This document shows, in pieces, positions 1 through 64,000 of a DNA stretch of 64,000 nt. Every line of letters begins with the position of its first letter. The stretch's first letter is position 1. A model generated the notes under the pieces. It was not told where the DNA came from. It was given only the letters and a program-made list of their open reading frames with translations, and did no database searches. The translations under genes were made by a program, and so were the position numbers. The DNA is from Arthrobacter ruber (lineage in GTDB: Bacteria > Actinomycetota > Actinomycetes > Actinomycetales > Micrococcaceae): assembly GCF_002954225.1 (NCBI RefSeq), contig NZ_PPTH01000015.1:310001-374000 (forward strand). The letters run 5' to 3'.

Positions 1-54
1 GTAGCCCACGGCCGGGCTCAGCTGCAGCAGGCCGTCGTCGAGCGCGTCAGTCAT
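1..54 (-). CDS. 5' end of an unidentified gene (partial)
   Basis: Only the first 18 codons lie in the window. They begin at an ATG that overlaps the TGA of the upstream small membrane protein gene (ATGA overlap), which indicates translational coupling. The visible peptide, MTDALDDGLLQLSPAVGY, is too short to place in a family. Two-component systems of the LytS/LytTR type next to small membrane proteins often sit beside a transporter, so a sodium/solute symporter is possible, but that is inference from context only. Confidence 0.5.
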   Translation of the reverse strand, partial: MTDALDDGLLQLSPAVGY

Positions 55-430
55 CGTCGACGAGGTCCTGGAAGCGCCGCTCGTTGCGGGCCGCGCTGCG
101 CACGTAGAGGACGGCGCACCCGATGACGAGGGGGTAGACCCCGAGGCCGAGGAGCAGCCAGGGGACGGGGACGGTCAGGACGGTGACGCCGTCGATGTCG
201 GGGAAGACCGTGAGCAGTACCGGGATCCCGATGAGGATGACCAGGAAGCCGCCCGCGACCACGAGCGCCAGGCGCAGCTGCGACCGGATGAGGGACTCGA
301 CGAACAGCTGGCCCACCTCGGACTGCTCGGCCATCTCGCGGGCCACGGGGAAGGACGCCCCGGTGGCCCGGGCCGCCGTCCTCGGCGCCGTGACCCGCAC
401 GCGGCGCGGGACGTCGGACTGCTCCTCCAT
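47..430 (-). CDS. Small two-helix membrane protein
   Basis: Predicted 127-residue inner-membrane protein of unknown function. It has a charged N-terminal arm of about 50 residues, a hydrophobic helix at about residues 53-76, a short external loop with DID, a second helix at about 88-110, and a basic then acidic tail ending DLVDDD. The two-helix layout resembles DUF485-type symporter partners such as the one at 2634-3017, but I see no clear sequence match. The start is the ATG for MEEQ; longer in-frame openings run into the response regulator gene. It lies 55 bases downstream of the LytTR regulator and overlaps the next gene by 8 bases, so it is probably the third member of the same transcript. 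Confidence 0.75.
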   Translation of the reverse strand: MEEQSDVPRRVRVTAPRTAARATGASFPVAREMAEQSEVGQLFVESLIRSQLRLALVVAGGFLVILIGIPVLLTVFPDIDGVTVLTVPVPWLLLGLGVYPLVIGCAVLYVRSAARNERRFQDLVDDD

Positions 431-485
431 CACGGGCGCCCGGAAGGGGCCGACCGCCGGCCTGCGCGCTGCATCCTGCCCGCCG

Positions 486-1205
486 TCAGGAGCTCGGGCG
501 GAGGCGCGTGGCCTCGAGCTTCTCGCGGACGTCGGGCAGGTGCCGCCGGCTGACCGGCAGCTCGGCGTCCCCGACGAACAGGCTCGCACGGCCCGCGCCC
601 ATCCGGACCTTCCGCACCTGGTCCATGGCGACGAGGTAGGAGCGGTGCGTGCGGAGGAACCCGGCCTCGGCCCACTGGCGCTCGAGGTCGCTGAGCGGGA
701 TGCGGATGAGGTAGCTGGCCTCGGCGGTGTGCAGGCGCGCGTAGTCGCCCTGAGCCTGGACGTAGCGGACGTCGTCGCGCCGGATCATCCGGCTGACGCC
801 GCCCTGGTCCACGGTGATGACCTCCGGCGCCGGCGTCGAGCCCTCCATGAGCTCGCAGACGCGCCGCACTGATTCCGCGAGGCGTTCGGTCCGCACGGGC
901 TTCAGGAGGTAGTCGACGGCGCGCAGCTCGAAAGCCTCGAGGGCGCGGTCCTCGTCGGCGGTGACGAACACGACGGCGGGTGGACGCGCGAAGCGGGAGA
1001 TGACCCGGGCGATGTCGAGCCCGGACAGGGACGGCATGTGGATGTCGAGGAACAGGGCGTCGACGCTGTGCTGCTCGAGGGCCCGCAGGGCCTGCGCCCC
1101 GCTGGAGGCGCGGTGGATGGTGCCGATCCGGGCGTCCTTGCCGAGCAGAAAGGCCAGTTCCTCGACGGCGGGGAGCTCATCGTCGGCGATGACAACATTG
1201 ACCAT
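486..1205 (-). CDS. LytTR-family response regulator
   Basis: A 239-residue response regulator. The receiver domain covers about residues 1-120, with the acidic pocket at residues 8-10 (DDE), the phospho-acceptor Asp54 in LFLDIHMP, and Lys102 in LLKPV. A LytTR DNA-binding domain follows at about 130-235 (ITVDQGG, then YVQAQGDYARLHT and FLRTHRSYLVAM). LytTR proteins bind pairs of direct repeats upstream of their targets. The gene is 19 bases downstream of the histidine kinase and is its evident partner. The likely targets are the adjacent transport genes, either the leftward gene at the window edge or the divergent DUF485-actP pair. The start is the ATG for MVNVV; upstream in-frame codons lie inside the kinase gene. 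Confidence 0.93.
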   Translation of the reverse strand: MVNVVIADDELPAVEELAFLLGKDARIGTIHRASSGAQALRALEQHSVDALFLDIHMPSLSGLDIARVISRFARPPAVVFVTADEDRALEAFELRAVDYLLKPVRTERLAESVRRVCELMEGSTPAPEVITVDQGGVSRMIRRDDVRYVQAQGDYARLHTAEASYLIRIPLSDLERQWAEAGFLRTHRSYLVAMDQVRKVRMGAGRASLFVGDAELPVSRRHLPDVREKLEATRLRPSS

Positions 1206-1224
1206 GCGTCCTAGGTTACGCGGT

Positions 1225-2412
1225 TCATGCCCGGTGATCGGGCTGCGACTTGGGCACGCGCATGGTGATGAGCGTCCCGGCGCCGGGGGCGGTGTCGATG
1301 ATGAGTCCGTGGTCGTCGCCGTACACCTGGCGCAGGCGCGAGTCGACGTTCCGCAGGCCAACGTGCACGTCCTCGGTGTGTCCGGCGAGGACCGAGCGCA
1401 GGTGGTCGGGGTCGATCCCCACGCCGTCGTCCTCGATGGTCACCTCGGCGAACGCGCCGACATCGTGCGCGGTGATGGTGATGTTCCCGACGCCGTCCTT
1501 CGAGTCCAGGCCGTGGCGCACCGCGTTCTCGACGAGGGGCTGGAGGCTGAGGAAGGGGATGACCGTGCTGAGGACCTCGGGACCGATCTCGAGGCTGACC
1601 CGGAGGCGGTCCCCGAACCGCGCGCGTTCGAGCAGCAGGTAGCGGTCGATGCTGCGCAGTTCCTCGGCCACCGTGGTGAAGTCGCCGTGGCGGCGGAACG
1701 AGTAGCGGGTGAAGTCGGCGAACTCCACCACCAGCTCGCGCGCCCGCTGCGGATCGGTGTTGATGAAGGACGCGATGGCGTTGAGCGAGTTGTAGATGAA
1801 GTGCGGGCTGATCTGCGCGCGCAGGGCCCGGACCTCCGCCTCCGCGAGCAGCCGGCGGGAGGAGTCCAGTTCCGCCAGTTCCACCTGCGTGGACACCCAC
1901 CCGGCGAGTTCGTTGGTGGCGCGGACGAGCCCGGCGTTGACGTCGCCGGCGAAGGCGCCGACCGTACCCACCACGCGGTCGTCCACGCGGACGGGGGAGA
2001 GGACCAGCTCGCCGAGGCCCGGCAGGCCCGCGTCCTCGAGGCGCTGGCGCCGGACGATCTGCGTGCGGCCGCTCTCGAGGACCCGGCGGACGAGCGGCAT
2101 CACGTCCGGCGGGGTGCCCCGCCCGCCGTCCCACGCCAGGACGCCGGCGTCGTCGCTCATCATGAGGATGTCGCACCGCAGGAGCCCCCGCAGGTGCCGG
2201 CTGGCCTTCGAGGCACCCGACGGCGTCAGGCCCTCGCGCAGGTGTTCCGAGGCGAGGGCTGCCGTGTGCAGGGTGGCGTAGGTGGCGCGGTCGGCGTCGG
2301 AGCCGAGGTCCCGGTAGGAGCGCGAGAGCCGGAATCCGAGCGAGGCCACGACGGCGAGGGTGATGACGGCCACGGCGCACACCAGTGCGGTGTCGACGGC
2401 GGCGCTGAACAT
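1225..2412 (-). CDS. LytS-type sensor histidine kinase
   Basis: A 395-residue membrane-anchored kinase. One N-terminal transmembrane helix (residues 8-28) is followed by a GAF-like sensory region (about 60-175), a His_kinase domain with the phospho-acceptor His204 in ISPHFIYNSLNAI, and a HATPase domain with the N box PLVENAVRHGL and G boxes DDGVGI and GLRNVDSRL. The ligand is unknown. By analogy with the sensors of organic acids in this family, and because acetate-symporter genes are divergent, a carboxylate signal is plausible. A TACGCT hexamer ends 6 bases before the ATG (2419-2424), consistent with a leaderless transcript. Confidence 0.92.
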   Translation of the reverse strand: MFSAAVDTALVCAVAVITLAVVASLGFRLSRSYRDLGSDADRATYATLHTAALASEHLREGLTPSGASKASRHLRGLLRCDILMMSDDAGVLAWDGGRGTPPDVMPLVRRVLESGRTQIVRRQRLEDAGLPGLGELVLSPVRVDDRVVGTVGAFAGDVNAGLVRATNELAGWVSTQVELAELDSSRRLLAEAEVRALRAQISPHFIYNSLNAIASFINTDPQRARELVVEFADFTRYSFRRHGDFTTVAEELRSIDRYLLLERARFGDRLRVSLEIGPEVLSTVIPFLSLQPLVENAVRHGLDSKDGVGNITITAHDVGAFAEVTIEDDGVGIDPDHLRSVLAGHTEDVHVGLRNVDSRLRQVYGDDHGLIIDTAPGAGTLITMRVPKSQPDHRA

Positions 2413-2548
2413 GGTCCCAGCGTATCGTCAGCCGCCGAGCCCCCGACCGTGCCGTTCGTCGCGCTTCGGGACCGTTCGGCGCACCCCGCTGTACGCTCAC
2501 CGATGCGCGGCATGGCGGACGTGGCACCGCGCCGCCGTGGTGCCGCAG

Positions 2549-2564
2549 AGTGATGGGAGTCACA
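2549..2564. promoter_or_regulatory. Candidate CRP/GlxR site upstream of DUF485-actP
   Basis: AGTGATGGGAGTCACA matches the CRP/GlxR consensus TGTGA-N6-TCACA at every symmetric position except the first base. It lies 70 bases upstream of the DUF485 start, in the 221-base divergent region (2413-2633) between the kinase and the DUF485 gene. Acetate uptake and activation genes are known GlxR targets in corynebacteria, so cAMP-dependent control of this operon is a reasonable inference. I saw no other clear element in this interval apart from the kinase -10 hexamer. Confidence 0.6.
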
Positions 2565-2633
2565 CCGGCGTGCCCTCCTGCGCGGCCGTCCTCGCCGCTC
2601 CGTGCCCGGGTGACTCCCCGAGAAGGAGGAATC

Positions 2634-3017
2634 ATGGGTTCGCACCCGATAGGGCCGGCCGCCGGCTCCGGTGCTGCCGTGGACTTCACCGAAGTCCAGC
2701 AGACCGAGCAGTTCAGGGAACTGCGCAAGCGCCACCGCAGTTTCGTCTTCCCCATGGCAGTGTTCTTCCTGCTCTGGTACTTCGCCTACGTGCTGCTCGC
2801 CGACTACGCTCACGAGTTCATGGCCACGCCGGTCTTCGGCAACATCAACATCGGCATCATCCTGGGGCTGCTGCAGTTCGTCAGCACCTTCGCCATCACC
2901 ATGTGGTACGTCAGCTACGCCAACAGGCGCCTCGACCCGATCGCCGCAGAGCTGCGGCACGAGCTCGAGGAAGCGGCGCCCGAAGCCTTCATCGACCCCG
3001 CAGGAGACAAGAAGTGA
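2634..3017 (+). CDS. DUF485 membrane protein, symporter partner
   Basis: A 127-residue DUF485 protein with two transmembrane helices (about residues 45-65, FVFPMAVFFLLWYFAYVLLA, and 82-103) and charged ends. DUF485 proteins (YjcH in E. coli) are encoded with acetate permeases of the ActP type and are thought to assist them; their exact role is unsettled. The start is fixed by a strong AGAAGGAGGA ribosome-binding site 4 bases before the ATG. Its stop codon overlaps the GTG of actP, so the two are translationally coupled. Confidence 0.93.
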   Translation: MGSHPIGPAAGSGAAVDFTEVQQTEQFRELRKRHRSFVFPMAVFFLLWYFAYVLLADYAHEFMATPVFGNINIGIILGLLQFVSTFAITMWYVSYANRRLDPIAAELRHELEEAAPEAFIDPAGDKK

Positions 3018-4651
3018 GCATTCTCCCCAGCGCGGCCGTCCGCGTGCCGCTCCAGACCGCCGAGACCACCACCGTGGGCTCGCCGCTGCTGAACATCGCC
3101 ATCTTCGGCCTGTTCGTCGCGATCACCCTGGTGATCGTGCTCCGGGCCAGCCGCAACAACAAGACGGCGGCCGACTACTACGCCGCCGGCCGGTCCTTCA
3201 CCGGCGGACAGAACGGCACCGCCATCGCGGGCGACTACCTCTCCGCGGCGTCGTTCCTCGGCATCGTGGGCGCCATCGCCATCAACGGCTACGACGGCTT
3301 CCTCTACTCGATCGGATTCCTCGTCGCGTGGCTCGTGGCCCTGCTGCTCGTCGCCGAGCTGCTCCGCAACACCGGCAAGTTCACGATGGCGGACGTGCTG
3401 TCCTTCCGCCTCAAGCAGCGCCCGGTCCGCATCGCCGCCGCCATCACCACGCTGGCGGTCTGCTTCTTCTACCTGCTCGCCCAGATGGCGGGCGCGGGCG
3501 GCCTCGTCTCGCTCCTGCTCGGGATCGACGACCGCCTCGGCCAGTCCGTGGTCATCACGGTGGTCGGCGTCCTGATGATCATGTACGTGCTGATCGGCGG
3601 CATGAAGGGCACCACCTGGGTGCAGATCATCAAGGCATGCCTGCTGATCGCCGGAGCGTTCATCATGACCGTCTGGGTGCTGGCGCTGCACGGCTTCAAC
3701 CTCTCCACGCTGCTCGGCGCGGCCATCGAGACCTCCGGCAACGCCGCGATCACGAGCCCCGGCCTGCAGTACGGCGTCAGCGCCACCACGCGCCTGGACT
3801 TCCTGTCCCTGGCGCTGGCCCTGGTGCTCGGCACGGCAGCCCTGCCGCACGTGCTGATGCGTTTCTACACGGTGCCCACGGCCAAGGAGGCCCGCCGGTC
3901 GGTGGTCTGGGCCATCTGGCTCATCGGCGCGTTCTACCTGTTCACGCTCGTCCTCGGTTACGGCGCCAGTGCGCTGATCGGCGCGGACCGCATCAAGGCC
4001 GCACCCGGCGGCGTCAACTCGGCGGCTCCGCTCCTGGCCTACGAGCTCGGCGGGTCGATCCTGCTCGGACTCATCTCCGCGGTCGCGTTCGCCACGATCC
4101 TCGCGGTCGTCGCGGGGCTGACCATCACGGCGGCCGCCTCCTTCGCCCACGACATCTACGCGAGCGTCATCCGCAAGGGCAAGGTCAACCCCGACGGCGA
4201 GGTGAAGGTGGCACGCCGCACGGTGATCGTCATCGGCCTGCTCTCGATCGCCGGCGGCATCGGAGCACAGGGGCAGAACGTCGCGTTCCTCGTGGCGCTC
4301 GCCTTCGCCGTGGCGGCCAGCGCGAACCTGCCCACCATCCTGTACTCCCTCTTCTGGCGGAAGTTCAACACGCAGGGCGCCATCTGGAGCATGTACGGCG
4401 GGCTCGGCTCGGCCATCCTGCTGATCGCACTCTCGCCCGTGGTCTCCGGCGGTGCGACGTCGATGATCAAGGGGGCGGACTTCTCGGTGTTCCCGCTCAG
4501 CAACCCGGGCATCGTCTCGATCCCGCTGGCGTTCTTCCTCGGCTGGCTGGGCACCGTCCTGTCCCGCACCGAGGAGGACCCGATGAAGCAGGCCGAGATG
4601 GAGGTACGCTCGCTCACCGGCGTGGGCGCCGAGAAGGCCACCGACCACTGA
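3014..4651 (+). CDS. actP: Cation/acetate symporter, SSS family
   Basis: A 545-residue sodium:solute symporter with about 13 transmembrane helices. The SSS hallmarks are visible: the N-terminal AADYYAAGRSFTGGQNG followed by AGDYLSAASFLG, the central LGTAALPHVLMRFYTVP signature, and a conserved basic loop VPTAKEARRSV. Length and motifs match ActP, which imports acetate and other short carboxylates with a cation. The start is the GTG at 3014, overlapping the DUF485 stop, with GGAGACAAG as ribosome-binding site. Substrate specificity (acetate versus pyruvate or propionate) cannot be read from sequence. Confidence 0.93.
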   Translation: MSILPSAAVRVPLQTAETTTVGSPLLNIAIFGLFVAITLVIVLRASRNNKTAADYYAAGRSFTGGQNGTAIAGDYLSAASFLGIVGAIAINGYDGFLYSIGFLVAWLVALLLVAELLRNTGKFTMADVLSFRLKQRPVRIAAAITTLAVCFFYLLAQMAGAGGLVSLLLGIDDRLGQSVVITVVGVLMIMYVLIGGMKGTTWVQIIKACLLIAGAFIMTVWVLALHGFNLSTLLGAAIETSGNAAITSPGLQYGVSATTRLDFLSLALALVLGTAALPHVLMRFYTVPTAKEARRSVVWAIWLIGAFYLFTLVLGYGASALIGADRIKAAPGGVNSAAPLLAYELGGSILLGLISAVAFATILAVVAGLTITAAASFAHDIYASVIRKGKVNPDGEVKVARRTVIVIGLLSIAGGIGAQGQNVAFLVALAFAVAASANLPTILYSLFWRKFNTQGAIWSMYGGLGSAILLIALSPVVSGGATSMIKGADFSVFPLSNPGIVSIPLAFFLGWLGTVLSRTEEDPMKQAEMEVRSLTGVGAEKATDH

Positions 4652-4676
4652 CCGGATCGGCTCCTCGAGCCGACAG

Positions 4677-4709
4677 GAGGCCGTCCCACCCTCGCGGTGG
4701 GGCGGCCTC
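4677..4709. terminator. Bidirectional terminator between actP and the Lrp gene
   Basis: A 14-base-pair stem (arms 4677-4690 and 4696-4709, one G-U pair) with a CTCGC loop lies between the converging actP and Lrp-type genes. There is no T-tract, as is usual for high-GC actinobacterial terminators, so intrinsic activity is probable but not certain. Confidence 0.7.
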
Positions 4710-4729
4710 GTGCGTGGAGGCCGGACGCT

Positions 4730-5206
4730 TCAGGGCGCCGTGCGGGGACCGCGGGCGAGCAGCGGCTCCACGCGGAACGGGATGAGCTCGCCCATCGCGA
4801 GCGAGGTGTCGCACCGCTCCACGCCGTCGCAGGCGAGGATCTTGCCGTTGATGCGGAAGAGGTCCTCGGCGTCGACGGCGACCACCCGCACCAGGATGTC
4901 GGCCTGGCCCGTCAGTCCGAAGGCCTCGATGACCTCGGGCACCGCCGCGATGCTCCGCGTGATGGCCGCCAGCTTCTGCTGCTGCACGTGGACGTGGATG
5001 AACGCGGTCAGCGGATAGCCGAGCGACGCCGTGTTGATGCGCCGCTCGAACGAGAGGAAGACCGATTTCTTCTCGAGCTGCGCCATCCGTGCCTGGACGG
5101 TGTTCCGGGACAGCCCCAGCTTCTGCGCGAGGGCGACGACCGTGCGCCGGGGGTCCTTGGCCATCGCCTGCAGCAGGCGTGTGTCGGTGAGGTCCAGGGG
5201 TTGCAT
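4730..5206 (-). CDS. Lrp/AsnC-family transcriptional regulator
   Basis: A 158-residue Lrp/AsnC protein. An N-terminal winged helix-turn-helix (about residues 1-60, with TVVALAQKLGLSRNTVQARMAQLE) is followed by the RAM/effector domain (about 65-145, with AFIHVHVQQQKL and ILVRVVAVDAEDL). It is divergent from the branched-chain 2-oxoacid dehydrogenase operon, so it is the likely local regulator, responding to branched-chain amino or 2-oxo acids (BkdR-like role, inferred). The start is taken at the ATG of MQPLDL; a GTG six codons upstream is possible. A palindrome covers the start codon, which suggests autoregulation. Confidence 0.9.
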   Translation of the reverse strand: MQPLDLTDTRLLQAMAKDPRRTVVALAQKLGLSRNTVQARMAQLEKKSVFLSFERRINTASLGYPLTAFIHVHVQQQKLAAITRSIAAVPEVIEAFGLTGQADILVRVVAVDAEDLFRINGKILACDGVERCDTSLAMGELIPFRVEPLLARGPRTAP

Positions 5207-5249
5207 AGTGCGCAACGCTAACACGCCCGTTCGTGCCCGAATAGTGCAA
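5201..5249. promoter_or_regulatory. Candidate Lrp-type operators in the lrp-bkd divergent region
   Basis: An imperfect palindrome TTGCATAGTGCGCAA occupies 5201-5215, over the regulator start codon. A second copy of its core, ATAGTGCAA, lies at 5241-5249, 40 bases away on the bkd side. Lrp proteins bind spaced 15-base sites cooperatively, which fits this layout. The assignment to the neighbouring Lrp protein is inference. Confidence 0.5.
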
Positions 5250-5273
5250 TCTGCTCAGTCGAAGCGACAACGG

Positions 5274-5306
5274 TTGTGCCACCTGTTCCCTGTGAGTAGG
5301 GTCACA
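5274..5306 (+). promoter_or_regulatory. bkd promoter with perfect CRP/GlxR site
   Basis: TTGTGC (5274-5279), a 17-base spacer and TAGGGT (5297-5302) form a plausible sigma-A promoter for the operon. TGTGAGTAGGGTCACA (5291-5306) is an exact TGTGA-N6-TCACA match that contains the -10 hexamer. A CRP/GlxR protein bound here would block polymerase, so repression is the expected mode. The leader to the E1alpha ATG would be about 85 bases. Confidence 0.65.
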
Positions 5307-5393
5307 TTCACTCAGGGTAAAGGCGCCCGGAGCCCCTCCCGCCGTGCTGACAGGCCGGCGGAGGGTCGCCTGCGAGGACGAAGGTTGCGTGCA

Positions 5394-6596
5394 ATGGCTC
5401 AGGATGGCATCCTGCCGGGATCGGGATCCGAGGAGAGGGTCGAGGCCCCCGGGGAGACGGCCGGACAGACGGGCGGTACGGTCCACCCCGGACCCTCCCG
5501 CCCCGGCGCGGACGAGCCGGTCCAGCTCATCGACTCCTCCGGCGTCCGGCACCCGCACGACCACTACGACGCCCTCGTGGCCGACGTCGACGGCCCCGCC
5601 CTGCAGAAGCTCTACGAGGACATGGTGGTGGTGCGGCGCATCGACGCCGAGGCCACCGCGCTGCAGCGCCAGGGGGAGCTCGCGCTCTGGCCCCCGCTGC
5701 TCGGCCAGGAGGCGGCGCAGATCGGATCCGGCCGGGCCCTGCGATCCGACGACTTCGTCTTCTCCAGCTATCGCGAGAACGCCGTCGCCTACTGCCGCGG
5801 GGTGGACCTCGCGGACATCCTGCGCGTCTGGCGCGGCAACGCCTCCTCGGGCTGGGACCCCTACACCATCAACATGGCGACGCCGCAGGTCATCATCGGG
5901 GCGCAGACCCTCCACGCCACCGGCTACGCCATGGGCATCCTCAACGACGGCGCCGACGCCGTCGCCGTGACCTACTTCGGCGATGGCGCCACGAGCCAGG
6001 GCGACGTCAACGAGGCGATGGTCTTCGCCGCCAGCTACCAGGCGCCGGTGGTGTTCTTCTGCCAGAACAACCACTGGGCCATCTCGGAGCCGGTGGGGCT
6101 GCAGGCCCACGTGCCCATCGCGCGCCGCGCTCCCGGCTTCGGCATCCCCTCGGTGCGGGTCGACGGCAACGACGTTCTCGCATGCCTGGCCGTGACCCGC
6201 GAGGCCCTCGCCAGGGCACGCTCGGGCGGCGGACCCACCTTCATCGAGGCCGTGACCTACCGCATGGGACCGCACACGACGGCGGACGACCCGACGCGCT
6301 ACCGCGACGCCAACGAGCTCGAGGACTGGGCGGCCCGCGACCCGCTGGCGCGGCTCGCCACGCTGCTGGACTCGCGCGGCCTGCTCGAGGCCGACTACAC
6401 GGACGCGGTGAAGGCGAAGGCCGACGCCGTCGCCGCCGAACTGCGTGAGGGCTGCCTCTCGATGCCGGAACCGGCGCCGTCGGACGTCTTCCGGCACGTC
6501 TACAGCGAGCCCAACTCCTGGCTGGAGCGCCAGCAGGACCACTACGAGCGCTACCTCGCCTCCTTCACCCCCGCACCGCAGGAAGGACCCCGCTGA
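5394..6596 (+). CDS. bkdA: Branched-chain 2-oxoacid dehydrogenase E1 alpha
   Basis: A 400-residue thiamine-diphosphate-dependent E1 alpha subunit. The ThDP/Mg motif runs from GDG (196-198) to NN (225-226) with the usual spacing, and the phosphorylation-loop region YRMGPHTTADDPTRYRD is present. E1 decarboxylates the 2-oxoacid and acylates the E2 lipoyl group. The stop overlaps the ATG of E1 beta. The family cannot be split safely from pyruvate dehydrogenase by sequence alone; the divergent Lrp regulator, the nearby leucine-catabolic operon and the matching M. tuberculosis gene set favour branched-chain substrates. The first 40 residues are low-complexity and may not be structured. No E3 gene is nearby. 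Confidence 0.85.
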   Translation: MAQDGILPGSGSEERVEAPGETAGQTGGTVHPGPSRPGADEPVQLIDSSGVRHPHDHYDALVADVDGPALQKLYEDMVVVRRIDAEATALQRQGELALWPPLLGQEAAQIGSGRALRSDDFVFSSYRENAVAYCRGVDLADILRVWRGNASSGWDPYTINMATPQVIIGAQTLHATGYAMGILNDGADAVAVTYFGDGATSQGDVNEAMVFAASYQAPVVFFCQNNHWAISEPVGLQAHVPIARRAPGFGIPSVRVDGNDVLACLAVTREALARARSGGGPTFIEAVTYRMGPHTTADDPTRYRDANELEDWAARDPLARLATLLDSRGLLEADYTDAVKAKADAVAAELREGCLSMPEPAPSDVFRHVYSEPNSWLERQQDHYERYLASFTPAPQEGPR

Positions 6597-7630
6597 TGTC
6601 CACCATGACCTTCGGCCGTGCGATCAATGCAGGCCTGCGCCGCGCCATGGACAACGACCCCAAGGTGGTCCTCATGGGCGAGGACATCGGCAAGCTCGGA
6701 GGGGTCTTCCGGATCACCGACGGGCTGCAGAAGGATTTCGGCCCGCACCGCGTCCTCGACAGCCCGCTGGCCGAGGCCGGCATCATGGGCACCGCCGTCG
6801 GCATGGCCTACCGCGGGTACCGCCCGGTGGTGGAGATCCAGTTCGACGGCTTCATCTACCCGGCGTTCGACCAGATCGTGTGCCAGGTGGCGAAGCTGCA
6901 CTACCGCACGCAGGGCGCGGTGAAGATGCCCATCACCATCCGCGTGCCCTTCGGCGGCGGCATCGGCTCGCCCGAGCACCACTCGGAGTCGCCCGAGGCG
7001 TACTTCACCCACACCTCCGGCCTGCGCGTGGTCAGCGTCTCGAACCCGCAGGACGCCTACACGATGATCCAGCAGGCCATCGCCAGCGACGACCCCGTGC
7101 TGTACTTCGAGCCCAAGCGCCGCTACCACGTCAAGGGCGAGGTGGACGAGGCAGCGGATCCCGCGTCGTCGGACATGGGGGCCGCACGCGTGGTCACCGA
7201 GGGGACGGACGTCACGCTCGTGACCTACGGCCCGCTCGTGCCGACCGCCCGCGATGCCGCCGTCGCCGCGTCCGACGACGGCACCTCGATCGAGGTCATC
7301 GACCTCCGGTCGCTCGCCCCGATCGACTTCGCGACCGTCGAGGCGTCCGTCCGCAAGACCGGCCGGCTCGTCGTCACGCACGAGGCCGCGCAGTCCGGCG
7401 GGCTCGGTGCGGAGATCGCCGCGAGCATCACGGAGCGGTGCTTCGACTACCTCGAGCACGCCCCCGTGCGCATCACGGGCTTCGACATCCCCTACCCGTA
7501 CTCCAAGCTCGAGTTCCACCACCTCCCGGACCTCGACCGGATCCTCGACGGTGTGGACCGCGTGATGCGCCGACCGAACTCCCTGAGCGGGCTCGAGGGC
7601 GCGCCCACCCCCCAAGGAGCAGCACAGTGA
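6596..7630 (+). CDS. bkdB: Branched-chain 2-oxoacid dehydrogenase E1 beta
   Basis: A 344-residue transketolase-like E1 beta subunit that pairs with E1 alpha in an alpha2-beta2 E1. The cofactor-contacting glutamate is Glu29 in VLMGEDIGKLGG. The middle region carries RVPFGGGIGSPEHHSESPEA and the C-terminal domain DLRSLAPIDFATVEASV, both typical of branched-chain and pyruvate E1 beta chains. The ATG overlaps the E1 alpha stop (TGATG), and the gene ends overlapping the GTG of E2, so all three are translationally coupled. Confidence 0.88.
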   Translation: MSTMTFGRAINAGLRRAMDNDPKVVLMGEDIGKLGGVFRITDGLQKDFGPHRVLDSPLAEAGIMGTAVGMAYRGYRPVVEIQFDGFIYPAFDQIVCQVAKLHYRTQGAVKMPITIRVPFGGGIGSPEHHSESPEAYFTHTSGLRVVSVSNPQDAYTMIQQAIASDDPVLYFEPKRRYHVKGEVDEAADPASSDMGAARVVTEGTDVTLVTYGPLVPTARDAAVAASDDGTSIEVIDLRSLAPIDFATVEASVRKTGRLVVTHEAAQSGGLGAEIAASITERCFDYLEHAPVRITGFDIPYPYSKLEFHHLPDLDRILDGVDRVMRRPNSLSGLEGAPTPQGAAQ

Positions 7631-9096
7631 CGGCCACGACCTCGACCACCGTCCGCGAGTTCCGCCTGCCCGACCTCGGCGAGGGGCTCACGGAGTCGGA
7701 GATCGTGCAGTGGCACGTCGCCGAGGGAGACACCGTGGAGCTGAACCAGATCATCGCCGACGTCGAGACCGCCAAGGCCGTGGTCGAACTGCCCTCGCCC
7801 TACGCCGGCGTCGTCGTCCGCCTCCACGAGCCGGCCGGGACCACCGTCGATGTCGGAGCACCGATCGTCTCCTTCGCGGTGGCGGGGGAGTACGACGGCG
7901 GCGTCCCCGCGGCAGGTGAACACGGTCCTGCCGTGCGTGCGGTGCTTCCCGGCCCGTCCGTCGCCGACGAGGTACCTGCGAAGCGCGAACCGAATCTCGT
8001 GGGCTACGGGGCGGCGATCGAGAAGGGCGGGCGTCCGCAGCGTCGCCACCGCGTGCTTCCGCCATCGACGCCTGCGATGGCGCCGGCCGGTTCGGCACAG
8101 GTTGCCGTGATGGCGCAGATCCCGTCACCGGTGCCGGCTGCCGTCGCGCCGGCACCCTCCGGCCGCGTGCTCGCCGAGCGCCCGCGGTCCACTCCTCCCG
8201 TCCGCAAGCTCGCGCGTGACCTGGGCATCCCGCTCGACGGACTGCAGGGCACCGGTCCCGGTGCCCTGATCACGCGGGCCGACGTCCTCGCCGCCCTGGC
8301 AGGGATCGAGGGCAGTGCTGGAGCATCGTCGTCCGCGCCGTCCCTCCCGTCGCAGGCCTCATCGCCGGACCCGCGCCAGGCTGCACATCCGGCAGCGGGT
8401 CAGACACGTATCCCGATCAGGGGGGTGCGGAAGCACACGGCCGCCGCCATGGTCGCGAGCGCCTTCACGGCACCGCACGTCACCGAGTTCCTCACCATCG
8501 ACGTCACGCCGACCATCGACCTGCTGGCGGAGCTGAAGCAGACCCGCGCGTTCGAGGGGATCAGGGTCACACCGCTGACCATCGTGGCGAAGGCCGTGTG
8601 CATCGCGCTCCAACGCAATCCGAGCCTCAACTCGTCGTGGGACGAGGCGACGCAGGAGATCGTGCAGTACGCGGACGTGAACCTCGGCATCGCCGCCGCC
8701 ACCCCGCGCGGCCTGCTCGTACCGCACATCAGGGCCGCGCAATCCCTGGCGCTCGCGGACCTCGCACGATCCCTCACGGCGCTGACCGAGACCGCGCGGG
8801 CGGGGAAGACCTCCCCGGCGGACCTGTCCGGCGGGACGATCACGATCACCAACATCGGCGTCTTCGGGATCGATGCGGGAACACCGATCCTCAATCCGGG
8901 TGAGGCTGCAATCCTGGCGGTCGGAGCCGTGCGTCGCATGCCGTGGGAGTACCAGGACGCCGTCGCCCTCCGCTCGGTGCTGACGCTCAGCCTGTCCTTC
9001 GACCACCGCCTCGTGGACGGTGAGCAGGGGTCGCGCTTCCTCGCGGACGTGGGGACGATCCTCCGGAATCCGGCCATGGCCCTCACGATGGTGTGA
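7627..9096 (+). CDS. bkdC: Dihydrolipoyl acyltransferase E2
   Basis: A 489-residue E2 core protein. A single N-terminal lipoyl domain (about 9-85) carries the lipoyl-lysine Lys50 in DVETAKAVVE. A peripheral-subunit-binding domain follows at about 195-230 (PPVRKLARDLGIPLDGLQG), then the catalytic acyltransferase domain with the active-site motif FDHRLVDGEQG near the C terminus. Alanine/proline-rich linkers separate the domains. It transfers the acyl group from lipoamide to CoA. The GTG start overlaps the E1 beta stop. The single lipoyl domain is usual for bkd E2s, whereas actinobacterial pyruvate/oxoglutarate E2s often have more. Confidence 0.88.
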   Translation: MTATTSTTVREFRLPDLGEGLTESEIVQWHVAEGDTVELNQIIADVETAKAVVELPSPYAGVVVRLHEPAGTTVDVGAPIVSFAVAGEYDGGVPAAGEHGPAVRAVLPGPSVADEVPAKREPNLVGYGAAIEKGGRPQRRHRVLPPSTPAMAPAGSAQVAVMAQIPSPVPAAVAPAPSGRVLAERPRSTPPVRKLARDLGIPLDGLQGTGPGALITRADVLAALAGIEGSAGASSSAPSLPSQASSPDPRQAAHPAAGQTRIPIRGVRKHTAAAMVASAFTAPHVTEFLTIDVTPTIDLLAELKQTRAFEGIRVTPLTIVAKAVCIALQRNPSLNSSWDEATQEIVQYADVNLGIAAATPRGLLVPHIRAAQSLALADLARSLTALTETARAGKTSPADLSGGTITITNIGVFGIDAGTPILNPGEAAILAVGAVRRMPWEYQDAVALRSVLTLSLSFDHRLVDGEQGSRFLADVGTILRNPAMALTMV

Positions 9097-9160
9097 CGCT
9101 CGGGTCATAGGGGCGGACGCTGGACTGCCGTGTCCTACGACCTCGGCACACCCCGATGCC

Positions 9161-9703
9161 TTACGAGAAGAGGTCGCGGTAGCCCTCGGAGCGCTCGAGG
9201 TAGGGCTCCCACAAGATACGGGCCGGGTCGGCACCGCCGACCGCGGCGACGAGGCGATCGAGGTAGTAGTCCCAACCGGGGCCGACACTCCCGACCATGT
9301 CTGCTCCCACCGGCCCGTCGGGGATGACCTGCGTGAACGTGAGGGTCGTCAATCCGTCCGCCTCGCTGAGCTCCAGGGTGTGCTGCCAGGTCACGCGCGG
9401 GCCGGATCCGTCGGGGGAGAACGAAGCGCCCTCGCGACTGCGTACCACGAAGCGGTGCGGCGGCTCGCAGGCCTCCACGAGGTAGACCTCCTCGGGCACG
9501 TCGTCGCCCTCGGCTGTCATCCGGAACGAGACCTCACCGGAGGCCGGATCGCCGCTCCACGTACCGATCCATCGCTGCATCCGCTGCGGCTCGGTGCAGG
9601 CGGCCCAGACGTCGTCGAGCGGGGCGGCGAACAAACGGGTGAAGACGATCTGCTCGGCGCCGTCGCGCGTCTCGCGATGGCCGAACGGGGTGGTGGTGCT
9701 CAT
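9161..9703 (-). CDS. SRPBCC (AHSA1-type) domain protein
   Basis: A 180-residue START/SRPBCC-fold protein with the usual opening VFTRLFAAPLDDVWAACTEPQRMQRWIGT and a long C-terminal helix (GWDYYLDRLVAAVGG). Proteins of this type form a hydrophobic cavity for a small ligand; the ligand is not known here. Its ATG overlaps the stop of the upstream ArsR regulator, a pairing very common in actinobacteria, in which the SRPBCC protein is thought to be controlled by, or to modulate, its partner. The 64 bases between its end and the E2 gene show no clear terminator. Confidence 0.88.
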   Translation of the reverse strand: MSTTTPFGHRETRDGAEQIVFTRLFAAPLDDVWAACTEPQRMQRWIGTWSGDPASGEVSFRMTAEGDDVPEEVYLVEACEPPHRFVVRSREGASFSPDGSGPRVTWQHTLELSEADGLTTLTFTQVIPDGPVGADMVGSVGPGWDYYLDRLVAAVGGADPARILWEPYLERSEGYRDLFS

Positions 9704-10062
9704 GCGCTGTCCTCCTGGTGATCGTTCCTGCGATGGTCCGGGCTCCGTTCGCGGACGGTACGACGGACCTCGAGATCGAGCGCGTCGAAGGCCGCCTCGC
9801 CGAACGGTGGTGGAGGTCGCAGCTCGTCGAGCAGGTCGGCCACCGGCATGAGACCGGCGCCGTCGAGCACGTAGTGCCTCTCGCGGCCGTGGTCCTCCAC
9901 CGAGACCAGCCCGGCCTCGGTGAGCAGCCGGAGGTGCTTGCTGACGGCGGGGCGGCTGATCGGCTGGGCGGCGGCGAGATCGACCACCCGGGCCGGGCCG
10001 GCTGCCAGCGCGCGAAGGAGCTCACGGCGTACGGGGTCGGCGAGGGCTGCGAACGGATCCAC
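9700..10062 (-). CDS. ArsR-family transcriptional regulator
   Basis: A 120-residue winged helix-turn-helix protein of the ArsR/SmtB fold. It opens with DPFAALADPVRRELLRAL, continues with the recognition region SRPAVSKHLRLLTEAGLVSV and the wing HGRERHYVL. It has no cysteine metal-binding motif, so it is not a metal sensor; this subclass pairs with SRPBCC proteins. The start is a GTG; no in-frame ATG precedes it. A 9-base inverted repeat lies 6 bases upstream and is the likely autoregulatory operator. The C-terminal 25 residues are charged and poorly conserved in appearance. Confidence 0.9.
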   Translation of the reverse strand: MDPFAALADPVRRELLRALAAGPARVVDLAAAQPISRPAVSKHLRLLTEAGLVSVEDHGRERHYVLDGAGLMPVADLLDELRPPPPFGEAAFDALDLEVRRTVRERSPDHRRNDHQEDSA

Positions 10063-10067
10063 CCCCC

Positions 10068-10091
10068 ATTGGTAACTCTTTGGTTACCAAT
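10068..10091. promoter_or_regulatory. Perfect palindrome upstream of the ArsR gene
   Basis: Two exact inverted 9-base arms, ATTGGTAAC (10068-10076) and GTTACCAAT (10083-10091), are separated by six bases and end 6 bases before the ArsR start codon. It is AT-rich compared with its surroundings and has the size of an ArsR-dimer operator. Autorepression of the ArsR-SRPBCC pair is the simplest reading. Confidence 0.7.
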
Positions 10092-10170
10092 CTGTCAACC
10101 GTCCGGCCTGTGCGTCCGGCGGGCGGACGGGGAGCCGGGCCGTTCCGCCGCCGGCGGCCGTCCTAGAGGG

Positions 10171-10638
10171 TCACGCCAGTTCGAGGATGAGCTCGCGCAC
10201 CACCGCGCCACGGGCGGGGGCGAAGCCCTGCGTCTCGCCGACCTGCCGGAAGCCCCAGCGCTCGAGGATGCGGATGGAACTCGCGTTGTCGGCCACGGCG
10301 CGTGCCCGGATGGGCCGCTCGGTGACCTCGGCGAGGAACTGGCCCACGGCGGCCGTGGTGATGCCCTGGCCCCAGCGGGAGCGGTCCACCCAGTAGCTGA
10401 TCTCCGGGGCGTCGTCGTCGTGGTAGGCGAGGATGCTGCCCACCACCGCGCCGTCGGACAGGATGGTCCGCACCGTGATCCGGCGGTCGTTGAGGATGTC
10501 CTGCCAGTGGTGGTCGAACACGCCGCGGTCCGCGGGATTCTTGGCACCGAAGGCGGCCATGTGGTTGGCACTCGGGTCCAGCTGGTGCGAGAAGAACTCG
10601 TCGAGGTCGGTTGCTTCAACGGGACGTAGCGTGATCAC
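10171..10638 (-). CDS. GNAT N-acetyltransferase
   Basis: A 155-residue GNAT-fold acetyltransferase of the RimJ/RimL type. It starts ITLRPVEATDLDEFF, has the acetyl-CoA pyrophosphate-binding region WVDRSRWGQGITTAAV at about residues 90-105, and the C-terminal ADNASSIRILERWGFRQVGE motif. The substrate is unknown. The start is taken as the GTG before ITLRP, with GAAAG as ribosome-binding site. An ATG overlapping the TetR stop (10731) would add a proline-rich 31-residue arm and is less likely, though the overlap is suggestive of coupling with the TetR gene. Confidence 0.82.
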   Translation of the reverse strand: MITLRPVEATDLDEFFSHQLDPSANHMAAFGAKNPADRGVFDHHWQDILNDRRITVRTILSDGAVVGSILAYHDDDAPEISYWVDRSRWGQGITTAAVGQFLAEVTERPIRARAVADNASSIRILERWGFRQVGETQGFAPARGAVVRELILELA

Positions 10639-10727
10639 GGCGGTACTTTCAGTCGGTGGGGCCGGGCGGGCTGCGCGGCGGATTCCTGGGTTCAGCGTAC
10701 TAGGCGGTCCTGCGCACGTCGGCTGCG

Positions 10728-11339
10728 TCATGCGGTCAGGGCGGCCCACGCCATGTCCTGCAGCAGGTCGCGGAGCAGCGTGAGCTCGCGCGGCGAGGTG
10801 GTGCGGCGCGTGGTGTGCGGGGTCGAGTTGATGAGGCCGAAGACGGCGTGCACCTTGCGCCGCAGCAGCGCCCGGTCCGTGCGGGGCAGGAAGGCGCCGA
10901 GCTCGTCCACCCACACCTGCACGTAGCTGCGCTGCAGCGACCGCACGGCGCGCTGGTCGTCGTGCGGGAGGGAACCCAGATCACGGTCCTGGACGCGGAT
11001 GACGTCCGCGTTGTTCAGGGCGAACTCCACCTGGAACCGGATGAGCCCGCGCAGGGCCTCCTCCGGGGAGGGCGCCCCGGCCGCGACGGCACGGCCACCC
11101 TCGAGCAGGTCCTCGCTGACCCCGGTGAGGAGGGCGGAGAGGACGGAGGGCTTGCCGGTGAAGTGCCGGTAGACGGCCGGACCGCTGACGCCGGCGGCGG
11201 CACCGAGGTCCTCGATGGACACGCCGTTGTAGCCGCGGTCGGCGAAGAGCTGGGCGGCGGCGTCGAGCAGCGCTGCCCGACGGCTCGCCTTCGCGATGCT
11301 TCGACCGGTCACGGGGACCGCGGTGGGTGACGCCTCCAT
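10728..11339 (-). CDS. TetR-family regulator of the leucine-type operon
   Basis: A 203-residue TetR protein. The N-terminal helix-turn-helix reads RGYNGVSIEDLGAAAGVSGPAVYRHF, and the C-terminal all-helical ligand domain has a TetR_C_33-like look (EEALRGLIRFQVEFALNNADVIRVQDRDL). It is divergent from the acyl-CoA carboxylase operon and very probably controls it in response to an acyl-CoA or catabolic intermediate. The start is the ATG of MEASP, preceded by AGAAGGAC; a longer reading adds an arginine-rich arm without a ribosome-binding site. Confidence 0.9.
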   Translation of the reverse strand: MEASPTAVPVTGRSIAKASRRAALLDAAAQLFADRGYNGVSIEDLGAAAGVSGPAVYRHFTGKPSVLSALLTGVSEDLLEGGRAVAAGAPSPEEALRGLIRFQVEFALNNADVIRVQDRDLGSLPHDDQRAVRSLQRSYVQVWVDELGAFLPRTDRALLRRKVHAVFGLINSTPHTTRRTTSPRELTLLRDLLQDMAWAALTA

Positions 11340-11393
11340 GTCGGTCCTTCTTCTCCGCCGGGGGATTCCTCCCCTCATTGTCATGGACATCCG

Positions 11394-11439
11394 GGTTAAT
11401 GACCACTAACCTGAGTTCGGTTAGCGAATGCTAACTGAA
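11394..11439. promoter_or_regulatory. Two palindromic TetR operator candidates
   Basis: The main site, 11416-11439, has the core GTTAGC-GAAT-GCTAAC (11420-11435) and flanks that stay symmetric to 24 bases with one mismatch. A second, looser site has GGTTA at 11394-11398 and TAACC at 11407-11411. Both lie in the 119-base divergent region between the TetR gene and the carboxylase gene, the main one only 19 bases before the carboxylase ATG, so a bound repressor would block the operon promoter. Confidence 0.7.
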
Positions 11440-11458
11440 CAGCGCGAGGAAGTAGTCG

Positions 11459-13066
11459 ATGGAGACTCTGGCATCGAAGGTCGATCCGCTCTCGGCGGCG
11501 TTCTCCGCGAACGCGGCGGCCCAGGCGGAACTGGTCGGCGACCTCCGCCGTCGCCTGGCCACGGCAGCCCTGGGCGGCCCCGAACGCTCCCGCGACCGGC
11601 ACATCGCCCGCGGCAAGCTCCTGCCGCGTGAGCGCATCGACCACCTGCTCGACGACGGCAGCCCCTTCCTCGAGATCGCGCCCCTGGCCGCGAACGGGAT
11701 GTACGACGACGAGTGCCCGGGCGCAGGCGTCATCGCCGGGATCGGGCTCGTCCACGGCCGCCACGTCCTCGTGATCTCCAACGACGCCACCGTCAAGGGC
11801 GGGACGTACTACCCGATGACGGTCAAGAAGCACCTCCGGGCACAGGAGATCGCCCTCGAGAACAATCTGCCGTGCGTGTACCTCGTCGACTCGGGCGGGG
11901 CGTTCCTGCCGCGGCAGGACGAGGTCTTCCCCGACCGGAACCACTTCGGCCGGATCTTCTACAACCAGGCCACCATGTCGGCCCGGAAGATCCCGCAGAT
12001 CGCGGCCGTGCTGGGAAGCTGCACCGCCGGTGGTGCCTACGTGCCGGCCATGAGCGACGAGACCGTCATCGTCCGGAACCAGGGCACCATCTTCCTGGGC
12101 GGCCCGCCCCTCGTGAAAGCAGCCATCGGCGAGGTGGTCACGGCGGAGGAGCTCGGTGGCGGCGACGTCCACTCCCGGATCTCCGGCGTCACCGACCATC
12201 TCGCCGAGAACGACCAGCACGCGCTGGAGATCGTCCGCGACATCATCGCCACCCTGCCGCCGGCCCTGCCGACGACGGCGGCGCAGACGCCCGTCCTCGA
12301 ACCCGCCGTCGCGCCCGACGAGCTCTACGGCGCCGTGCCGGTCGACGTCAACGCCTCCTACGACGCCCGGGAGGTCATCGCGCGGATCGTCGACGGTTCC
12401 CTGTTCCACGAGTTCAAGCGCGAGTACGGCACCACCCTCGTCACCGGCTTCGCGACCATCCATGGACACCGTGTGGGCATCGTCGCCAACAACGGCGTGC
12501 TGTTCAGCGAGTCCGCACTCAAGGGCGCCCACTTCATCGAGCTCTGCGACCAGCGCGGCGTACCCCTGGTGTTCCTGCAGAACCTGTCCGGCTTCATGGT
12601 GGGCAAGGACTACGAGGCCGGCGGCATCGCGAAGAACGGCGCCAAGATGGTCACCGCCGTCGCCACCGCGCGCGTGCCGAAGCTCACCGTGGTCGTCGGA
12701 GGGTCCTTTGGGGCCGGCAACTACTCGATGTGCGGCCGGGCATTCTCGCCCCGGTTCCTGTGGATGTGGCCGGCGAGCCGCATCTCCGTGATGGGTGGCA
12801 ACCAGGCGTCGTCGGTGCTCGCCACCGTCAAGCGGGACCAGCTCGAGGCGCGCGGCGAACAGTGGCCGTCCGACGAGGAGGAGGCGTTCAGGGCGCCGAT
12901 CCGCGACCAGTACGAGGCGCAGGGCAACCCCTACTACTCGACGGCGCGCCTGTGGGACGACGGCGTGATCGACCCCGCGGACACCCGCACCGTGCTCGGC
13001 CTCGCGCTCGATGTCTGCGCCAACGCGTCCCTGCCCGATACCTCCTTCGGCCTCTTCCGGATGTGA
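11459..13066 (+). CDS. accD1: Acyl-CoA carboxylase carboxyltransferase (beta) subunit
   Basis: A 535-residue biotin-dependent carboxyltransferase of the methylcrotonyl-CoA carboxylase class, with N- and C-terminal crotonase-fold halves. Recognisable blocks are [17 protein letters not shown], the oxyanion regions [16 protein letters not shown] and [19 protein letters not shown], and [13 protein letters not shown]. It moves CO2 from carboxybiotin to a branched enoyl-CoA, expected to be 3-methylcrotonyl-CoA of leucine breakdown. It is the first gene of the operon and ends 4 bases before its biotin carboxylase partner. The start is the ATG at 11459 after GAGGAAG. Confidence 0.92.
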
Positions 13067-13070
13067 CCCG

Positions 13071-15128
13071 ATGATCTCCGATTCCACCCCCGGTACGACC
13101 CCGTGGGCCTTCGACACCGTCCTGGTGGCCAACCGCGGCGAGATCGCCTGCCGCGTGATCCGCTCCGTCCGGGCCCTGGGCCTGCGCTCCGTCGCGGTGT
13201 ACAGCGACGCCGACGCCGGTGCCCAGCACGTCCTCGAGGCGGACGTCGCTATCCGCATCGGTACCGCGGCGCCGTCGGAGAGCTATCTGTCCATCCCCGC
13301 GGTCGTGGAGGCCTGCCGCCGCACCGGAGCGGGCGCGGTCCACCCCGGCTACGGGTTCCTCAGTGAGAACGCGGCCTTCGCCGACGCACTGCGCGACGCC
13401 GGGATCGTGTTCATCGGTCCGAGCGTGCACGCGCTCGACGTCATGGGGGACAAGATCCGCTCGAAGAACCACGTGGCCGGCTTCGGCGTGCCCGTGGTCC
13501 CCGGTATCGCCGAACCGGGTCTGTCCGACGACGACCTGGTCAGCGCCGCCGCGGACGTCGGCTTCCCCCTGCTCATCAAGCCGTCCGCCGGCGGCGGCGG
13601 CAAGGGCATGCACGCCGTCCACCGCGCCGAGGACCTCCCCGACGTGCTCGCCACCGCCCGGCGCGTCGCGGCCCGTGCGTTCGGCGACGACACCCTGTTC
13701 CTGGAACGGCTCATCGAACGTCCCCGCCACATCGAGGTGCAGGTGCTCGCCGACGGCCACGGCTCCGTCATCCACCTCGGCGAGCGCGAGTGCTCGCTGC
13801 AGCGTCGGCACCAGAAGGTCATCGAGGAGGCGCCGTCGGCCCTGCTCGACGAGCCGACACGCCGCCGCATCGGCGAGGCGGCCTGCGCCGCGGCCCGCAG
13901 CGTCGACTACACCGGCGCCGGGACCGTGGAGTTCCTCGTGTCCGACGCCGCACCCGACGAGTTCTTCTTCATGGAGATGAACACGCGCCTGCAGGTGGAG
14001 CACCCCGTCACGGAACTCGTGACCGGCGTCGACCTCGTCGAATGGCAGATCCGCATCGCCGCCGGTGAGCCGCTGCCGCTCACGCAGGACGACGTCGTCC
14101 TCACCGGTCACGCCGTCGAGGCCCGCGTGTACGCCGAGAACCCCGAGGCCGGGTTCCTCCCATCCACCGGGACCGTCCTGGCGCTCGCCGAGCCGACCGG
14201 TGAGGGCATCCGCGTGGACAGCTCGCTACTGCCCGGTGGCACGATCTCCTCGTCCTACGATCCGATGCTCTCCAAGGTCATCGCCTGGGGAGCGGACCGG
14301 CGCGAGGCTCTCGACCGCCTCGACGCCGCCCTCGCCGGCACCGTTGTGCTCGGCGTGGACACGAACATCGAATACCTCCGCCTCCTCGTGAACGACGACG
14401 ACGTACGGGCAGCCCGGCTCGACACGACCCTGATCGAGCGCAAGCTCCCGGCCCTCGCCTTCCGTCACCTGGGCGCGGAGGACCTCGCCCTCGCTGCCGT
14501 GCTGCTCGTCGAGGCCGGGCTCGAGGCGGTCCCGGGCGGTTCGCCCTGGCACCGCGGTGACGGGTTCAGGCTCGGCACACCCCGACCACGGATGGTGACG
14601 CTGGAGGCCGACGGGTCCACGACCCCGGTCCGGCTCCTGCGCACCGACGGGGCATGGGAGGCGACGATCGAGGGCGCGACCCACACCGTCGATGTCGACG
14701 CCGGCGGAGCGACCATCGACGGTGTGCGATCCCGCCGCTCCTACCGGGTGGACGGCGACACCGTGTGGCTGGGCGACGCCGGGTGGTCCGCCCGCGTGCG
14801 TCGACCGGGCCGACGCGAACTGCTCGACGCCGCCCTGTCCCGCATCTCACGAGCGGAAGGATCGGCCGACCCGCTGGTCCGCAGCCCCATGCCGGGCACC
14901 GTGGTGTCCGTGTCCGTCGAGGACGGCGCCGTCGTCGAGGCGGGGGACGTCCTCGTGGCCGTCGAGGCCATGAAGATGGAACACCAGCTCACCGCCGCGC
15001 TCGCCGGCGTCGTCCGCCTGTCCCTGAAGCCCGGGGACCTCGTGAAGGCACAGCAGGTCCTCGCAACCATCGAAGCCGCCCCCGAGGGCGGCCCGGCAAC
15101 CATCTCCACGGAAGGCAGCGCAGCATGA
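13071..15128 (+). CDS. accA1: Acyl-CoA carboxylase biotin carboxylase/BCCP (alpha) subunit
   Basis: A 685-residue alpha chain with three parts: a biotin carboxylase domain (about 15-450; [15 protein letters not shown], the glycine-rich ATP loop [28 protein letters not shown]), a linker/BT region, and a C-terminal biotinyl domain with Lys635 in EAMKMEH. It charges biotin with CO2 for the beta subunit encoded just upstream. The start is the ATG at 13071, four bases after the beta stop; an earlier in-frame start would lie inside the beta gene. The stop overlaps the acyl-CoA dehydrogenase start. Confidence 0.93.
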
Positions 15129-16297
15129 ATTTCGAACTGAGCGAGGAGTACCAGGACCTCGTCGACACCGTCCGCGAGTTCGCCGACGAGGTCGTGGCAC
15201 CCGTCTCCGCCAAGCACGACGCCGAGCACAGCTTCCCCTACGAGGTGGTCAAGCAGATGGGGGACATGGGCCTGTTCGGTCTGCCGTTCCCCGAGGAGTA
15301 CGGGGGCATGGGCGGGGACTACTTCGCGCTGTGCCTGGCGCTCGAGCAGCTGGCACGCGTCGACCAGTCGGTGGCCATCACCCTCGAGGCCGGTGTCTCG
15401 CTGGGGGCCATGCCGGTCTACCGCTTCGGCACCGAGGAGCAGAAGCAGCAGTGGCTGCCCTCCCTCGCCGCCGGCCAGGCCCTCGGCGGCTTCGGCCTCA
15501 CCGAGTCCGAGGCCGGGTCCGACGCCTCGGGCACCAAGACGACGGCCACCCTCGAGCAGGGCGCCGACGGTCCCGAATGGGTGATCAACGGCACCAAGGA
15601 GTTCATTACGAACTCGGGGACCGACATCACCTCGCTGGTGACCGTCACCGCGGTGACCGGCACCTCCCAGCGGCCGGACGGCACGGTGAAGAAGGAGATC
15701 TCCACCATCCTCGTCCCCTCGGACACGCCGGGCTTCACGGCCGAGAAGGCCTACAACAAGGTGGGCTGGAACGCATCGGACACCCACCCGCTCACCCTCC
15801 GGGACGTCCGGGTCCCCGAGGCGAACCTGCTGGGCACACGCGGCCGGGGCTACGCGAATTTCCTGCAGATCCTCGACGAGGGCCGGATCGCCATCGCCGC
15901 GCTCGCGACCGGCGCCGCGCAGGGCTGTGTGGAGCAGTCCATCCGGTACGCGGGGGAGCGCATGGCGTTCGGCAGCACCATCGGCGCCTACCAGTCCATC
16001 CAGTTCAAGATCGCCCGCATGCAGGTCCGTGCGCACACCGCGCGCCTGGCCTACTACGACGCCGCCTCGCGCATGCTCGCGGGCAAGCCGTTCAAGACGC
16101 AGGCCTCCATCGCGAAGCTCGTGGCCGGCGAGGCCGCCATGGACAACGCACGCGATGCGACGCAGATCTTCGGCGGCTACGGTTTCATCAACGAGTTCGT
16201 GGTGTCGAGGCACTACCGTGACTCGAAGATCCTCGAGATCGGTGAGGGGACCACGGAGGTCCAGCTCATGCTGATCGCGAGGGAACTCGGCCTCTAG
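15125..16297 (+). CDS. fadE19: Acyl-CoA dehydrogenase of the leucine-type operon
   Basis: A 390-residue FAD-dependent acyl-CoA dehydrogenase. It has the N-terminal helical domain, the middle-domain signature [13 protein letters not shown], and the C-terminal [20 protein letters not shown] and QIFGGYGF motifs. The catalytic glutamate lies at Glu374 in EIGEGTTEV, the short/medium-chain position; the helix-G position used by isovaleryl-CoA dehydrogenases reads LDEGR, with glycine where those enzymes have glutamate. It may therefore act on another branched or short acyl-CoA, or be an isovaleryl-CoA dehydrogenase with a moved base. It overlaps the alpha-subunit stop (ATGA). Confidence 0.9.
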
Positions 16298-16352
16298 GCC
16301 GGTCCGACCAGGCCGTCGGCGGGTTCGGCAGCGGCGACACGAAGGAGAAGCA

Positions 16353-17150
16353 GTGATCGACAAGGTGGTTGGCAGTGCGGCGGAGGCCGTCGCGGACATC
16401 CCCGACGGCGCGTCCCTCGCCGTCGGCGGATTCGGACTGTGCGGCATCCCGGTGACACTCATCGACGCCCTGCACGCGCAGGGGACGGCGGAGCTCGAGA
16501 CGGTGAGCAACAACTGCGGCGTGGACGACTGGGGTCTCGGCATCCTGCTGTCCGACCACCGCATCCGCCGTACCGTCAGCTCCTACGTGGGCGAGAACAA
16601 GGAGTTCGCGCGCCAGTATCTCTCGGGCGAGCTCGAGGTGGAGCTGACCCCGCAGGGCACCCTCGCCGAGAAGCTCCGTGCGGGCGGTGCGGGCATCCCC
16701 GCGTTCTTCACGACGGCGGGGGTCGGCACCCAGGTCAGCGAGGGGGGCCTTCCCCAGCGCTACGACACCGAGGGCAACGTCGCCGTCGCGTCGAAGCCCA
16801 AGGAGGTGCGGTCCTTCGACGGCGTCGACTACGTGCTCGAGGAGTCCCTGCGGCCCGACTACGCGCTCGTGCATGCGTGGAAGGGCGACCGCCACGGCAA
16901 CCTCGTCTTCCACGCCACCGCGATGAACTTCAACCCCCTCTGCGCCCAGGCCGGTGCGATCACGATCGCGGAGGTCGAGGAACTCGTGGAGCCCGGCGAG
17001 CTCGACCCAGGGGAGATCCACACGCCGGGCATCTTCGTGCAGCGCGTCGTCGTGGCGCCCGGCGTGGAGAAGCGCGTGGAGAAGCGCACCGTGTCCCTCG
17101 ATGGTTCCCCCGATCCGCAGGCCGGCGTCAACGCACCCGAAGGAGCATGA
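16353..17150 (+). CDS. scoA: 3-oxoacid CoA-transferase subunit A
   Basis: A 265-residue family I CoA-transferase alpha subunit. It has the glycine-rich [16 protein letters not shown] near the N terminus and the later blocks [16 protein letters not shown] and [17 protein letters not shown]. With ScoB it moves CoA between succinyl-CoA and acetoacetate or a related acid, the last step of leucine breakdown, or it may activate itaconate in the alternative route. It follows the dehydrogenase by 55 bases with a clear AAGGAGAAG site. It is somewhat longer than many alpha subunits (about 230-250) because of its C-terminal arm. Confidence 0.93.
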
Positions 17151-17803
17151 GCATGGCACTGACCCGGAACGAACTCGCGGCTCGAGTCGCCCAGGAACTC
17201 CAGAACGGCCAGTACGTGAACCTGGGCATCGGGATGCCCACGCTGATCCCGAACTACATCCCCGACGGCGTGGAGGTGGTGCTGCACTGCGAGAACGGCA
17301 TCCTCGGCGTCGGCCCGTATCCGACGGAGGACGCGGTGGACCCGGACCTCATCAATGCGGGCAAGGAGACCGTCACGGCCAACGCCGGGGCGGCGTTCTT
17401 CGACTCCGCATCGTCGTTCGGCATGATCCGTGGGGGGCACGTGGACGTCGCCGTCCTCGGGGCCATGGAGGTCGCGCAGAACGGCGATCTCGCCAACTGG
17501 ATGGTCCCGGGCAAGATGGTCAAGGGCATGGGCGGCGCGATGGACCTCGTGTTCGGTGCCAAGCGCGTGATCGTCATGATGGAGCACGTGGACCGTGCCG
17601 GTCGCCCGAAGATCGTCGAGGCCTGCTCGCTGCCGCTGACCGGCAAGGGCTGTGTGGACCGGATCATCACGGACCTCGCCGTGATCGACGTCGAACCGGA
17701 AGGTCTCGTGCTGCGTGAGACCGCTCCCGGTGTGGGCGTCGAGGACGTCGTCGCTGCCACCGGAGCGCGGCTGCGGATCGATCTCGCGGAAGCGGCTGCG
17801 TGA
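17147..17803 (+). CDS. scoB: 3-oxoacid CoA-transferase subunit B
   Basis: A 218-residue family I CoA-transferase beta subunit. The catalytic glutamate that forms the CoA thioester is Glu49 in [10 protein letters not shown]. Other typical blocks are [32 protein letters not shown] and [19 protein letters not shown]. The start is the ATG overlapping the ScoA stop, with AAGGAGC six bases before it; a second ATG two codons later would also serve. The end overlaps the GTG of the MaoC gene. Confidence 0.93.
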
Positions 17804-18306
17804 CCAGTTCCCTGCCGGAGCGCCGGGTCATCGAGCAGCGCGGGCTCTACTTCGACGAGCTAGAGGTCGGCGCCGTGTATGCGCACCGTCCCGGGCGTAC
17901 GCTCACGGAGGCGGACAACGTCCTGTTCACGACGCTGACGATGAACACGCAGGCACTGCACCTCGATGCCGCGTGGTCGGCGGGGCAGCCCTTCGGGCAG
18001 CGGCTCGTGAACTCGATGCTGACCCTCGCGACGCTCGTCGGGCAGTCCGTCTCGCAGCTGACGCAGGGCACCATCGTGGCGCAGCTCGGACTCACCGACG
18101 TCGCCTTCCCGAAGCCGTTGTTCCACGGTGACACCCTCTACACCGAGACGGAGATCACCGGTGTCCGGCCGTCGTCGTCCCGTCCCGGGCAGGGCGTCGT
18201 GACCATGGCCCACACCGGGCGGAACCAGCACGGGGACATCGTGGCGACGGCGACCCGCAGCGTGCTCATGTGGTCCTCGACGGCGCGGCAGTCGGTGCCT
18301 TCGTGA
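17800..18306 (+). CDS. MaoC-like hotdog hydratase
   Basis: A 168-residue MaoC-family protein, expected to be an R-specific enoyl-CoA hydratase. The hydratase motif is recognisable in [21 protein letters not shown], but the catalytic aspartate of the usual G-D-x-N-P-x-H motif is replaced: the residue five before the histidine is Asn. In M. tuberculosis the equivalent gene (Rv2499c) sits beside citE, and that hydratase/lyase pair has been linked to an R-specific leucine and itaconate route. Here it would take the place of the crotonase-type methylglutaconyl-CoA hydratase. It overlaps the genes on both sides by 4 bases. Confidence 0.85.
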
Positions 18307-19127
18307 GCGCCATCGTCCTGGGGCCGGCCCTGCTCTTCTGTCCCGCGGACCGTCCCGAACGGTACGCCAAAGCCGCCGACCGTTCCGACACCGTGATCCT
18401 CGACCTCGAGGACGCCGTCGCGCCGGCCGCGAAACCCGCCGCGCGCGGCGCGCTCGCCGACGCCGCGCTGTCCCCGCATCACACGGTGGTGAGGCTCAAC
18501 GCCGTCGGAACCCCCGACTTCGCCCTCGACTGCGAGGCCGTCCGCGGCACCGCGTATCGCACGGTGATGCTCGCGAAGACAGAGGTCCCCGAGGACGTCG
18601 CAGCGGTCCGGGACGTGCTCGGTGACGTGGACGTCATCGCGCTGTGCGAGACCGCCCGCGGCGTCGTGAACGCGGTGGACATCGCGGCGACCGAGGGCGT
18701 CGTCGCCCTCATGTGGGGCGCGGAGGATCTCGTGGCCTCCCTCGGGGGCACCTCGAGCAGGACACCTGCCGGGACCTATCGTGCCGTTGCACTCCAGGCG
18801 CGCTCACAGGTGCTGCTGGCGGCAGGTGCGGCAGGTGTGGGCTGCATCGATGCCGTGTACGTGGACATCGCCGATACCGAAGGGCTCACCGACGAGGCGG
18901 CCGACGCCGTCGCGTCGGGCTTCTCGGCGAAGGCGTGCATCCACCCGGGGCAGGTCGCTGCGGTCCGTGCCGCCTTCGCGCCCGACGACGCCGAGGTGGA
19001 GCGGGCCCGAGCGCTCCTGGCGGCGGCCGAGCACGAGCGCGGGGTCTTCACGTTCGAGGGTCGCATGGTGGACGAGCCGATCCTTCGCCATGCCCGCAGT
19101 GTCCTGGCGAGGGCGCAGCGCAGCTGA
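18303..19127 (+). CDS. citE: CitE-like beta-hydroxyacyl-CoA lyase
   Basis: A 274-residue HpcH/HpaI aldolase-citrate lyase beta-like TIM barrel. It begins LGPALLFCPADRPERYAKAADRSD, with DLEDAVAP, the Mg-binding glutamate in ALCETARGVV and the aspartate in MWGAEDLVA, and a C-terminal SAKACIHPGQV. Stand-alone CitE-like proteins cleave beta-hydroxyacyl-CoAs such as citramalyl-CoA, malyl-CoA or HMG-CoA; the M. tuberculosis protein in the same genomic setting (Rv2498c) acts in itaconate and leucine breakdown. It is the last gene of the operon. The GTG start overlaps the MaoC stop; an earlier in-frame ATG lies within MaoC. No strong terminator follows. Confidence 0.87.
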   Translation: MSAIVLGPALLFCPADRPERYAKAADRSDTVILDLEDAVAPAAKPAARGALADAALSPHHTVVRLNAVGTPDFALDCEAVRGTAYRTVMLAKTEVPEDVAAVRDVLGDVDVIALCETARGVVNAVDIAATEGVVALMWGAEDLVASLGGTSSRTPAGTYRAVALQARSQVLLAAGAAGVGCIDAVYVDIADTEGLTDEAADAVASGFSAKACIHPGQVAAVRAAFAPDDAEVERARALLAAAEHERGVFTFEGRMVDEPILRHARSVLARAQRS

Positions 19128-19211
19128 GGATCTGGTCGGACTCCCAGCCCCGATGCAGGGGCCTTCGAGGCAGGGGGTTGTGGACCGCAAGGTTTTCCGT
19201 ACGCTGGGGCG

Positions 19212-19760
19212 ATGCAGCCGCTGCGATACTCCATCAACATCACCCTGGATGGGTGCTGCGACCACCGTGAGGGCGCGTCGGACGAGGAGTTGCATCGTCA
19301 CGCGGTGAAGAACCTCGAGCGGGCCGACGCCCTCCTGTTCGGCCGGGTCACGTACGAGATGATGGAGGCGGCGTTCCGCGCGCCGGTCCCGGGAGGCGCG
19401 GAGCCCGCGTGGACGGAGCCCTTCGCACGGACGATCGACGCGGCGAAGAAGTACGTCGTGTCGAGCACCCTGGAGCATGTCGACTGGAACGCCGAACTGC
19501 TGCGCGGTGACCTGGCAGAGGCGGTGCTGGAGCTCAAGCGGGAGCCGGGCAGGGGACTGTTCACGGGCGGGGTGACGCTTCCTCTCGCCCTGGCGGAACT
19601 GGGCCTGATCGACGAGTACGAGTTCGTGGTGCACTTACGGATCGCAGGCCATGGCCCTACCCTCTTCAGGGGACTCTCCGAGCGCGTCGACCTCCGCCTG
19701 GTCGACCGGCAGGAGTTCGGTTCCGGAGCGGTGGCGCTTCGGTATGAACCGCGGCGTTAG
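19212..19760 (+). CDS. RibD C-terminal/dihydrofolate reductase-like protein
   Basis: A 182-residue protein of the RibD_C/DHFR fold seen widely in actinobacteria as a stand-alone protein. It opens YSINITLDGCCDHREGASDEELHRHAVK, then RADALLFGRVTYEMMEAAF, VVSSTLEHVDWNAELL, and a nucleotide-binding GLFTGGVTLPLALAELGLIDEY. It is probably an NADPH-dependent reductase of unknown substrate; it is not the housekeeping DHFR. A TACGCT hexamer ends 6 bases before the ATG with no ribosome-binding site, so the transcript is probably leaderless. Following it, 19761-19860 holds no recognisable element. Confidence 0.82.
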   Translation: MQPLRYSINITLDGCCDHREGASDEELHRHAVKNLERADALLFGRVTYEMMEAAFRAPVPGGAEPAWTEPFARTIDAAKKYVVSSTLEHVDWNAELLRGDLAEAVLELKREPGRGLFTGGVTLPLALAELGLIDEYEFVVHLRIAGHGPTLFRGLSERVDLRLVDRQEFGSGAVALRYEPRR

Positions 19761-19860
19761 CTGTTCGGTTCTGCCGCATCGAACCCGCCTGTTCTCGCCG
19801 AGGTGATCGGACGGCGCCGCTCTCGCCGGACCTGCCGTGGCGTCGCCGTCCGCCCGACTG

Positions 19861-21411
19861 TCAGAAGGGAGGCAGGGATTCCACGTCGGCCACCCGTTCA
19901 GCATCTATCGCGGTCTCGAAGTCGCGCAGAAGGGCGATGGCAGAGGTTCCCGGCCCGGCGGGCGGCGGTTCGGGCGGCGTCGTGTACGTACGGCCGCCCG
20001 GGGACAGCCAGGTCAGTCCGCCGTCGGGCTCGCGCATGGGCGTCCAGTCCGTCTGGTGCTTGAGCATATGGTGTCGCTTGCAGATGGGGTGGAGGTTCTC
20101 ATGGCTGGTCGATCCGTCATCGGCCCAGGCGAGCAGGTGGTCCAGGTCGCAACGGCTCGCCGGACGCATGCAGCCGAGGAAACTGCACGTTTCGTCCCTC
20201 AGGTGGACCCACATCCGGAGGTCCTCGCTCGGGCGGTACCGGGTTCTGTCCAGCCCGAGGACGGTTCCGGTGAAGGCATGCGTGAGCAGGCGCATCCATG
20301 AGGTCGCGTCTGCTGCGAGTTTCCGTGCCGCATCCGCTGGAATCGGCCCGTACCCTTCCAGCTCAGCCGGCTCGTCGGTGAGCCCCATCAGCGAGAACAC
20401 CGGGACGGTGACCACGATCTTCGCCGAGGAGGCACGCGCACCCCGGCCGGTGCACCCGGCGTCGGTACTGTCGCCGTCACGCCTGCAGCTCTTGCAGGAA
20501 ACCGGTGCCATGCCGGTGGTTCCACCGGTACTGAGCAGCATGTCCGCCAGGACATCGGCCCGCAGCTGCGGCAGCGTCCGCGGGTCGTCATCGGCCCGTA
20601 GGTTGCGGGCTGCTGCGTCCACCGTGGTGTGGAGAGCCAGTGCCTGCTCCGCCGGGAGGTAGGCGTTCAACCACGCCATTCCATCCTGATCCGGCTCGAA
20701 CACGACGCAGCGGTCGGCTGCGGCGTTCACCCGGCGGGCGGTCAGCGTCTCGGGGTGCAGTTTCTCCCGCAGCCGCCGGCGCCGGGCAAGCAACCTGGGC
20801 CGGTTCAGGTCTCCCGCGAAGTCCAGGACCTCGGTTTCGAACGACTGCACGGCTTCGTCCGGAAGGGTGCGGGACTGCTCCACGACGACCGATGCGCGTG
20901 CAGGACAGATGTCACCCTTCTCGAGGGCAGCCAGGGTGTTCCTCAGTTCACCGGTCAAGGTCAGTGACTCCGAGACGAGCCGCGAAGCGGCCCCTTCGGA
21001 CAGCTTCAGCAGTGCTGCGGTCTCCACGACCGTCTCGGTGAACGCGAGGGACGAGGACCGTCCGGACCAGGTGTGGTGCTCCCGATTGCTGAACGTGTGA
21101 ACCTGAGCGATCAACCGGGTCCGCTGGGCGGCTGCCCAGGACGCCAGCCGGTCGGCCGCACGCAGCAGGTCGAGTGTGACCGCGAGACCGGCTGCACCGG
21201 ACGGGCCGTACGTGGCGTCCTGCAACCGGGCGACCAGACCTGACGGCGAGGCGATCTCGACCCGTGCCCGCGCGTGCTCGTCGACGTCAGCGCCGTCGGC
21301 TCCCCACTCGTCCATCGAACCGAGGATCTCGTCGAACGTATCCGCGGGCCATTCCGAGGTCGCCTCGTCGTACGCGTCCTCGAGGGTCAGCAGCGCCGAT
21401 CCGGTGGTCAT
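19861..21411 (-). CDS. DUF222/HNH endonuclease-domain protein
   Basis: A 516-residue member of the 13E12-repeat-like family: an N-terminal DUF222 helical region (about 60-380, with [21 protein letters not shown] and [16 protein letters not shown]) and a C-terminal HNH nuclease domain ([21 protein letters not shown], then [14 protein letters not shown]). The zinc-type cysteine pair and the H-N-H residues all appear intact. Such genes occur in many copies in Micrococcales genomes and their role is unknown; they are often thought of as selfish or mobile. It interrupts an otherwise metabolic neighbourhood. The 229 bases upstream (21412-21640) hold a small GCGCCGA/TCGGCGC hairpin (21430-21448) and the dxr promoter. 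Confidence 0.9.
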
Positions 21412-21640
21412 GGCTCATCCAATCACCCGGCGCCGACACTATCGGCGCTCGTCAGAGGGCGGAAAACAGCCGTTCACGCAGCCCCACGCCCCCGCACAGT
21501 GCAGCGCAGGGCGCACGCTCCCCGCCGAGCTGAGCTGCACGCCCTCGCGTGGTGCAGGCGGCCAGACGCCGTCGAGGCCAGACGGCTTCGACCCCGGCTC
21601 CGAGGGGATGTCCACCCGTAGTCTGCGCGATACTGGGGCC

Positions 21641-22915
21641 ATGGATTTCAGCAACCTCACGCGGGACCACCGGCGCGTCTCCATCCTCGGGTCCACCGGC
21701 TCCATCGGCACGCAGGCACTCGACGTGATCGCCGCCGCTCCCGATCGTTTCAGCGTCGCCGGTCTCAGCGCCGGAGGGCGGAACGTGGAGCTGCTCGCCC
21801 GCCAGGCCGTCGCCGTCCGTGCTCCCGCCGTCGGGGTGGCTTCAGTCACGGAGGCCGAGCTCGAGCAGGCCATCGGCGAGGCCGCTGACGACGCCGGTGT
21901 CTCGGGATATACCCCGGAGCTGTTCGCCGGCACGAGCGCGGCAGCGAAGATCGCCGCCTGGCCGGATGCCGACGTCGTCCTCAACGGGATCACCGGATCG
22001 ATCGGCCTCGAGCCGACCCTCGCCGCGCTGGCTGCCGGGCACCTGCTCGCGCTCGCCAACAAGGAGTCGCTGATCGCCGGGGGAGCCCTCGTGCGGGCCG
22101 CCGCCGCGCCCGGACAGCTGGTGCCCGTCGACTCGGAGCACTCCGCGATCGCCCAGGCACTGCGGGGAGGGACGGCGGACGAGGTGGACCGCCTCATCCT
22201 GACCGCCTCGGGCGGCCCGTTCCGCGGCCTCACGCGCTCGCAGCTGGGCAATGTCACCCCGGCGCAGGCCGTGGCCCATCCGACGTGGGACATGGGCCGG
22301 GTGATCAGCACGAACTCCGCGTCCATGGTCAACAAGGCCCTCGAGGTCATCGAGGCGCACCTGCTCTTCGACATCCCGCTGGAGCGGATCGACGTCGTGG
22401 TGCACCCGCAGTCCATGATCCACTCGATGGTCCAGTTCATCGACGGCTCGACGCTGGCGCAGGCCTCCCCGCCGGATATGCGCCTCCCGATCGCGCTCGG
22501 CATCGGCTGGCCGTTCCGGGTCCCCGGCTCCGCGCGCGCCTGCGACTGGAGCCGGCCCTCGGAGTGGAACTTCGAGCCGCTGGACGAGCAGGCGTTCCCG
22601 GCGGTCGCCCTCGCCAAGCGCGCAGCGGCCGAGGGCGGAACGCGCATGGCGGTGTTCAACGCCGCGAACGAGGAAGCCGTGGACGCCTTTCACAGGGGAG
22701 CCATAGGTTTCCTTGACATCGTGGACACGGTGTCCGCCGTCGTCGACGACCAGCGCGCGCGGGACGCCGCGGTCGGTGAGAGGACGGACCTCACTCTCGA
22801 CGCCGTCCTCGAGGCCGAACGCTGGGCACGGACGAGTGCCCGGGCCCGTTGTGGGCTCGGAGACCCGCTGCCGGAGACGGCAGCCGCATCGGAAGGCCAG
22901 AAGGAAAAGCTGTGA
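21641..22915 (+). CDS. dxr: 1-deoxy-D-xylulose 5-phosphate reductoisomerase
   Basis: A 424-residue DXR, the second enzyme of the MEP isoprenoid pathway (DXP to MEP, NADPH and Mg or Mn dependent). The NADPH-binding [17 protein letters not shown] is at the N terminus, followed by [10 protein letters not shown], the metal-binding [13 protein letters not shown] and the active-site loop [17 protein letters not shown]. The start is the ATG for MDFSN; GATACT ends 6 bases before it, suggesting a leaderless message. An ATG 11 codons upstream is possible. The stop overlaps the site-2 protease GTG, the order seen in M. tuberculosis (dxr-rip1-ispG). Confidence 0.95.
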
Positions 22916-24255
22916 CAGTTCTGTTGTTCCTCGTCGGGGTACTCTTCGTCGTTCTCGGGATCGCTGCGTCGATCGCGCTGCACGAGGTGGGACACCTGGT
23001 GCCCGCGAAGCTCTTCCGGGTCCGCGTCACGCAGTACATGGTCGGCTTCGGTCCCACGGTCTGGTCGCGACGCCGCGGTGAGACCGAGTACGGGCTCAAG
23101 GCGATCCCCGCGGGCGGGTACGTCGCCATGGTGGGCATGTTCCCGCCCGCGACGACCGAGGACGGCGCCGTGCGCCAGTCCAGCACCGGCGTCTTCCAGC
23201 AGCTGACCAACGACGCACGGCAGGCCGCCGCCGAGCAGCTCCAACCGGGCGACGAGGACCGCGTCTTCTACAAGCTGCCCATCTGGAAGCGGATCGTCAT
23301 CATGCTGGGAGGTCCGCTGATGAACCTCCTGATCGGGACGGTGCTGTTCGCCGTCCTCATCATGGGTTTCGGGACCGCGCAGGCCACCACCACCATCTCC
23401 TCCGTCTCCGAGTGCGTCGTGCCGGCCAGCCGGCAGGCCGCCACGGACCAGACGGAGTGCGGCGCCGATGACCCCGCCGCCCCGGCCTACGAGGCGGGCC
23501 TCCTGCCGGGCGACCGCGTGGTCGCCTTCGACGGACGGGACGTCACCAGCTGGGACGAGCTGTCCGGCTGGATCCGCGATGCCGCCGGTCGTGAGGTCGG
23601 CATCTCCTACGTGCGCGACGGCGAGACGATCGACTCGACCATCACGCCCCTGCTGACCGAGCGCCCCGTCGCCACGGCGGACGGTACGGCCGAGGTCGAC
23701 GACGACGGCACCACGGTGACGCAGGAGGTGGGCTTCATCGGCGTCGGGTCCACGCAGGAGCTCGTCCCGCAACCGGCCACCGAGGTGCTCCCGGCCGTCG
23801 GCGACTCGCTGGCGCGCGTGGCCGGGGTGGTGCTCAACCTCCCGCAGCGCGTGGTGGACGTCGGCAAGGCCGCTTTCTCCGATGCGCCCCGCGATCCCGA
23901 AGGGCCGATCAGCGTGGTGGGCGTCGGCCGGATCGCGGGTGAGATCTCCGCGATGGAGGAGGTCCCCGTGGCCTCCCGTGCCGCGACCCTCATCGGGCTG
24001 GTGGCGGGCGTCAACCTGGCGCTGTTCGTGTTCAACCTCATCCCGCTCCTCCCGCTCGACGGCGGCCACGTGGCCGGAGCGCTGTGGGAAGGGCTCCGCC
24101 GCGGCGTCGCCCGCCTGTTCCACCGGCCCGACCCCGGTCCGTTCGACATGGCCAGGCTCCTGCCCCTCACCTACGCCGTGGCGATCCTGCTCATGGGCAT
24201 GGGCGTCCTGCTGATCTATGCCGATATCGTGAAGCCGGTGAACCTCTTCGGCTGA
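22912..24255 (+). CDS. rip1: Site-2 intramembrane metalloprotease (RseP/Rip1 type)
   Basis: A 447-residue M50 protease embedded in the membrane. The zinc site HExxH is His24-Glu25...His28 in the first helix, and the third ligand is in [10 protein letters not shown] near residue 380. A single PDZ domain (about 185-245; [23 protein letters not shown]) sits between helices. Family members cut anti-sigma factors and other single-pass proteins after a first cleavage; mycobacterial Rip1 does so for several anti-sigma factors. An acidic insert of about 45 residues ([10 protein letters not shown]...DDDGTTV) lies after the PDZ. The GTG overlaps the dxr stop, with AAGGAAAAGC as ribosome-binding site. 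Confidence 0.93.
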
Positions 24256-24257
24256 TC

Positions 24258-24279
24258 GGTTGTAAACCGGATTTCAACC
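24258..24279. promoter_or_regulatory. 22-base palindromic operator before the SatD-like gene
   Basis: The sequence starts GGTTGTAAACCGG and ends ATTTCAACC; 18 of its 22 bases are symmetric (GGTTG.AA.CCGG.TT.CAACC). It lies just upstream of the TACGGT hexamer (24283-24288) that serves the next gene, in the -35 zone, so a bound protein would block initiation. A further GGTTG half-site is at 24286-24290. The HTH protein encoded just downstream is the obvious candidate to bind it. Confidence 0.65.
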
Positions 24280-24294
24280 CCATACGGTTGATGA

Positions 24295-24909
24295 ATGTTC
24301 GTCCTCACGATCGACCAGGCCGGAAGCCGCACCTCGATGGACCGCATCCCGGACCTGCTGGAGCTCCTCGCGTCCGTCCCCACTGTCCTGCCGTGGGAGC
24401 GGTCGGTCGGCGACGAGGCACAGGGCGTCATCGGGAACGCGCACGACGTCGTCGACGCCGTCCTGCGCTGCCTGCGGGCCGGCGGGTGGTACGTCGGGAT
24501 CGGCCTCGGTGACGTGGAGCGGCCCTTCCCGCCCTCGCCGCGGGAGGGACGCGGAACAGCGTTCGTGGCGGCTCGGCTCGCCGTCGAACGGGCCAAGAAG
24601 ACGGGGGAGCGGGCGCCCGTGGCCGTGGAAGGACCGGTCGGTCGGGCGGACACAGCGGCGGAGGCGGAGGGTGTCCTCGCACTGCTCGGCCGTCACGTCC
24701 TGGCGCGATCGGAGGCCGAGTGGCGCATCCTCGACCTCCTCCAGCCCGGCGAGCGGGGAACGCAGACCGCCGTCGCCCGCACCCTCGGGATCAGTCCGCA
24801 GGCAGTGAGCAAGGCCGCGGCCCGGGCAGCATGGCACGAGGAGCACGCCGTCCGTCCTGCGGCAGCCCGCCTCCTGGCCTGGGCCGACGCGGGCGCGGAC
24901 GACGCGTAG
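24295..24909 (+). CDS. SatD-like protein with C-terminal helix-turn-helix
   Basis: A 204-residue protein that I recognise only loosely. The N-terminal 90 residues (MFVLTIDQAGSRTSMDRIPD, then VVDAVLRCLRAGGWYVGIGLGDV) resemble SatD-family proteins. The C-terminal part (about 140-190) is a helix-turn-helix: AEWRILDLLQPGERGTQTAV, then ARTLGISPQAVSKAAARAAW. No enzyme motif is visible. It is followed by a small membrane protein gene in the same direction, and a palindromic operator precedes it, so it is probably self-regulating. The leaderless-type TACGGT ends 6 bases before the ATG. It sits between rip1 and ispG, which are adjacent in mycobacteria. Confidence 0.75.
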   Translation: MFVLTIDQAGSRTSMDRIPDLLELLASVPTVLPWERSVGDEAQGVIGNAHDVVDAVLRCLRAGGWYVGIGLGDVERPFPPSPREGRGTAFVAARLAVERAKKTGERAPVAVEGPVGRADTAAEAEGVLALLGRHVLARSEAEWRILDLLQPGERGTQTAVARTLGISPQAVSKAAARAAWHEEHAVRPAAARLLAWADAGADDA

Positions 24910-25008
24910 GCCGACGGCGCAGGCGACGACGACGGCAACGTGGAGGCCCGTTGGGGGTGCCGTGCGATAGACATGGAGCAGGGACCGATGGGACATGGAG
25001 GAGGTTCG

Positions 25009-25449
25009 GTGGACGCACTGTGGATCGTGACGGCGCTGGTCGTGGCGGGCGGCCTGGGCCTGCCCGTGACCATGCTCGTCCTGCGTCTGGCACGCTCCGT
25101 CGACACCGCCGAGCGACGCCGGGAGGAGCTGCCCGAACCTGCGGACCAGCCCCAGCTCGACCTCCCGGAACCACCTTCCCAGCCGCCCCAGGCTCCCGTC
25201 GACGCCCTGCCCCCCGGCGTGCTCCGCGGCGGACTGGTCATCGGCGTGCTCGAGCGCCTTGCGGTGACGGTCGCCATCCTCGGCGGCCAGCCCGTCGCCA
25301 TCGCCTACGTGGTGGCGGTCAAGGCACTCGGCCGCTACGCCGAACTCAAGGAGACCCCGGCTGCGTCGGAACGCTTCATCATCGGCACCCTGACCTCCAT
25401 GCTCTGGGCCGCCGGCGTGGCGACCCTCGTCAAGGTGTACCTGCTGTAA
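25009..25449 (+). CDS. Small two-helix membrane protein next to the SatD-like gene
   Basis: A 146-residue protein with one helix at the N terminus (about residues 3-25, LWIVTALVVAGGLGLPVTML), a proline/glutamate-rich cytoplasmic linker (EELPEPADQPQLDLPEPPSQ), and a second hydrophobic part (about 75-100, GGLVIGVLERLAVTVAILGG), ending in a further hydrophobic stretch SMLWAAGVATLVKVYLL. The start is a GTG with an unusually strong GGAGGAGG site (24996-25003). Function unknown. The gene is 99 bases from the SatD-like gene and is its likely partner. Confidence 0.78.
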   Translation: MDALWIVTALVVAGGLGLPVTMLVLRLARSVDTAERRREELPEPADQPQLDLPEPPSQPPQAPVDALPPGVLRGGLVIGVLERLAVTVAILGGQPVAIAYVVAVKALGRYAELKETPAASERFIIGTLTSMLWAAGVATLVKVYLL

Positions 25450-25468
25450 CTCACGTAGGGTGAAGCCC

Positions 25469-25759
25469 ATGAGTATCTTCGCCGTTGAGTACGTGTACAG
25501 CCCCGACCACGACGCCCTCCGCACGGAGCACCGGCCCGCGCACCGGCAGTGGCTCGAGGAGCTCGTCGGGCAGGGACGTGTCCTCGCATCCGGCCCCTTC
25601 GCCGACGGCAGCGGTGCCCTGCTCCTCTTCGCCTCCGAGACCGAGGGCGACCTCAACCAGCTCGTCAGCGAGGATCCCTTCGCCCGCGCCGGAGCCATCT
25701 CGGCGGTCAAGACCACCGAATGGAACCCCATCATCGGGGCCTTCCGCGACCGCGTGTGA
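25469..25759 (+). CDS. YciI-family protein
   Basis: A 96-residue ferredoxin-like-fold protein of the YciI type. It has the family histidine/aspartate pattern in YSPDHDALRTEHRPAHRQWLEEL, then GRVLASGPFADGSGALLLF and DPFARAGAISAVKTTEWNPI. The biochemical role of stand-alone YciI proteins is not established; some act as small dehydrochlorinases or dimeric accessory proteins. TAGGGT ends 7 bases before the ATG, with no ribosome-binding site, so the message is probably leaderless and separate from the membrane protein gene upstream. Confidence 0.88.
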   Translation: MSIFAVEYVYSPDHDALRTEHRPAHRQWLEELVGQGRVLASGPFADGSGALLLFASETEGDLNQLVSEDPFARAGAISAVKTTEWNPIIGAFRDRV

Positions 25760-25858
25760 CGTGCATCGCCACCGCAGCCCCGCACGGCGGGGACGGTGGA
25801 TAATGAAGAAGAGAATCCCGTCAGACGTGCGGTCAAGGCCGCGAGCATGGAGGATGTT

Positions 25859-27025
25859 TTGACCTCGGTCAACCTAGGAATGCCAGCAGCGCCGCCGCCC
25901 GTCCTCGCCCCCCGGCGCAAGACCCGCCAGATCAAGGTCGGCTCGGTGGGGGTCGGTTCGGACTCCCCGATCAGCATCCAGTCGATGACCACGACGCCGA
26001 CCACGGACATCAACGCGACGCTCCAGCAGATCGCCGAACTCACGGCCACCGGCTGCGACATCGTGCGTGTGGCCTGCCCGTCGGCCGATGATGCCGCGGC
26101 CCTGCCGATCATCGCGAAGAAGTCCCAGATCCCGGTGATCGCGGACATCCACTTCCAGCCCAAGTACGTGTTCGCCGCGATCGACGCCGGATGCGCCGCG
26201 GTCCGCGTGAACCCCGGTAACATCCGCAAGTTCGACGACCAGGTCAAGCAGATCGCCGACGCCGCGAAGGCCGCCGGCACCTCGATCCGCATCGGCGTCA
26301 ACGCCGGGTCCCTCGATCCGCGCCTCATGCAGAAGTACGGCAAGGCCACCCCGGAAGCGCTCGTCGAGTCCGCGGTCTGGGAGGCGTCCCTGTTCGAGGA
26401 GCACGACTTCCACGATTTCAAGATCTCCGTCAAGCACAACGACCCCGTGGTCATGGTCCGCGCCTACGAGCTCCTGGCCGAGCGCGGCGACTGGCCCCTG
26501 CACCTCGGCGTCACCGAGGCCGGGCCCGCCTTCCAGGGCACCATCAAGTCCGCCACCGCCTTCGGGGCGCTGCTGTCCAAGGGCATCGGCGACACCATCC
26601 GCGTCTCCCTCTCCGCGCCGCCGGTCGAGGAGATCAAGGTGGGGAACCAGATCCTGCAGTCGCTCAACCTGCGCCCGCGCAAGCTCGAGATCGTCTCCTG
26701 CCCCTCCTGCGGCAGGGCCCAGGTGGACGTGTACACGCTCGCCGAGGAGGTCACCGCAGGCCTCGAGGGCATGGAGGTCCCCCTCCGCGTGGCCGTCATG
26801 GGTTGCGTCGTCAACGGGCCGGGAGAGGCCCGCGAGGCCGACCTCGGCGTGGCCTCCGGCAACGGCAAGGGCCAGATCTTCGTGAAGGGCGAGGTCATCA
26901 AGACCGTGCCCGAGGACCAGATCGTCGAGACCCTCATCGAGGAAGCGATGCGGCTGGCAGAGGAGATGGGTGAGACGGATGGCGAGACTGCTGGCCAAGG
27001 TGGCCCCATGGTTACCGTCAGCTAG
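25859..27025 (+). CDS. ispG: 4-hydroxy-3-methylbut-2-enyl diphosphate synthase
   Basis: A 388-residue IspG (GcpE), an iron-sulfur enzyme of the MEP pathway that converts MEcPP to HMBPP. The TIM barrel begins [20 protein letters not shown]. The [4Fe-4S] ligands are Cys281 and Cys284 (SCPSCGR) and Cys316 ([10 protein letters not shown]), with the conserved glutamate following. I chose the TTG at 25859 because GGAGG (25849-25853) lies 5 bases before it; an ATG at 25847 and a GTG at 25796 are in frame but less well placed. A GATAAT hexamer (25799-25804) could be the -10. Confidence 0.95.
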
Positions 27026-27881
27026 GCCCGAGCCCGATCCCGAGGGGCCCTGGTCCTTCCGTGTCCTCGGCGAGGAGGACACCCGCGACCTCTGGACCAT
27101 CGTCAATGCGGACCCGGTGGCGAACGTGTTCGTCGCCTCCCATCTCGAGACCCGCGGCAGCGCGGCGCCGTCCTTCTCGGGCGGAGAGATCGTGGGCATG
27201 TTCCGCCACAACGAACTGCGTGCCGCGTGCTGGGCGGGTGTGAACCTCGTGCCGGTCGGCGTGACCGACGAGACGGGGGCGATCTTCGGTGACCATCTCG
27301 GACGCTCGGGGCGCACCTTCTCCTCCATCTTCGGGCTCTCCGAGGGCGTCATGGACCTGTGGTCCACGCTCGAGGACTACAGCGCCGAGCCGTTCGACGT
27401 CCGCCCCACGCAGCCGCTCATGGCCATCGACCGGGACCCCCTCATCCGGCCCGCGACCGATCTGAGGTTCACCCGTCCGGAGGAGCTCGACCGCCTGCTG
27501 CCCGCGTGCGCGGCGATGTTCGAGGAGGAGGTGGGGTACTCGCCGTTCATCGGCGGGTCGGAGCACTACCGGCGCCGCGTGGCCTCCCTCATCAGCCGGA
27601 AGCACTCCCTCGTGGCCTTCGGCGACGGCGGCGAGGTGGTCTTCAAGGCCGAGCTCGGCACGGTGTCCTCCCAGGCCGTCCAGGTGCAGGGCGTGTGGAT
27701 GAACCCGGACCACCGCGGCAGGGGGCTGAGCGCCGCCTACATGGCCGCCGTCGTCGTCGCCGCCCGCGCCGTCGCCCCCACCGTGAGCCTCTACGTGAAC
27801 TCCTACAACGCCCGCGCGATCGCCGCGTACAAGCGCGTGGGGTTCGAGCAGGTGGACACCTTCGCGACCATCCTCTTCTGA
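26970..27881 (+). CDS. GNAT acetyltransferase with DUF4081 N-terminal domain
   Basis: A protein of about 303 residues. The N-terminal half (to about residue 150) resembles DUF4081, seen fused to GNAT domains in actinobacteria ([16 protein letters not shown], then [20 protein letters not shown]). The C-terminal GNAT domain has the acetyl-CoA loop [20 protein letters not shown] and [20 protein letters not shown]. Substrate unknown. The same gene follows ispG in mycobacteria. The start is uncertain: a GTG at 26970 follows AGGAG by 4 bases, and an ATG at 26979 is three codons later; both overlap the ispG end by about 50 bases. Confidence 0.85.
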
Positions 27882-27926
27882 GGACGGACACCCGGCCCGC
27901 GACGGCGGCGCCGGGTCGGGACCGGC

Positions 27927-27997
27927 TAGATTGGTACCTGTTGTCTCCCGCCGGACGGCGGGAGCGTGAACGGCAGTGCACGATCTCGATGCACGAT
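27927..27997 (+). promoter_or_regulatory. proS promoter and leader structure
   Basis: TAGATT (27927-27932) is a fair -10. The leader then holds a hairpin with 8-base arms CTCCCGCC (27945-27952) and GGCGGGAG (27957-27964) around a GGAC tetraloop, and a direct repeat TGCACGAT at 27977-27984 and 27990-27997. There is no T-tract and no recognisable T-box. Whether the structure regulates proS is unknown. Confidence 0.4.
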
Positions 27998-28017
27998 AGA
28001 TACGAACGGACACCCGC

Positions 28018-29808
28018 GTGGTCTTACGACTCTCGACCCTTTTCCTGCGCACCCTGCGTGAAGATCCAGCCGACGCCGAGGTGGCGAGCCACCGCCTCCT
28101 GCTGCGTGCGGGCTACATCCGGCGGGCCGCGCCCGGGATCTACAGCTGGCTGCCGCTGGGACTGAAGGTCCTGGCGCGGGTCGAGGCCATCATCCGCGAG
28201 GAGATGGAGGCCATCGGCGCCCAGGAGGTGCACTTCCCGGCGCTGCTGCCCAAGGAGCCCTACGAGGCGACGAACCGCTGGACCGAGTACGGCGACGGCA
28301 TCTTCCGCCTCAAGGACCGCAAGGACGCCGACTACCTCCTCGCGCCCACGCACGAGGAGATGTTCACGCTGCTCGTGAAGGACCTGTACACGTCGTACAA
28401 GGACCTGCCCGTGAGCCTGTTCCAGATCCAGACCAAGTACCGCGACGAGGCCCGGCCCCGCGCCGGACTGCTCCGCGGACGCGAGTTCATCATGAAGGAC
28501 TCCTACTCCTTCGACATCGACGACGAGGGCCTCGAAGCGAGCTACCAGCTCCACCGCGGCGCCTACCTGCGCATCTTCGAGCGGCTCGGCCTCGAGGTGA
28601 TCCCCGTGACGGCGACCGCCGGAGCCATGGGCGGCTCCAAGAGCGAGGAGTTCCTGCACCCGACGCCCATCGGCGAGGACACCTTCGTCCGCTCCGCCGG
28701 CGGGTACACCGCGAACGTGGAGGCCGTCACCACCGTGGTGCCAGACGACGTCGACTTCACGGACGCCCCGGCCGCGGAGGTCCGGGACACCCCGGACACC
28801 CCGACGATCGACACCCTCGTGGACCACGCCAATGCCGCCGGCGACCGGACCTGGACCGCCGCCGACACCCTGAAGAACGTCGTGCTCGCCGCCGTGCTGC
28901 CTACGGGGGAGCGCGAGATCGTCGTCGTCGGCGTGCCCGGCGACCGCACCGTGGACCTCAAGCGCATCGAGGCGAACATCGCCGTTCACCTGGAGACGGG
29001 CGGGGAAGTGGCCGTGGAGGCCGCAGGCGAGGAGGACCTGAAGAAGCACCAGGGCCTCGTCAAGGGCTACATCGGCCCAGGGCTCGCCCCGGAAGCCGCC
29101 GTCCTCGGCGTCGAGGGGTCCACCGGCCTGCGCTACCTCGTCGACCCGCGCGTGGTCCGCGGAACCTCCTGGATCACCGGCGCCAACGAGCACGGCAGGC
29201 ACGTCTTCGGCCTCGTCGCCGGCCGCGACTTCACGTGGGACGGCGTCATCGAGGCCGTCGAGGTGCGTGAGGGCGACGAAGCGCCGGACGGCTCCGGACC
29301 GCTCGCGGCCGCCCGCGGCATCGAGATGGGACACATCTTCCAGCTCGGCCGCAAGTACGCCGAGGCCCTCGGGCTCAAGGTCCTCGACCGGAACGGCAAG
29401 CTCGCCACGGTCACCATGGGCTCCTACGGTGTGGGCGTGACCCGCGCCATCGCCGCACTCGCCGAATCCAACCACGACGACCGCGGCATCATCTGGCCCC
29501 GCAACGTCGCACCCGCCGACGTGCACGTCGTCGCGACCGGCAAGGGAGCCGAGGTGTTCGAGGCCGCGGAGAAGCTCGCCGCCGAGCTGGAATCGGCCGG
29601 CCTGACCGTGCTCTACGACGACCGCCCGAAGGTCTCGCCGGGCGTCAAGTTCGGGGACGCCGAACTGATCGGCGTCCCGACCATCGTCGTCGTCGGACGC
29701 GGGCTCGCGGACGGCGTCCTCGAGGTCAAGGACCGCCGGACGGGCGAGGCGCAGGACGTCGCGGTGGACGACGCCGTCGCGCTGCTGCGCGAGCTCACGG
29801 CCTCCTAG
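28018..29808 (+). CDS. proS: Prolyl-tRNA synthetase, bacterial type
   Basis: A 596-residue class II synthetase that charges tRNA-Pro. The class II motif 1 region ([22 protein letters not shown]), motif 2 ([21 protein letters not shown]) and motif 3 ([18 protein letters not shown]) are present. The long insert between motifs 2 and 3 (about residues 225-400) is the INS editing domain that clears alanyl-tRNA-Pro, which makes this the bacterial form. The C-terminal anticodon-binding domain includes [20 protein letters not shown]. The GTG start matches the family N terminus [20 protein letters not shown]. Confidence 0.97.
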
Positions 29809-29814
29809 CCGGCG

Positions 29815-30630
29815 GTGGTCTCCGGACTCGAGGAACTGCACCTCGCCACGATCCTCCTGGTCCTCGTCGCCGGGTTCGCCGCGGGCTGGGTGGACGCCGT
29901 CGTCGGCGGGGGAGGGCTCCTGCAGCTGCCGGCGCTCCTCCTCGTCCCCGGTATCACGCCGGTGGAAGCCCTCGCCACGAACAAGCTGGGGTCCATCTTC
30001 GGCACGACGACGAGCGCCGTCACCTACTACCGGCGGGCGCACCCGGATCTGCGCACGGCCCTGCCGATGGCCGGAATCGCCCTCGGAGGGAGCTTCGGCG
30101 GCGCGATCCTCGCCGCGTCGCTGCCGTCGTCGGTCTTCAAGCCGATCATCGTGGTGGCGCTCATCGCCGTCGCGGTGTTCACGGCGCTCAAGCCGTCCGT
30201 GGGGACGCTGACGCAGCTGCGGCACCAGGGCGTCCGGCACTACGGGACGGCCGGCGCGATCGGCCTCGTGATCGGCTTCTACGACGGGCTGATCGGACCC
30301 GGCACCGGATCCTTCCTCATCATCGCGATGGTGACGCTGCTCGGGTACAACTTCCTGGGCGCCAGCGCGAAGGCGAAGATCGTGAACATGGCCACCAACT
30401 TCGGTGCCCTGATGTTCTTCCTGCCGAACGGTTCCATCCTCTGGGGCCTCGGACTCCTGCTCGGGGTCGCCAACATGGCCGGCGGGTACACGGGGTCCCG
30501 CATGGCCATCAGCCAGGGGAGCCGGTTCATCCGCATCGTGTTCCTCGCCGTCGTCGGGGCCCTGATCCTCAAGCTGGGCTACGACGTGTGGGTCGAGAAC
30601 GTCAGGCCCTGGGTGGACGGGACGTCCTGA
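29815..30630 (+). CDS. TauE/SafE-family permease
   Basis: A 271-residue membrane protein with about eight helices in two repeats. The first repeat has the family signature VAGFAAGWVDAVVGGGGLLQ and the second GLVIGFYDGLIGPGTGSFL. TauE/SafE proteins are proposed exporters or importers of sulfite, sulfoacetate and other small organosulfur anions; the substrate here cannot be told. The GTG start lies 6 bases after the proS stop with no ribosome-binding site of its own apart from GGCGGTG, so it may be read through from proS. It converges on the phosphotransferase gene, 12 bases apart. Confidence 0.88.
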   Translation: MVSGLEELHLATILLVLVAGFAAGWVDAVVGGGGLLQLPALLLVPGITPVEALATNKLGSIFGTTTSAVTYYRRAHPDLRTALPMAGIALGGSFGGAILAASLPSSVFKPIIVVALIAVAVFTALKPSVGTLTQLRHQGVRHYGTAGAIGLVIGFYDGLIGPGTGSFLIIAMVTLLGYNFLGASAKAKIVNMATNFGALMFFLPNGSILWGLGLLLGVANMAGGYTGSRMAISQGSRFIRIVFLAVVGALILKLGYDVWVENVRPWVDGTS

Positions 30631-30642
30631 CCGCTGCTCCGC

Positions 30643-31677
30643 CTAGAGTGCCGGGAGCGCACTGACCGGCGGCAGCCCGTCCAGGGTCCGTCCCAGCACG
30701 GAGCTCGCCACCCAGAGCGAGCGCTGCGCGTCACCCGCCTGGCCGTGGCCGAGGTAGGACAGTGCGTTGCGGACCTCCCGCACCACCGTCCAGCCACTCG
30801 CCAGCTCCGCGTCGAGGCCGGCGGCACCCGCCAGGGCGCTGCAGTGCGCGCGGAGGTGCGCCGCGGGGTCGGCGGCGTCCAGTTCGTGGAGCCGGTTCCA
30901 CAGCATCGGGGCGACGGCGTACTCCGCGTCACCGAGCACCGGCTTCGGATCGATCGCCGTGAAGTCCCGCAGCTGCCCCTGCGTGGTGGGCAGCAGGTTC
31001 TCGTAGTGCAGATCGGAATGCACGAGCACGTCACGCTCGGACCGCCGGCCGACGGCGCCGCGGAACTGGCACACTTCCAGCGCCGCCTCCATGAGCCACC
31101 GGGGGAAGGGCTCGCCGAGCTCGTCCCAGCGCGCCGGCAGCGTGTCCGTCCACTGCTCGGCCGCTGCTGCCAGGTGCGGGATGGCCGCCCAGAGGGCGCT
31201 GTCACCGGGCGGGATCGACAGCTTCCGTACGACGTCGGCCCACGGTCCGGGGGTCTCGTCCAGCGGGACATCACGGAGCGAACGGTCCCCGTCGAGGCGC
31301 TCGAGCAGCAGTGCGAAGTCGGGACGCGACGCCCTGACGAGCCGCACTGCGCCCATCCCGTCCCACAGTTCGAGGGCGTCGGGTTCGGGGAGGGCTTCGT
31401 CGTGCGGGACGGTCAGCTTCAGCACGCCCTGCACGGGGTCGGTGCCGGCGTGCTGCACCACGGGGACGACGACGGCGCACCGGCCGGCCCACGCGGGCCG
31501 GCCCGGCACCAGGTCCAGGCCGAGGTCCCAGGCCTCGAGCCTGTCGGACAGCAGGCCCTGCCAGTCCCGCAGCCACCGTGCCCCGCCGACGATGGTCCGG
31601 GCACTGTGCACGAGGCGGAGCGGCAGGTCGGGCAGTCCCGCGATCCTGTGGAGTTCCTCGTCCCGCCTGTCAGCCAT
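30643..31677 (-). CDS. Aminoglycoside/hydroxyurea phosphotransferase-like kinase
   Basis: A 344-residue protein kinase-fold phosphotransferase most like the APH(6)/hydroxyurea phosphotransferase group. The catalytic loop is HSDLHYENLL (His220, Asp222, Asn227), with serine in place of the usual glycine, and the metal-binding Asp follows in AIDPKPVLGDAEYAVAPMLW. The nucleotide lysine is probably in GVLKLTV. The true substrate may be a streptomycin-like aminoglycoside, hydroxyurea or a housekeeping metabolite; a chromosomal setting beside proS and rimP gives no sign of recent acquisition. The ATG overlaps the end of the DUF4439 gene by 8 bases, so the two are coupled. Confidence 0.83.
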   Translation of the reverse strand: MADRRDEELHRIAGLPDLPLRLVHSARTIVGGARWLRDWQGLLSDRLEAWDLGLDLVPGRPAWAGRCAVVVPVVQHAGTDPVQGVLKLTVPHDEALPEPDALELWDGMGAVRLVRASRPDFALLLERLDGDRSLRDVPLDETPGPWADVVRKLSIPPGDSALWAAIPHLAAAAEQWTDTLPARWDELGEPFPRWLMEAALEVCQFRGAVGRRSERDVLVHSDLHYENLLPTTQGQLRDFTAIDPKPVLGDAEYAVAPMLWNRLHELDAADPAAHLRAHCSALAGAAGLDAELASGWTVVREVRNALSYLGHGQAGDAQRSLWVASSVLGRTLDGLPPVSALPAL

Positions 31678-32794
31678 CGGCAGGCTCCGTCGGTCCACCC
31701 TGCCCCGATGCTGCCGGGCCGGCTCCCAGACCCGGGAAGGTCACCAGCGGGGTGCCGGCGTCGATGCTGCGCTGGACCGCGGCGTTGTAGGAGGCGACAG
31801 CCCACGCCCGCGTGTCGGGTCCGACGGTGGCGACCAGCCCCGCGTACAGCCCGACGTGATCCTCCTCCAGTTCCCGCAGGGCGGCAGCCGGATCGGCGCG
31901 GAAGACCCGGTCGATCGCGAAGCCTGCCGGTGCCGGGGCCACCTCCGTGCAGAGTCCCGCGAGGCGGCGTGCAGCGGCCTCCGCGGCCACCCCGTGGGTG
32001 GCGGACCGGGCCAGGAGCGGAGCGGCCTCGGGCAGCAGCGCCGCAGCGACCTCGTAGCCGAAGCGGGCCTGCTCCTCGGCCGTCCTCGCGCTGAGCAGGG
32101 CCTGGCGATCGGCCTCAGGCCCCAGGGGCGTGCCGTCGCAGTCGGCCGGTACGTCACCGCCGGGGCTCCCCGATGCGGACCCGGCGGTCACATCCGCGCC
32201 GGGGCTCGCCTCGACGGGCGGCAGTCCCGGATCCTCGCCGAGGGCAGCGCCGAGCACCACCGCGTGCCGCCACTGGTTGGCCCCGGCAGACGCGAGCACG
32301 CGCGCCGGGCCGGGTTCCGCCCCGCCGGCGTCACGCAGGCTGCGTAGCGCGCTGTCCCGCAGCAGCGCCATCACCCGTGCACCGTCGACAGGCGCGGACG
32401 CCGGGGCGGAGACAGAGGCGGAGGCAGGGGCGGACGTCGGTGCATCAGGGGAGGCGGGGGAGCGCGGCAGTGCCACGGCGTCCGACTGTGCAGTGAGATC
32501 GTCGGCGAGAGCGGTCAGCATCCCGCCGAGCGCCGGATCCGTCGTCGCGGCCGCCCGGGCCTCCGCGGCCAGTGTGCGATACCGTCCCTCGGCGTCGAGC
32601 TGTGCCTGCTGGCCCGCGGTATACACCGGTGCCGGCGGCTGCACGGAGGGCACGCCCATCGCGAAGCCGACCACGAGGAGGACCGCGCCGAAGAGGGCGA
32701 CGAGGCCCGCCGACCGCCGGGCGATGCGGCCCGCGATGGAGGTCGCACGCCCTCCGCGCTCCTGCTGTCCGCCTGCACCCGCTTGTCCGATCAC
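31670..32794 (-). CDS. DUF4439 membrane-anchored protein
   Basis: A 374-residue protein with one N-terminal helix (about 27-48, RSAGLVALFGAVLLVVGFAM), then an extracytoplasmic region. The C-terminal part (about 225-350) looks like the ferritin-like DUF4439 domain: LLSARTAEEQARFGYEVAAA and ELEEDHVGLYAGLVATVG, helices carrying Glu and His. Two alanine/serine/proline-rich stretches (PTSAPASASVSAPASAPVDG) separate parts. Function unknown. In other actinobacteria the domain is found next to rimP, as here, where the two genes are divergent. The GTG start is the only reasonable one before the transmembrane helix. Confidence 0.8.
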   Translation of the reverse strand: MIGQAGAGGQQERGGRATSIAGRIARRSAGLVALFGAVLLVVGFAMGVPSVQPPAPVYTAGQQAQLDAEGRYRTLAAEARAAATTDPALGGMLTALADDLTAQSDAVALPRSPASPDAPTSAPASASVSAPASAPVDGARVMALLRDSALRSLRDAGGAEPGPARVLASAGANQWRHAVVLGAALGEDPGLPPVEASPGADVTAGSASGSPGGDVPADCDGTPLGPEADRQALLSARTAEEQARFGYEVAAALLPEAAPLLARSATHGVAAEAAARRLAGLCTEVAPAPAGFAIDRVFRADPAAALRELEEDHVGLYAGLVATVGPDTRAWAVASYNAAVQRSIDAGTPLVTFPGLGAGPAASGQGGPTEPADG

Positions 32795-32899
32795 AGTTTC
32801 CGATCATCCCACGACGGTCCGCGTTTCCCCCGGCCATACACCCGGGGCCGTGGAATGTCGGTACTCTTGGTGGACAACATCATCGAGGAGGAGGCAGCA

Positions 32900-33529
32900 A
32901 TGACGGTCCGGTCCGGGAACGAAAAACATGCCTCGACCCGCAAGTCCGCCCTCGAGGCCGAGCTGCAGGTGGAAGCGCAGCGCCTGCGGACCAGGCTGCA
33001 GCCCGTGGTGGACGAGCACAACCTGTACCTCGAGGACGTCGAGGTCAAGGTCGCCGGCTCCCACCGCACAGTCCACGTCGTCGTCGACCTGCCCGAGGAA
33101 TCCACGGGGAGCGTGGGTCTCGATGTGATCTCCGCCATCTCCTCCGACCTCTCCGCGGCCATGGACAGCGATCCCGAGGACGACGACCGCCCGTACAACC
33201 TCGAGATCTCCTCACCCGGCGTATCACGCCCCCTCACGGAGCCGCGGCACTGGCGCCGCAATGTGGGACGCATGGTGGAGATCAAGCCGGTGACCGGCGA
33301 CGTCGTCGTCGGACGCCTCCAGGACGTCACCGCCACCGGCATCCGGCTGACCCCCCAGCTGCCGGTCAAGAAGGGCCAGAAGCCCAAGCAGGGCGATCCG
33401 CTCGCCCTCGAGTTTTCCAAGATCCGCAAGGGGACCGTCCAGGTCGAATTCGCGCATCTTGAGGACGAACACCACGAGAACAGCGATGGTGCCGAACCGG
33501 ACGACTCCGGCGCCGTGCACCGCGCGTAA
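32900..33529 (+). CDS. rimP: Ribosome maturation factor RimP
   Basis: A 209-residue RimP, required for late 30S assembly. The N-terminal domain runs to about residue 115 ([20 protein letters not shown], then the signature [20 protein letters not shown]), and the SH3-like C-terminal domain to about 190. An acidic tail follows ([17 protein letters not shown]). The start is set by the strong GAGGAGGAGGCAGCA before the ATG. TACTCT (32862-32867) is a possible -10. It opens the nusA-infB operon, as in most bacteria, and ends 10 bases before nusA. Confidence 0.95.
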
Positions 33530-33539
33530 GGAGAACCAC

Positions 33540-34538
33540 ATGGACATCGACATGAGCGCGTTGAGGCTGCTCGAGCGTGAACGCGAGATCCCGCTGGACA
33601 AGCTGATCCCCACGATCGAGCAGGCACTGCTGATCGCCTACCACCGCACGCCCGGAGCGCACGAGACGGCGCGCGCCGAACTCGACCGCCGCAACGGCCA
33701 CGTCACCATCTGGGCCACCGAGAAGGACGACGACGGCGAGCCCGTCGGCGAGTTCGACGACACCCCCGGCGGCTTCGGGCGCATCGCGGCGAGTACCGCG
33801 CGCCAGATCATCCTCCAGCGACTGCGTGACGCCGAGGACGAGAACATCCTCGGCGAGTTCCGCGGCAAGGAGGGCGAACTCGTCGCCGGCATGATCCAGC
33901 AGGGCACCAACCCGCACATGATCCAGGTGAACCTGGGCTCGGTCGAGGCCGTGCTGCCGCCGCCCGAGCAGGTCCCCGGCGAGAAGTACCTGCACGGCAC
34001 GCGGCTGCGCGCGTTCGTGGTCGACGTCCACCGCGGGATGAAGGGCCCCTCCATCACCCTGTCCCGCTCGCACCCCGGACTCGTCCGGAAGCTCTTCGAA
34101 CTCGAGGTGCCCGAGATCGCCGACAGGACGGTGGAGATCGTGGCCCTGGCCCGTGAGGCGGGCCACCGCACGAAGATCGCGGTGAAGGCGAACGTCCCGG
34201 GCGTCAACGCCAAGGGAGCGTGCATCGGCGAGATGGGGACCCGCGTCCGCGCCGTCATGAACGAACTGAACGACGAGAAGATCGACATCGTGGACTACAA
34301 CGACGACGCCGCCTCCTTCATCGCCAGTTCGCTCTCGCCGTCCCGCGTGACGTCCGTGACGATCACCGACGAGGCCACGAGGTCCGCGCGCGTCGTCGTG
34401 CCGGACTACCAGCTGTCCCTCGCGATCGGCAAGGAAGGCCAGAACGCACGCCTCGCCGCGAAGCTCACCGGGTGGCGGATCGACATCGTCTCCGACGCGG
34501 CCCAGCCGGCCCAGCCCGCCAGGGCGGCCAAGGCCTGA
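33540..34538 (+). CDS. nusA: Transcription termination/antitermination factor NusA
   Basis: A 332-residue NusA that binds RNA polymerase and modulates pausing, termination and antitermination. The N-terminal RNAP-binding domain covers about 1-105, then S1 (about 110-185; [20 protein letters not shown]), KH1 (with [20 protein letters not shown]) and KH2 (with [20 protein letters not shown]). The C-terminal acidic repeats of E. coli NusA are absent, as is normal in actinobacteria. AAGGAGAACCAC precedes the ATG. Confidence 0.96.
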
Positions 34539-34588
34539 ACGGCCGGTCGGGCAGCGGGGCCGGAAGGGGTAGACTGGAGGTGACTGCT

Positions 34589-35008
34589 GTGGAGTCGCGC
34601 CCGGAGGACGTCATCGATCGACGAGGGGTTGATCGAGAAGAGTCCGGGCGGCACCCGGGGGACCATCATCCGATACGCACCTGCGTTGGATGCCGCGGGC
34701 GGGACCGCCAGTCACACGTGATGCGGGTTGTCGCACAACCGATCGACGGGCAGGATGTGGCCGTCATCGACGAGCGGCGCCGGCTATCCGGACGGGGCGC
34801 CTGGCTGCACCCCGACCCGGCATGCCTGGAGACGGCGGTCAAGCGGAAAGCCTTTCACAGGGCCTTCCGCGGGCCGGTGGACACTGTGAGGTTGGCAGTG
34901 GACTTCCAGGCATACCTGGAGCGTCGAGATGAACGCTCCGACTCACCACCGTCCTCCCTGAAAGCGGGTCAGAACCCTCATGGAAACCCGATGAGTACCC
35001 AGCGATGA
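34589..35008 (+). CDS. ylxR: YlxR-family RNA-binding protein
   Basis: A 139-residue YlxR (DUF448) protein. The family signature RTCVGCRGRD is at about residues 28-37, followed by MRVVAQPIDGQDVAVIDERR, then GRGAWLHPDPACLETAVKRK and FHRAFRG. YlxR is a small RNA/protein-binding fold between nusA and infB; it has been linked to RNase P and to translation initiation. The start is ambiguous: the GTG at 34589 is 8 bases after GGAGG (34576-34580), and a GTG at 34580 overlaps that site. The tail beyond residue 110 is charged and probably disordered. Confidence 0.92.
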   Translation: MESRPEDVIDRRGVDREESGRHPGDHHPIRTCVGCRGRDRQSHVMRVVAQPIDGQDVAVIDERRRLSGRGAWLHPDPACLETAVKRKAFHRAFRGPVDTVRLAVDFQAYLERRDERSDSPPSSLKAGQNPHGNPMSTQR

Positions 35009-35105
35009 GTGCGCAACGATGACCTATCAGTTGCGCTCTGCAATTCAGCGTCCGGACGCCTCGGCGACCCGGATCAGCAGTAGGAAATAGACGGTTCGTG
35101 CCTGG

Positions 35106-35129
35106 CTCGGTGCGGACCGAGACAGGAGA
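35106..35129 (+). promoter_or_regulatory. Hairpin and ribosome-binding site before infB
   Basis: CTCGGT (35106-35111) and ACCGAG (35116-35121) form a perfect stem on a GCGG tetraloop, directly followed by the CAGGAGA ribosome-binding site (35123-35129) and the GTG of infB. A hairpin abutting the site could tune initiation of IF2. The rest of the 124-base ylxR-infB gap holds no clear terminator. Confidence 0.45.
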
Positions 35130-35132
35130 AAT

Positions 35133-38111
35133 GTGGCCAAGGTCCGCGTACATGAGCTCGCCAAAGAGCTCGGTATAACCTCGAAAGACGCAGTAGCGAA
35201 ACTGCAGGAACTGGGCGAATTCGTCCGTTCGGCCTCCTCGACCATCGAGGCCCCCGTCGTGAAGAAACTTCGCGGCGCATTCCCCGGCGCCGGCGGCACC
35301 AAGCCCGCCGCCGCCCCCGCACCCTCACGCCCCTCGGCACCCGCGCCGTCGGGCCCCAAGCCGGGCGCCGCCCAGGCCGCGGCTCCCGCCCCGGCCGCAC
35401 CGGAAGCACCTGCGGCCCCCGTCGCTCCGGCACCCCAGGCATCGCCGTTCTCGAACGATGCCGCTCCCGCCGAGGCTCCCGCCCCGGCCGCACAGAACAC
35501 CCCTGCTCCGAGCGCCCCTGCCCAGAGCGTCCCTGCGCAGAACACTCCTGCACAGGACACCCCCGCCCCTGCCCCGCAGGGCACGCAGGGCGGTCCGACC
35601 CCGGGGACGCGTCCTGCGCCCCGCCCGGCGACCCCGCCCGCAGCTCCCTCGGCAGGCACCCGTCCCACGGGCGCCCGTCCCGGTGGCGCACCGCGTCCGG
35701 GCAACAACCCGTTCGCGCCGTCGCAGGGCATGGGATCCCGCCGCGGCGAGACCGACCGCGGTGCCGACCGCACGTCGGAGCGTCCGCCGCGTCCGGGCAA
35801 CAACCCGTTCGCGCCGTCGCAGGGCATGCCCCGTCCCGGTCGTCGCGACGACGCCGGTGCCGGTGGACCCCGCCCGGCCGCGGGTGCCGGTGGACCCCGT
35901 CCCGCAGCAGGCGCCGGTGGACCCCGTCCCGCAGCAGGTGCCGGCGGACCCCGCCCGGGTGCGCCGCGTCCCGGTGCGCCACGTCCAGCCGGAGCCCCCG
36001 GCTCGCGTCCCACTCCCGGCATGATGCCCAACCGCACCGAACGCCCCGCTGCCCCCGGCCGCGGAGCACCCGGCGCAGGAGCCGGTCCGCGCCGCGGACC
36101 CGGCGGAGCACCGAACAGCCCCAGCGGAGCGCCCGCAGGCGGCGGCTTCGGCAAGGGCACCCGAGGACGCGGTGGCACGGCCGGCGCCTTCGGCAAGGGT
36201 GGAGCCGGTCGCGGCAAGCAGCGCAAGTCGAAGCGTGCGAAGCGGCAGGAACTGGAGCAGATGTCGGCTCCTTCGCTGGGCGGCGTGAGCGTACCCCGCG
36301 GAGACGGCAACACCATCGTCCGCCTGCGCCGCGGTTCGTCCATTACGGACTTCGCCGACAAGATCGAGGCGAACCCCGCAGCGCTGGTCACCGTGCTGTT
36401 CCACCTCGGTGAGATGGCCACGGCCACGCAGTCGCTCGACGAGGACACCTTCGAGGTGCTCGGAACCGAGCTCGGCTACAAGATCCAGGTGGTCTCGCCC
36501 GAGGACGAGGAGCGCGAGCTCCTCAGCAGCTTCGACATCGACTTCGATGCCGAGCTCGAAGCCGAGGGCGACGAGCAGCTCGAGGCCCGTCCGCCGGTCG
36601 TCACGGTCATGGGCCACGTCGACCACGGTAAGACGCGACTGCTCGACGCCGTCCGCAACACCAAGGTCGTCGAGGGCGAGCACGGTGGCATCACCCAGCA
36701 CATCGGTGCCTACCAGATCCAGCACGTCCACGAGGACAGCACGCGCGCCATCACCTTCATCGACACCCCGGGCCACGAGGCGTTCACCGCCATGCGTGCC
36801 CGTGGTGCGAAGGTCACGGACATCGCGGTGCTCGTCGTCGCCGCGGACGACGGCGTCATGCCGCAGACCGTGGAGGCGCTGAACCACGCCCAGGCGGCCA
36901 ACGTGCCGATCGTCGTGGCCGTCAACAAGATGGACAAGGAAGGCGCGAACCCCGACAAGGTCAAGGGCCAGCTCACCGAGTACGGACTCGTCCCCGAGGA
37001 GTACGGCGGCGACACCATGTTCGTCCACGTGTCGGCGCTGCAGGGCATGGGTATCGACGACCTCCTCGAGGCCGTCCTGCTGACCGCGGACGCCGCCCTG
37101 GACATGCGGGCCAATCCGAACAAGGACGCCCGCGGTATCGCGATCGAGGCCAACCTCGACCGTGGTCGCGGCGCCGTCGCCACGGTGCTCGTGCAGTCCG
37201 GGACGCTGCACGTCGGCGACACGATCGTCGCCGGTACGGCCCACGGCCGCGTGCGTGCGATGTTCGACGAGAACGGCGACGTCGTCACGACGGCCGGTCC
37301 GTCGCGTCCGGTCCAGGTCCTGGGTCTGTCCAACGTGCCCCGTGCAGGTGACACGTTCTTCGTCACCGACGACGAGCGCACCGGTCGCCAGATCGCCGAG
37401 AAGCGTGAGGCGGCTGACCGCAACGCGGCCCTCGCGAAGCGCCGCAAGCGCATCAGCCTCGAGGACTTCGACCAGGCCGTCGCCGAGGGCAAGGTCGACA
37501 CCCTCAACCTCATCCTCAAGGGTGACGTGTCGGGTGCCGTCGAGGCCCTGGAGGACTCGCTGCTCAAGATCGACGTCGGGGAGGGCGTGCAGCTGCGCGT
37601 CATCCACCGCGGCGTCGGTGCCATCACGCAGAACGACGTCAACCTGGCCACGGTCGACAACGCGATCATCATCGGCTTCAACGTCAAGCCGGCCGAGCGC
37701 GTGGCGGACCTCGCCGAGCGTGAGGGCGTGGACATGCGCTTCTACTCGGTGATCTACGCCGCGATCGACGACATCGAGCTCGCCCTCAAGGGCATGCTCA
37801 AGCCGGAGTACGAGGAGGCGCAGCTCGGGACCGCAGAGGTCCGCGAAGTGTTCCGTTCCTCGAAGTTCGGCAACATCGCCGGTTCGATCGTCCGCTCGGG
37901 CATCATCCGACGCAACACCAGGGCGCGAGTCCTGCGCGACGGCAAGATCATCGGGGACAACCTCTCCGTGGACTCGCTCAAGCGCTTCAAGGACGACGCC
38001 ACCGAGGTCCGCACCGACTTCGAGTGCGGTATCGGCCTCGGCTCGTTCAATGACGTCAAGGAAGGCGACATCATCGAGACCTTCGAGATGCGGGAGAAGC
38101 CCCGCGTCTAG
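35133..38111 (+). CDS. infB: Translation initiation factor IF-2
   Basis: A 992-residue IF-2, the GTPase that places initiator tRNA on the 30S subunit. The N-terminal IF2_N helix domain (1-55, [20 protein letters not shown]) is followed by about 380 residues of Pro/Ala/Gly-rich sequence with repeats, then a second IF2_N motif (about 415-465). The G domain starts at about residue 490 with GHVDHGKT (G494), DTPGHE and NKMD; domains II-IV fill the rest. The GTG start gives the conserved [12 protein letters not shown] terminus. The intrinsically disordered arm is longer than in E. coli but normal for Micrococcaceae. Confidence 0.97.
35691..35828 (+). repeat. 42-base exact direct repeat inside infB
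   Basis: The 42 bases at 35691-35732 recur exactly at 35787-35828, starting CCGCGTCCGGGCAACAACCC. They encode two copies of [13 protein letters not shown] in the disordered N-terminal arm of IF-2. Perfect identity at third-codon positions points to recent duplication or ongoing gene-internal exchange. Confidence 0.9.
35856..35957 (+). repeat. 27-base tandem repeat inside infB
   Basis: Three full units and a partial fourth of a 27-base repeat encode GAGGPRPAA in the disordered arm of IF-2 (units at 35856, 35883, 35910 and 35937). Units two and three differ by a single base; the outer ones differ at a few third positions. Copy number may vary between strains. Confidence 0.9.
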
Positions 38112-38125
38112 CAGGTAGCAGCCCT

Positions 38126-38159
38126 CCACAGGCGCTCCGGGCAACCGGGGCGCCTGTGG
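38126..38159 (+). terminator. Hairpin between infB and rbfA
   Basis: Perfect 10-base arms CCACAGGCGC (38126-38135) and GCGCCTGTGG (38150-38159) enclose a 14-base loop, 15 bases after the infB stop. No T-tract follows. It may end part of the transcripts or protect the infB 3' end, so rbfA may be expressed at a lower level than infB. Confidence 0.55.
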
Positions 38160-38220
38160 CTTCCGTACCACCGGGACCCGCATCCGGGGTCCCCCACCCG
38201 CTTCCAGAGGAGTACCAGCC

Positions 38221-38661
38221 ATGGCAGATCCGGCCCGCGCCGCGCGGCTCGCCCAGCGCATCAAAGTCATCGTCGCCGAGGCGCTCCGGCGCCGCGTGAA
38301 GGATCCCCGGCTCGAGGCCGTGACCATCACGGACGCCCGCGTGACCAACGATCTCCAGCACGCGACCCTGTACTACACCGTGCTGGGCGACACGGACGAG
38401 CAGCAGGCCACCCGGGTGGCGCTCGAGTCCGCCCGCGGCGTCCTGCGCTCGGAGGTCGGCAAGAACATCACCGCCCGGCTGACGCCCACCCTCGAGTTCG
38501 TCCCCGACGAGGTGCCGGTCAACGCCAGTCACCTCGAGGAGCTGCTGCAGAAGGCACGCGAGCGCGACGCCGAAGTGGCGGCGATCGCCCAGGGCGCCGA
38601 CTTCGCGGGCGACGCGGACCCGTACCGCACGTCCGAGGACGACGGCGAGGCGGGACGCTAG
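38221..38661 (+). CDS. rbfA: Ribosome-binding factor A
   Basis: A 146-residue RbfA, a KH-fold protein that helps mature 16S rRNA in the 30S subunit. The N-terminal ARAARLAQRIKVIVAEALRR and the KH core (VTITDARVTNDLQHATLYYT, then LRSEVGKNITARLTPTLEFV) are clear. The C-terminal 30 residues are acidic. The ATG follows CCAGAGGAGTACCAGCC. It ends the infB operon; a terminator follows 30 bases later. Confidence 0.95.
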   Translation: MADPARAARLAQRIKVIVAEALRRRVKDPRLEAVTITDARVTNDLQHATLYYTVLGDTDEQQATRVALESARGVLRSEVGKNITARLTPTLEFVPDEVPVNASHLEELLQKARERDAEVAAIAQGADFAGDADPYRTSEDDGEAGR

Positions 38662-38690
38662 AGCGACGGTCCCGAAGAGCACTGCGGAAC

Positions 38691-38726
38691 GGAAGGCAGC
38701 CGACCCGACGGTCGGCTGCCTTTCCC
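38691..38726. terminator. Terminator after rbfA
   Basis: A 13-base-pair stem with arms AAGGCAGCCGACC (38693-38705) and GGTCGGCTGCCTT (38710-38722), a CGAC loop and a short T-rich tail TTTCCC. It lies between rbfA and the converging aminotransferase gene and could serve both directions. Confidence 0.85.
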
Positions 38727-38817
38727 ATGTCCGGGCCGGCAGTGCCGGACCGGCACGGGCGAGGTCCGCGGAGCGATCGGCTCCTGTGCCCGACCGCTCG
38801 CCCGCGGCGCTGCGCGG

Positions 38818-39993
38818 TCAGGCCTGCGGGGCGGGGAGCCGGGAGAGGCCCTCGACGAGCTCGTCGGTCCTGCCGCACAGGGCGATCCTCACCCAGCCCT
38901 CGCCCATCGCCCCGAAGGCGGTACCCGGCGCGAGCGCCACACCCTGCTCGGCCAGGAAGCGCCGCGTCCAGGCGCGGACGTCGCCGCCCGTCGCGTGGGA
39001 CAGGTCGGCCCACAGGTAGAACGCCCCGCGGGCGTCGAGGTAGGTGATACCGCGTCCGTCCAGGACGGAGGTCGCCGCATCACGGTTGGACCTGTAGTGC
39101 TCGAGCGCCGTCGACACGTAGTCCTGCGGGCCGGTCAGTGCGGCCAGGGCGGCATACTGCGATGCCGCCGCGACGCAGGAGACCGTGGCCTCCATGACGT
39201 TGCTGAGCAGCTGCTCCAGACCGGGTGGCGTGACGAGGGCGCCGATGCGCAGTCCGGTCAGGCCGTACGTCTTCGACAGGGTGAGCGAGGTGACGACGCG
39301 CGCCTCGCGCGCCTCCGGCACTGCCTCGGGTCCGCCGGCGTCGAATCGTGCCGGGCTGACGTGCGGGACGTCGTAGGTGAAGGCCTCGTAGCACTCGTCT
39401 GAGATGACCCACAGGTCGTTCGCATGGGCGAACCGCACGAGTTCCCTCGTGAGGTCGGCGTCGAACACCGAGCCGAGGGGGTTCGACGGCGAATTGACCA
39501 TGAGCACCCTCGTCCGTCCGGTCACGAGCCGCTGCAGGTCCTCGATCCGCGGTTGGAAGCCGTGGTGCGGCACGAGCGGGTAGGGCACCGGGACGCCGCC
39601 GAGCAGCCCGACGGTCATCGTGAACGTGGGATAGCCCGGGTCGGGGATGAGCACCTCGTCACCGGCACCGATCAACGTGCTGAGCGCCAGGTGGAGGCCC
39701 TGCTGCGCGCCCGCGACGACGAACACGCGCGAGGGGTCGTCGTCCACACCCGCCAGGCGTGCGAACCGCTCGGCGAAGGCCGCCCTCACCGGCGCCAGGC
39801 CCGCGTTGGGCGTGTAGTTGGTGTCGTCCCGATCCAGCGCTGCCATGCCCGCCTCGAGGACGTGCCGCGCGACGGGGAACCCTGGTTCGCCGATGCTGAG
39901 GACGATGGAGTCGGGCGTGGCCCAGGCCGCCTGCGTGATCTCGCGGATCTGGTTGACCGGGACGTTTAGCACGTGGGCGGGAGCGGAGGGCAT
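38818..39993 (-). CDS. PLP-dependent class I/II aminotransferase
   Basis: A 391-residue fold-type I aminotransferase. The PLP Schiff-base lysine is Lys241 in SLTLSKTYGLTGLRIG; other landmarks are the aromatic stacking region VAGAQQGLHLAL, the SPSNPLG block (usually NPTG) and SDECYEAF with the pyridine-nitrogen aspartate. It is of the aspartate/alanine aminotransferase-like class, and the true substrate is not clear. The ATG of MPSAP is preceded by TAGCAT (40001-40006) with a 7-base gap, a leaderless-type promoter, and is divergent from truB. A longer in-frame reading overlaps truB and is rejected. Confidence 0.88.
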   Translation of the reverse strand: MPSAPAHVLNVPVNQIREITQAAWATPDSIVLSIGEPGFPVARHVLEAGMAALDRDDTNYTPNAGLAPVRAAFAERFARLAGVDDDPSRVFVVAGAQQGLHLALSTLIGAGDEVLIPDPGYPTFTMTVGLLGGVPVPYPLVPHHGFQPRIEDLQRLVTGRTRVLMVNSPSNPLGSVFDADLTRELVRFAHANDLWVISDECYEAFTYDVPHVSPARFDAGGPEAVPEAREARVVTSLTLSKTYGLTGLRIGALVTPPGLEQLLSNVMEATVSCVAAASQYAALAALTGPQDYVSTALEHYRSNRDAATSVLDGRGITYLDARGAFYLWADLSHATGGDVRAWTRRFLAEQGVALAPGTAFGAMGEGWVRIALCGRTDELVEGLSRLPAPQA

Positions 39994-40067
39994 AGGCAGG
40001 ATGCTATCGCGGGCCGGGCGGTGCCACGCGCCGATCGGGAGGCGCGGAGTGCCAGGTCGGCGGCCCA

Positions 40068-40073
40068 TATACT
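40068..40073 (+). promoter_or_regulatory. truB -10 element TATACT
   Basis: TATACT, a near-consensus sigma-A -10, ends 7 bases before the truB GTG. The intervening GGGAGGC looks like a ribosome-binding site, yet transcription from this hexamer would start at about the first base of the codon. So either the message is leaderless or another promoter further upstream supplies the leader. Confidence 0.6.
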
Positions 40074-40080
40074 GGGAGGC

Positions 40081-40983
40081 GTGAATTCCGGGCAGGTCCA
40101 CTCAGGGCTGATCATCGTGGACAAGCCTCAGGGCTGGACCAGCCATGACGTGGTCGGCCGTATGCGCCGGCTCGCGGGGACACGCAAGGTCGGCCACGCC
40201 GGCACCCTCGACCCCATGGCCACCGGGGTCCTCGTGATCGGTGTCAACCGTGCCACGCGCCTGCTGACCTTCATCGTGGGTACCTCCAAGACGTACACCG
40301 CCACCATCCGCCTCGGCCAGTCGACCATCACCGACGACGCCGAGGGCGAGGTCACCGGCGGCAGCATCGCCGCCGCCGTGACCGAGGAGGACATCCGCAC
40401 CGCCGTCGGAGCGCTGACCGGGGACATCCAGCAGGTGCCGAGCAGTGTCAGCGCCATCAAGGTGAAGGGCGAGAGGTCCTACGCGCGGGTCCGCGCGGGC
40501 GAGGACGTGGACCTCCCCGCCCGCCCCGTGACCGTCCACCGCTTCGACGTCCATGCCGTCCGGCGGGTGAGCAACGGCCGCCTGCAGGACGTCGACGTCA
40601 CCGTCGAGTGCAGCTCCGGCACCTACATCCGCGCCCTCGCACGGGACCTCGGGGAGGCGCTGGGCGTGGGAGGGCACCTCACGGCCCTGCGCCGCACGCA
40701 GGTGGGTCCCTACTCGATCGCCCAGGCCCGCACCCTCGACGAGCTCGCGGAGGACCTGCAGATCCTCCCGCTCGACGACGCAGGCCGCGCCCTGTTCCCG
40801 GTCAGGGCACTCACCGCGGAGGAGGCCGCCGACGTCTCCCACGGCCGGAGGATCGCACCAAACACGGAGCCCGACATCCCGGTCGCGGCGTTCGCGCTCG
40901 ACGGCACGCTCGTGGCACTGCTGGAGAACCGTGGCGGGGCGGCCCGGACCGTGCTGGTCTTCGCCCCGGGCGGGAAGGACTAG
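40081..40983 (+). CDS. truB: tRNA pseudouridine(55) synthase
   Basis: A 300-residue TruB that makes pseudouridine 55 in the T-loop of tRNAs. The catalytic aspartate is Asp44 in GHAGTLDPMATGVL; the family blocks LIIVDKPQGWTSHDVV, GEVTGGSI, SSGTYIRALARDLGEAL and the C-terminal PUA-like region (RGGAARTVLVF) are present. The GTG start is fixed by the TATACT promoter and GGGAGG. It ends 2 bases before a small membrane protein gene. Confidence 0.95.
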   Translation: MNSGQVHSGLIIVDKPQGWTSHDVVGRMRRLAGTRKVGHAGTLDPMATGVLVIGVNRATRLLTFIVGTSKTYTATIRLGQSTITDDAEGEVTGGSIAAAVTEEDIRTAVGALTGDIQQVPSSVSAIKVKGERSYARVRAGEDVDLPARPVTVHRFDVHAVRRVSNGRLQDVDVTVECSSGTYIRALARDLGEALGVGGHLTALRRTQVGPYSIAQARTLDELAEDLQILPLDDAGRALFPVRALTAEEAADVSHGRRIAPNTEPDIPVAAFALDGTLVALLENRGGAARTVLVFAPGGKD

Positions 40984-40985
40984 CC

Positions 40986-41354
40986 GTGGATCCCTTCTTC
41001 CTCGTCGGGACCCTGGTCTGCGCCCTCTCGGCCGTCGTGTGCATCGGAGCCGCGGTGCTGCGGCAGCCCCCGAATGACATCACCATCCTCTCCGTCGCCG
41101 CCGTCGAGCTGTTCCTGCTCGCCTATACCGTGGGCGCCGTCGTCCGCCAGGTGACCGGTGAGCCGGTCCTGGGGGAGGCGTGGGAGTTCTGGGGCTACCT
41201 CCTCACGGCGCTCCTCGTGCCCGTGGGCGCGTTCTGGTGGTCCATCCTCGAGAGGACGCGCTGGAGCAACCTCGTCCTGGCGGCGGCAGGGCTGACCGTG
41301 TTCGTCATGCTCTTCCGCATGGAGCAGATCTGGGACGGGGTGGCGGGGCTGTGA
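40986..41354 (+). CDS. Four-helix membrane protein, truB-linked
   Basis: A 122-residue hydrophobic protein with four predicted helices (about 4-25, 36-58, 73-93 and 96-118). No family is recognised with confidence. Its GTG lies 2 bases after the truB stop and its end overlaps the next membrane gene, so it is part of the truB transcript. In related actinobacteria such small integral membrane proteins also lie between truB and ribF, which suggests a conserved though unknown role. Confidence 0.8.
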   Translation: MDPFFLVGTLVCALSAVVCIGAAVLRQPPNDITILSVAAVELFLLAYTVGAVVRQVTGEPVLGEAWEFWGYLLTALLVPVGAFWWSILERTRWSNLVLAAAGLTVFVMLFRMEQIWDGVAGL

Positions 41355-41821
41355 GGAACCGACACGAGGCGACACCCCCGGGATCCCGGGCTCAGCAGGG
41401 CGCCCCCTCCGGGGCGGCCGGGACCAGCCGCGCCACCGGACCCGGGCGGCTCCTGATCGCCGTCTACGGCGTGTTCGCCCTCGCGGCGACGGCCCGGGCA
41501 TCCTTCCAGATCGCGACGAAGTTCGGCGAGGCGCCGCTGGCCTACATCCTCTCGGCCGTCGCGGCGGTGGTCTACATCGTCGCGACGGTGTCCCTCGCCC
41601 GAGCCGGGGCGCGTGCCTACCGCGTGTCCGTCGTGGCGGTGACCATCGAACTCGTGGGGGTGGTCGCGGTGGGACTGCTCAGCGTGTTCGACGCGCAGGC
41701 CTTCCCCAGCGAGACGGTGTGGTCGGCCTTCGGCCGCGGCTACGGTTTCGTCCCGCTCATCCTGCCGATCCTGGGGCTGCTCTGGCTGCGCAGGAACCGG
41801 CCGGGCCGCCCCCGCGACTGA
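41351..41821 (+). CDS. Four-helix membrane protein
   Basis: A 156-residue protein with a 30-residue polar N terminus and four predicted helices (about 33-54, 65-88, 93-117 and 132-149), ending in RRNRPGRPRD. Unknown function. The GTG start overlaps the stop of the previous gene (GTGA), so the pair may form one complex. I recognise no catalytic or binding motif. Confidence 0.8.
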   Translation: MRNRHEATPPGSRAQQGAPSGAAGTSRATGPGRLLIAVYGVFALAATARASFQIATKFGEAPLAYILSAVAAVVYIVATVSLARAGARAYRVSVVAVTIELVGVVAVGLLSVFDAQAFPSETVWSAFGRGYGFVPLILPILGLLWLRRNRPGRPRD

Positions 41822-41916
41822 CCCGGGGGCCGGCGGGCGAAATCCGCCGCCGACGTCGTGCGGCAGCGTGAGAGTATGGCCGGAGAGCATCATCCGGCCC
41901 GCCTCCAGGGAGTGAC

Positions 41917-42579
41917 ATGACCAGCAACAGCCCCGAGCACGAGAACCCCACCACGCCCGGCGGACGCGGCCGCGACGTCGCAGGAGCCTCCGGGGTGCCC
42001 CTCGAACCGGGCAGGCCCGTCGCGCCGTCGACGACGTCCTCCCCGCGCGCCGGGACCACGGCCTCCGGCGATGCCGCACCCGCCGGCAAGGGCGGCACCA
42101 CGCCGGCCAAGGCCGGGACTACCCCCGCCCAGGGCAAGAAGGCGGGCAAGGGCGGGTCGGGCGACGACTGGAACGTCTTCCGCACCGTGGTCGTCCTCGT
42201 GGGCGTGGTCATCGCCGGGTTCGGCGCCTACTACCTGATCCTCGGCACGGCGGGCCTGCCCGACACCGAGGCCGACCCGGTGAACCCCACGCTGGAGAGC
42301 CAGTTCCGGTTCTTCTCGGCGATGATGGTGGGCGTCGGCGCCGCCTTCATCACCATCGCCATCAAGTTCCAGTGGGCCAACATGCTCTGGCTGGTGTGCC
42401 TCATGGTGTTCGCCGGCGGCATCGGGAGGGTCCTGTCCTGGGCCTTCTCGGGCACGCCCAACTACGTCCTGATCATCCTCATGGTCGTCGAACTGGCGTT
42501 CCCCCCGGCCCTGCTCGTCTGGCACAAGTACATCGCGAAGACGAGCGACCTCCGCAGGGAGTTCTCACAGCGCGGCTAG
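41917..42579 (+). CDS. DUF4345-like four-helix membrane protein
   Basis: A 220-residue protein. The first 85 residues are disordered and rich in Thr, Ala, Gly and Lys, with a repeated AGTTPA element. Four helices follow (about 88-108, 130-150, 155-175 and 185-203), with the conserved-looking LESQFRFFSAMMVGVGAAF and ANMLWLVCLMVFAGGIGRVLS typical of DUF4345. Function unknown. The ATG follows GGGAGTGAC. The 148 bases downstream (42580-42727) hold only the ribF promoter (CATAAT, 42653-42658). Confidence 0.82.
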   Translation: MTSNSPEHENPTTPGGRGRDVAGASGVPLEPGRPVAPSTTSSPRAGTTASGDAAPAGKGGTTPAKAGTTPAQGKKAGKGGSGDDWNVFRTVVVLVGVVIAGFGAYYLILGTAGLPDTEADPVNPTLESQFRFFSAMMVGVGAAFITIAIKFQWANMLWLVCLMVFAGGIGRVLSWAFSGTPNYVLIILMVVELAFPPALLVWHKYIAKTSDLRREFSQRG

Positions 42580-42727
42580 CCCGACGGTGCCGTACACGCC
42601 CGCGGTACCCCGTGCGTGGCCGCCCGATGCCGTCCGGGGCGTACCGGTCGGCCATAATGAGATGGGCGATCGACCCGCCGGAGGACCCCCGGTGCCAGGG
42701 GGATCGGCCGGATCATGAAGGAGATGC

Positions 42728-43723
42728 GTGTACTACTGGAGAGACCTGGACAGCGTGCCCTCGGAGTTCGGGCCCTCCGTCCTGACGCTGGGCAACTTCG
42801 ACGGCGTGCACCGGGGCCACCAGCGCGTCCTGCAGCAGGTCGTCGAGGCGGCCCGGCAGCGCTCCGCGGCCGCCGTCGTCGTCTCCTTCGAACCCCATCC
42901 GGCCCGGGTGCACCGCCCGGAGTCCGCCCCCGAGCTGATCATGGGCCTCGACGACCGCGTCGAGACCCTCGCGGAGTCCGGCATCGACGCGCTGCTGATG
43001 ATGCACTACACCCTCGAGCTGGCCGCGAACTCGCCCGAGGAATTCGTGGAGCGCGTGTTCGTCCGTGCGCTGAAGGCCCGGGCGGTCGTCATCGGCCACG
43101 ACGTCCGGTTCGGCCGCGGCAACAGCGGCGACCTCGACACCATGCGGGAACTCGGCCGGACGCTCGGCTTCGAGGTGATCGCGATCGACGACTTCGGCAC
43201 CAGCTTCCCCATGGACGCGACCGACGCCGACGGCGACCGCCGGTGCTCGTCCACCTGGGTGAGGGAGGCCCTCGAGGCCGGCGACGTCGGCACCGCCGCC
43301 CGCGTCCTGGGCCGCCACCACCGCATGCGCGGCGACGTGGTGCACGGTGCGGCGCGCGGACGGGAGCTCGGCTACCCGACGGCGAACCTCGCCGCATCCT
43401 CCCAGGGCTACATCCCCGCCGACGGCATCTACGCCGGCTGGCTGACCGACCAGGCCGGGACCCGCTGGCCGGCCGCGATCTCGGTGGGTTCCAACCCGAC
43501 CTTCGACGGCGTCGACCGCCAGGTCGAGGCGCACGTCATCAACCGGCCGCCCGAACGGGTGCAGGACTTCGACCTGTACGGTCAGGCCGTCGTCGTCGAA
43601 TTCGTGGAGCGGCTACGCGGGCAGGTGGCGTACACCGGACCCGAGGCGCTGATCGCGCAGATGAGGCTCGACGTCGAGCGCGCGCGCGGGTTGCTTTCGA
43701 CAGAACAACAGCCCAGACGCTAA
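42728..43723 (+). CDS. ribF: Bifunctional riboflavin kinase/FMN adenylyltransferase
   Basis: A 331-residue RibF that makes FMN and FAD. The N-terminal FAD synthetase domain has the nucleotidyltransferase GNFDGVHRGH and VVIGHDVRFGRGNSGDLDTM. The C-terminal riboflavin kinase domain has GRELGYPTANL and ADGIYAGWLTD, with the catalytic-type VGSNPTFDG and VVVEFVERLRGQ. The GTG start follows GAAGGAG. Its stop codon TAA is part of a TAAACT that looks like the -10 of rpsO. Confidence 0.95.
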   Translation: MYYWRDLDSVPSEFGPSVLTLGNFDGVHRGHQRVLQQVVEAARQRSAAAVVVSFEPHPARVHRPESAPELIMGLDDRVETLAESGIDALLMMHYTLELAANSPEEFVERVFVRALKARAVVIGHDVRFGRGNSGDLDTMRELGRTLGFEVIAIDDFGTSFPMDATDADGDRRCSSTWVREALEAGDVGTAARVLGRHHRMRGDVVHGAARGRELGYPTANLAASSQGYIPADGIYAGWLTDQAGTRWPAAISVGSNPTFDGVDRQVEAHVINRPPERVQDFDLYGQAVVVEFVERLRGQVAYTGPEALIAQMRLDVERARGLLSTEQQPRR

Positions 43724-43767
43724 ACTGGCTGGAGATCCGGCTGCAGTCCGTGGTGGCTGGATTTTTC
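43697..43767 (+). promoter_or_regulatory. rpsO promoter and leader hairpin/terminator
   Basis: TCGACA (43697-43702), an 18-base spacer and TAAACT (43721-43726) form a promoter inside the end of ribF. The predicted transcript would begin just before a 7-base stem ATCCGGC (43735-43741) / GCTGGAT (43756-43762, one G-U pair) followed by five T residues (43762-43766), a rare T-tract for this genome. The hairpin can end ribF transcripts, and could also attenuate rpsO transcripts. Confidence 0.6.
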
Positions 43768-43826
43768 TGTGTCGTCGCGCAAGCGATGCTCAGCACCTGA
43801 TCACGGTACAACTCTAGGAGTTACTC

Positions 43827-44096
43827 GTGGCCCTTGACGCCGCCATCAAGCAGGAGATCATCAAGCAGTACGCCCTCGCCGAAGGTGACACCGGTTCACC
43901 CGAGGTGCAGATCGCGATGCTCTCCCGCCGCATCCTCGACCTGACCGAGCACCTGAAGATGCACAAGCACGACCACCACACGCGTCGTGGCCTGCTTCTT
44001 CTCGTCGGCCGCCGCCGTCGCCTGCTGGACTACCTGCGGGACACCGACATCGCGCGGTACCGGTCGCTCATCGAGCGCCTCGGCCTGCGTCGATAA
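43827..44096 (+). CDS. rpsO: 30S ribosomal protein S15
   Basis: An 89-residue S15, a primary 16S rRNA-binding protein of the platform. It has the family blocks [20 protein letters not shown], the rRNA-binding [20 protein letters not shown] and RRRRLLDYL. The GTG start follows TAGGAGTTACTC. It precedes pnp as in most bacteria; a strong terminator separates the two here. Confidence 0.98.
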
Positions 44097-44106
44097 CCAG
44101 CATCGG

Positions 44107-44144
44107 AAGGCGGCATCCTCCCCTCGGGGAGGAAGCCGCCTTTC
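44107..44144 (+). terminator. Strong terminator between rpsO and pnp
   Basis: A 16-base-pair stem with one A-A mismatch: AAGGCGGC-A-TCCTCCCC (44107-44123) pairs with GGGGAGGA-A-GCCGCCTT (44126-44142), followed by TTTCTG. It lies 10 bases after the rpsO stop and should uncouple rpsO from pnp. Confidence 0.9.
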
Positions 44145-44388
44145 TGCGCTGGGACGACGACCAGCACCACCGGCAAGGACAACCTGCACCAGCAGGAATG
44201 ACAACGCACAACAGGAGTCGACCGGCACCGCGCATTCGCGGTCCTCGGTAGTGGTCTCCGGAACGCATCGAGACGATGCTGCTCCGTGGATCTCGATCGA
44301 AGACCGGGTGCTGTGGGCCGTCCAGCAGGGACGGAACCCACGACGGGTGCCGATTGCCTCCGATACCCCAGAAACGGAGGTGACTCTC
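44145..44388 (+). promoter_or_regulatory. Long pnp leader region with hairpin and possible short ORF
   Basis: This 244-base gap holds a perfect ACCGCG-CATT-CGCGGT hairpin (44227-44242) and a 17-codon open frame (ATG 44198 to TAG 44251, [17 protein letters not shown]) of uncertain reality. I could not place a clear promoter. In other bacteria the pnp leader is the site of autoregulation through RNase III and PNPase; a similar role here is conjecture. The start of pnp has GGAGG at 44376-44380. Confidence 0.4.
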
Positions 44389-46653
44389 TTGGAGGGTCCC
44401 GAAATCCAGTTCGCCGAAGCAGTGATCGACAACGGTCGCTTCGGAACACGCACCGTCCGCTTCGAGACCGGGCGCCTCGCCCAGCAGGCCGCCGGCTCCG
44501 CCATGGTCTACATCGACGAGGACACCGCGCTGCTCTCGGCCACCACCGCGGGCAAGCAGCCGCGCGAAGGCTTCGACTTCTTCCCCCTGACGGTCGACGT
44601 CGAGGAGCGCATGTACGCCGCTGGCCGCATCCCGGGCTCGTTCTTCCGCCGCGAGGGCCGCCCCTCCACCGAGGCCATCCTCGCGTGCCGCCTCATGGAC
44701 CGTCCGCTGCGCCCCGCGTTCGTCAAGGGCCTGCGCAACGAGGTCCAGGTCGTCGTGACCGTCCTCGCGATCAACCCCGACGTCCGCTACGACGTCGTCG
44801 CCATCAACGCGGCCTCCATGTCCACCCAGCTGTCCGGCCTGCCCTTCTCCGGCCCGATCGGCGGCGTGCGCGTGGCCCTCGTGTCCGACGGCAGCGGCGC
44901 CGACCAGTGGATCGCCTTCCCCAAGCACTCCGAGCTCGAGAACTCCGTCTTCGACATGGTCGTCGCCGGACGCATCGCCGGTGACGACGTCGCGATCATG
45001 ATGGTCGAGGCCGAGGCCACCGACAACTCCTGGACCCTCATCAAGGAGAACGGCGCCACGGCCCCCACCGAGGAGATCGTCGCCGACGGCCTCGAGGCCG
45101 CGAAGCCCTTCATCCGCGCCCTGTGCGAGGCGCAGGCAGACCTCGCGGGCCGTGCCGCGAAGCCGACCGTCGAGTTCCCGATCTTCCTGGACTACCAGGA
45201 CGACGTGTACGAGGCGATCGAGGCCGCCGGGTCCGAGAAGCTCACGCAGGTCTTCCAGATCGCCGACAAGCAGGAGCGCGGCGCCGCGACCGACGCCCTG
45301 AAGTCCGAGCTCATGGACTCCCTCGGCGGCCAGTTCGAGGGACGCGAGAAGGAGCTGTCCGCAGCCTTCCGCTCGCTCAACAAGGCCGTCGTCCGCCAGC
45401 GCATCCTCAAGGACCAGGTCCGTATCGACGGCCGTGGCCTGAGCGACATCCGCAAGCTCACCGCCGAGGTCGAGGTCCTGCCGCGCGTGCACGGCTCCGC
45501 GATCTTCGAGCGCGGCGAGACCCAGATCATGGGCGTCACCACGCTGAACATGCTCAAGATGGAGCAGCAGATCGACTCGCTGTCGCCCGTCACGCGCAAG
45601 CGCTACATGCACAACTACAACTTCCCGCCCTACTCCACCGGTGAGACCGGCCGCGTCGGTTCGCCGAAGCGCCGCGAGATCGGCCACGGAGCACTGGCAG
45701 AGCGCGCCCTCGTGCCCGTCCTGCCGACCCGCGAGGAGTTCCCCTACGCGATCCGCCAGGTCTCCGAGGCGCTGAGCTCCAACGGCTCGACGTCGATGGG
45801 CTCGGTCTGCGCCTCGACGCTGTCGCTGCTCAACGCGGGCGTGCCCCTCCGGGCGCCCGTCGCGGGCATCGCCATGGGCCTCGTGTCCGACGTCGTCGAC
45901 GGCCAGACGCGCTACGCGGCGCTGACCGACATCCTGGGAGCCGAGGACGCCTTCGGCGACATGGACTTCAAGGTCGCCGGCACGTCCGAGTTCGTCACCG
46001 CGATCCAGCTCGACACCAAGCTCGACGGCATCCCCGCCTCGGTGCTCGCCGCCGCGCTGAAGCAGGCGCGCGAGGCGCGCCTGCACATCCTCGGTGTCCT
46101 GCAGGCCGCGATCGACGCCCCGGACGAGCTCTCCGAGTTCGCGCCGCGCATCATCTCGGTCAAGATCCCCGTGGACAAGATCGGCGAGGTCATCGGCCCC
46201 AAGGGCAAGATGATCAACCAGATCCAGGAGGACACCGGAGCGGACATCTCCATCGAGGACGACGGCACCGTGCTGATCGGCGCCACGAACGGCGAGTCGG
46301 CCGAGGCCGCCCGCGCCGCCGTGAACGCCATCGCGAACCCGCAGGTCCCCGAGATCGGTGAGCGCTACCTGGGCACGGTCGTCAAGACCACGACCTTCGG
46401 CGCCTTCGTCTCGCTGACCCCGGGCAAGGACGGCCTTCTGCACATCTCCGAGCTGCGCAAGCTCGCCGGCGGCAAGCGCGTCGACAACGTCGACGAGATC
46501 GTCTCCGTGGGCCAGAAGGTCCAGGTCGAGATCACCAAGGTCGACGACCGCGGAAAGCTCTCGCTCTCGCCCGTCGTCGCCGAGGAGTCCGCAGGGACGT
46601 CCGAGGACGCCGGTATCGAACTGCCCGAGCCGGCAGCGGGCGACGACGACTGA
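44389..46653 (+). CDS. pnp: Polyribonucleotide nucleotidyltransferase (PNPase)
   Basis: A 754-residue PNPase/GPSI, the phosphorolytic 3'-5' exoribonuclease. Two RNase PH domains are present (first with [18 protein letters not shown]; second with [19 protein letters not shown] and EILP-like [14 protein letters not shown] and [10 protein letters not shown], the catalytic aspartates), an all-helical linker, a KH domain ([20 protein letters not shown]) and an S1 domain ([20 protein letters not shown]). The start is a TTG 8 bases after GGAGG; a GTG three codons earlier overlaps that site. The acidic tail ends AAGDDD. Confidence 0.97.
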
Positions 46654-46690
46654 TCCGTCGCCCGCTCGACCTGAGCGGCCCATGGCCTGC

Positions 46691-46732
46691 GGCCCCGGCG
46701 CCTACCGATCGAACTCGGTCGGCGCCGGGGCC
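46691..46732 (+). terminator. Long hairpin after pnp
   Basis: Outer arms GGCCCCGGCGCC (46691-46702) and GGCGCCGGGGCC (46721-46732) pair perfectly; inner ACCGA (46704-46708) and TCGGT (46715-46719) extend the stem to 17 pairs around TCGAAC. No T-tract. It lies between pnp and the M16 gene and is probably a terminator or an mRNA end-protecting structure. Confidence 0.75.
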
Positions 46733-46765
46733 GTCGGCCTTCCCAGAACTCCCAGAAAGACCAGC

Positions 46766-48136
46766 ATGTCCCTGTCCTCCGTAGTGTCCCTGCCCCTGCT
46801 GCCGACGCCCCGCACGGGGTCCGACGGCCTCGACCCCACCTTCGTGTCGGGCGATCCGGGAGGCAACGTCGTGCGCCGCAGCGTGCTGCCCGGGGGAGTG
46901 CGCGTGCTCACCGAGGCGATGCCGGGGCAGCGTTCGGCGACGATCGGCTTCTGGGTGGGCGTCGGTTCCCGTGACGAGGCCGAGGGCCAGCACGGCAGCA
47001 CGCACTTCCTCGAGCACCTGCTGTTCAAGGGCACCTCGCGCCGCAGCGCCATGGACATCGCGTCCGCCTTCGACGAGGTGGGCGGCGAATCGAACGCGGC
47101 CACCGCGAAGGAGAACACCTGCTACTACGCGCGGGTGCTGGACTCGGACCTGCCCATGGCCATCGACGTCATCGCGGACATGGTGACCTCGGCCGTGCTC
47201 GACCCGGACGAGCTCGAGCAGGAGCGCGACGTCATCCTCGAGGAGATCGCGATGGACAGCGACGACCCGGCGGACGTCGCCCACGAGAAGTTCGTGGAGC
47301 TCGTGCTGGGCGACCACCCGCTCGGCCGACCCATCGGCGGGACCCCCGAGGCCATCCGTGCGGTCCCGCGGGAGTCCGTCCTCGCCCACTACCGGCGCTA
47401 CTACACGCCCGCCGAACTGGTGGTCACCGCCGCCGGAGGCCTCGACCACGACGTCGTCTGCCGGCTCGTGCAGGAGGCACTCGAGACAGCGGGGTGGACG
47501 CTCGACGAGGGCGCCCTGCCGGTCGCGCGCCGATCCACCACCGAGGCCCAGGTGCAGGGCGCCACGGGTACCCACGTGATCCGCCGGGCCGTCGAGCAGT
47601 CCAACATCCTCATCGGCTGCCCGTCCCTCACCGCCACCGACGAGCGCCGCTTCGCCATGAGCGTCCTGAACGCCGTCCTCGGCGGCGGCATGTCCTCCCG
47701 CCTCTTCCAGGAGATCCGGGAGAAGCGAGGCCTGGTCTACTCCACCTACTCCTTCTCGGCCTCCTACGCCGACGCCGGCTACTTCGGCATGTACGCCGGC
47801 TGCTCGCCCGCCAAGACGGGGCAGGTCATCGCGCTCCTCGGCGCCGAACTGGACCGGCTGGCCGCCGACGGCATCGACGCCGAGGAGCTCCGCAAGGCCG
47901 TCGGGCAGCTCTCGGGCGGGCTCGTCATGGCCCTGGAGGACAGCAGCTCCCGCATGTCCCGCCTCGGTCGCTCGGAACTGGTGTCGGGGGAGTTCGTCGA
48001 CATGGACACCTCGCTCGACCGGATCCGGTCCGTCACGGCCGGGGAGGTGCAGTCGCTGGCCCGTGAGCTCGCGGCCGCACCGCGCACCACGGTCGTCGTC
48101 GGGCCGTTCGACTCCGAGGCCGACTTCACGCGCTGA
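46766..48136 (+). CDS. M16-family zinc metallopeptidase
   Basis: A 456-residue M16B (pitrilysin/mitochondrial processing peptidase-like) protein of two repeated domains. The inverted zinc motif HxxEH is His80-Phe-Leu-Glu83-His84 in STHFLEHLLFKGT, with the third ligand Glu in the downstream helix (LEQERDVILEEIAMD). The second half contains GGGMSSRLFQEIREKRGLVY, needed for substrate binding. Homologues follow pnp in most actinobacteria (Rv2782c, PepR-like). It may act as a cytosolic peptidase; its targets are unknown. The ATG follows AGAAAGACC. Confidence 0.93.
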   Translation: MSLSSVVSLPLLPTPRTGSDGLDPTFVSGDPGGNVVRRSVLPGGVRVLTEAMPGQRSATIGFWVGVGSRDEAEGQHGSTHFLEHLLFKGTSRRSAMDIASAFDEVGGESNAATAKENTCYYARVLDSDLPMAIDVIADMVTSAVLDPDELEQERDVILEEIAMDSDDPADVAHEKFVELVLGDHPLGRPIGGTPEAIRAVPRESVLAHYRRYYTPAELVVTAAGGLDHDVVCRLVQEALETAGWTLDEGALPVARRSTTEAQVQGATGTHVIRRAVEQSNILIGCPSLTATDERRFAMSVLNAVLGGGMSSRLFQEIREKRGLVYSTYSFSASYADAGYFGMYAGCSPAKTGQVIALLGAELDRLAADGIDAEELRKAVGQLSGGLVMALEDSSSRMSRLGRSELVSGEFVDMDTSLDRIRSVTAGEVQSLARELAAAPRTTVVVGPFDSEADFTR

Positions 48137-48145
48137 AGGGCGCGG

Positions 48146-48406
48146 TCAGCCGCCGGCGAAGGGCGGCAGGACGTCGAGCACGTCGTCGTCCTGCAGGACG
48201 GTCGCGGGATCGCGCAACGCCACCTCGTTGAGCAGGAAGCTGCTGCGCTCCAGGACCCTCGCGAGGGACGGGGCGCCCGCTGCGGAAGGACGCTCGCGCA
48301 GCCCGTCGAGCACCGCGGCGAGGGTCCGTCCGCCGGGCAGGCGCTCCTCGTCCACGCCCGTCGCGGCCCTGGCCGCACCGAAGTACCGCACCAGCACGTC
48401 AGCCAC
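48146..48406 (-). CDS. moaD: Molybdopterin synthase sulfur-carrier subunit MoaD
   Basis: An 86-residue ubiquitin-like sulfur carrier. It opens with VLVRYFGAARAATG and ends in the essential FAGG tail, the C-terminal Gly-Gly that is thiocarboxylated. With MoaE it converts cPMP to molybdopterin. The GTG start overlaps the moaA end by 8 bases, so moaA and moaD are coupled on the minus strand. It converges on the M16 gene with 9 bases between stops. Confidence 0.93.
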   Translation of the reverse strand: MADVLVRYFGAARAATGVDEERLPGGRTLAAVLDGLRERPSAAGAPSLARVLERSSFLLNEVALRDPATVLQDDDVLDVLPPFAGG

Positions 48407-49478
48407 CGATGGCGCTCATCGACCGGTCGGGCTGCACGAAGTCCTCGGCGCCGAGGCCCGTATGATCCATGCCGTGCGCGCGGGGCTTCAGCCACATGGC
48501 CTCGCGCCAGCGCCGGGCGACGGCGTCGTCGTCCGCGCCGGAGCGCAGGAGCCCCCGCAGGTCGGTCTCCTCGCGGGAGAAGAGGCAGCTCATCACCTTG
48601 CCCTCCGCGGTGACGCGCGTGCGGCGGCAGTCGGCGCAGAAGGGTTCGGTCACCGACGCGATGATGCCCACGGTGCCGAGGACGACGTCGGGGGTCTCCC
48701 TGGCCCGGACCTCCCACCGCTCGGCGGGGGCGCCGTCGCGCGTGCGCGGATCGGGGGTGAGGACGAAGCGGGTCTCGACGAGCGCGCGCATCTCGGCGGC
48801 CGTGACCATGCCCTCCTTCGTCCAGCCGTGGTCGGCGTCCAGGGGCATCTGCTCGATGAAGCGCAGCTCGAAGCCGCGGGCCACCGCCCATGCCACGAGC
48901 TCGGGCGCCTCGTGGTCGTTGATGCCGCGCATGAGCACCGCGTTGATCTTCACGAGCCCGAGACCGGCGTCCGCCGCGGCCTCGATGCCCTTGAGGACGC
49001 GGTCCAGGAAGGGTCGCCGGGTCAGTTGCGCGAACGTCTCGGGGTGCAGGGAGTCCATCGAGACGTTGATGCGCGTCAGGCCGGCGTCCTTGAGCTGCAC
49101 GGCCCGGCGGTCCAGGCCCAGGGCGTTGGTGGTCATGGAGATGGGCAGCGCGGGATGCCCCGTGCGGATGTCCCGGATGATCTCCAGCAGGTCTGCGCGC
49201 ACGAGCGGTTCCCCGCCGGTGAGGCGCAGTTCGCGGATCCCGAGCAGATCGACGCCGATGCGGACCAGCCGTACGATCTCCTCGCGGGAGAGCACCTGGT
49301 CCTTCTGCAGCCAGTTGAGGCCCTCGGCGGGCATGCAGTAGGTGCACCGCAGGTTGCACTTGTCCGTGAGGGACAGGCGCATGTCGGTCGCCTGCCGGCC
49401 GTGGATGTCCAGGAGTCCCCGGCCTGCGTCCGCAGTGGCAGCGTGGGCACCGCGCGGCATCCCCAGGTGTACTCCCAT
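48399..49478 (-). CDS. moaA: GTP 3',8-cyclase MoaA
   Basis: A 359-residue radical SAM enzyme, first step of molybdopterin synthesis. The SAM-cluster motif is Cys41, Cys45, Cys48 in DKCNLRCTYCMPAEGLN. The C-terminal second [4Fe-4S] site has CADC plus a later cysteine in VMSCLF. The family C-terminal Gly-Gly (SAIGG) is present. TACCCT ends 6 bases before the ATG, so the transcript is probably leaderless. The divergent neighbour is the molybdoenzyme gene; the 194 bases between (49479-49672) hold no recognised molybdenum riboswitch. Confidence 0.96.
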   Translation of the reverse strand: MGVHLGMPRGAHAATADAGRGLLDIHGRQATDMRLSLTDKCNLRCTYCMPAEGLNWLQKDQVLSREEIVRLVRIGVDLLGIRELRLTGGEPLVRADLLEIIRDIRTGHPALPISMTTNALGLDRRAVQLKDAGLTRINVSMDSLHPETFAQLTRRPFLDRVLKGIEAAADAGLGLVKINAVLMRGINDHEAPELVAWAVARGFELRFIEQMPLDADHGWTKEGMVTAAEMRALVETRFVLTPDPRTRDGAPAERWEVRARETPDVVLGTVGIIASVTEPFCADCRRTRVTAEGKVMSCLFSREETDLRGLLRSGADDDAVARRWREAMWLKPRAHGMDHTGLGAEDFVQPDRSMSAIGG

Positions 49479-49672
49479 GGAACGAGGGTACGCCCTCCGG
49501 CAGGCGGCGCCCTATCCGGGCGGCAGGGGACGCCCCGGCTGGTCCTCGGCGCCGGAATGGGGTAGGACGGCCGCCCCGACAGGACCGGGGAACCGGGTGG
49601 GGGCGGCAGTCGTGTAACGGTGGGTCCCTGCCCGGCAACGCGCCGTCGCCGGGATCCCAGGGGAAGGCAGGA

Positions 49673-51223
49673 ATGATTCGACAGCGGACATGGGCGGCGG
49701 TGTCGGGCGCCCTCGCCGTCGGGCTCGGTGTGATCGGCGGGGAGCTGGCCGCGGCCGCCCTGAGTCCCTCCGTGACGCCGGTCAGCGCCGTCGGCTCCGC
49801 CGTGACCGACGGCCTGCCGCCGGGCGTGAAGGACTGGGCCATCGCCTGGTTCGGCACCGCGGACAAGGCGGTCCTGCTGGGGGCGATCGCGCTCGTCATC
49901 GCGGTCCTCGCCCTCGTCGCCGGCGTGCTGGAGCACCGCAGGCGTTTCGCCGGTCGGGCGGTGGTCCTCGGCTTCGGCGTCCTCGGCGTCCTCGCCGTGG
50001 CATCGCGCCCGCAGTCCTCCCTGGTGTCCTTCGTGGCGCCCGTTCTCGCCGCGGTGCTGGCGGTGCTCGTCCTCGATGCCCTCGTGCGCTCTCTCGGGTC
50101 CTGGACCAGGGCGGCCGGGACCGACACCGAGGGCTCCACCCCGGCACGCCGGCGGTTCCTGCAGGGCGCGGGAGGCGCGGCGGTGGTGGCTGCCGCGACG
50201 GGCGCCGCGGCTGCCGGGGTGCGCTCGTCGCAGTCCACGGTGGCGCAGCAGCGCGCCGCCCTCCGCCTTCCCGCCCCTGCGGACGTCACCCCGCCTCCCG
50301 AGGGGTCCGTCGTCCCCGACGGCGCGGACCTCGAGGTGGAGGGCATCACGGAGCTGGTGACGCCCTCCGACGACTTCTACCGGATCGACACCGCCCTCGT
50401 GGTACCCGTCGTCGATCCGGCGCAGTGGTCCCTGAAGGTCACCGGGCTCGTGGACCGCGAGGTGGAGATCACGCTCGACGAACTGCTCGCCCTGCCCCTC
50501 ATCGAGCGCCACATCACCCTCGCGTGCGTGTCCAACACCGTGGGCGGGGACCTCACGGGCAACGCCCGCTGGCTCGGCTGGCCGGTCCGCGAGCTCCTGG
50601 CCCGCGCCGGCGTGCAGGCGGGCGCGGACATGGTGCTGTCGCGGAGCGTCGACGGGTTCACCGCCGGCACGCCCCTGGAGGCCCTGACCGACGCACGCGA
50701 CTCCCTGCTCGCGGTCGGCATGAACGGCGAAGCCCTGCCGGTCGAGCACGGCTTCCCGGTCCGGCTCGTGGTCCCCGGACTCTACGGTTTCGTGTCCGCG
50801 ACGAAGTGGGTGAGCGAGCTGAAGGTCACCCGCTTCGCCGACGACCGCGCGTACTGGTCCACGCGCGGCTGGTCCGAGCGGGGCCCCGTCAAGACCTCCT
50901 CCCGCATCGACGTGCCGCGCTCCGGCGCGCGCATCCCGGCGGGCGACGTCGTCGTGGGCGGCGTGGCCTGGGCCCAGCGACGGGGAGTGGAGGCCGTGGA
51001 GGTGAGGGTCGACGGCGGCCCCTGGCAGCGCGCGACACTCGCCCGGCCGATCTCCGCCGACACCTGGTGCCAGTACAGCACCACGCTGCGGCTGGACGCC
51101 GGCTCCCACACCCTCCAGGCACGTACCGTCGACCGCACGGGGGACGTCCAGTCCGAGGCGTCCGTGGAGCCGGCGCCTGACGGGGCGGAGGGACTGCACA
51201 CGGTAACGTTCACGGTGACCTAG
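49673..51223 (+). CDS. Membrane-anchored sulfite oxidase-like molybdoenzyme
   Basis: A 516-residue protein. Four helices (about 6-30, 65-86, 93-110 and 115-137) precede a twin-arginine motif RRRFLQ (159-164) and a fifth hydrophobic stretch (about 163-183). The molybdopterin domain follows; Cys285 in TLACVSNTVGG is the expected molybdenum ligand, and a C-terminal Mo-co dimerisation domain ends at residue 516. The internal Tat signal implies that the last helix and the folded cofactor domain use the Tat system. Electron acceptor and substrate are unknown. The ATG follows GGGAAGGCAGGA. Confidence 0.9.
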   Translation: MIRQRTWAAVSGALAVGLGVIGGELAAAALSPSVTPVSAVGSAVTDGLPPGVKDWAIAWFGTADKAVLLGAIALVIAVLALVAGVLEHRRRFAGRAVVLGFGVLGVLAVASRPQSSLVSFVAPVLAAVLAVLVLDALVRSLGSWTRAAGTDTEGSTPARRRFLQGAGGAAVVAAATGAAAAGVRSSQSTVAQQRAALRLPAPADVTPPPEGSVVPDGADLEVEGITELVTPSDDFYRIDTALVVPVVDPAQWSLKVTGLVDREVEITLDELLALPLIERHITLACVSNTVGGDLTGNARWLGWPVRELLARAGVQAGADMVLSRSVDGFTAGTPLEALTDARDSLLAVGMNGEALPVEHGFPVRLVVPGLYGFVSATKWVSELKVTRFADDRAYWSTRGWSERGPVKTSSRIDVPRSGARIPAGDVVVGGVAWAQRRGVEAVEVRVDGGPWQRATLARPISADTWCQYSTTLRLDAGSHTLQARTVDRTGDVQSEASVEPAPDGAEGLHTVTFTVT

Positions 51224-51276
51224 ACCACCGGGTCGGCCCTCCTGCACCGGGCCGCCGGCCGACGCGGAAGGCAGCC

Positions 51277-52581
51277 ATGAGAAGAACCGTCGACGAACAC
51301 CGGGCCGCCGTCGCCGGGCTCCTGCGCTGGAGCAGCGGGTACGACGGTGCCGGGGCAGAGGTCCTGCCGCTCGCCGCGGCGCTGGGTCGGGCACTGGCCG
51401 GGGACGTCGCCGCGCCGGTGAGCCTGCCGCCCTTCGCCAATTCCCAGATGGACGGCTACGCGGTCCACGCCGACGACCTCGCCGGCAGGGACGCCTTCGA
51501 GGTCGCCGACGCCATCCCCGCCGGCTCCGTGCCGCCGGCCCTGGCACCGGGCACCGCCGCGCCGATCATGACGGGCGCCATGCTGCCCGAGGGCGCCGCC
51601 GCCGTGGTGCCCATCGAACGCGCCGACCCGGCGCAGTTCCACTCCGCCACGGACAGGGCCCGCGGACCCGTCACCGTCCGGCTCCCCGCCGGCATCGACG
51701 CCGGCCTGTTCGTCCGGAACGCCGGCAGCGACATCGCCGAGGGGGAGGCGGCGCTCCGGGCAGGCACGCTGCTCGGCCCCGCCCAGCTCGGTCTCCTCGC
51801 CGCGTGCGGTGTCGGCGAGGTGCCCGTCCGTCCCCGCTTCCGCGTGCTGCTGCTCTCCACGGGTGACGAGGTCGCCGAGCCCGGCGCCCCGCTGGCCCCC
51901 GGCTCGATCTACGACGCCAACACCACGCTCCTGGAGGCGGCCCTGCGCGAGGCCGGGGCCGAGGTCTCCCGCCACCGGCTCCTCGGCGACGACCCGGCGG
52001 TGCTGCGCGACGCCTTCGGGGCCATCCCCGCCGGCAGCACCCACCTGGTCCTCTCCACGGGAGGCATCAGCCAGGGTGCGTACGAGGTGGTGAAGCAGGC
52101 GCTGGCCGACAGCAGCGTGGAGTTCTCCTCCGTCGCGATGCAACCGGGCGGCCCGCAGGCCCACGGCACCATCTCGGGCATCCCGTTCCTCGGGTTCCCC
52201 GGCAACCCCGTCAGTGCGATCGTCTCGTTCGAGATGTTCCTGCGCCCGGCCCTGCACCAGCTGACCGGCGTGCCCGCCCCGCGCCCGGTGCTGGAGGCAG
52301 TCCTCGTCGACGCCCTCGACAGTCCCCGCGCGAAGCACCAGCTGCGGCGCGGGCTCTACCGCGACGGCAAGGTGGCACTCGTCGGCGGGCCCGACTCCCA
52401 CCTCCTGCACGCCCTCGCCGCCTCCAACTGCCTGGTGCACGTCCCGGAGGGCGTCGCCGCGCTCGCCCCGGGGGACCGCGTCGAGGTCACGCTCATGGGC
52501 CCGGTGCCCACGGACCCCTTCGCCGTCGAGGACGTGCTCGTGCTGGACGAGGCCGGTACGGATGCGGCCGGCACTGGTTGA
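51277..52581 (+). CDS. moeA: Molybdopterin molybdenumtransferase MoeA
   Basis: A 434-residue MoeA that inserts molybdenum into adenylylated molybdopterin. Typical blocks are [20 protein letters not shown], the MPT-binding [20 protein letters not shown] and [14 protein letters not shown], and [19 protein letters not shown]. The length is a little above the usual 400-410 because of a C-terminal extension. The ATG follows GGAAGGCAGCC. It is the first of four cofactor genes read rightwards. Confidence 0.96.
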
Positions 52582-52607
52582 ATGGACTCCGCAGAAAGGA
52601 TCCAGCC

Positions 52608-53105
52608 ATGAGCACCCCACCTCCCACCCCGCCGCCCGCGGACGCGCTGTCGCACGTCCGCGCCGACGGCACCGCCCACATGGTCGACGTCTCCGGCAAG
52701 CAGGCCACCGTCCGCCAGGCCGTCGCCGAGGCGACGCTCGAGACCACGCCCGACGTCGTCGCCCTCATCACAGAGGGGGACCTGCCGAAGGGCGACGCCC
52801 TCGCCGTCGCCCGGATCGCCGGCATCATGGCCGCGAAGCAGACGTCCTCGCTCATCCCGCTGTGCCACCCGCTCCCGCTGTCCAAGGTGACCGTGGACTT
52901 CGAGCCCGACGGCGGCGCCGTCCGGATCATCGCGCTCGTGCGGACCACCGCGCTCACGGGAGTCGAGATGGAGGCGCTCACGGCGGCGTCCGTGGCGGCC
53001 CTGACGCTGTACGACATGATCAAGGCCGTCGACAAGCACGCGGTCATCAACGGCACGCGCGTGGTGTCGAAGTCCGGCGGCAAGAGCGGGGACTGGAGCA
53101 TATGA
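52608..53105 (+). CDS. moaC: Cyclic pyranopterin monophosphate synthase MoaC
   Basis: A 165-residue MoaC, partner of MoaA. It has [20 protein letters not shown], the conserved [37 protein letters not shown] and the catalytic-lysine tail [12 protein letters not shown]. The short N terminus is rich in proline. The ATG of MSTPP follows GAAAGGA. Its stop overlaps the mog start. Confidence 0.96.
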
Positions 53106-53587
53106 CCGCCCTCCGCACCGCCGCCGTGGTCATCGCCTCCACCCGCGCGGCCGCCGGCGTCTACCAGGACGAGTGCGGGCCCGCGATCGCCGAGTGGCTC
53201 TACCGGCACGGCTTCGCCGTCACGGACGCCGTCGTGGTGCCCGACGGCGACGCCGTCGGGTCCGCGATCGGCGCCGCGCTCGAGGCGCGCCCGGCGGTCC
53301 TGATCACGAGCGGCGGGACCGGCCTGAGCCCCGACGACGCCACCCCCGAGCAGACCGCCCCCTACCTCACCCGCAGCCTCCCCGGCATCATGGAGGCCAT
53401 CCGCCGGGCAGGTGCGGACGCGGTCCCCACCGCCGTCCTCAGCCGCGGGCTGGCGGGCACCGCGGGCACGACCTTCGTCCTCAACCTGCCCGGATCGCCC
53501 GGCGGGGTGCGCGACGGGCTCGCCGTCCTCGCACCGCTCATCGACCACATCTGCTCCCAGCTGGAGGGCCACCATGACCACCGGTGA
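53102..53587 (+). CDS. mog: Molybdopterin adenylyltransferase (Mog/MoaB type)
   Basis: A 161-residue MogA/MoaB-fold protein that adenylylates molybdopterin before metal insertion. The MPT-binding loop is [19 protein letters not shown] and the later block is [16 protein letters not shown]. The N-terminal opening is [20 protein letters not shown]. The ATG overlaps the moaC stop, and the 3' end overlaps moaE by 14 bases. It is shorter than E. coli MogA, as in other actinobacteria. Confidence 0.93.
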
Positions 53588-54008
53588 AGTGATCCACGCC
53601 GCCGTCGCCGCCACCCCGATCACCCCCGAGGAGGCCCACGCCGGCGTCGACTCCCCGTACTGCGGGGCCGTGGTCGGCTTCAGCGGCGTGGTGCGGGACC
53701 ATGACGGCGGGCGCTCCGTCGCGTCCCTGAGCTACTCCGCCCACCCGAGCGCCGAGCGGGTCATCCGCGAGGTCGCCGAGGAGATCGCCACCCGCCACGA
53801 CGGCGTCCGCATCTGGGTGGCCCACCGGATCGGACCCCTGGCCATCGGCGACCAGGCGCTCGTCGCCGCCGTCGGCGCCGCGCACCGCGGGGAGGCGTTC
53901 CGGGCCTGCTCGGACCTCGTGGACCTCGTCAAGGAACGCGTGCCCATCTGGAAGGAGCAGTTCTTCACGGACGGGACCGTGGAGTGGGTCGGCGCAGGGG
54001 AACAGTAG
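53574..54008 (+). CDS. moaE: Molybdopterin synthase catalytic subunit MoaE
   Basis: A 144-residue MoaE. The family blocks are GAVVGFSGVVRDHDGGRSV, YSAHPSAERVIREVAEEI, HRIGPLAIGDQALVAAVGAA and the catalytic-lysine tail LVKERVPIWKEQFF. Its partner MoaD is encoded on the opposite strand 5 kb to the left. The GGAGGGCC ribosome-binding site lies inside the end of mog. Its TAG stop is part of the TAGGGT that probably forms the dapB -10. Confidence 0.96.
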   Translation: MTTGEVIHAAVAATPITPEEAHAGVDSPYCGAVVGFSGVVRDHDGGRSVASLSYSAHPSAERVIREVAEEIATRHDGVRIWVAHRIGPLAIGDQALVAAVGAAHRGEAFRACSDLVDLVKERVPIWKEQFFTDGTVEWVGAGEQ

Positions 54009-54018
54009 GGTTGGGGGC

Positions 54019-54789
54019 ATGACCGAACACCTGCCCGTGGCCGTCCTGGGCGCCCGCGGCCGCATGGGCTCCGAGGCCGTGCGAGCCGTCGAGGCCGCTG
54101 CCGACCTGGAGCTCGTCGCGGCCCTCGGCAGCAGCGACCCGCTCGACTCGCTCCTGTCCGCCGGCGCGCGCGTCGTCGTCGACCTCACCGTCCCGGACGC
54201 CACCGTCGGGAACGTGTCCTTCGCCGTCGAGCACGGCATGCATGCCGTGGTCGGAACCACCGGCTGGACGGACGAGCGCCTGACCCGCCTGGAGACGCTG
54301 CTGGCCGGCAGTCCCGGCACGGGCGTGCTGATCGCACCGAACTTCGCCCTCGGCTCCGTGCTCGCCACGGCCTTCGCCGCGGCCGCCGCGCGGTACTTCG
54401 AGTCCGTCGAGATCGTGGAGCTGCACCACCCCGACAAGGTGGACGCGCCCTCCGGCACGGCCGTCCGGACCGCACGGCTCGTCGCCGCCGCCCGCGCAGC
54501 AGCGGGCGTGCCGCAGGCTCCCGACGCGACACGCGAGATGCTCGACGGCGCCCGCGGAGCCGGGATCGACGGCGTCCCGGTGCACTCGGTCCGCCTGCGC
54601 GGGCTCACGGCGCACCAGGAGGTGCTGCTGGGCAGCCCGGGGGAGCAGCTGACCATCCGGCACGACTCCTACGACCGCGCGTCCTTCATGCCCGGCGTGC
54701 TCCTCGGCGTCCGGTCCGTCGCCGACCACCCCGGCCTGACCGTGGGGCTCGACGGCTACCTGGACCTGCCGACCGGCGGGGCCCGGTGA
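54019..54789 (+). CDS. dapB: 4-hydroxy-tetrahydrodipicolinate reductase
   Basis: A 256-residue DapB of the lysine/diaminopimelate pathway. The nucleotide-binding VLGARGRMGSEAVRAVE is at the N terminus, followed by GTTGWTD, APNFALGSVL and the catalytic ELHHPDKVDAPSGTAVRTA (His-His and Lys). It uses NAD(P)H. TAGGGT (54006-54011) ends 7 bases before the ATG, a leaderless-type start. The stop overlaps the next gene. In most actinobacteria dapB follows the M16 gene directly; here the molybdenum cofactor island intervenes. Confidence 0.96.
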   Translation: MTEHLPVAVLGARGRMGSEAVRAVEAAADLELVAALGSSDPLDSLLSAGARVVVDLTVPDATVGNVSFAVEHGMHAVVGTTGWTDERLTRLETLLAGSPGTGVLIAPNFALGSVLATAFAAAAARYFESVEIVELHHPDKVDAPSGTAVRTARLVAAARAAAGVPQAPDATREMLDGARGAGIDGVPVHSVRLRGLTAHQEVLLGSPGEQLTIRHDSYDRASFMPGVLLGVRSVADHPGLTVGLDGYLDLPTGGAR

Positions 54790-55265
54790 CCGCAGTGGAG
54801 TTCTACCGGCAGCATCAGGCCAAGCTCGGCGTCCTGCTCATCACGGCCCTGCTCGTCTTCTGGCTCGCCGTCGCCTTTCAGCGCAGCTTCCTGCTGCTCG
54901 GCGATCCGGAGCCGGTCGCGAAGGCCATCGGAGCCGCCTACCTCCTGCTGCCGTGCATCGGCGCCTGGGCGCTGATCCGCGAACTGCTCTTCGGGGCGCA
55001 GACGCAGCGCATGGCGCGCCGGCTCGAGGCCGAGGGCGGCCTGCCGGTCGACGACCTCCCGAGGACGCCCTCCGGCCGGATCGTGCGCTCCGCCGCGGAC
55101 GCGGCGTTCCCCGCCTACCAGGCGGAGGCCGAGGCGGACCCGGAGAACTGGCGCACCTGGTTCCGTCTCTCGTGCGCCTACGACGCCGCGGGAGACCGCA
55201 AGCGCGCCCGGCGGGCCATGCGCGACGCCGCGAAGCTGTACCGACAGGACGGCGACGGCGCCTGA
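54786..55265 (+). CDS. Membrane protein with TPR-like tail
   Basis: A 159-residue protein. Two helices (about 14-35 and 47-69) are separated by a short loop; the cytoplasmic C terminus contains a TPR-like repeat (ADPENWRTWFRLSCAYDAAG, then DRKRARRAMRDAAKLYRQDG). Function unknown. The GTG overlaps the dapB stop, so it is coupled to dapB. Homologues between dapB and dapA are seen in Arthrobacter relatives as hypothetical proteins (recollection, not searched). Confidence 0.8.
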   Translation: MTAVEFYRQHQAKLGVLLITALLVFWLAVAFQRSFLLLGDPEPVAKAIGAAYLLLPCIGAWALIRELLFGAQTQRMARRLEAEGGLPVDDLPRTPSGRIVRSAADAAFPAYQAEAEADPENWRTWFRLSCAYDAAGDRKRARRAMRDAAKLYRQDGDGA

Positions 55266-55284
55266 CCGGGCAGCCGCCGGGTGG

Positions 55285-56466
55285 TCAGCGCCGCACCTCG
55301 GCGTGGCCCTCGCGCGCGGCGTTCGCGGCACCGGAGGTCAGCAGCTCCAGCGGCCCGCGGGCGTGCAGGCGCTGGAAGAGGATGCCGAGGGCGACCGCGG
55401 CGAGCACCTGCACCCAGAACAGCTGCAGCGGGTCCGGCAGCGGCACGAGCTGGTCCGCCCAGCTCATCACGCAGATGTGCAGGCTGTAGAGGGTCAGCGT
55501 CATGGCCCCGGGAGCCGACAGCGGCAGGAGCGCCTGCGGGAACCGCCGGGTCAGCAGCAGGCACACGGCGACGACGGCGGCGGCCGACCCGGCCACGTGC
55601 ACCAGGTCCAGGGTGGTCCCCGAGTGGGGTGCGCTCACGGCCAGCCACCACCAGGAGCCGGACTGGTCCACGCCGGCGAGCCCGACGTCGAGCATCGCCT
55701 CGAGCGGGTAGCGGCGCCCGTCGGGTGTCTGCAGGAGCGCCGCGAGCCCTCCGCCCGGACCGAGGAGCTGCGCGCTGACGAAACGGGCGCCGACCGCCGC
55801 GATGGTCCCCGCGACGAGCAGGCCCAGCTGCACGCCGAGGCGCGAGAGGTCCAGCCGACCGATCACCATGCCGATCAGGAGGAAGCCGAGCCACTGCAGC
55901 ACCGGGTAGTATCCGGTCAAAAAGACGTCCGCGGCCAGCGTCTGCGGCACGAGGAAGTGCTCGAAGAGGGGATTGCCGCCCACCGACGCCGGGACCACGC
56001 TCCCGGCCACCACCGGGCGCAGCAGGTACGCCGCGACGGGAGCGAGCACCACCCAGCCCGCGGCCCAGGCGGCGAGGGGACCCGTCCGGAGGCCCGTGAA
56101 GGGCAGCGCGAGGAGGAAGAGCACACCGTAGTGGAAGAGGATGATCGCGATGTTCGTCTCGACCCCGCCGAGCACCAGTCCGACCAGGGCGATGATCACG
56201 GCGCGCACCGCGATACCGCGCCGGTCCGCGGACAGCGTCCGGTCGCGGTGCGGGAACCGGCCGCCCGTCAGCAGGGCCAGACCGATCCCGGCGACGACGG
56301 CGAACAGCCCCGACGCGCGTCCCGAGAAGAGCAGGGCCGTCCACGTGGCCTCGGTGGTGCCGGGCGTGTAGAGCGGGAGGACGTGGGTGCTCATCATGCC
56401 GAAGAGCGCCACGCCGCGGGCTGCGTCGATCCCGGTCAGCCGCCGGGGAGCGGACTTCGTGTGCAT
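55285..56466 (-). CDS. DUF1624/HGSNAT-like multi-helix membrane protein
   Basis: A 393-residue protein with about ten transmembrane helices. The N-terminal block LTGIDAARGVALFGMMSTHV is typical of the heparan-glucosaminide acetyltransferase-like (DUF1624) and DUF418 groups. FHYGVLFLLALPF and the C-terminal ALLPLSAPGAMTLTLYSLHI fit as well. It may move acyl groups across the membrane onto a surface polymer; no target is visible. The ATG of MHTKS is chosen; a longer reading runs into the dapA promoter. It reads against its neighbours and sits between the dapB and dapA genes. Confidence 0.8.
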   Translation of the reverse strand: MHTKSAPRRLTGIDAARGVALFGMMSTHVLPLYTPGTTEATWTALLFSGRASGLFAVVAGIGLALLTGGRFPHRDRTLSADRRGIAVRAVIIALVGLVLGGVETNIAIILFHYGVLFLLALPFTGLRTGPLAAWAAGWVVLAPVAAYLLRPVVAGSVVPASVGGNPLFEHFLVPQTLAADVFLTGYYPVLQWLGFLLIGMVIGRLDLSRLGVQLGLLVAGTIAAVGARFVSAQLLGPGGGLAALLQTPDGRRYPLEAMLDVGLAGVDQSGSWWWLAVSAPHSGTTLDLVHVAGSAAAVVAVCLLLTRRFPQALLPLSAPGAMTLTLYSLHICVMSWADQLVPLPDPLQLFWVQVLAAVALGILFQRLHARGPLELLTSGAANAAREGHAEVRR

Positions 56467-56579
56467 CCCGCCATGGTCCCACAGGCGCCCCGGCCCGGCC
56501 TGTGCCCGACCCCTGCCAGGATGCGCCGGGCGGGGTGCCCTTGCCGCCGCCCACCCCGCGAACGGGTAACGTTTCACCC

Positions 56580-57518
56580 ATGGCTGACACCCCCTCGCGC
56601 ACCCTCCCGTTCGGTTCCCTCGTGACGGCGATGGTCACACCGTTCACCGCCGACGGCGCCGTCGACTTCGACGCGACGGCCGCCCTCGCCGCCCGGCTCG
56701 TCGACGACGGCTGCGACGGTCTGGTGGTCTCCGGCACCACCGGGGAGACCTCCACGCTGGAGGACTCCGAGAAGGAGGACCTCTACCGCGTGGTCGTCGA
56801 GACGGTGGGGGACCGTGCCCGCGTCATCGCCGGCACGGGCACGAACCACACCTCGCACTCCGTCGAGATGGCCCGGCGAGCCGAGCGGGCCGGTGCCCAC
56901 GCGCAGCTGGTCGTGACGCCGTACTACAACAAGCCCACGCAGTCCGGCGTGCTGGCACACTTCGAGGCGGTCGCCGCCGCGACCGACCTGCCGATCATGA
57001 TCTACGACATCCCCGGCCGGTCCGCCATCCCCATCACCACCGAGACGATGCTCCGGCTCGCCGAGAACCCCAGGATCGGTGCCCTGAAGGACGCGAAGGC
57101 CGACTTCGGCGCCATCACGCAGGTCCTCGCCGCCACCGACCTCGACGTCTACTCCGGTGACGACGGCCTCACCCTCCCGTGGATGGCCGCGGGCGCCGTC
57201 GGCGTCGTCAGCGTCACCGCGCACGTCGCGACCACCGCCTTCCGGGCGCTCGTCGACGCCGCGGCAGCGGGCGACTTCGTCGAGGCGCGCCGGGTCCACT
57301 TCGAGCTCGACCCCGTGATCCGCGCCGTCATGACGCACATCCCGGGCGCCATCTCCGCCAAGCACATCCTGCACCTGCAGGGGGTGCTGCCGAACGCCGT
57401 CGTGCGACTGCCCCTCGTGGAGCCCGATGCGCGCGAAATGGAGCCGGTCCTCGCCGACCTCACCGAGGCCGGGTGGGACCTGTCCGCCCTCGGGGTCCGG
57501 CGGGACGCGCGGGCATGA
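56580..57518 (+). CDS. dapA: 4-hydroxy-tetrahydrodipicolinate synthase
   Basis: A 312-residue DapA, first committed step of the lysine/DAP branch (pyruvate plus aspartate semialdehyde). The Schiff-base lysine is Lys170 (IGALKDAKAD), with the phenolic Tyr142 (IYDIPGRSAI) and the SGTTGETSTL block. TAACGT (56567-56572) ends 7 bases before the ATG and there is no ribosome-binding site, so the mRNA is probably leaderless. Its stop overlaps the RNase J start. Confidence 0.96.
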   Translation: MADTPSRTLPFGSLVTAMVTPFTADGAVDFDATAALAARLVDDGCDGLVVSGTTGETSTLEDSEKEDLYRVVVETVGDRARVIAGTGTNHTSHSVEMARRAERAGAHAQLVVTPYYNKPTQSGVLAHFEAVAAATDLPIMIYDIPGRSAIPITTETMLRLAENPRIGALKDAKADFGAITQVLAATDLDVYSGDDGLTLPWMAAGAVGVVSVTAHVATTAFRALVDAAAAGDFVEARRVHFELDPVIRAVMTHIPGAISAKHILHLQGVLPNAVVRLPLVEPDAREMEPVLADLTEAGWDLSALGVRRDARA

Positions 57519-59215
57519 GCGAGCACGGCGGTACGGGACCGGCCCTGCGCGAGCTGCCACCCGCCCTCGAGCCGGGCACCCTGCGGGTGGTGCCGCTGGG
57601 CGGCCTCGGCGAAATCGGCCGGAACATGGCGGTCTTCGAGATCCACGGCAAGCTGCTGATCGTCGACTGCGGCGTCCTGTTCCCCGAGGAGAACCAGCCC
57701 GGCGTGGACCTCATCCTGCCGGACTTCTCCTACATCGAGGACCGGCTCGACGACGTCGTCGGCCTGGTCCTCACGCACGGCCACGAGGACCACATCGGCG
57801 CGGTCCCGTACCTGCTGCGCCTGAAGGCCGACATCCCGATCATCGGCTCGCAGCTGACGCTCGCGCTCATCGAGGCGAAGCTGCAGGAGCACCGCATCCG
57901 GCCGTACACGCTCACGGTCTCCGAGGGGCAGATCGAACAGCTCGGACCGTTCGAGTGCGAGTTCGTCGCCGTCAACCACTCCATCCCCGACGCCCTCGCG
58001 GTGTTCCTGCGCACCGAGGCCGGCACGGTCCTGCACACGGGCGACTTCAAGATGGACCAGCTGCCCCTGGACGGCCGCATCACCGACCTGCGTGCCTTCG
58101 CCCGCCTCGGCGAGGAGGGCGTGGACCTGTTCATGGTGGACTCCACGAACGCCGACGTGCCCGGCTTCACCACCGCCGAACGCGAGATCGGGCCGGTCCT
58201 CGAGAACCTGTTCGGCCAGGTGAGGAAACGCATCATCGTGGCGTCCTTCTCCTCCCACGTGCACCGCGTGCAGCAGGTGCTCGATGCCGCGCACGCCCAC
58301 GGGCGCTTCGTCTGCTTCGCCGGGCGCTCGATGGTGCGCAACATGGCGATCGCCGAGAAGCTCGGCTACCTGAAGGTCCCGGCCGGGATCCTCGTGGACA
58401 TCAAGAACGTCGACGACCTGCCCGACGACCGCGTGGTCCTGATGTCCACCGGCTCCCAGGGCGAGCCCATGGCGGCGCTGTCGCGCATGGCCAACGGCGA
58501 CCACCGCATCACGGTGGGCCGCGGCGACACCGTGATCCTGGCGTCGTCGCTGATCCCCGGCAACGAGAACGCGGTGTACCGCGTGATCAACGGGCTCCTG
58601 AAGCTCGGCGCCGACGTCATCCACAAGGGCAACGCGAAGGTTCACGTCTCCGGCCACGCCGCCGCCGGGGAGCTGCTCTACTGCTACAACATCCTGCGGC
58701 CGAGGAACGTCATGCCGGTGCACGGCGAGACGCGGCACCTCATCGCCAACGGCCGGCTCGCGGAGCAGACGGGCGTTCCGGCGTCGAACGTCCTGCTCAC
58801 CGAGGACGGCTCGGTCATCGACCTCGTGGACGGCACGGCCCGCGTGGTGGGCGCCGTGGAGTGCGGCTACGTGTACGTGGACGGCTCCAGCGTCGGCGAG
58901 ATCACGGACGCCGACCTCAAGGACCGGCGCATCCTCGGCGAGGAGGGCTTCATCTCGATCATCACGGTCGTGAACCGCACCACCGGGAAGATCGTCTCGG
59001 GCCCGGACATCCATGCCCGCGGCTTCGCCGAGGACGACTCCGTGTTCGACGAGATCACGCCGAAGATCAGCGCGGCCCTCGAGGACGCCGTGACGAACAC
59101 CACCGACCACACCACGTACCAGCTGCAGCAGGTGGTCCGGCGCACCGTCGGCACGTGGGTCAACCGCCGCTACCGCAGGCGTCCCATGATCATCCCGGTG
59201 GTCCTCGAGGCCTGA
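57515..59215 (+). CDS. rnj: Ribonuclease J
   Basis: A 566-residue metallo-beta-lactamase/beta-CASP RNase with 5'-3' exo- and endonuclease activity. The metal site is in THGHEDHIGA (His88, His90, Asp92, His93). Beta-CASP motifs follow (HTGDFKMDQ, VDSTNADVPG, ASFSSHVHRVQQ, STGSQGEP, HVSGHAAAGEL), then the C-terminal domain. The ATG overlaps the dapA stop, an arrangement shared with Mycobacterium and Streptomyces. It is the main partner of RNase E and PNPase for RNA turnover. Confidence 0.96.
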   Translation: MSEHGGTGPALRELPPALEPGTLRVVPLGGLGEIGRNMAVFEIHGKLLIVDCGVLFPEENQPGVDLILPDFSYIEDRLDDVVGLVLTHGHEDHIGAVPYLLRLKADIPIIGSQLTLALIEAKLQEHRIRPYTLTVSEGQIEQLGPFECEFVAVNHSIPDALAVFLRTEAGTVLHTGDFKMDQLPLDGRITDLRAFARLGEEGVDLFMVDSTNADVPGFTTAEREIGPVLENLFGQVRKRIIVASFSSHVHRVQQVLDAAHAHGRFVCFAGRSMVRNMAIAEKLGYLKVPAGILVDIKNVDDLPDDRVVLMSTGSQGEPMAALSRMANGDHRITVGRGDTVILASSLIPGNENAVYRVINGLLKLGADVIHKGNAKVHVSGHAAAGELLYCYNILRPRNVMPVHGETRHLIANGRLAEQTGVPASNVLLTEDGSVIDLVDGTARVVGAVECGYVYVDGSSVGEITDADLKDRRILGEEGFISIITVVNRTTGKIVSGPDIHARGFAEDDSVFDEITPKISAALEDAVTNTTDHTTYQLQQVVRRTVGTWVNRRYRRRPMIIPVVLEA

Positions 59216-59312
59216 TCCGGGGTATCCGCCGCCTCCTTCCGCCCGGTCGCCCCGATCCGTCAGGAACCGGAGATCCGTCGGTTCGGATGCGCCGTCCGGT
59301 ACCGTGAAGGGC

Positions 59313-62204
59313 ATGGCCACTCGAACGACCCCTGCCCCGCGGGGCCAGCACCAGACCCGCAGCAGGGGAGCGTCCGCCGTCGGCGCGGCCCCCCGGACCA
59401 AGGCAGCAGGAGGGTCCTCGGCGAAGGGGAGTGCGCGTCCCCCGGCGAAGTCCCGGCAGGCGCCGGCCCCGCCGGAGCCCCGGCACGAGGACCGCCCCGC
59501 GCTCCCGCTGAGGGCCGTCCAGGCCGTCTGGATGGGCATGGCGGGCGCCGCCGCGTCCGGCGTCCGGGTCTTCGGGCACGCCGTCACCCCTGAGCGGGAG
59601 CTGCGCCGCGACGGCTCCGGCTTCTTCCTCCTCCTGCTCGCCCTCGCCGTCGCCGCCGTCGAGTGGTGGGCACTGACGGGCCTGCCCGCCGACATCGTGC
59701 ACGCCGCGGCCGGCGGCACCTTCGGCTGGATGGCCCTGCTCCTGCCGTTCCTGCTCGGTATCGGCGCCGTGCGCCTCTTCCGGTACCCGGAGCGCCACCG
59801 GGCCAACAACCGCATCAGCATCGGCCTGCTCGTCATCCTCTTCGCCGGATCGGGCATCGCGCACCTCGTCGGTGGGGGGCCCGCCCTCTCGGACGGGCTC
59901 GACGCGCTCTGGCGAGCCGGCGGCGTGGTGGGCTTCCTCACGGCCGGTCCCCTCAGCTCCGTCCTCACGGCGTGGCCCGTCGGCGTCCTGCTCGCCCTCG
60001 TGGTCCTCCTCGGCCTGCTGATCGTCACCGCGACGCCCTTCCGCCACATCCCCGCCCGCCTGCGTTCGCTCTACGAGCACCTGATGGGCCAGGACCCCGA
60101 CGACGCCGGCCACAAGCGCGACGACGGGCACGACCAGAGCTACCTCTACGAGACGCACGGTGCCACGGCCAAGCCGGAGCCGAAGAAGCGCAAGCGCCTG
60201 TTCGGCAAGGACAGGACCGACGAACCCTTCGACGCCGAGCACGGCGCAGGCGCGGATGACGCCGACGGCTACGTGGGCGACGAGGCGTTCGAGCGCGCCG
60301 TCATCGAGGACGAGGAGCGCCGGGCCCGCGAGGCCGAGGCGGCCGTTCCCCCCGGCGTCCGTCGCCCCACCAAGCAGGAACTGGCCGCCGAGGAGCTCAA
60401 GCGCTCCTCGACCAGCCGCCGGCCCGCGGCACCGGCACCGGAGCGCGCCCCCGAGGGGGCCACCGAGGCGATCGACGTCGTCCCCGCCGCGAAGGCGCTC
60501 ATCGTCCCCTCCACCCCCGTGCAGCCGCAGGTCCCGCCGACTCCCATCCCGCAGCGCACCGAGCAGCTCCAGCTCGCCGGCGACGTCGCGTACACGCTGC
60601 CGCCGTCGGACTACCTGCCGGCCGGCACGCCGCCGAAGGAACGCTCGGAGGCCAACGACGCCGTCGTCGCCGCCCTGACCCACACCCTCGACCAGTTCAA
60701 CGTGGACGCCAAGGTGACGGGCTTCTCCCGTGGCCCCACGGTGACGCGCTACGAGATCGAGCTCGCCCCGGGCACCAAGGTGGAGCGCGTCACGGCCCTG
60801 TCGAAGAACATCTCCTACGCCGTCGCGAGCTCCGACGTCCGGATCCTCTCGCCCATCCCCGGCAAGTCCGCCATCGGCATCGAGATCCCCAACACCGACC
60901 GCGAGACGGTGTCGCTCGGCGACGTGCTGCGCTCCGGCAACGCCCGGAAGACCGAGCACCCGATGGTCATGGGCGTGGGCAAGGACGTCGAGGGCGGGTT
61001 CGTCGTCGCGAACCTCGCCAAGATGCCCCACCTGCTCGTGGCCGGAGCCACGGGTGCCGGCAAGTCGTCCTTCGTGAACTCGATGATCACGTCCATCCTC
61101 ATGCGTTCCACGCCCGACGAGGTGCGCATGGTCATGGTCGACCCCAAGCGCGTGGAGCTGACGGCCTACGAGGGCGTACCGCACCTGATCACCCCGATCA
61201 TCACGAACCCCAAGAAGGCCGCCGAGGCGCTGCAGTGGGTGGTCCGGGAGATGGACACCCGCTACGACGACCTCGCGAACTTCGGGTACAAGCACATCGA
61301 CGACTTCAACAAGGCGGTCCGCAACGGGAAGGTCGTCCCGCCCGAGGGCTCCAAGCGCGTCGTGCGCCCCTACCCGTACCTCCTGGTCATCGTGGACGAG
61401 CTCGCCGACCTCATGATGGTCGCGCCGCGCGACGTCGAGGACTCCATCGTCAGGATCACGCAGCTCGCGCGCGCCGCCGGCATCCACCTCGTGCTCGCCA
61501 CGCAGCGGCCGTCCGTCGACGTCGTCACCGGCCTGATCAAGGCGAACGTCCCGTCCCGCATGGCGTTCGCGACGTCGTCCGTCACCGACTCCCGCGTGGT
61601 CCTCGACCAGCCGGGCGCCGAGAAGCTGATCGGTCAGGGCGACGCCCTCTTCCTGCCCATGGGCGCCTCCAAGCCCATGCGCGTCCAGGGTGCCTGGGTC
61701 ACCGAGTCCGAGATCCACCGCGTCGTCGAGCACGTCAAGGGCCAGCTCCAGGCCACCTACCGCGAGGACGTGGCGGTCGAGGCGCCGAAGAAGCAGATCG
61801 ACGACGACATCGGGGACGACCTCGACGTCCTGCTGCAGGCCACCGAGCTGGTGGTCACCACGCAGTTCGGGTCCACGTCGATGCTGCAGCGCAAGCTGCG
61901 GGTCGGATTCGCGAAGGCCGGGCGGCTCATGGACCTCCTCGAGTCCCGCGGCGTCGTCGGCCCGTCCGAGGGCTCCAAGGCCCGCGACGTGCTGGTCAAG
62001 CCCGACGACCTCGAGCCGGTGCTTGCGGCCATGCGCGGCGACGAGCCGGTGGCCCAGCCGCGCCCCCCACAGGCGCCGGTGGACCTCGTGGCCGAGGACC
62101 TCGCCTCCAGGCCGCAGGCCGTCGACTACTACGACGGCGCGGATGCGACCGGGGGGTCCGCCGACGAGGACGGCGAGGACGCCTGGAACCTCACCGGCAG
62201 GTAG
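59313..62204 (+). CDS. ftsK: DNA translocase FtsK
   Basis: A 963-residue FtsK/SpoIIIE translocase. A basic, alanine/proline-rich N-terminal arm is followed by four helices (about 95-250), a charged linker, and the motor. Walker A is GATGAGKS (578-585) and Walker B LLVIVDELADLM. The C-terminal winged-helix gamma domain (about 825-890, QFGSTSMLQRKLRVGFAKAG) reads chromosome KOPS sites. It moves the terminus DNA at division and activates XerCD. The ATG is preceded by TACCGT (59300-59305) with a 7-base gap, hence probably leaderless. A GTG three codons earlier is unlikely. Confidence 0.95.
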   Translation: MATRTTPAPRGQHQTRSRGASAVGAAPRTKAAGGSSAKGSARPPAKSRQAPAPPEPRHEDRPALPLRAVQAVWMGMAGAAASGVRVFGHAVTPERELRRDGSGFFLLLLALAVAAVEWWALTGLPADIVHAAAGGTFGWMALLLPFLLGIGAVRLFRYPERHRANNRISIGLLVILFAGSGIAHLVGGGPALSDGLDALWRAGGVVGFLTAGPLSSVLTAWPVGVLLALVVLLGLLIVTATPFRHIPARLRSLYEHLMGQDPDDAGHKRDDGHDQSYLYETHGATAKPEPKKRKRLFGKDRTDEPFDAEHGAGADDADGYVGDEAFERAVIEDEERRAREAEAAVPPGVRRPTKQELAAEELKRSSTSRRPAAPAPERAPEGATEAIDVVPAAKALIVPSTPVQPQVPPTPIPQRTEQLQLAGDVAYTLPPSDYLPAGTPPKERSEANDAVVAALTHTLDQFNVDAKVTGFSRGPTVTRYEIELAPGTKVERVTALSKNISYAVASSDVRILSPIPGKSAIGIEIPNTDRETVSLGDVLRSGNARKTEHPMVMGVGKDVEGGFVVANLAKMPHLLVAGATGAGKSSFVNSMITSILMRSTPDEVRMVMVDPKRVELTAYEGVPHLITPIITNPKKAAEALQWVVREMDTRYDDLANFGYKHIDDFNKAVRNGKVVPPEGSKRVVRPYPYLLVIVDELADLMMVAPRDVEDSIVRITQLARAAGIHLVLATQRPSVDVVTGLIKANVPSRMAFATSSVTDSRVVLDQPGAEKLIGQGDALFLPMGASKPMRVQGAWVTESEIHRVVEHVKGQLQATYREDVAVEAPKKQIDDDIGDDLDVLLQATELVVTTQFGSTSMLQRKLRVGFAKAGRLMDLLESRGVVGPSEGSKARDVLVKPDDLEPVLAAMRGDEPVAQPRPPQAPVDLVAEDLASRPQAVDYYDGADATGGSADEDGEDAWNLTGR

Positions 62205-62213
62205 CCTGAGACG

Positions 62214-62801
62214 GTGAACAGCTCCCCGAGCCCGGCGGTGCCGGTCCTGAACATCGCGAACGTCCTCACGGTCGTGCGCATCCTGCTGGTCCCCTTCTTC
62301 ATCTGGTTCCTGCTGCTCGACGACGGGCGCGCCGGGCTGTTCCGCTGGCTCGCCGTCCTCACCTTCGTGGTCGCGATCTACACGGACAAGCTCGACGGCG
62401 ACCTGGCCCGCAGCAGGGGGCTCATCACGGACTTCGGCAAGATCGCCGACCCGATCGCCGACAAGCTGCTCATCGGATCCGCCCTGGTGCTGCTGTCGGT
62501 CCTGGGCGAGCTCTGGTGGTGGGTGACCGTCGTCATCCTCGTCCGCGAGGTGGGCATCACGCTGTTGCGCTTCGCCGTGATCCGGTACGGCGTCATGCCG
62601 GCCTCTCGCGGCGGCAAGCTCAAGACCGTGGTCCAGACCGTCGCCATCCTGCTGTTCCTGATCCCGCTGCAGGCCCTCGTGGGGGACTGGGCGTGGTGGG
62701 TCGCCGCGGCCGTCATGGCGGCCGCCGTCGCCATCACCGTGGTGACCGGCGTCGACTACATCGTCCAGGCGATCCGGTTGCGGGCGAGCGCCCGCAAGTG
62801 A
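62214..62801 (+). CDS. pgsA: CDP-diacylglycerol-glycerol-3-phosphate phosphatidyltransferase
   Basis: A 195-residue CDP-alcohol phosphatidyltransferase of the PgsA type. The family motif D-G-x2-A-R-x8-G-x3-D-x3-D is exact (Asp61, Gly62, Ala65, Arg66, Gly75, Asp79, Asp83). Helices are at about 14-36, 42-58, 85-106, 140-160 and 165-190. It makes phosphatidylglycerol phosphate, the route to PG and cardiolipin. The GTG is 6 bases after TAGCCT (62202-62207), itself overlapping the ftsK stop. The stop overlaps the CinA gene. Confidence 0.94.
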   Translation: MNSSPSPAVPVLNIANVLTVVRILLVPFFIWFLLLDDGRAGLFRWLAVLTFVVAIYTDKLDGDLARSRGLITDFGKIADPIADKLLIGSALVLLSVLGELWWWVTVVILVREVGITLLRFAVIRYGVMPASRGGKLKTVVQTVAILLFLIPLQALVGDWAWWVAAAVMAAAVAITVVTGVDYIVQAIRLRASARK

Positions 62802-63295
62802 CGGCGGTGCGGCCGGCATCGGACGTCGTCGCCCTCGCGGCGCGGCGGGGACTCACGGTGGCCACGGCCGAGTCGCTCACGGCGGGGATGGTCGCCGCAG
62901 CCCTCGCCGAGGTGCCGGGCGCCTCGTCCGTGCTGCAGGGCGGCATAGTGGCATATCAGGTGTCCGTCAAGCAGAACCTCCTGGGGGTCGATGCGCAGCT
63001 CCTCGCGAGCGCCGGTGCCGTGGATGCCCGCGTCGCCGCGGCGATGGCGGAGGGGGCGCGGTCCGCGCTCTCGGCCGACATCGGTATCGCGACCACCGGC
63101 GTCGCCGGCCCGTCGGCGCACGAGGGCAAGCCCGTCGGCACCGTGTTCACGGCGGTCTCGAGCGCCGAGGGCACGGAATCGTTCGAACACCACTTCGCCG
63201 GGACCCGCGACGAGATCAGGGCCGCTTCGCGGGATGCCGTGCTCGGCGAGCTCCTCGGAGCACTGTCCAGGGGAACAAACGGCGGGCAGGGGTAG
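62798..63295 (+). CDS. cinA: CinA C-terminal nicotinamide-nucleotide amidohydrolase
   Basis: A 165-residue protein that is only the C-terminal CinA domain (PncC type). The active-site region is TVATAESLTAGMVAAALAEV, then GGIVAYQVSVKQNLLGVD and TGVAGPSAHEGKPVGTVF. It removes the amide of NMN for NAD recycling. The N-terminal MoCF-like domain of long CinA forms is absent, which is the usual actinobacterial layout. The GTG overlaps the pgsA stop. Its last codons hold the -35 of the likely clgR promoter. Confidence 0.93.
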   Translation: MTAVRPASDVVALAARRGLTVATAESLTAGMVAAALAEVPGASSVLQGGIVAYQVSVKQNLLGVDAQLLASAGAVDARVAAAMAEGARSALSADIGIATTGVAGPSAHEGKPVGTVFTAVSSAEGTESFEHHFAGTRDEIRAASRDAVLGELLGALSRGTNGGQG

Positions 63296-63297
63296 TT
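63272..63297 (+). promoter_or_regulatory. ECF-sigma (SigH/SigE/SigR-type) promoter of clgR
   Basis: GGAAC (63272-63276), exactly 18 bases, then GTT (63295-63297), the element used by SigR/SigH- and SigE-type ECF factors. TATAAA (63297-63302) and TAGGGT (63319-63324) could serve housekeeping sigma as well. Control of clgR by SigE or SigH is known in mycobacteria and corynebacteria. Confidence 0.65.
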
Positions 63298-63420
63298 ATA
63301 AACAGTGCCGGCCGTTGGTAGGGTTGGCGACTCAGGCTCAAGCAGCTCGGGCAGGTCATCATCACGTGGCACACGTCGATCAGGACGGTGCCGCATTCAT
63401 GAGGGAGCAAGGCGATACAG

Positions 63421-63861
63421 ATGGTAAAGCAGCCCGTGTCCGTAAACGGCGTCGTCCGTTGGCGTGATGTGGGGTTGGCAGAGGATGCACAACGCAAGCC
63501 CAAGGAGCGCAAAATGGTAGTTCTTCGCCATGAGATCGGCGATGTCCTCCGCGACGTCCGCCAGCGCCAGGGCCGGACTCTGCGTGAGGTGTCGCACAGT
63601 GCGAGGGTCTCCCTCGGATACCTCAGCGAGGTCGAGCGTGGCCAGAAGGAAGCATCCTCTGAACTCCTCTCATCAATCTGCAGTGCACTCGAGGTGCCGC
63701 TCTCCTCGATGCTGCGGGAAGTCAGCGACCGCCTGGCAGAAGCAGAAGGCGTGTCCATCCCGGACACCATCCCGCAGGAGTTCTCGCGGGAGTTCGGGGA
63801 CGATCTCACCGACGATCTGAACGACGACTTCCGTCGGGGACTCGCGGCCACGAACCGCTAG
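63421..63861 (+). CDS. clgR: ClgR-type transcriptional activator of Clp protease genes
   Basis: A protein of up to 146 residues with an XRE-type helix-turn-helix ([31 protein letters not shown]) and a C-terminal acidic tail ([16 protein letters not shown]). It activates clpP and other proteolysis and stress genes in actinobacteria and is itself short-lived. The start is uncertain. The ATG at 63421 (AAGG 8 bases before) adds [20 protein letters not shown]; the ATG at 63514 follows a better AGGAG at 6 bases and gives the core protein [20 protein letters not shown]. Confidence 0.92.
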
Positions 63862-63875
63862 TACCCCCACGACAA

Positions 63876-63907
63876 GGAAGGCCCGTCCCCTCGGGGACGG
63901 GCCTTCC
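63876..63907. terminator. Terminator after clgR
   Basis: A perfect 15-base-pair stem: GGAAGGCCCGTCCCC (63876-63890) and GGGGACGGGCCTTCC (63893-63907) with a TC loop. It sits between clgR and the converging gene at the window edge and can serve both. Confidence 0.9.
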
Positions 63908-63916
63908 TGCCGTCCG

Positions 63917-64000
63917 CTACCAGTTGTCCTTGGTGTACGTGTTGTTCAGCTGGGCGATCAGGGTGCCGAGCCGGGTGAGGTCGTCGACGTCCCAGTCCTC
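63917..64000 (-). CDS. 3' end of an unidentified gene (partial)
   Basis: An open frame enters from the right edge and ends at the TAG 63917-63919. The visible 27 residues read DWDVDDLTRLGTLIAQLNN followed by TYTKDNW. This looks like the last helix of a MarR-family regulator, but the stretch is too short to be sure. It converges on clgR with the terminator between. Confidence 0.55.
   Translation of the reverse strand, partial: EDWDVDDLTRLGTLIAQLNNTYTKDNW

Follow-up and report, generated by a model that had tools for sequence, protein, structure and literature searches.

The window analysed here, a stretch of 64,000 nucleotides of Arthrobacter ruber DNA, comes from a genome of 3.66 Mb that is rated 100% complete. 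Between positions 11459 and 19127 it carries seven enzyme genes, all open and all on the plus strand, each supported by Pfam and NCBIfam matches. Their order is AccD-AccA-acyl-CoA dehydrogenase-ScoA-ScoB-MaoC-CitE-like, with a TetR gene divergent from them. The features are as follows.

5031–6596, plus strand: open reading frame of E1 alpha of the branched-chain keto-acid dehydrogenase (TIGR03181, 444 bits, cut-off 411; PF00676)
6596–7630, plus strand: E1 beta, bkd (NF006667, 274 bits, below the cut-off of 321; PF02779, PF02780)
7630–9096, plus strand, start approximate: E2 acyltransferase, bkd (E2 family matches, all below cut-off, in the open reading frame 6445–9096)
10728–11390, minus strand: TetR-family regulator, BkaR-like (NF050111, SACE_7040 family, 245 bits, just below the cut-off of 250; PF00440)
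11395–11410: predicted operator 1, GTTAATGACCACTAAC, identical to the published core of the BkaR site
11420–11435: predicted operator 2, GTTAGCGAATGCTAAC, with two mismatches to the BkaR core, 25 bp from operator 1
11459–13066, plus strand: AccD, predicted beta subunit of methylcrotonyl-CoA carboxylase (MCC) (best PDB match AccD1, 875 bits; MCC beta, 767 bits)
13071–15128, plus strand: AccA, biotin carboxylase/carrier alpha subunit (PF21139, MCC alpha BT domain, 51 bits, cut-off 31)
15125–16297, plus strand: acyl-CoA dehydrogenase, FadE19-like (PF02771, PF02770, PF00441; PDB matches)
16353–17150, plus strand: ScoA, 3-oxoacid CoA-transferase subunit A (TIGR02429, over cut-off)
17147–17803, plus strand: ScoB, CoA-transferase subunit B (TIGR02428, over cut-off)
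17800–18306, plus strand: MaoC-fold hydratase, Rv2499c-like by position (PF01575; NF038241, RipB/Ich, 143 bits, below the cut-off of 340)
18303–19127, plus strand: CitE-like beta-hydroxyacyl-CoA lyase, Rv2498c-like (similarity to Rv2498c; NF038242, RipC, 163 bits, below the cut-off of 375)

Four junctions of the operon are four-base overlaps, one of which rests on an inferred start: the lyase probably begins at about 18303 with a GTG overlapping the stop of the MaoC gene, while its longest open reading frame runs from 18270. The true start of E1 alpha is probably later than 5031, because the family match begins at residue 164. The bkd genes lie about 1.6 kb past the TetR gene on the side away from the operon, and a RibD-C-domain protein, a DUF222 protein and dxr are found 3' of it. 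No crotonase and no HMG-CoA lyase was detected by Pfam or NCBIfam among the seven genes. The open reading frames and both sets of family models thus reproduce the gene set of the first-pass annotation, which had listed carboxylase beta and alpha, acyl-CoA dehydrogenase, CoA-transferase A and B, MaoC and CitE-like genes, and the E1-alpha, E1-beta and E2 genes at 5031–9096 bear out its statement that bkd is close by.

The carboxylase is best read as a methylcrotonyl-CoA carboxylase, as AccA1-AccD1 was shown to be in mycobacteria (PMC4347857). Among PDB chains, AccD matches geranyl-CoA carboxylase with 476 bits and chains called propionyl-CoA carboxylase (PCC) with at most 274 bits, apart from 9tps (PCC beta, 762 bits). 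We would like to point out that 9tps, a chain called PCC beta, almost equals MCC beta as a match. The substrate of the acyl-CoA dehydrogenase is presumed to be isovaleryl-CoA; isovaleryl-CoA dehydrogenase chains stand well under other dehydrogenases in its PDB ranking. ScoA, whose best eleven PDB rows are all succinyl-CoA:3-ketoacid CoA-transferases, reads as an enzyme of that type, which the leucine route would need anyway for the use of acetoacetate, and ScoAB is the sole PF01144 CoA-transferase pair of the genome.

For the lyase there is direct precedent. The best PDB match of the lyase is Rv2498c (about 281–282 bits), with the next protein at 128 bits, and 152 of 264 aligned positions (58%) are identical. 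All eight active-site residues given in the PNAS paper (PMC6689899), namely Arg64, Glu112, Met133, Gly135, Ala136, Glu137, Asp138 and Val181, are present in the window lyase. When it was compared with 90 related sequences, Arg64, Glu112, Gly135 and Asp138 were conserved in 91/91, Met133 and Glu137 in 90/91, Val181 in 88/91 (three have Ile) and Ala136 in 87/91. Rv2498c cleaves both (R)-HMG-CoA and (S)-citramalyl-CoA, with efficiencies of 3.9e5 and 2.3e5 per M per s respectively, and its deletion mutant fails to grow on leucine and also on itaconate (PMC6689899). An identity of 58% does not prove the substrate of the window lyase. Its nine nearest loci are all from Arthrobacter, at 78 to 84% lyase identity. 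Internal stops had been reported in the lyase gene of five relatives and hinted at decay; in the one of the five that was read (G099/L139), the stop is the normal C-terminal one.

Automatic annotation might call this protein a true citrate lyase subunit, and a match to the TIGR01588 citE model (140 bits) would speak for that name. This score is far under the cut-off of 443, the nearest solved protein is Rv2498c, and Rv2498c does not cleave (S)-citryl-CoA (PMC6689899). We have rejected citrate lyase identity, which we regard as extremely improbable, and the comparison suggests that the label 'CitE' would be wrong. Apart from the operon lyase, a genome search with PF03328 turned up four places. 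Two of them resemble HpaI-type aldolases, with sub-cut-off scores of 303 and 108 bits, and a third does not reach the PF03328 cut-off. The fourth is a second, distant CitE-like protein, an unassigned HpcH/HpaI protein (C16; L107, 2039–2890), with 96 of the 375 bits needed for RipC and 42 bits to Rv2498c. The operon lyase is not the sole CitE-like protein of the genome, and it is the only close relative of Rv2498c there, since a single match reaches E 1e-45.

The gene set recurs well beyond the window. From 572 relatives 80 loci were kept, of which 31 have the order TetR-AccD-AccA-ACAD-ScoA-ScoB-MaoC-CitE, 30 have the same order without ScoAB and 19 have other or truncated arrangements. Because one or the other of these two complete orders is present in 61 of the 80 best loci, and because the set recurs in mycobacteria-like genomes, it is not a product of chance. 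Taking same-family genomes to mean Micrococcaceae (n=149), 129 carry a relative of the lyase (threshold E 1e-45), and in the phylum sample, with up to eight candidates scored per genome, 20 of 296 have the lyase. Four of the 129 same-family relatives of the lyase are merely 43–44% identical. Ten regions were drawn from the family and phylum samples. One of them (L131, mycobacteria-like), with a lyase that shares 87.5% identity with Rv2498c, holds genes for TetR, ScoAB, AccD, AccA, ACAD, MaoC, CitE, E1a, E1b and E2 together with two exact operators; in another (L135, lyase 45%), the operon genes are absent around the lyase except for dehydrogenase-like genes at 29–32%. The operon is thus real, conserved well and of a type already known, and the pathway is widely shared rather than unique. 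Searches of a library of open papers found none on this operon in Micrococcaceae.

The type is that of M. tuberculosis, where Rv2498c-Rv2504c, the bkd genes Rv2495c-Rv2497c and BkaR (Rv2506) make up the same seven enzymes, a BkaR-like TetR regulator, an operator and bkd nearby. The first-pass annotation had equated the gene content with Rv2498c-Rv2504c, and the seven enzymes, the neighbouring bkd genes and the lyase identity agree with it. The active-site residues of the lyase are common to both, and the M. tuberculosis layout was seen directly in the mycobacteria-like L131. The arrangement differs: in the window ScoAB follows the dehydrogenase gene and precedes MaoC, bkd is upstream past the TetR gene and fadD35 is missing between TetR and AccD, whereas mycobacterial ScoAB precedes AccD and mycobacterial bkd is downstream. 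The accD1-citE-bkd operon of M. smegmatis, accD1-accA1-fadE19-hydratase-citE, is arranged divergently to bkaR, which controls it (PMC3920632). The window shows the same accD1-accA1-fadE-maoC-citE order with a divergent TetR gene, and its divergent promoter contains one exact and one two-mismatch BkaR operator, both predicted. In M. smegmatis scoA lies elsewhere (PMC3920632), while ScoAB is within the window operon. Compared with the classical liu operon, the carboxylase and acyl-CoA dehydrogenase steps are common to both; LiuE and a LiuC-like crotonase were not recognised in the window genome.

Conservation of the operators is the strongest new evidence here. The gap between TetR and accD, 68 bases long, contains both predicted operators, and operator 1 is the only exact occurrence in the 3.66 Mb genome of the published BkaR core, GTTAnTnnnnAnTAAC (PMC3920632). 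With one mismatch, two more places in the genome match, and a reversed-pattern control gives one. Within the window, two matches at up to two mismatches were reached by 17 of 100 shuffles, which is not above chance. The comparison of loci is more telling. It used the 62 of the 80 loci with a divergent TetR-AccD pair, the other 18 (truncated contigs or other arrangements) being left out. A BkaR site lies in the TetR-AccD gap exactly in 48/62 loci, with at most one mismatch in 61/62 and with at most two in 62/62. At up to one mismatch the gaps, 17.6 kb in all, contain 105 sites and the 1.22 Mb outside them contains 0, against one inside and one outside for the reversed pattern; at up to two mismatches the numbers are 116 inside and 25 outside, against 3 and 43. 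The window regulator and the divergent TetR of L131 share 50% identity over 87% of the length. Because of the operator counts in the 62 loci, the locus belongs with the bkaR regulon beyond mere likeness in gene content, which strengthens the case made in the first-pass annotation. We propose that the BkaR-like TetR protein would repress the operon through the two palindromes in the accD promoter.

Taken as a whole, the locus is probably a leucine operon of (R) specificity under BkaR control, orthologous to the mycobacterial one and its Micrococcaceae copy. Isovaleryl-CoA made by bkd would be converted to 3-methylcrotonyl-CoA by the operon's acyl-CoA dehydrogenase and carboxylated to 3-methylglutaconyl-CoA by AccA/AccD. 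Hydration by the MaoC protein would then yield (R)-HMG-CoA, which the CitE-like lyase would split into acetyl-CoA and acetoacetate, and ScoAB would activate the acetoacetate with succinyl-CoA. We infer every enzyme step of this leucine route from similarity.

The formation of (R)-HMG-CoA by MaoC is the weakest of these steps. (R)-hydratases use a catalytic Asp-His pair. The motif N-x-Q-x-L-H-x-D keeps its N, Q, L, H and D without exception in the window MaoC and 85 relatives (86/86; 90 loci were examined and five without a MaoC match left out). Aligned with phmmer, the Asn of this motif (residue 49 of the window MaoC) is matched by an Asp in 1q6w, whereas a beta-methylmalyl-CoA dehydratase has Asn there, in its second half. 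According to a 2026 review, Rv2499c has itaconyl-CoA hydratase activity; the main text of the PNAS paper (PMC6689899) does not mention Rv2499c.

Could the cell instead use the ordinary (S) route, in which a crotonase makes (S)-HMG-CoA, an unrecognised enzyme splits it and the CitE-like lyase does something else? Crotonases are present elsewhere in the genome, where PF00378 finds four places: MenB, a fusion of FadB/FadJ type and two crotonases. The latter two sit in a region with paaA, paaC, paaE and paaZ, one adjoining paaE and the other about 0.9 kb from paaZ, and this setting, like the MenB and FadB/FadJ matches of the others, speaks against the (S) route. In the PDB the two paa-region crotonases match generic short-chain or PaaG-type enzymes best, and for both, human AUH and 5jbw/5jbx, which we take to be LiuC, rank behind other hydratases. 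None of the four PF00378 matches looks like LiuC, but the two paa-region crotonases and the FadB-type fusion could still hydrate methylglutaconyl-CoA. For the cleavage of (S)-HMG-CoA, no HMG-CoA lyase is recognisable in this complete genome; the two places hit by PF00682 are LeuA and pyruvate carboxylase, and NF004283 (HMG-CoA lyase LiuE) has no match at E 1e-20, so that the lack of a recognisable LiuE, noted at first for the operon, extends to the genome. Moreover, in 76 of the 80 loci the CitE-like gene occurs together with a MaoC match, which speaks against the (S) route. In operons lacking MaoC no crotonase in its place was found among the open reading frames scanned (4 of 13 in L016, 1 of 17 in L017 and 1 of 16 in L028). 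We consider the (S) route improbable.

Across the family, an HMG-CoA lyase scores over the cut-off in 16 of the 149 genomes, and any match at E 1e-20 is found in 47. The lyase occurs without a LiuE-like match in 83 genomes and with one in 46, while one genome has only a LiuE-like match (below cut-off) and 19 have neither. This split indicates that few members of the family have a classical LiuE and that it is no replacement for the lyase. A check for strict mutual exclusion of LiuE and the CitE-like lyase was negative: all 16 genomes with LiuE over the cut-off also carry a lyase match, so the two are not mutually exclusive.

Beside leucine, use of itaconate through the operon is possible. The operon could be bifunctional in life, with MaoC acting as an itaconyl-CoA hydratase, the lyase splitting (S)-citramalyl-CoA, and itaconate activated by ScoAB, a class III CoA-transferase or succinyl-CoA synthetase; we find this whole reading tenable and rate it at somewhat under an even chance. 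In its favour, Rv2498c carries out both lyase reactions with similar efficiency (PMC6689899), and the 2026 review lists itaconate CoA-transferase activity for Rv2503c and Rv3272 and hydratase activity for Rv3389c as well as Rv2499c. The window genome contains two PF02515 CoA-transferases, both unassigned. According to a 2025 paper, succinyl-CoA synthetase can activate itaconate, and known itaconyl-CoA hydratases hydrate mesaconyl-C4-CoA. Since mesaconyl-C4-CoA would be a one-carbon-shorter relative of 3-methylglutaconyl-CoA, a single hydratase and a single lyase could suffice for the two routes.

Several observations weigh on the other side of the bifunctional reading. The ict-ich-ccl unit of Pseudomonas and Yersinia (RipABC) likewise joins a CoA-transferase, a hydratase and a CitE-like lyase and has the same type of chemistry; the window differs in its SCOT-like CoA-transferase, in having a carboxylase and bkd, and in the RipB and RipC scores of its MaoC and lyase, both below the equivalog cut-offs. 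A CoA-transferase of RipA type, which presumably bears PF13336, is absent from the genome: a profile search gave 0 matches to PF13336, with the control matching 6 of 14. AccD, AccA and the dehydrogenase, three of the seven genes, and bkd have no role in an itaconate route. The second CitE-like locus (C16) was also considered as an itaconate cluster and rejected, as neither MaoC nor CoA-transferase families were found in the 12 of 13 other open reading frames scanned around it. Itaconate use outside pathogens is itself not new. A 1965 study of Micrococcus sp., cited in the PNAS paper (PMC6689899), reported it, and the 2025 paper describes the pseudomonad-type itaconate cluster as widespread in soil bacteria; the first-pass annotation was thus mistaken in holding that the capacity had been discussed mainly in pathogens.

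The (R)-HMG-CoA route was reported as unprecedented in M. tuberculosis. We tentatively raise a broader view, towards which we remain slightly more sceptical than persuaded: that Micrococcaceae and other Micrococcales ordinarily break down leucine in this way, under a single conserved switch of BkaR type and with the mycobacterial pathway as only one branch, and that the route includes a MaoC branch whose invariant Asn49, an Asp in a related chain, suggests a different catalytic set for the hydration of carboxylated beta-methyl enoyl-CoA, perhaps aided by the carboxylate of the substrate. The leucine operon described here extends the mycobacterial pathway to the Arthrobacter group, where the MaoC hydration and CoA-transferase steps can be approached without a pathogen. 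It also suggests that leucine breakdown is the main role of the lyase, which would be able to handle itaconate too, rather than being a special answer to macrophages.

In the genome of the window, BkaR-like sites with one mismatch to the published core occur in only two other places, and one of these is close to the start of a thiolase ORF. The features of this genome that lie outside the window are as follows.

Contig C9, 16987-17002 (region L095): BkaR-like site with one mismatch, in the neighbourhood of region L006's thiolase and FadB-type genes
Contig C16, 2039-2890 of region L107 (the same as 8036-8890 of region L143): second, distant CitE-like protein, scoring 96 bits with RipC, the itaconate-cluster lyase model, and 42 bits with Rv2498c
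Contig C15, 2149-3339 of region L105: second E1-alpha gene, just past the phenylacetate genes

The site on contig C9 could bring acetoacetyl-CoA thiolysis into the same BkaR-type regulon. It could also have arisen by chance, since the reversed-pattern control likewise yielded one place in this genome. The second CitE-like protein is flanked by an ABC-transporter gene on one side and a divergent sugar-type transporter on the other, with a TPP enzyme farther along. Because of the second E1-alpha gene, the genome may carry two keto-acid dehydrogenase sets.

In the family sample, 31 of the 149 genomes contain HMG-CoA-lyase-like proteins that all score under 246 bits, the cut-off of NF004283; across the sample, matches that fall short of it range from 105 to 244 bits.

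Alignment of the window MaoC hydratase (17800-18306) with 85 relatives shows that residue 49 is an invariant Asn. The same Asn is found in the second half of a beta-methylmalyl-CoA dehydratase, and the position is occupied by Asp in a related MaoC chain. Three loci with a CitE-like lyase (L016, L017 and L028) have AccD and AccA, and in these three neither a match to MaoC or the dehydrogenase nor a BkaR-type site with one mismatch or fewer was found; in L016 and L017 a TetR gene of the same orientation lies ahead. These loci are a variant of the operon for which the hydratase must be encoded elsewhere.

The position of ScoAB in the operon also varies. The pair lies between the dehydrogenase and MaoC in 31 of the 80 loci, is missing from the operon in 30, and stands ahead of AccD in the mycobacteria-like regions L131 and L132. 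This pattern suggests that ScoAB was separately recruited or lost.
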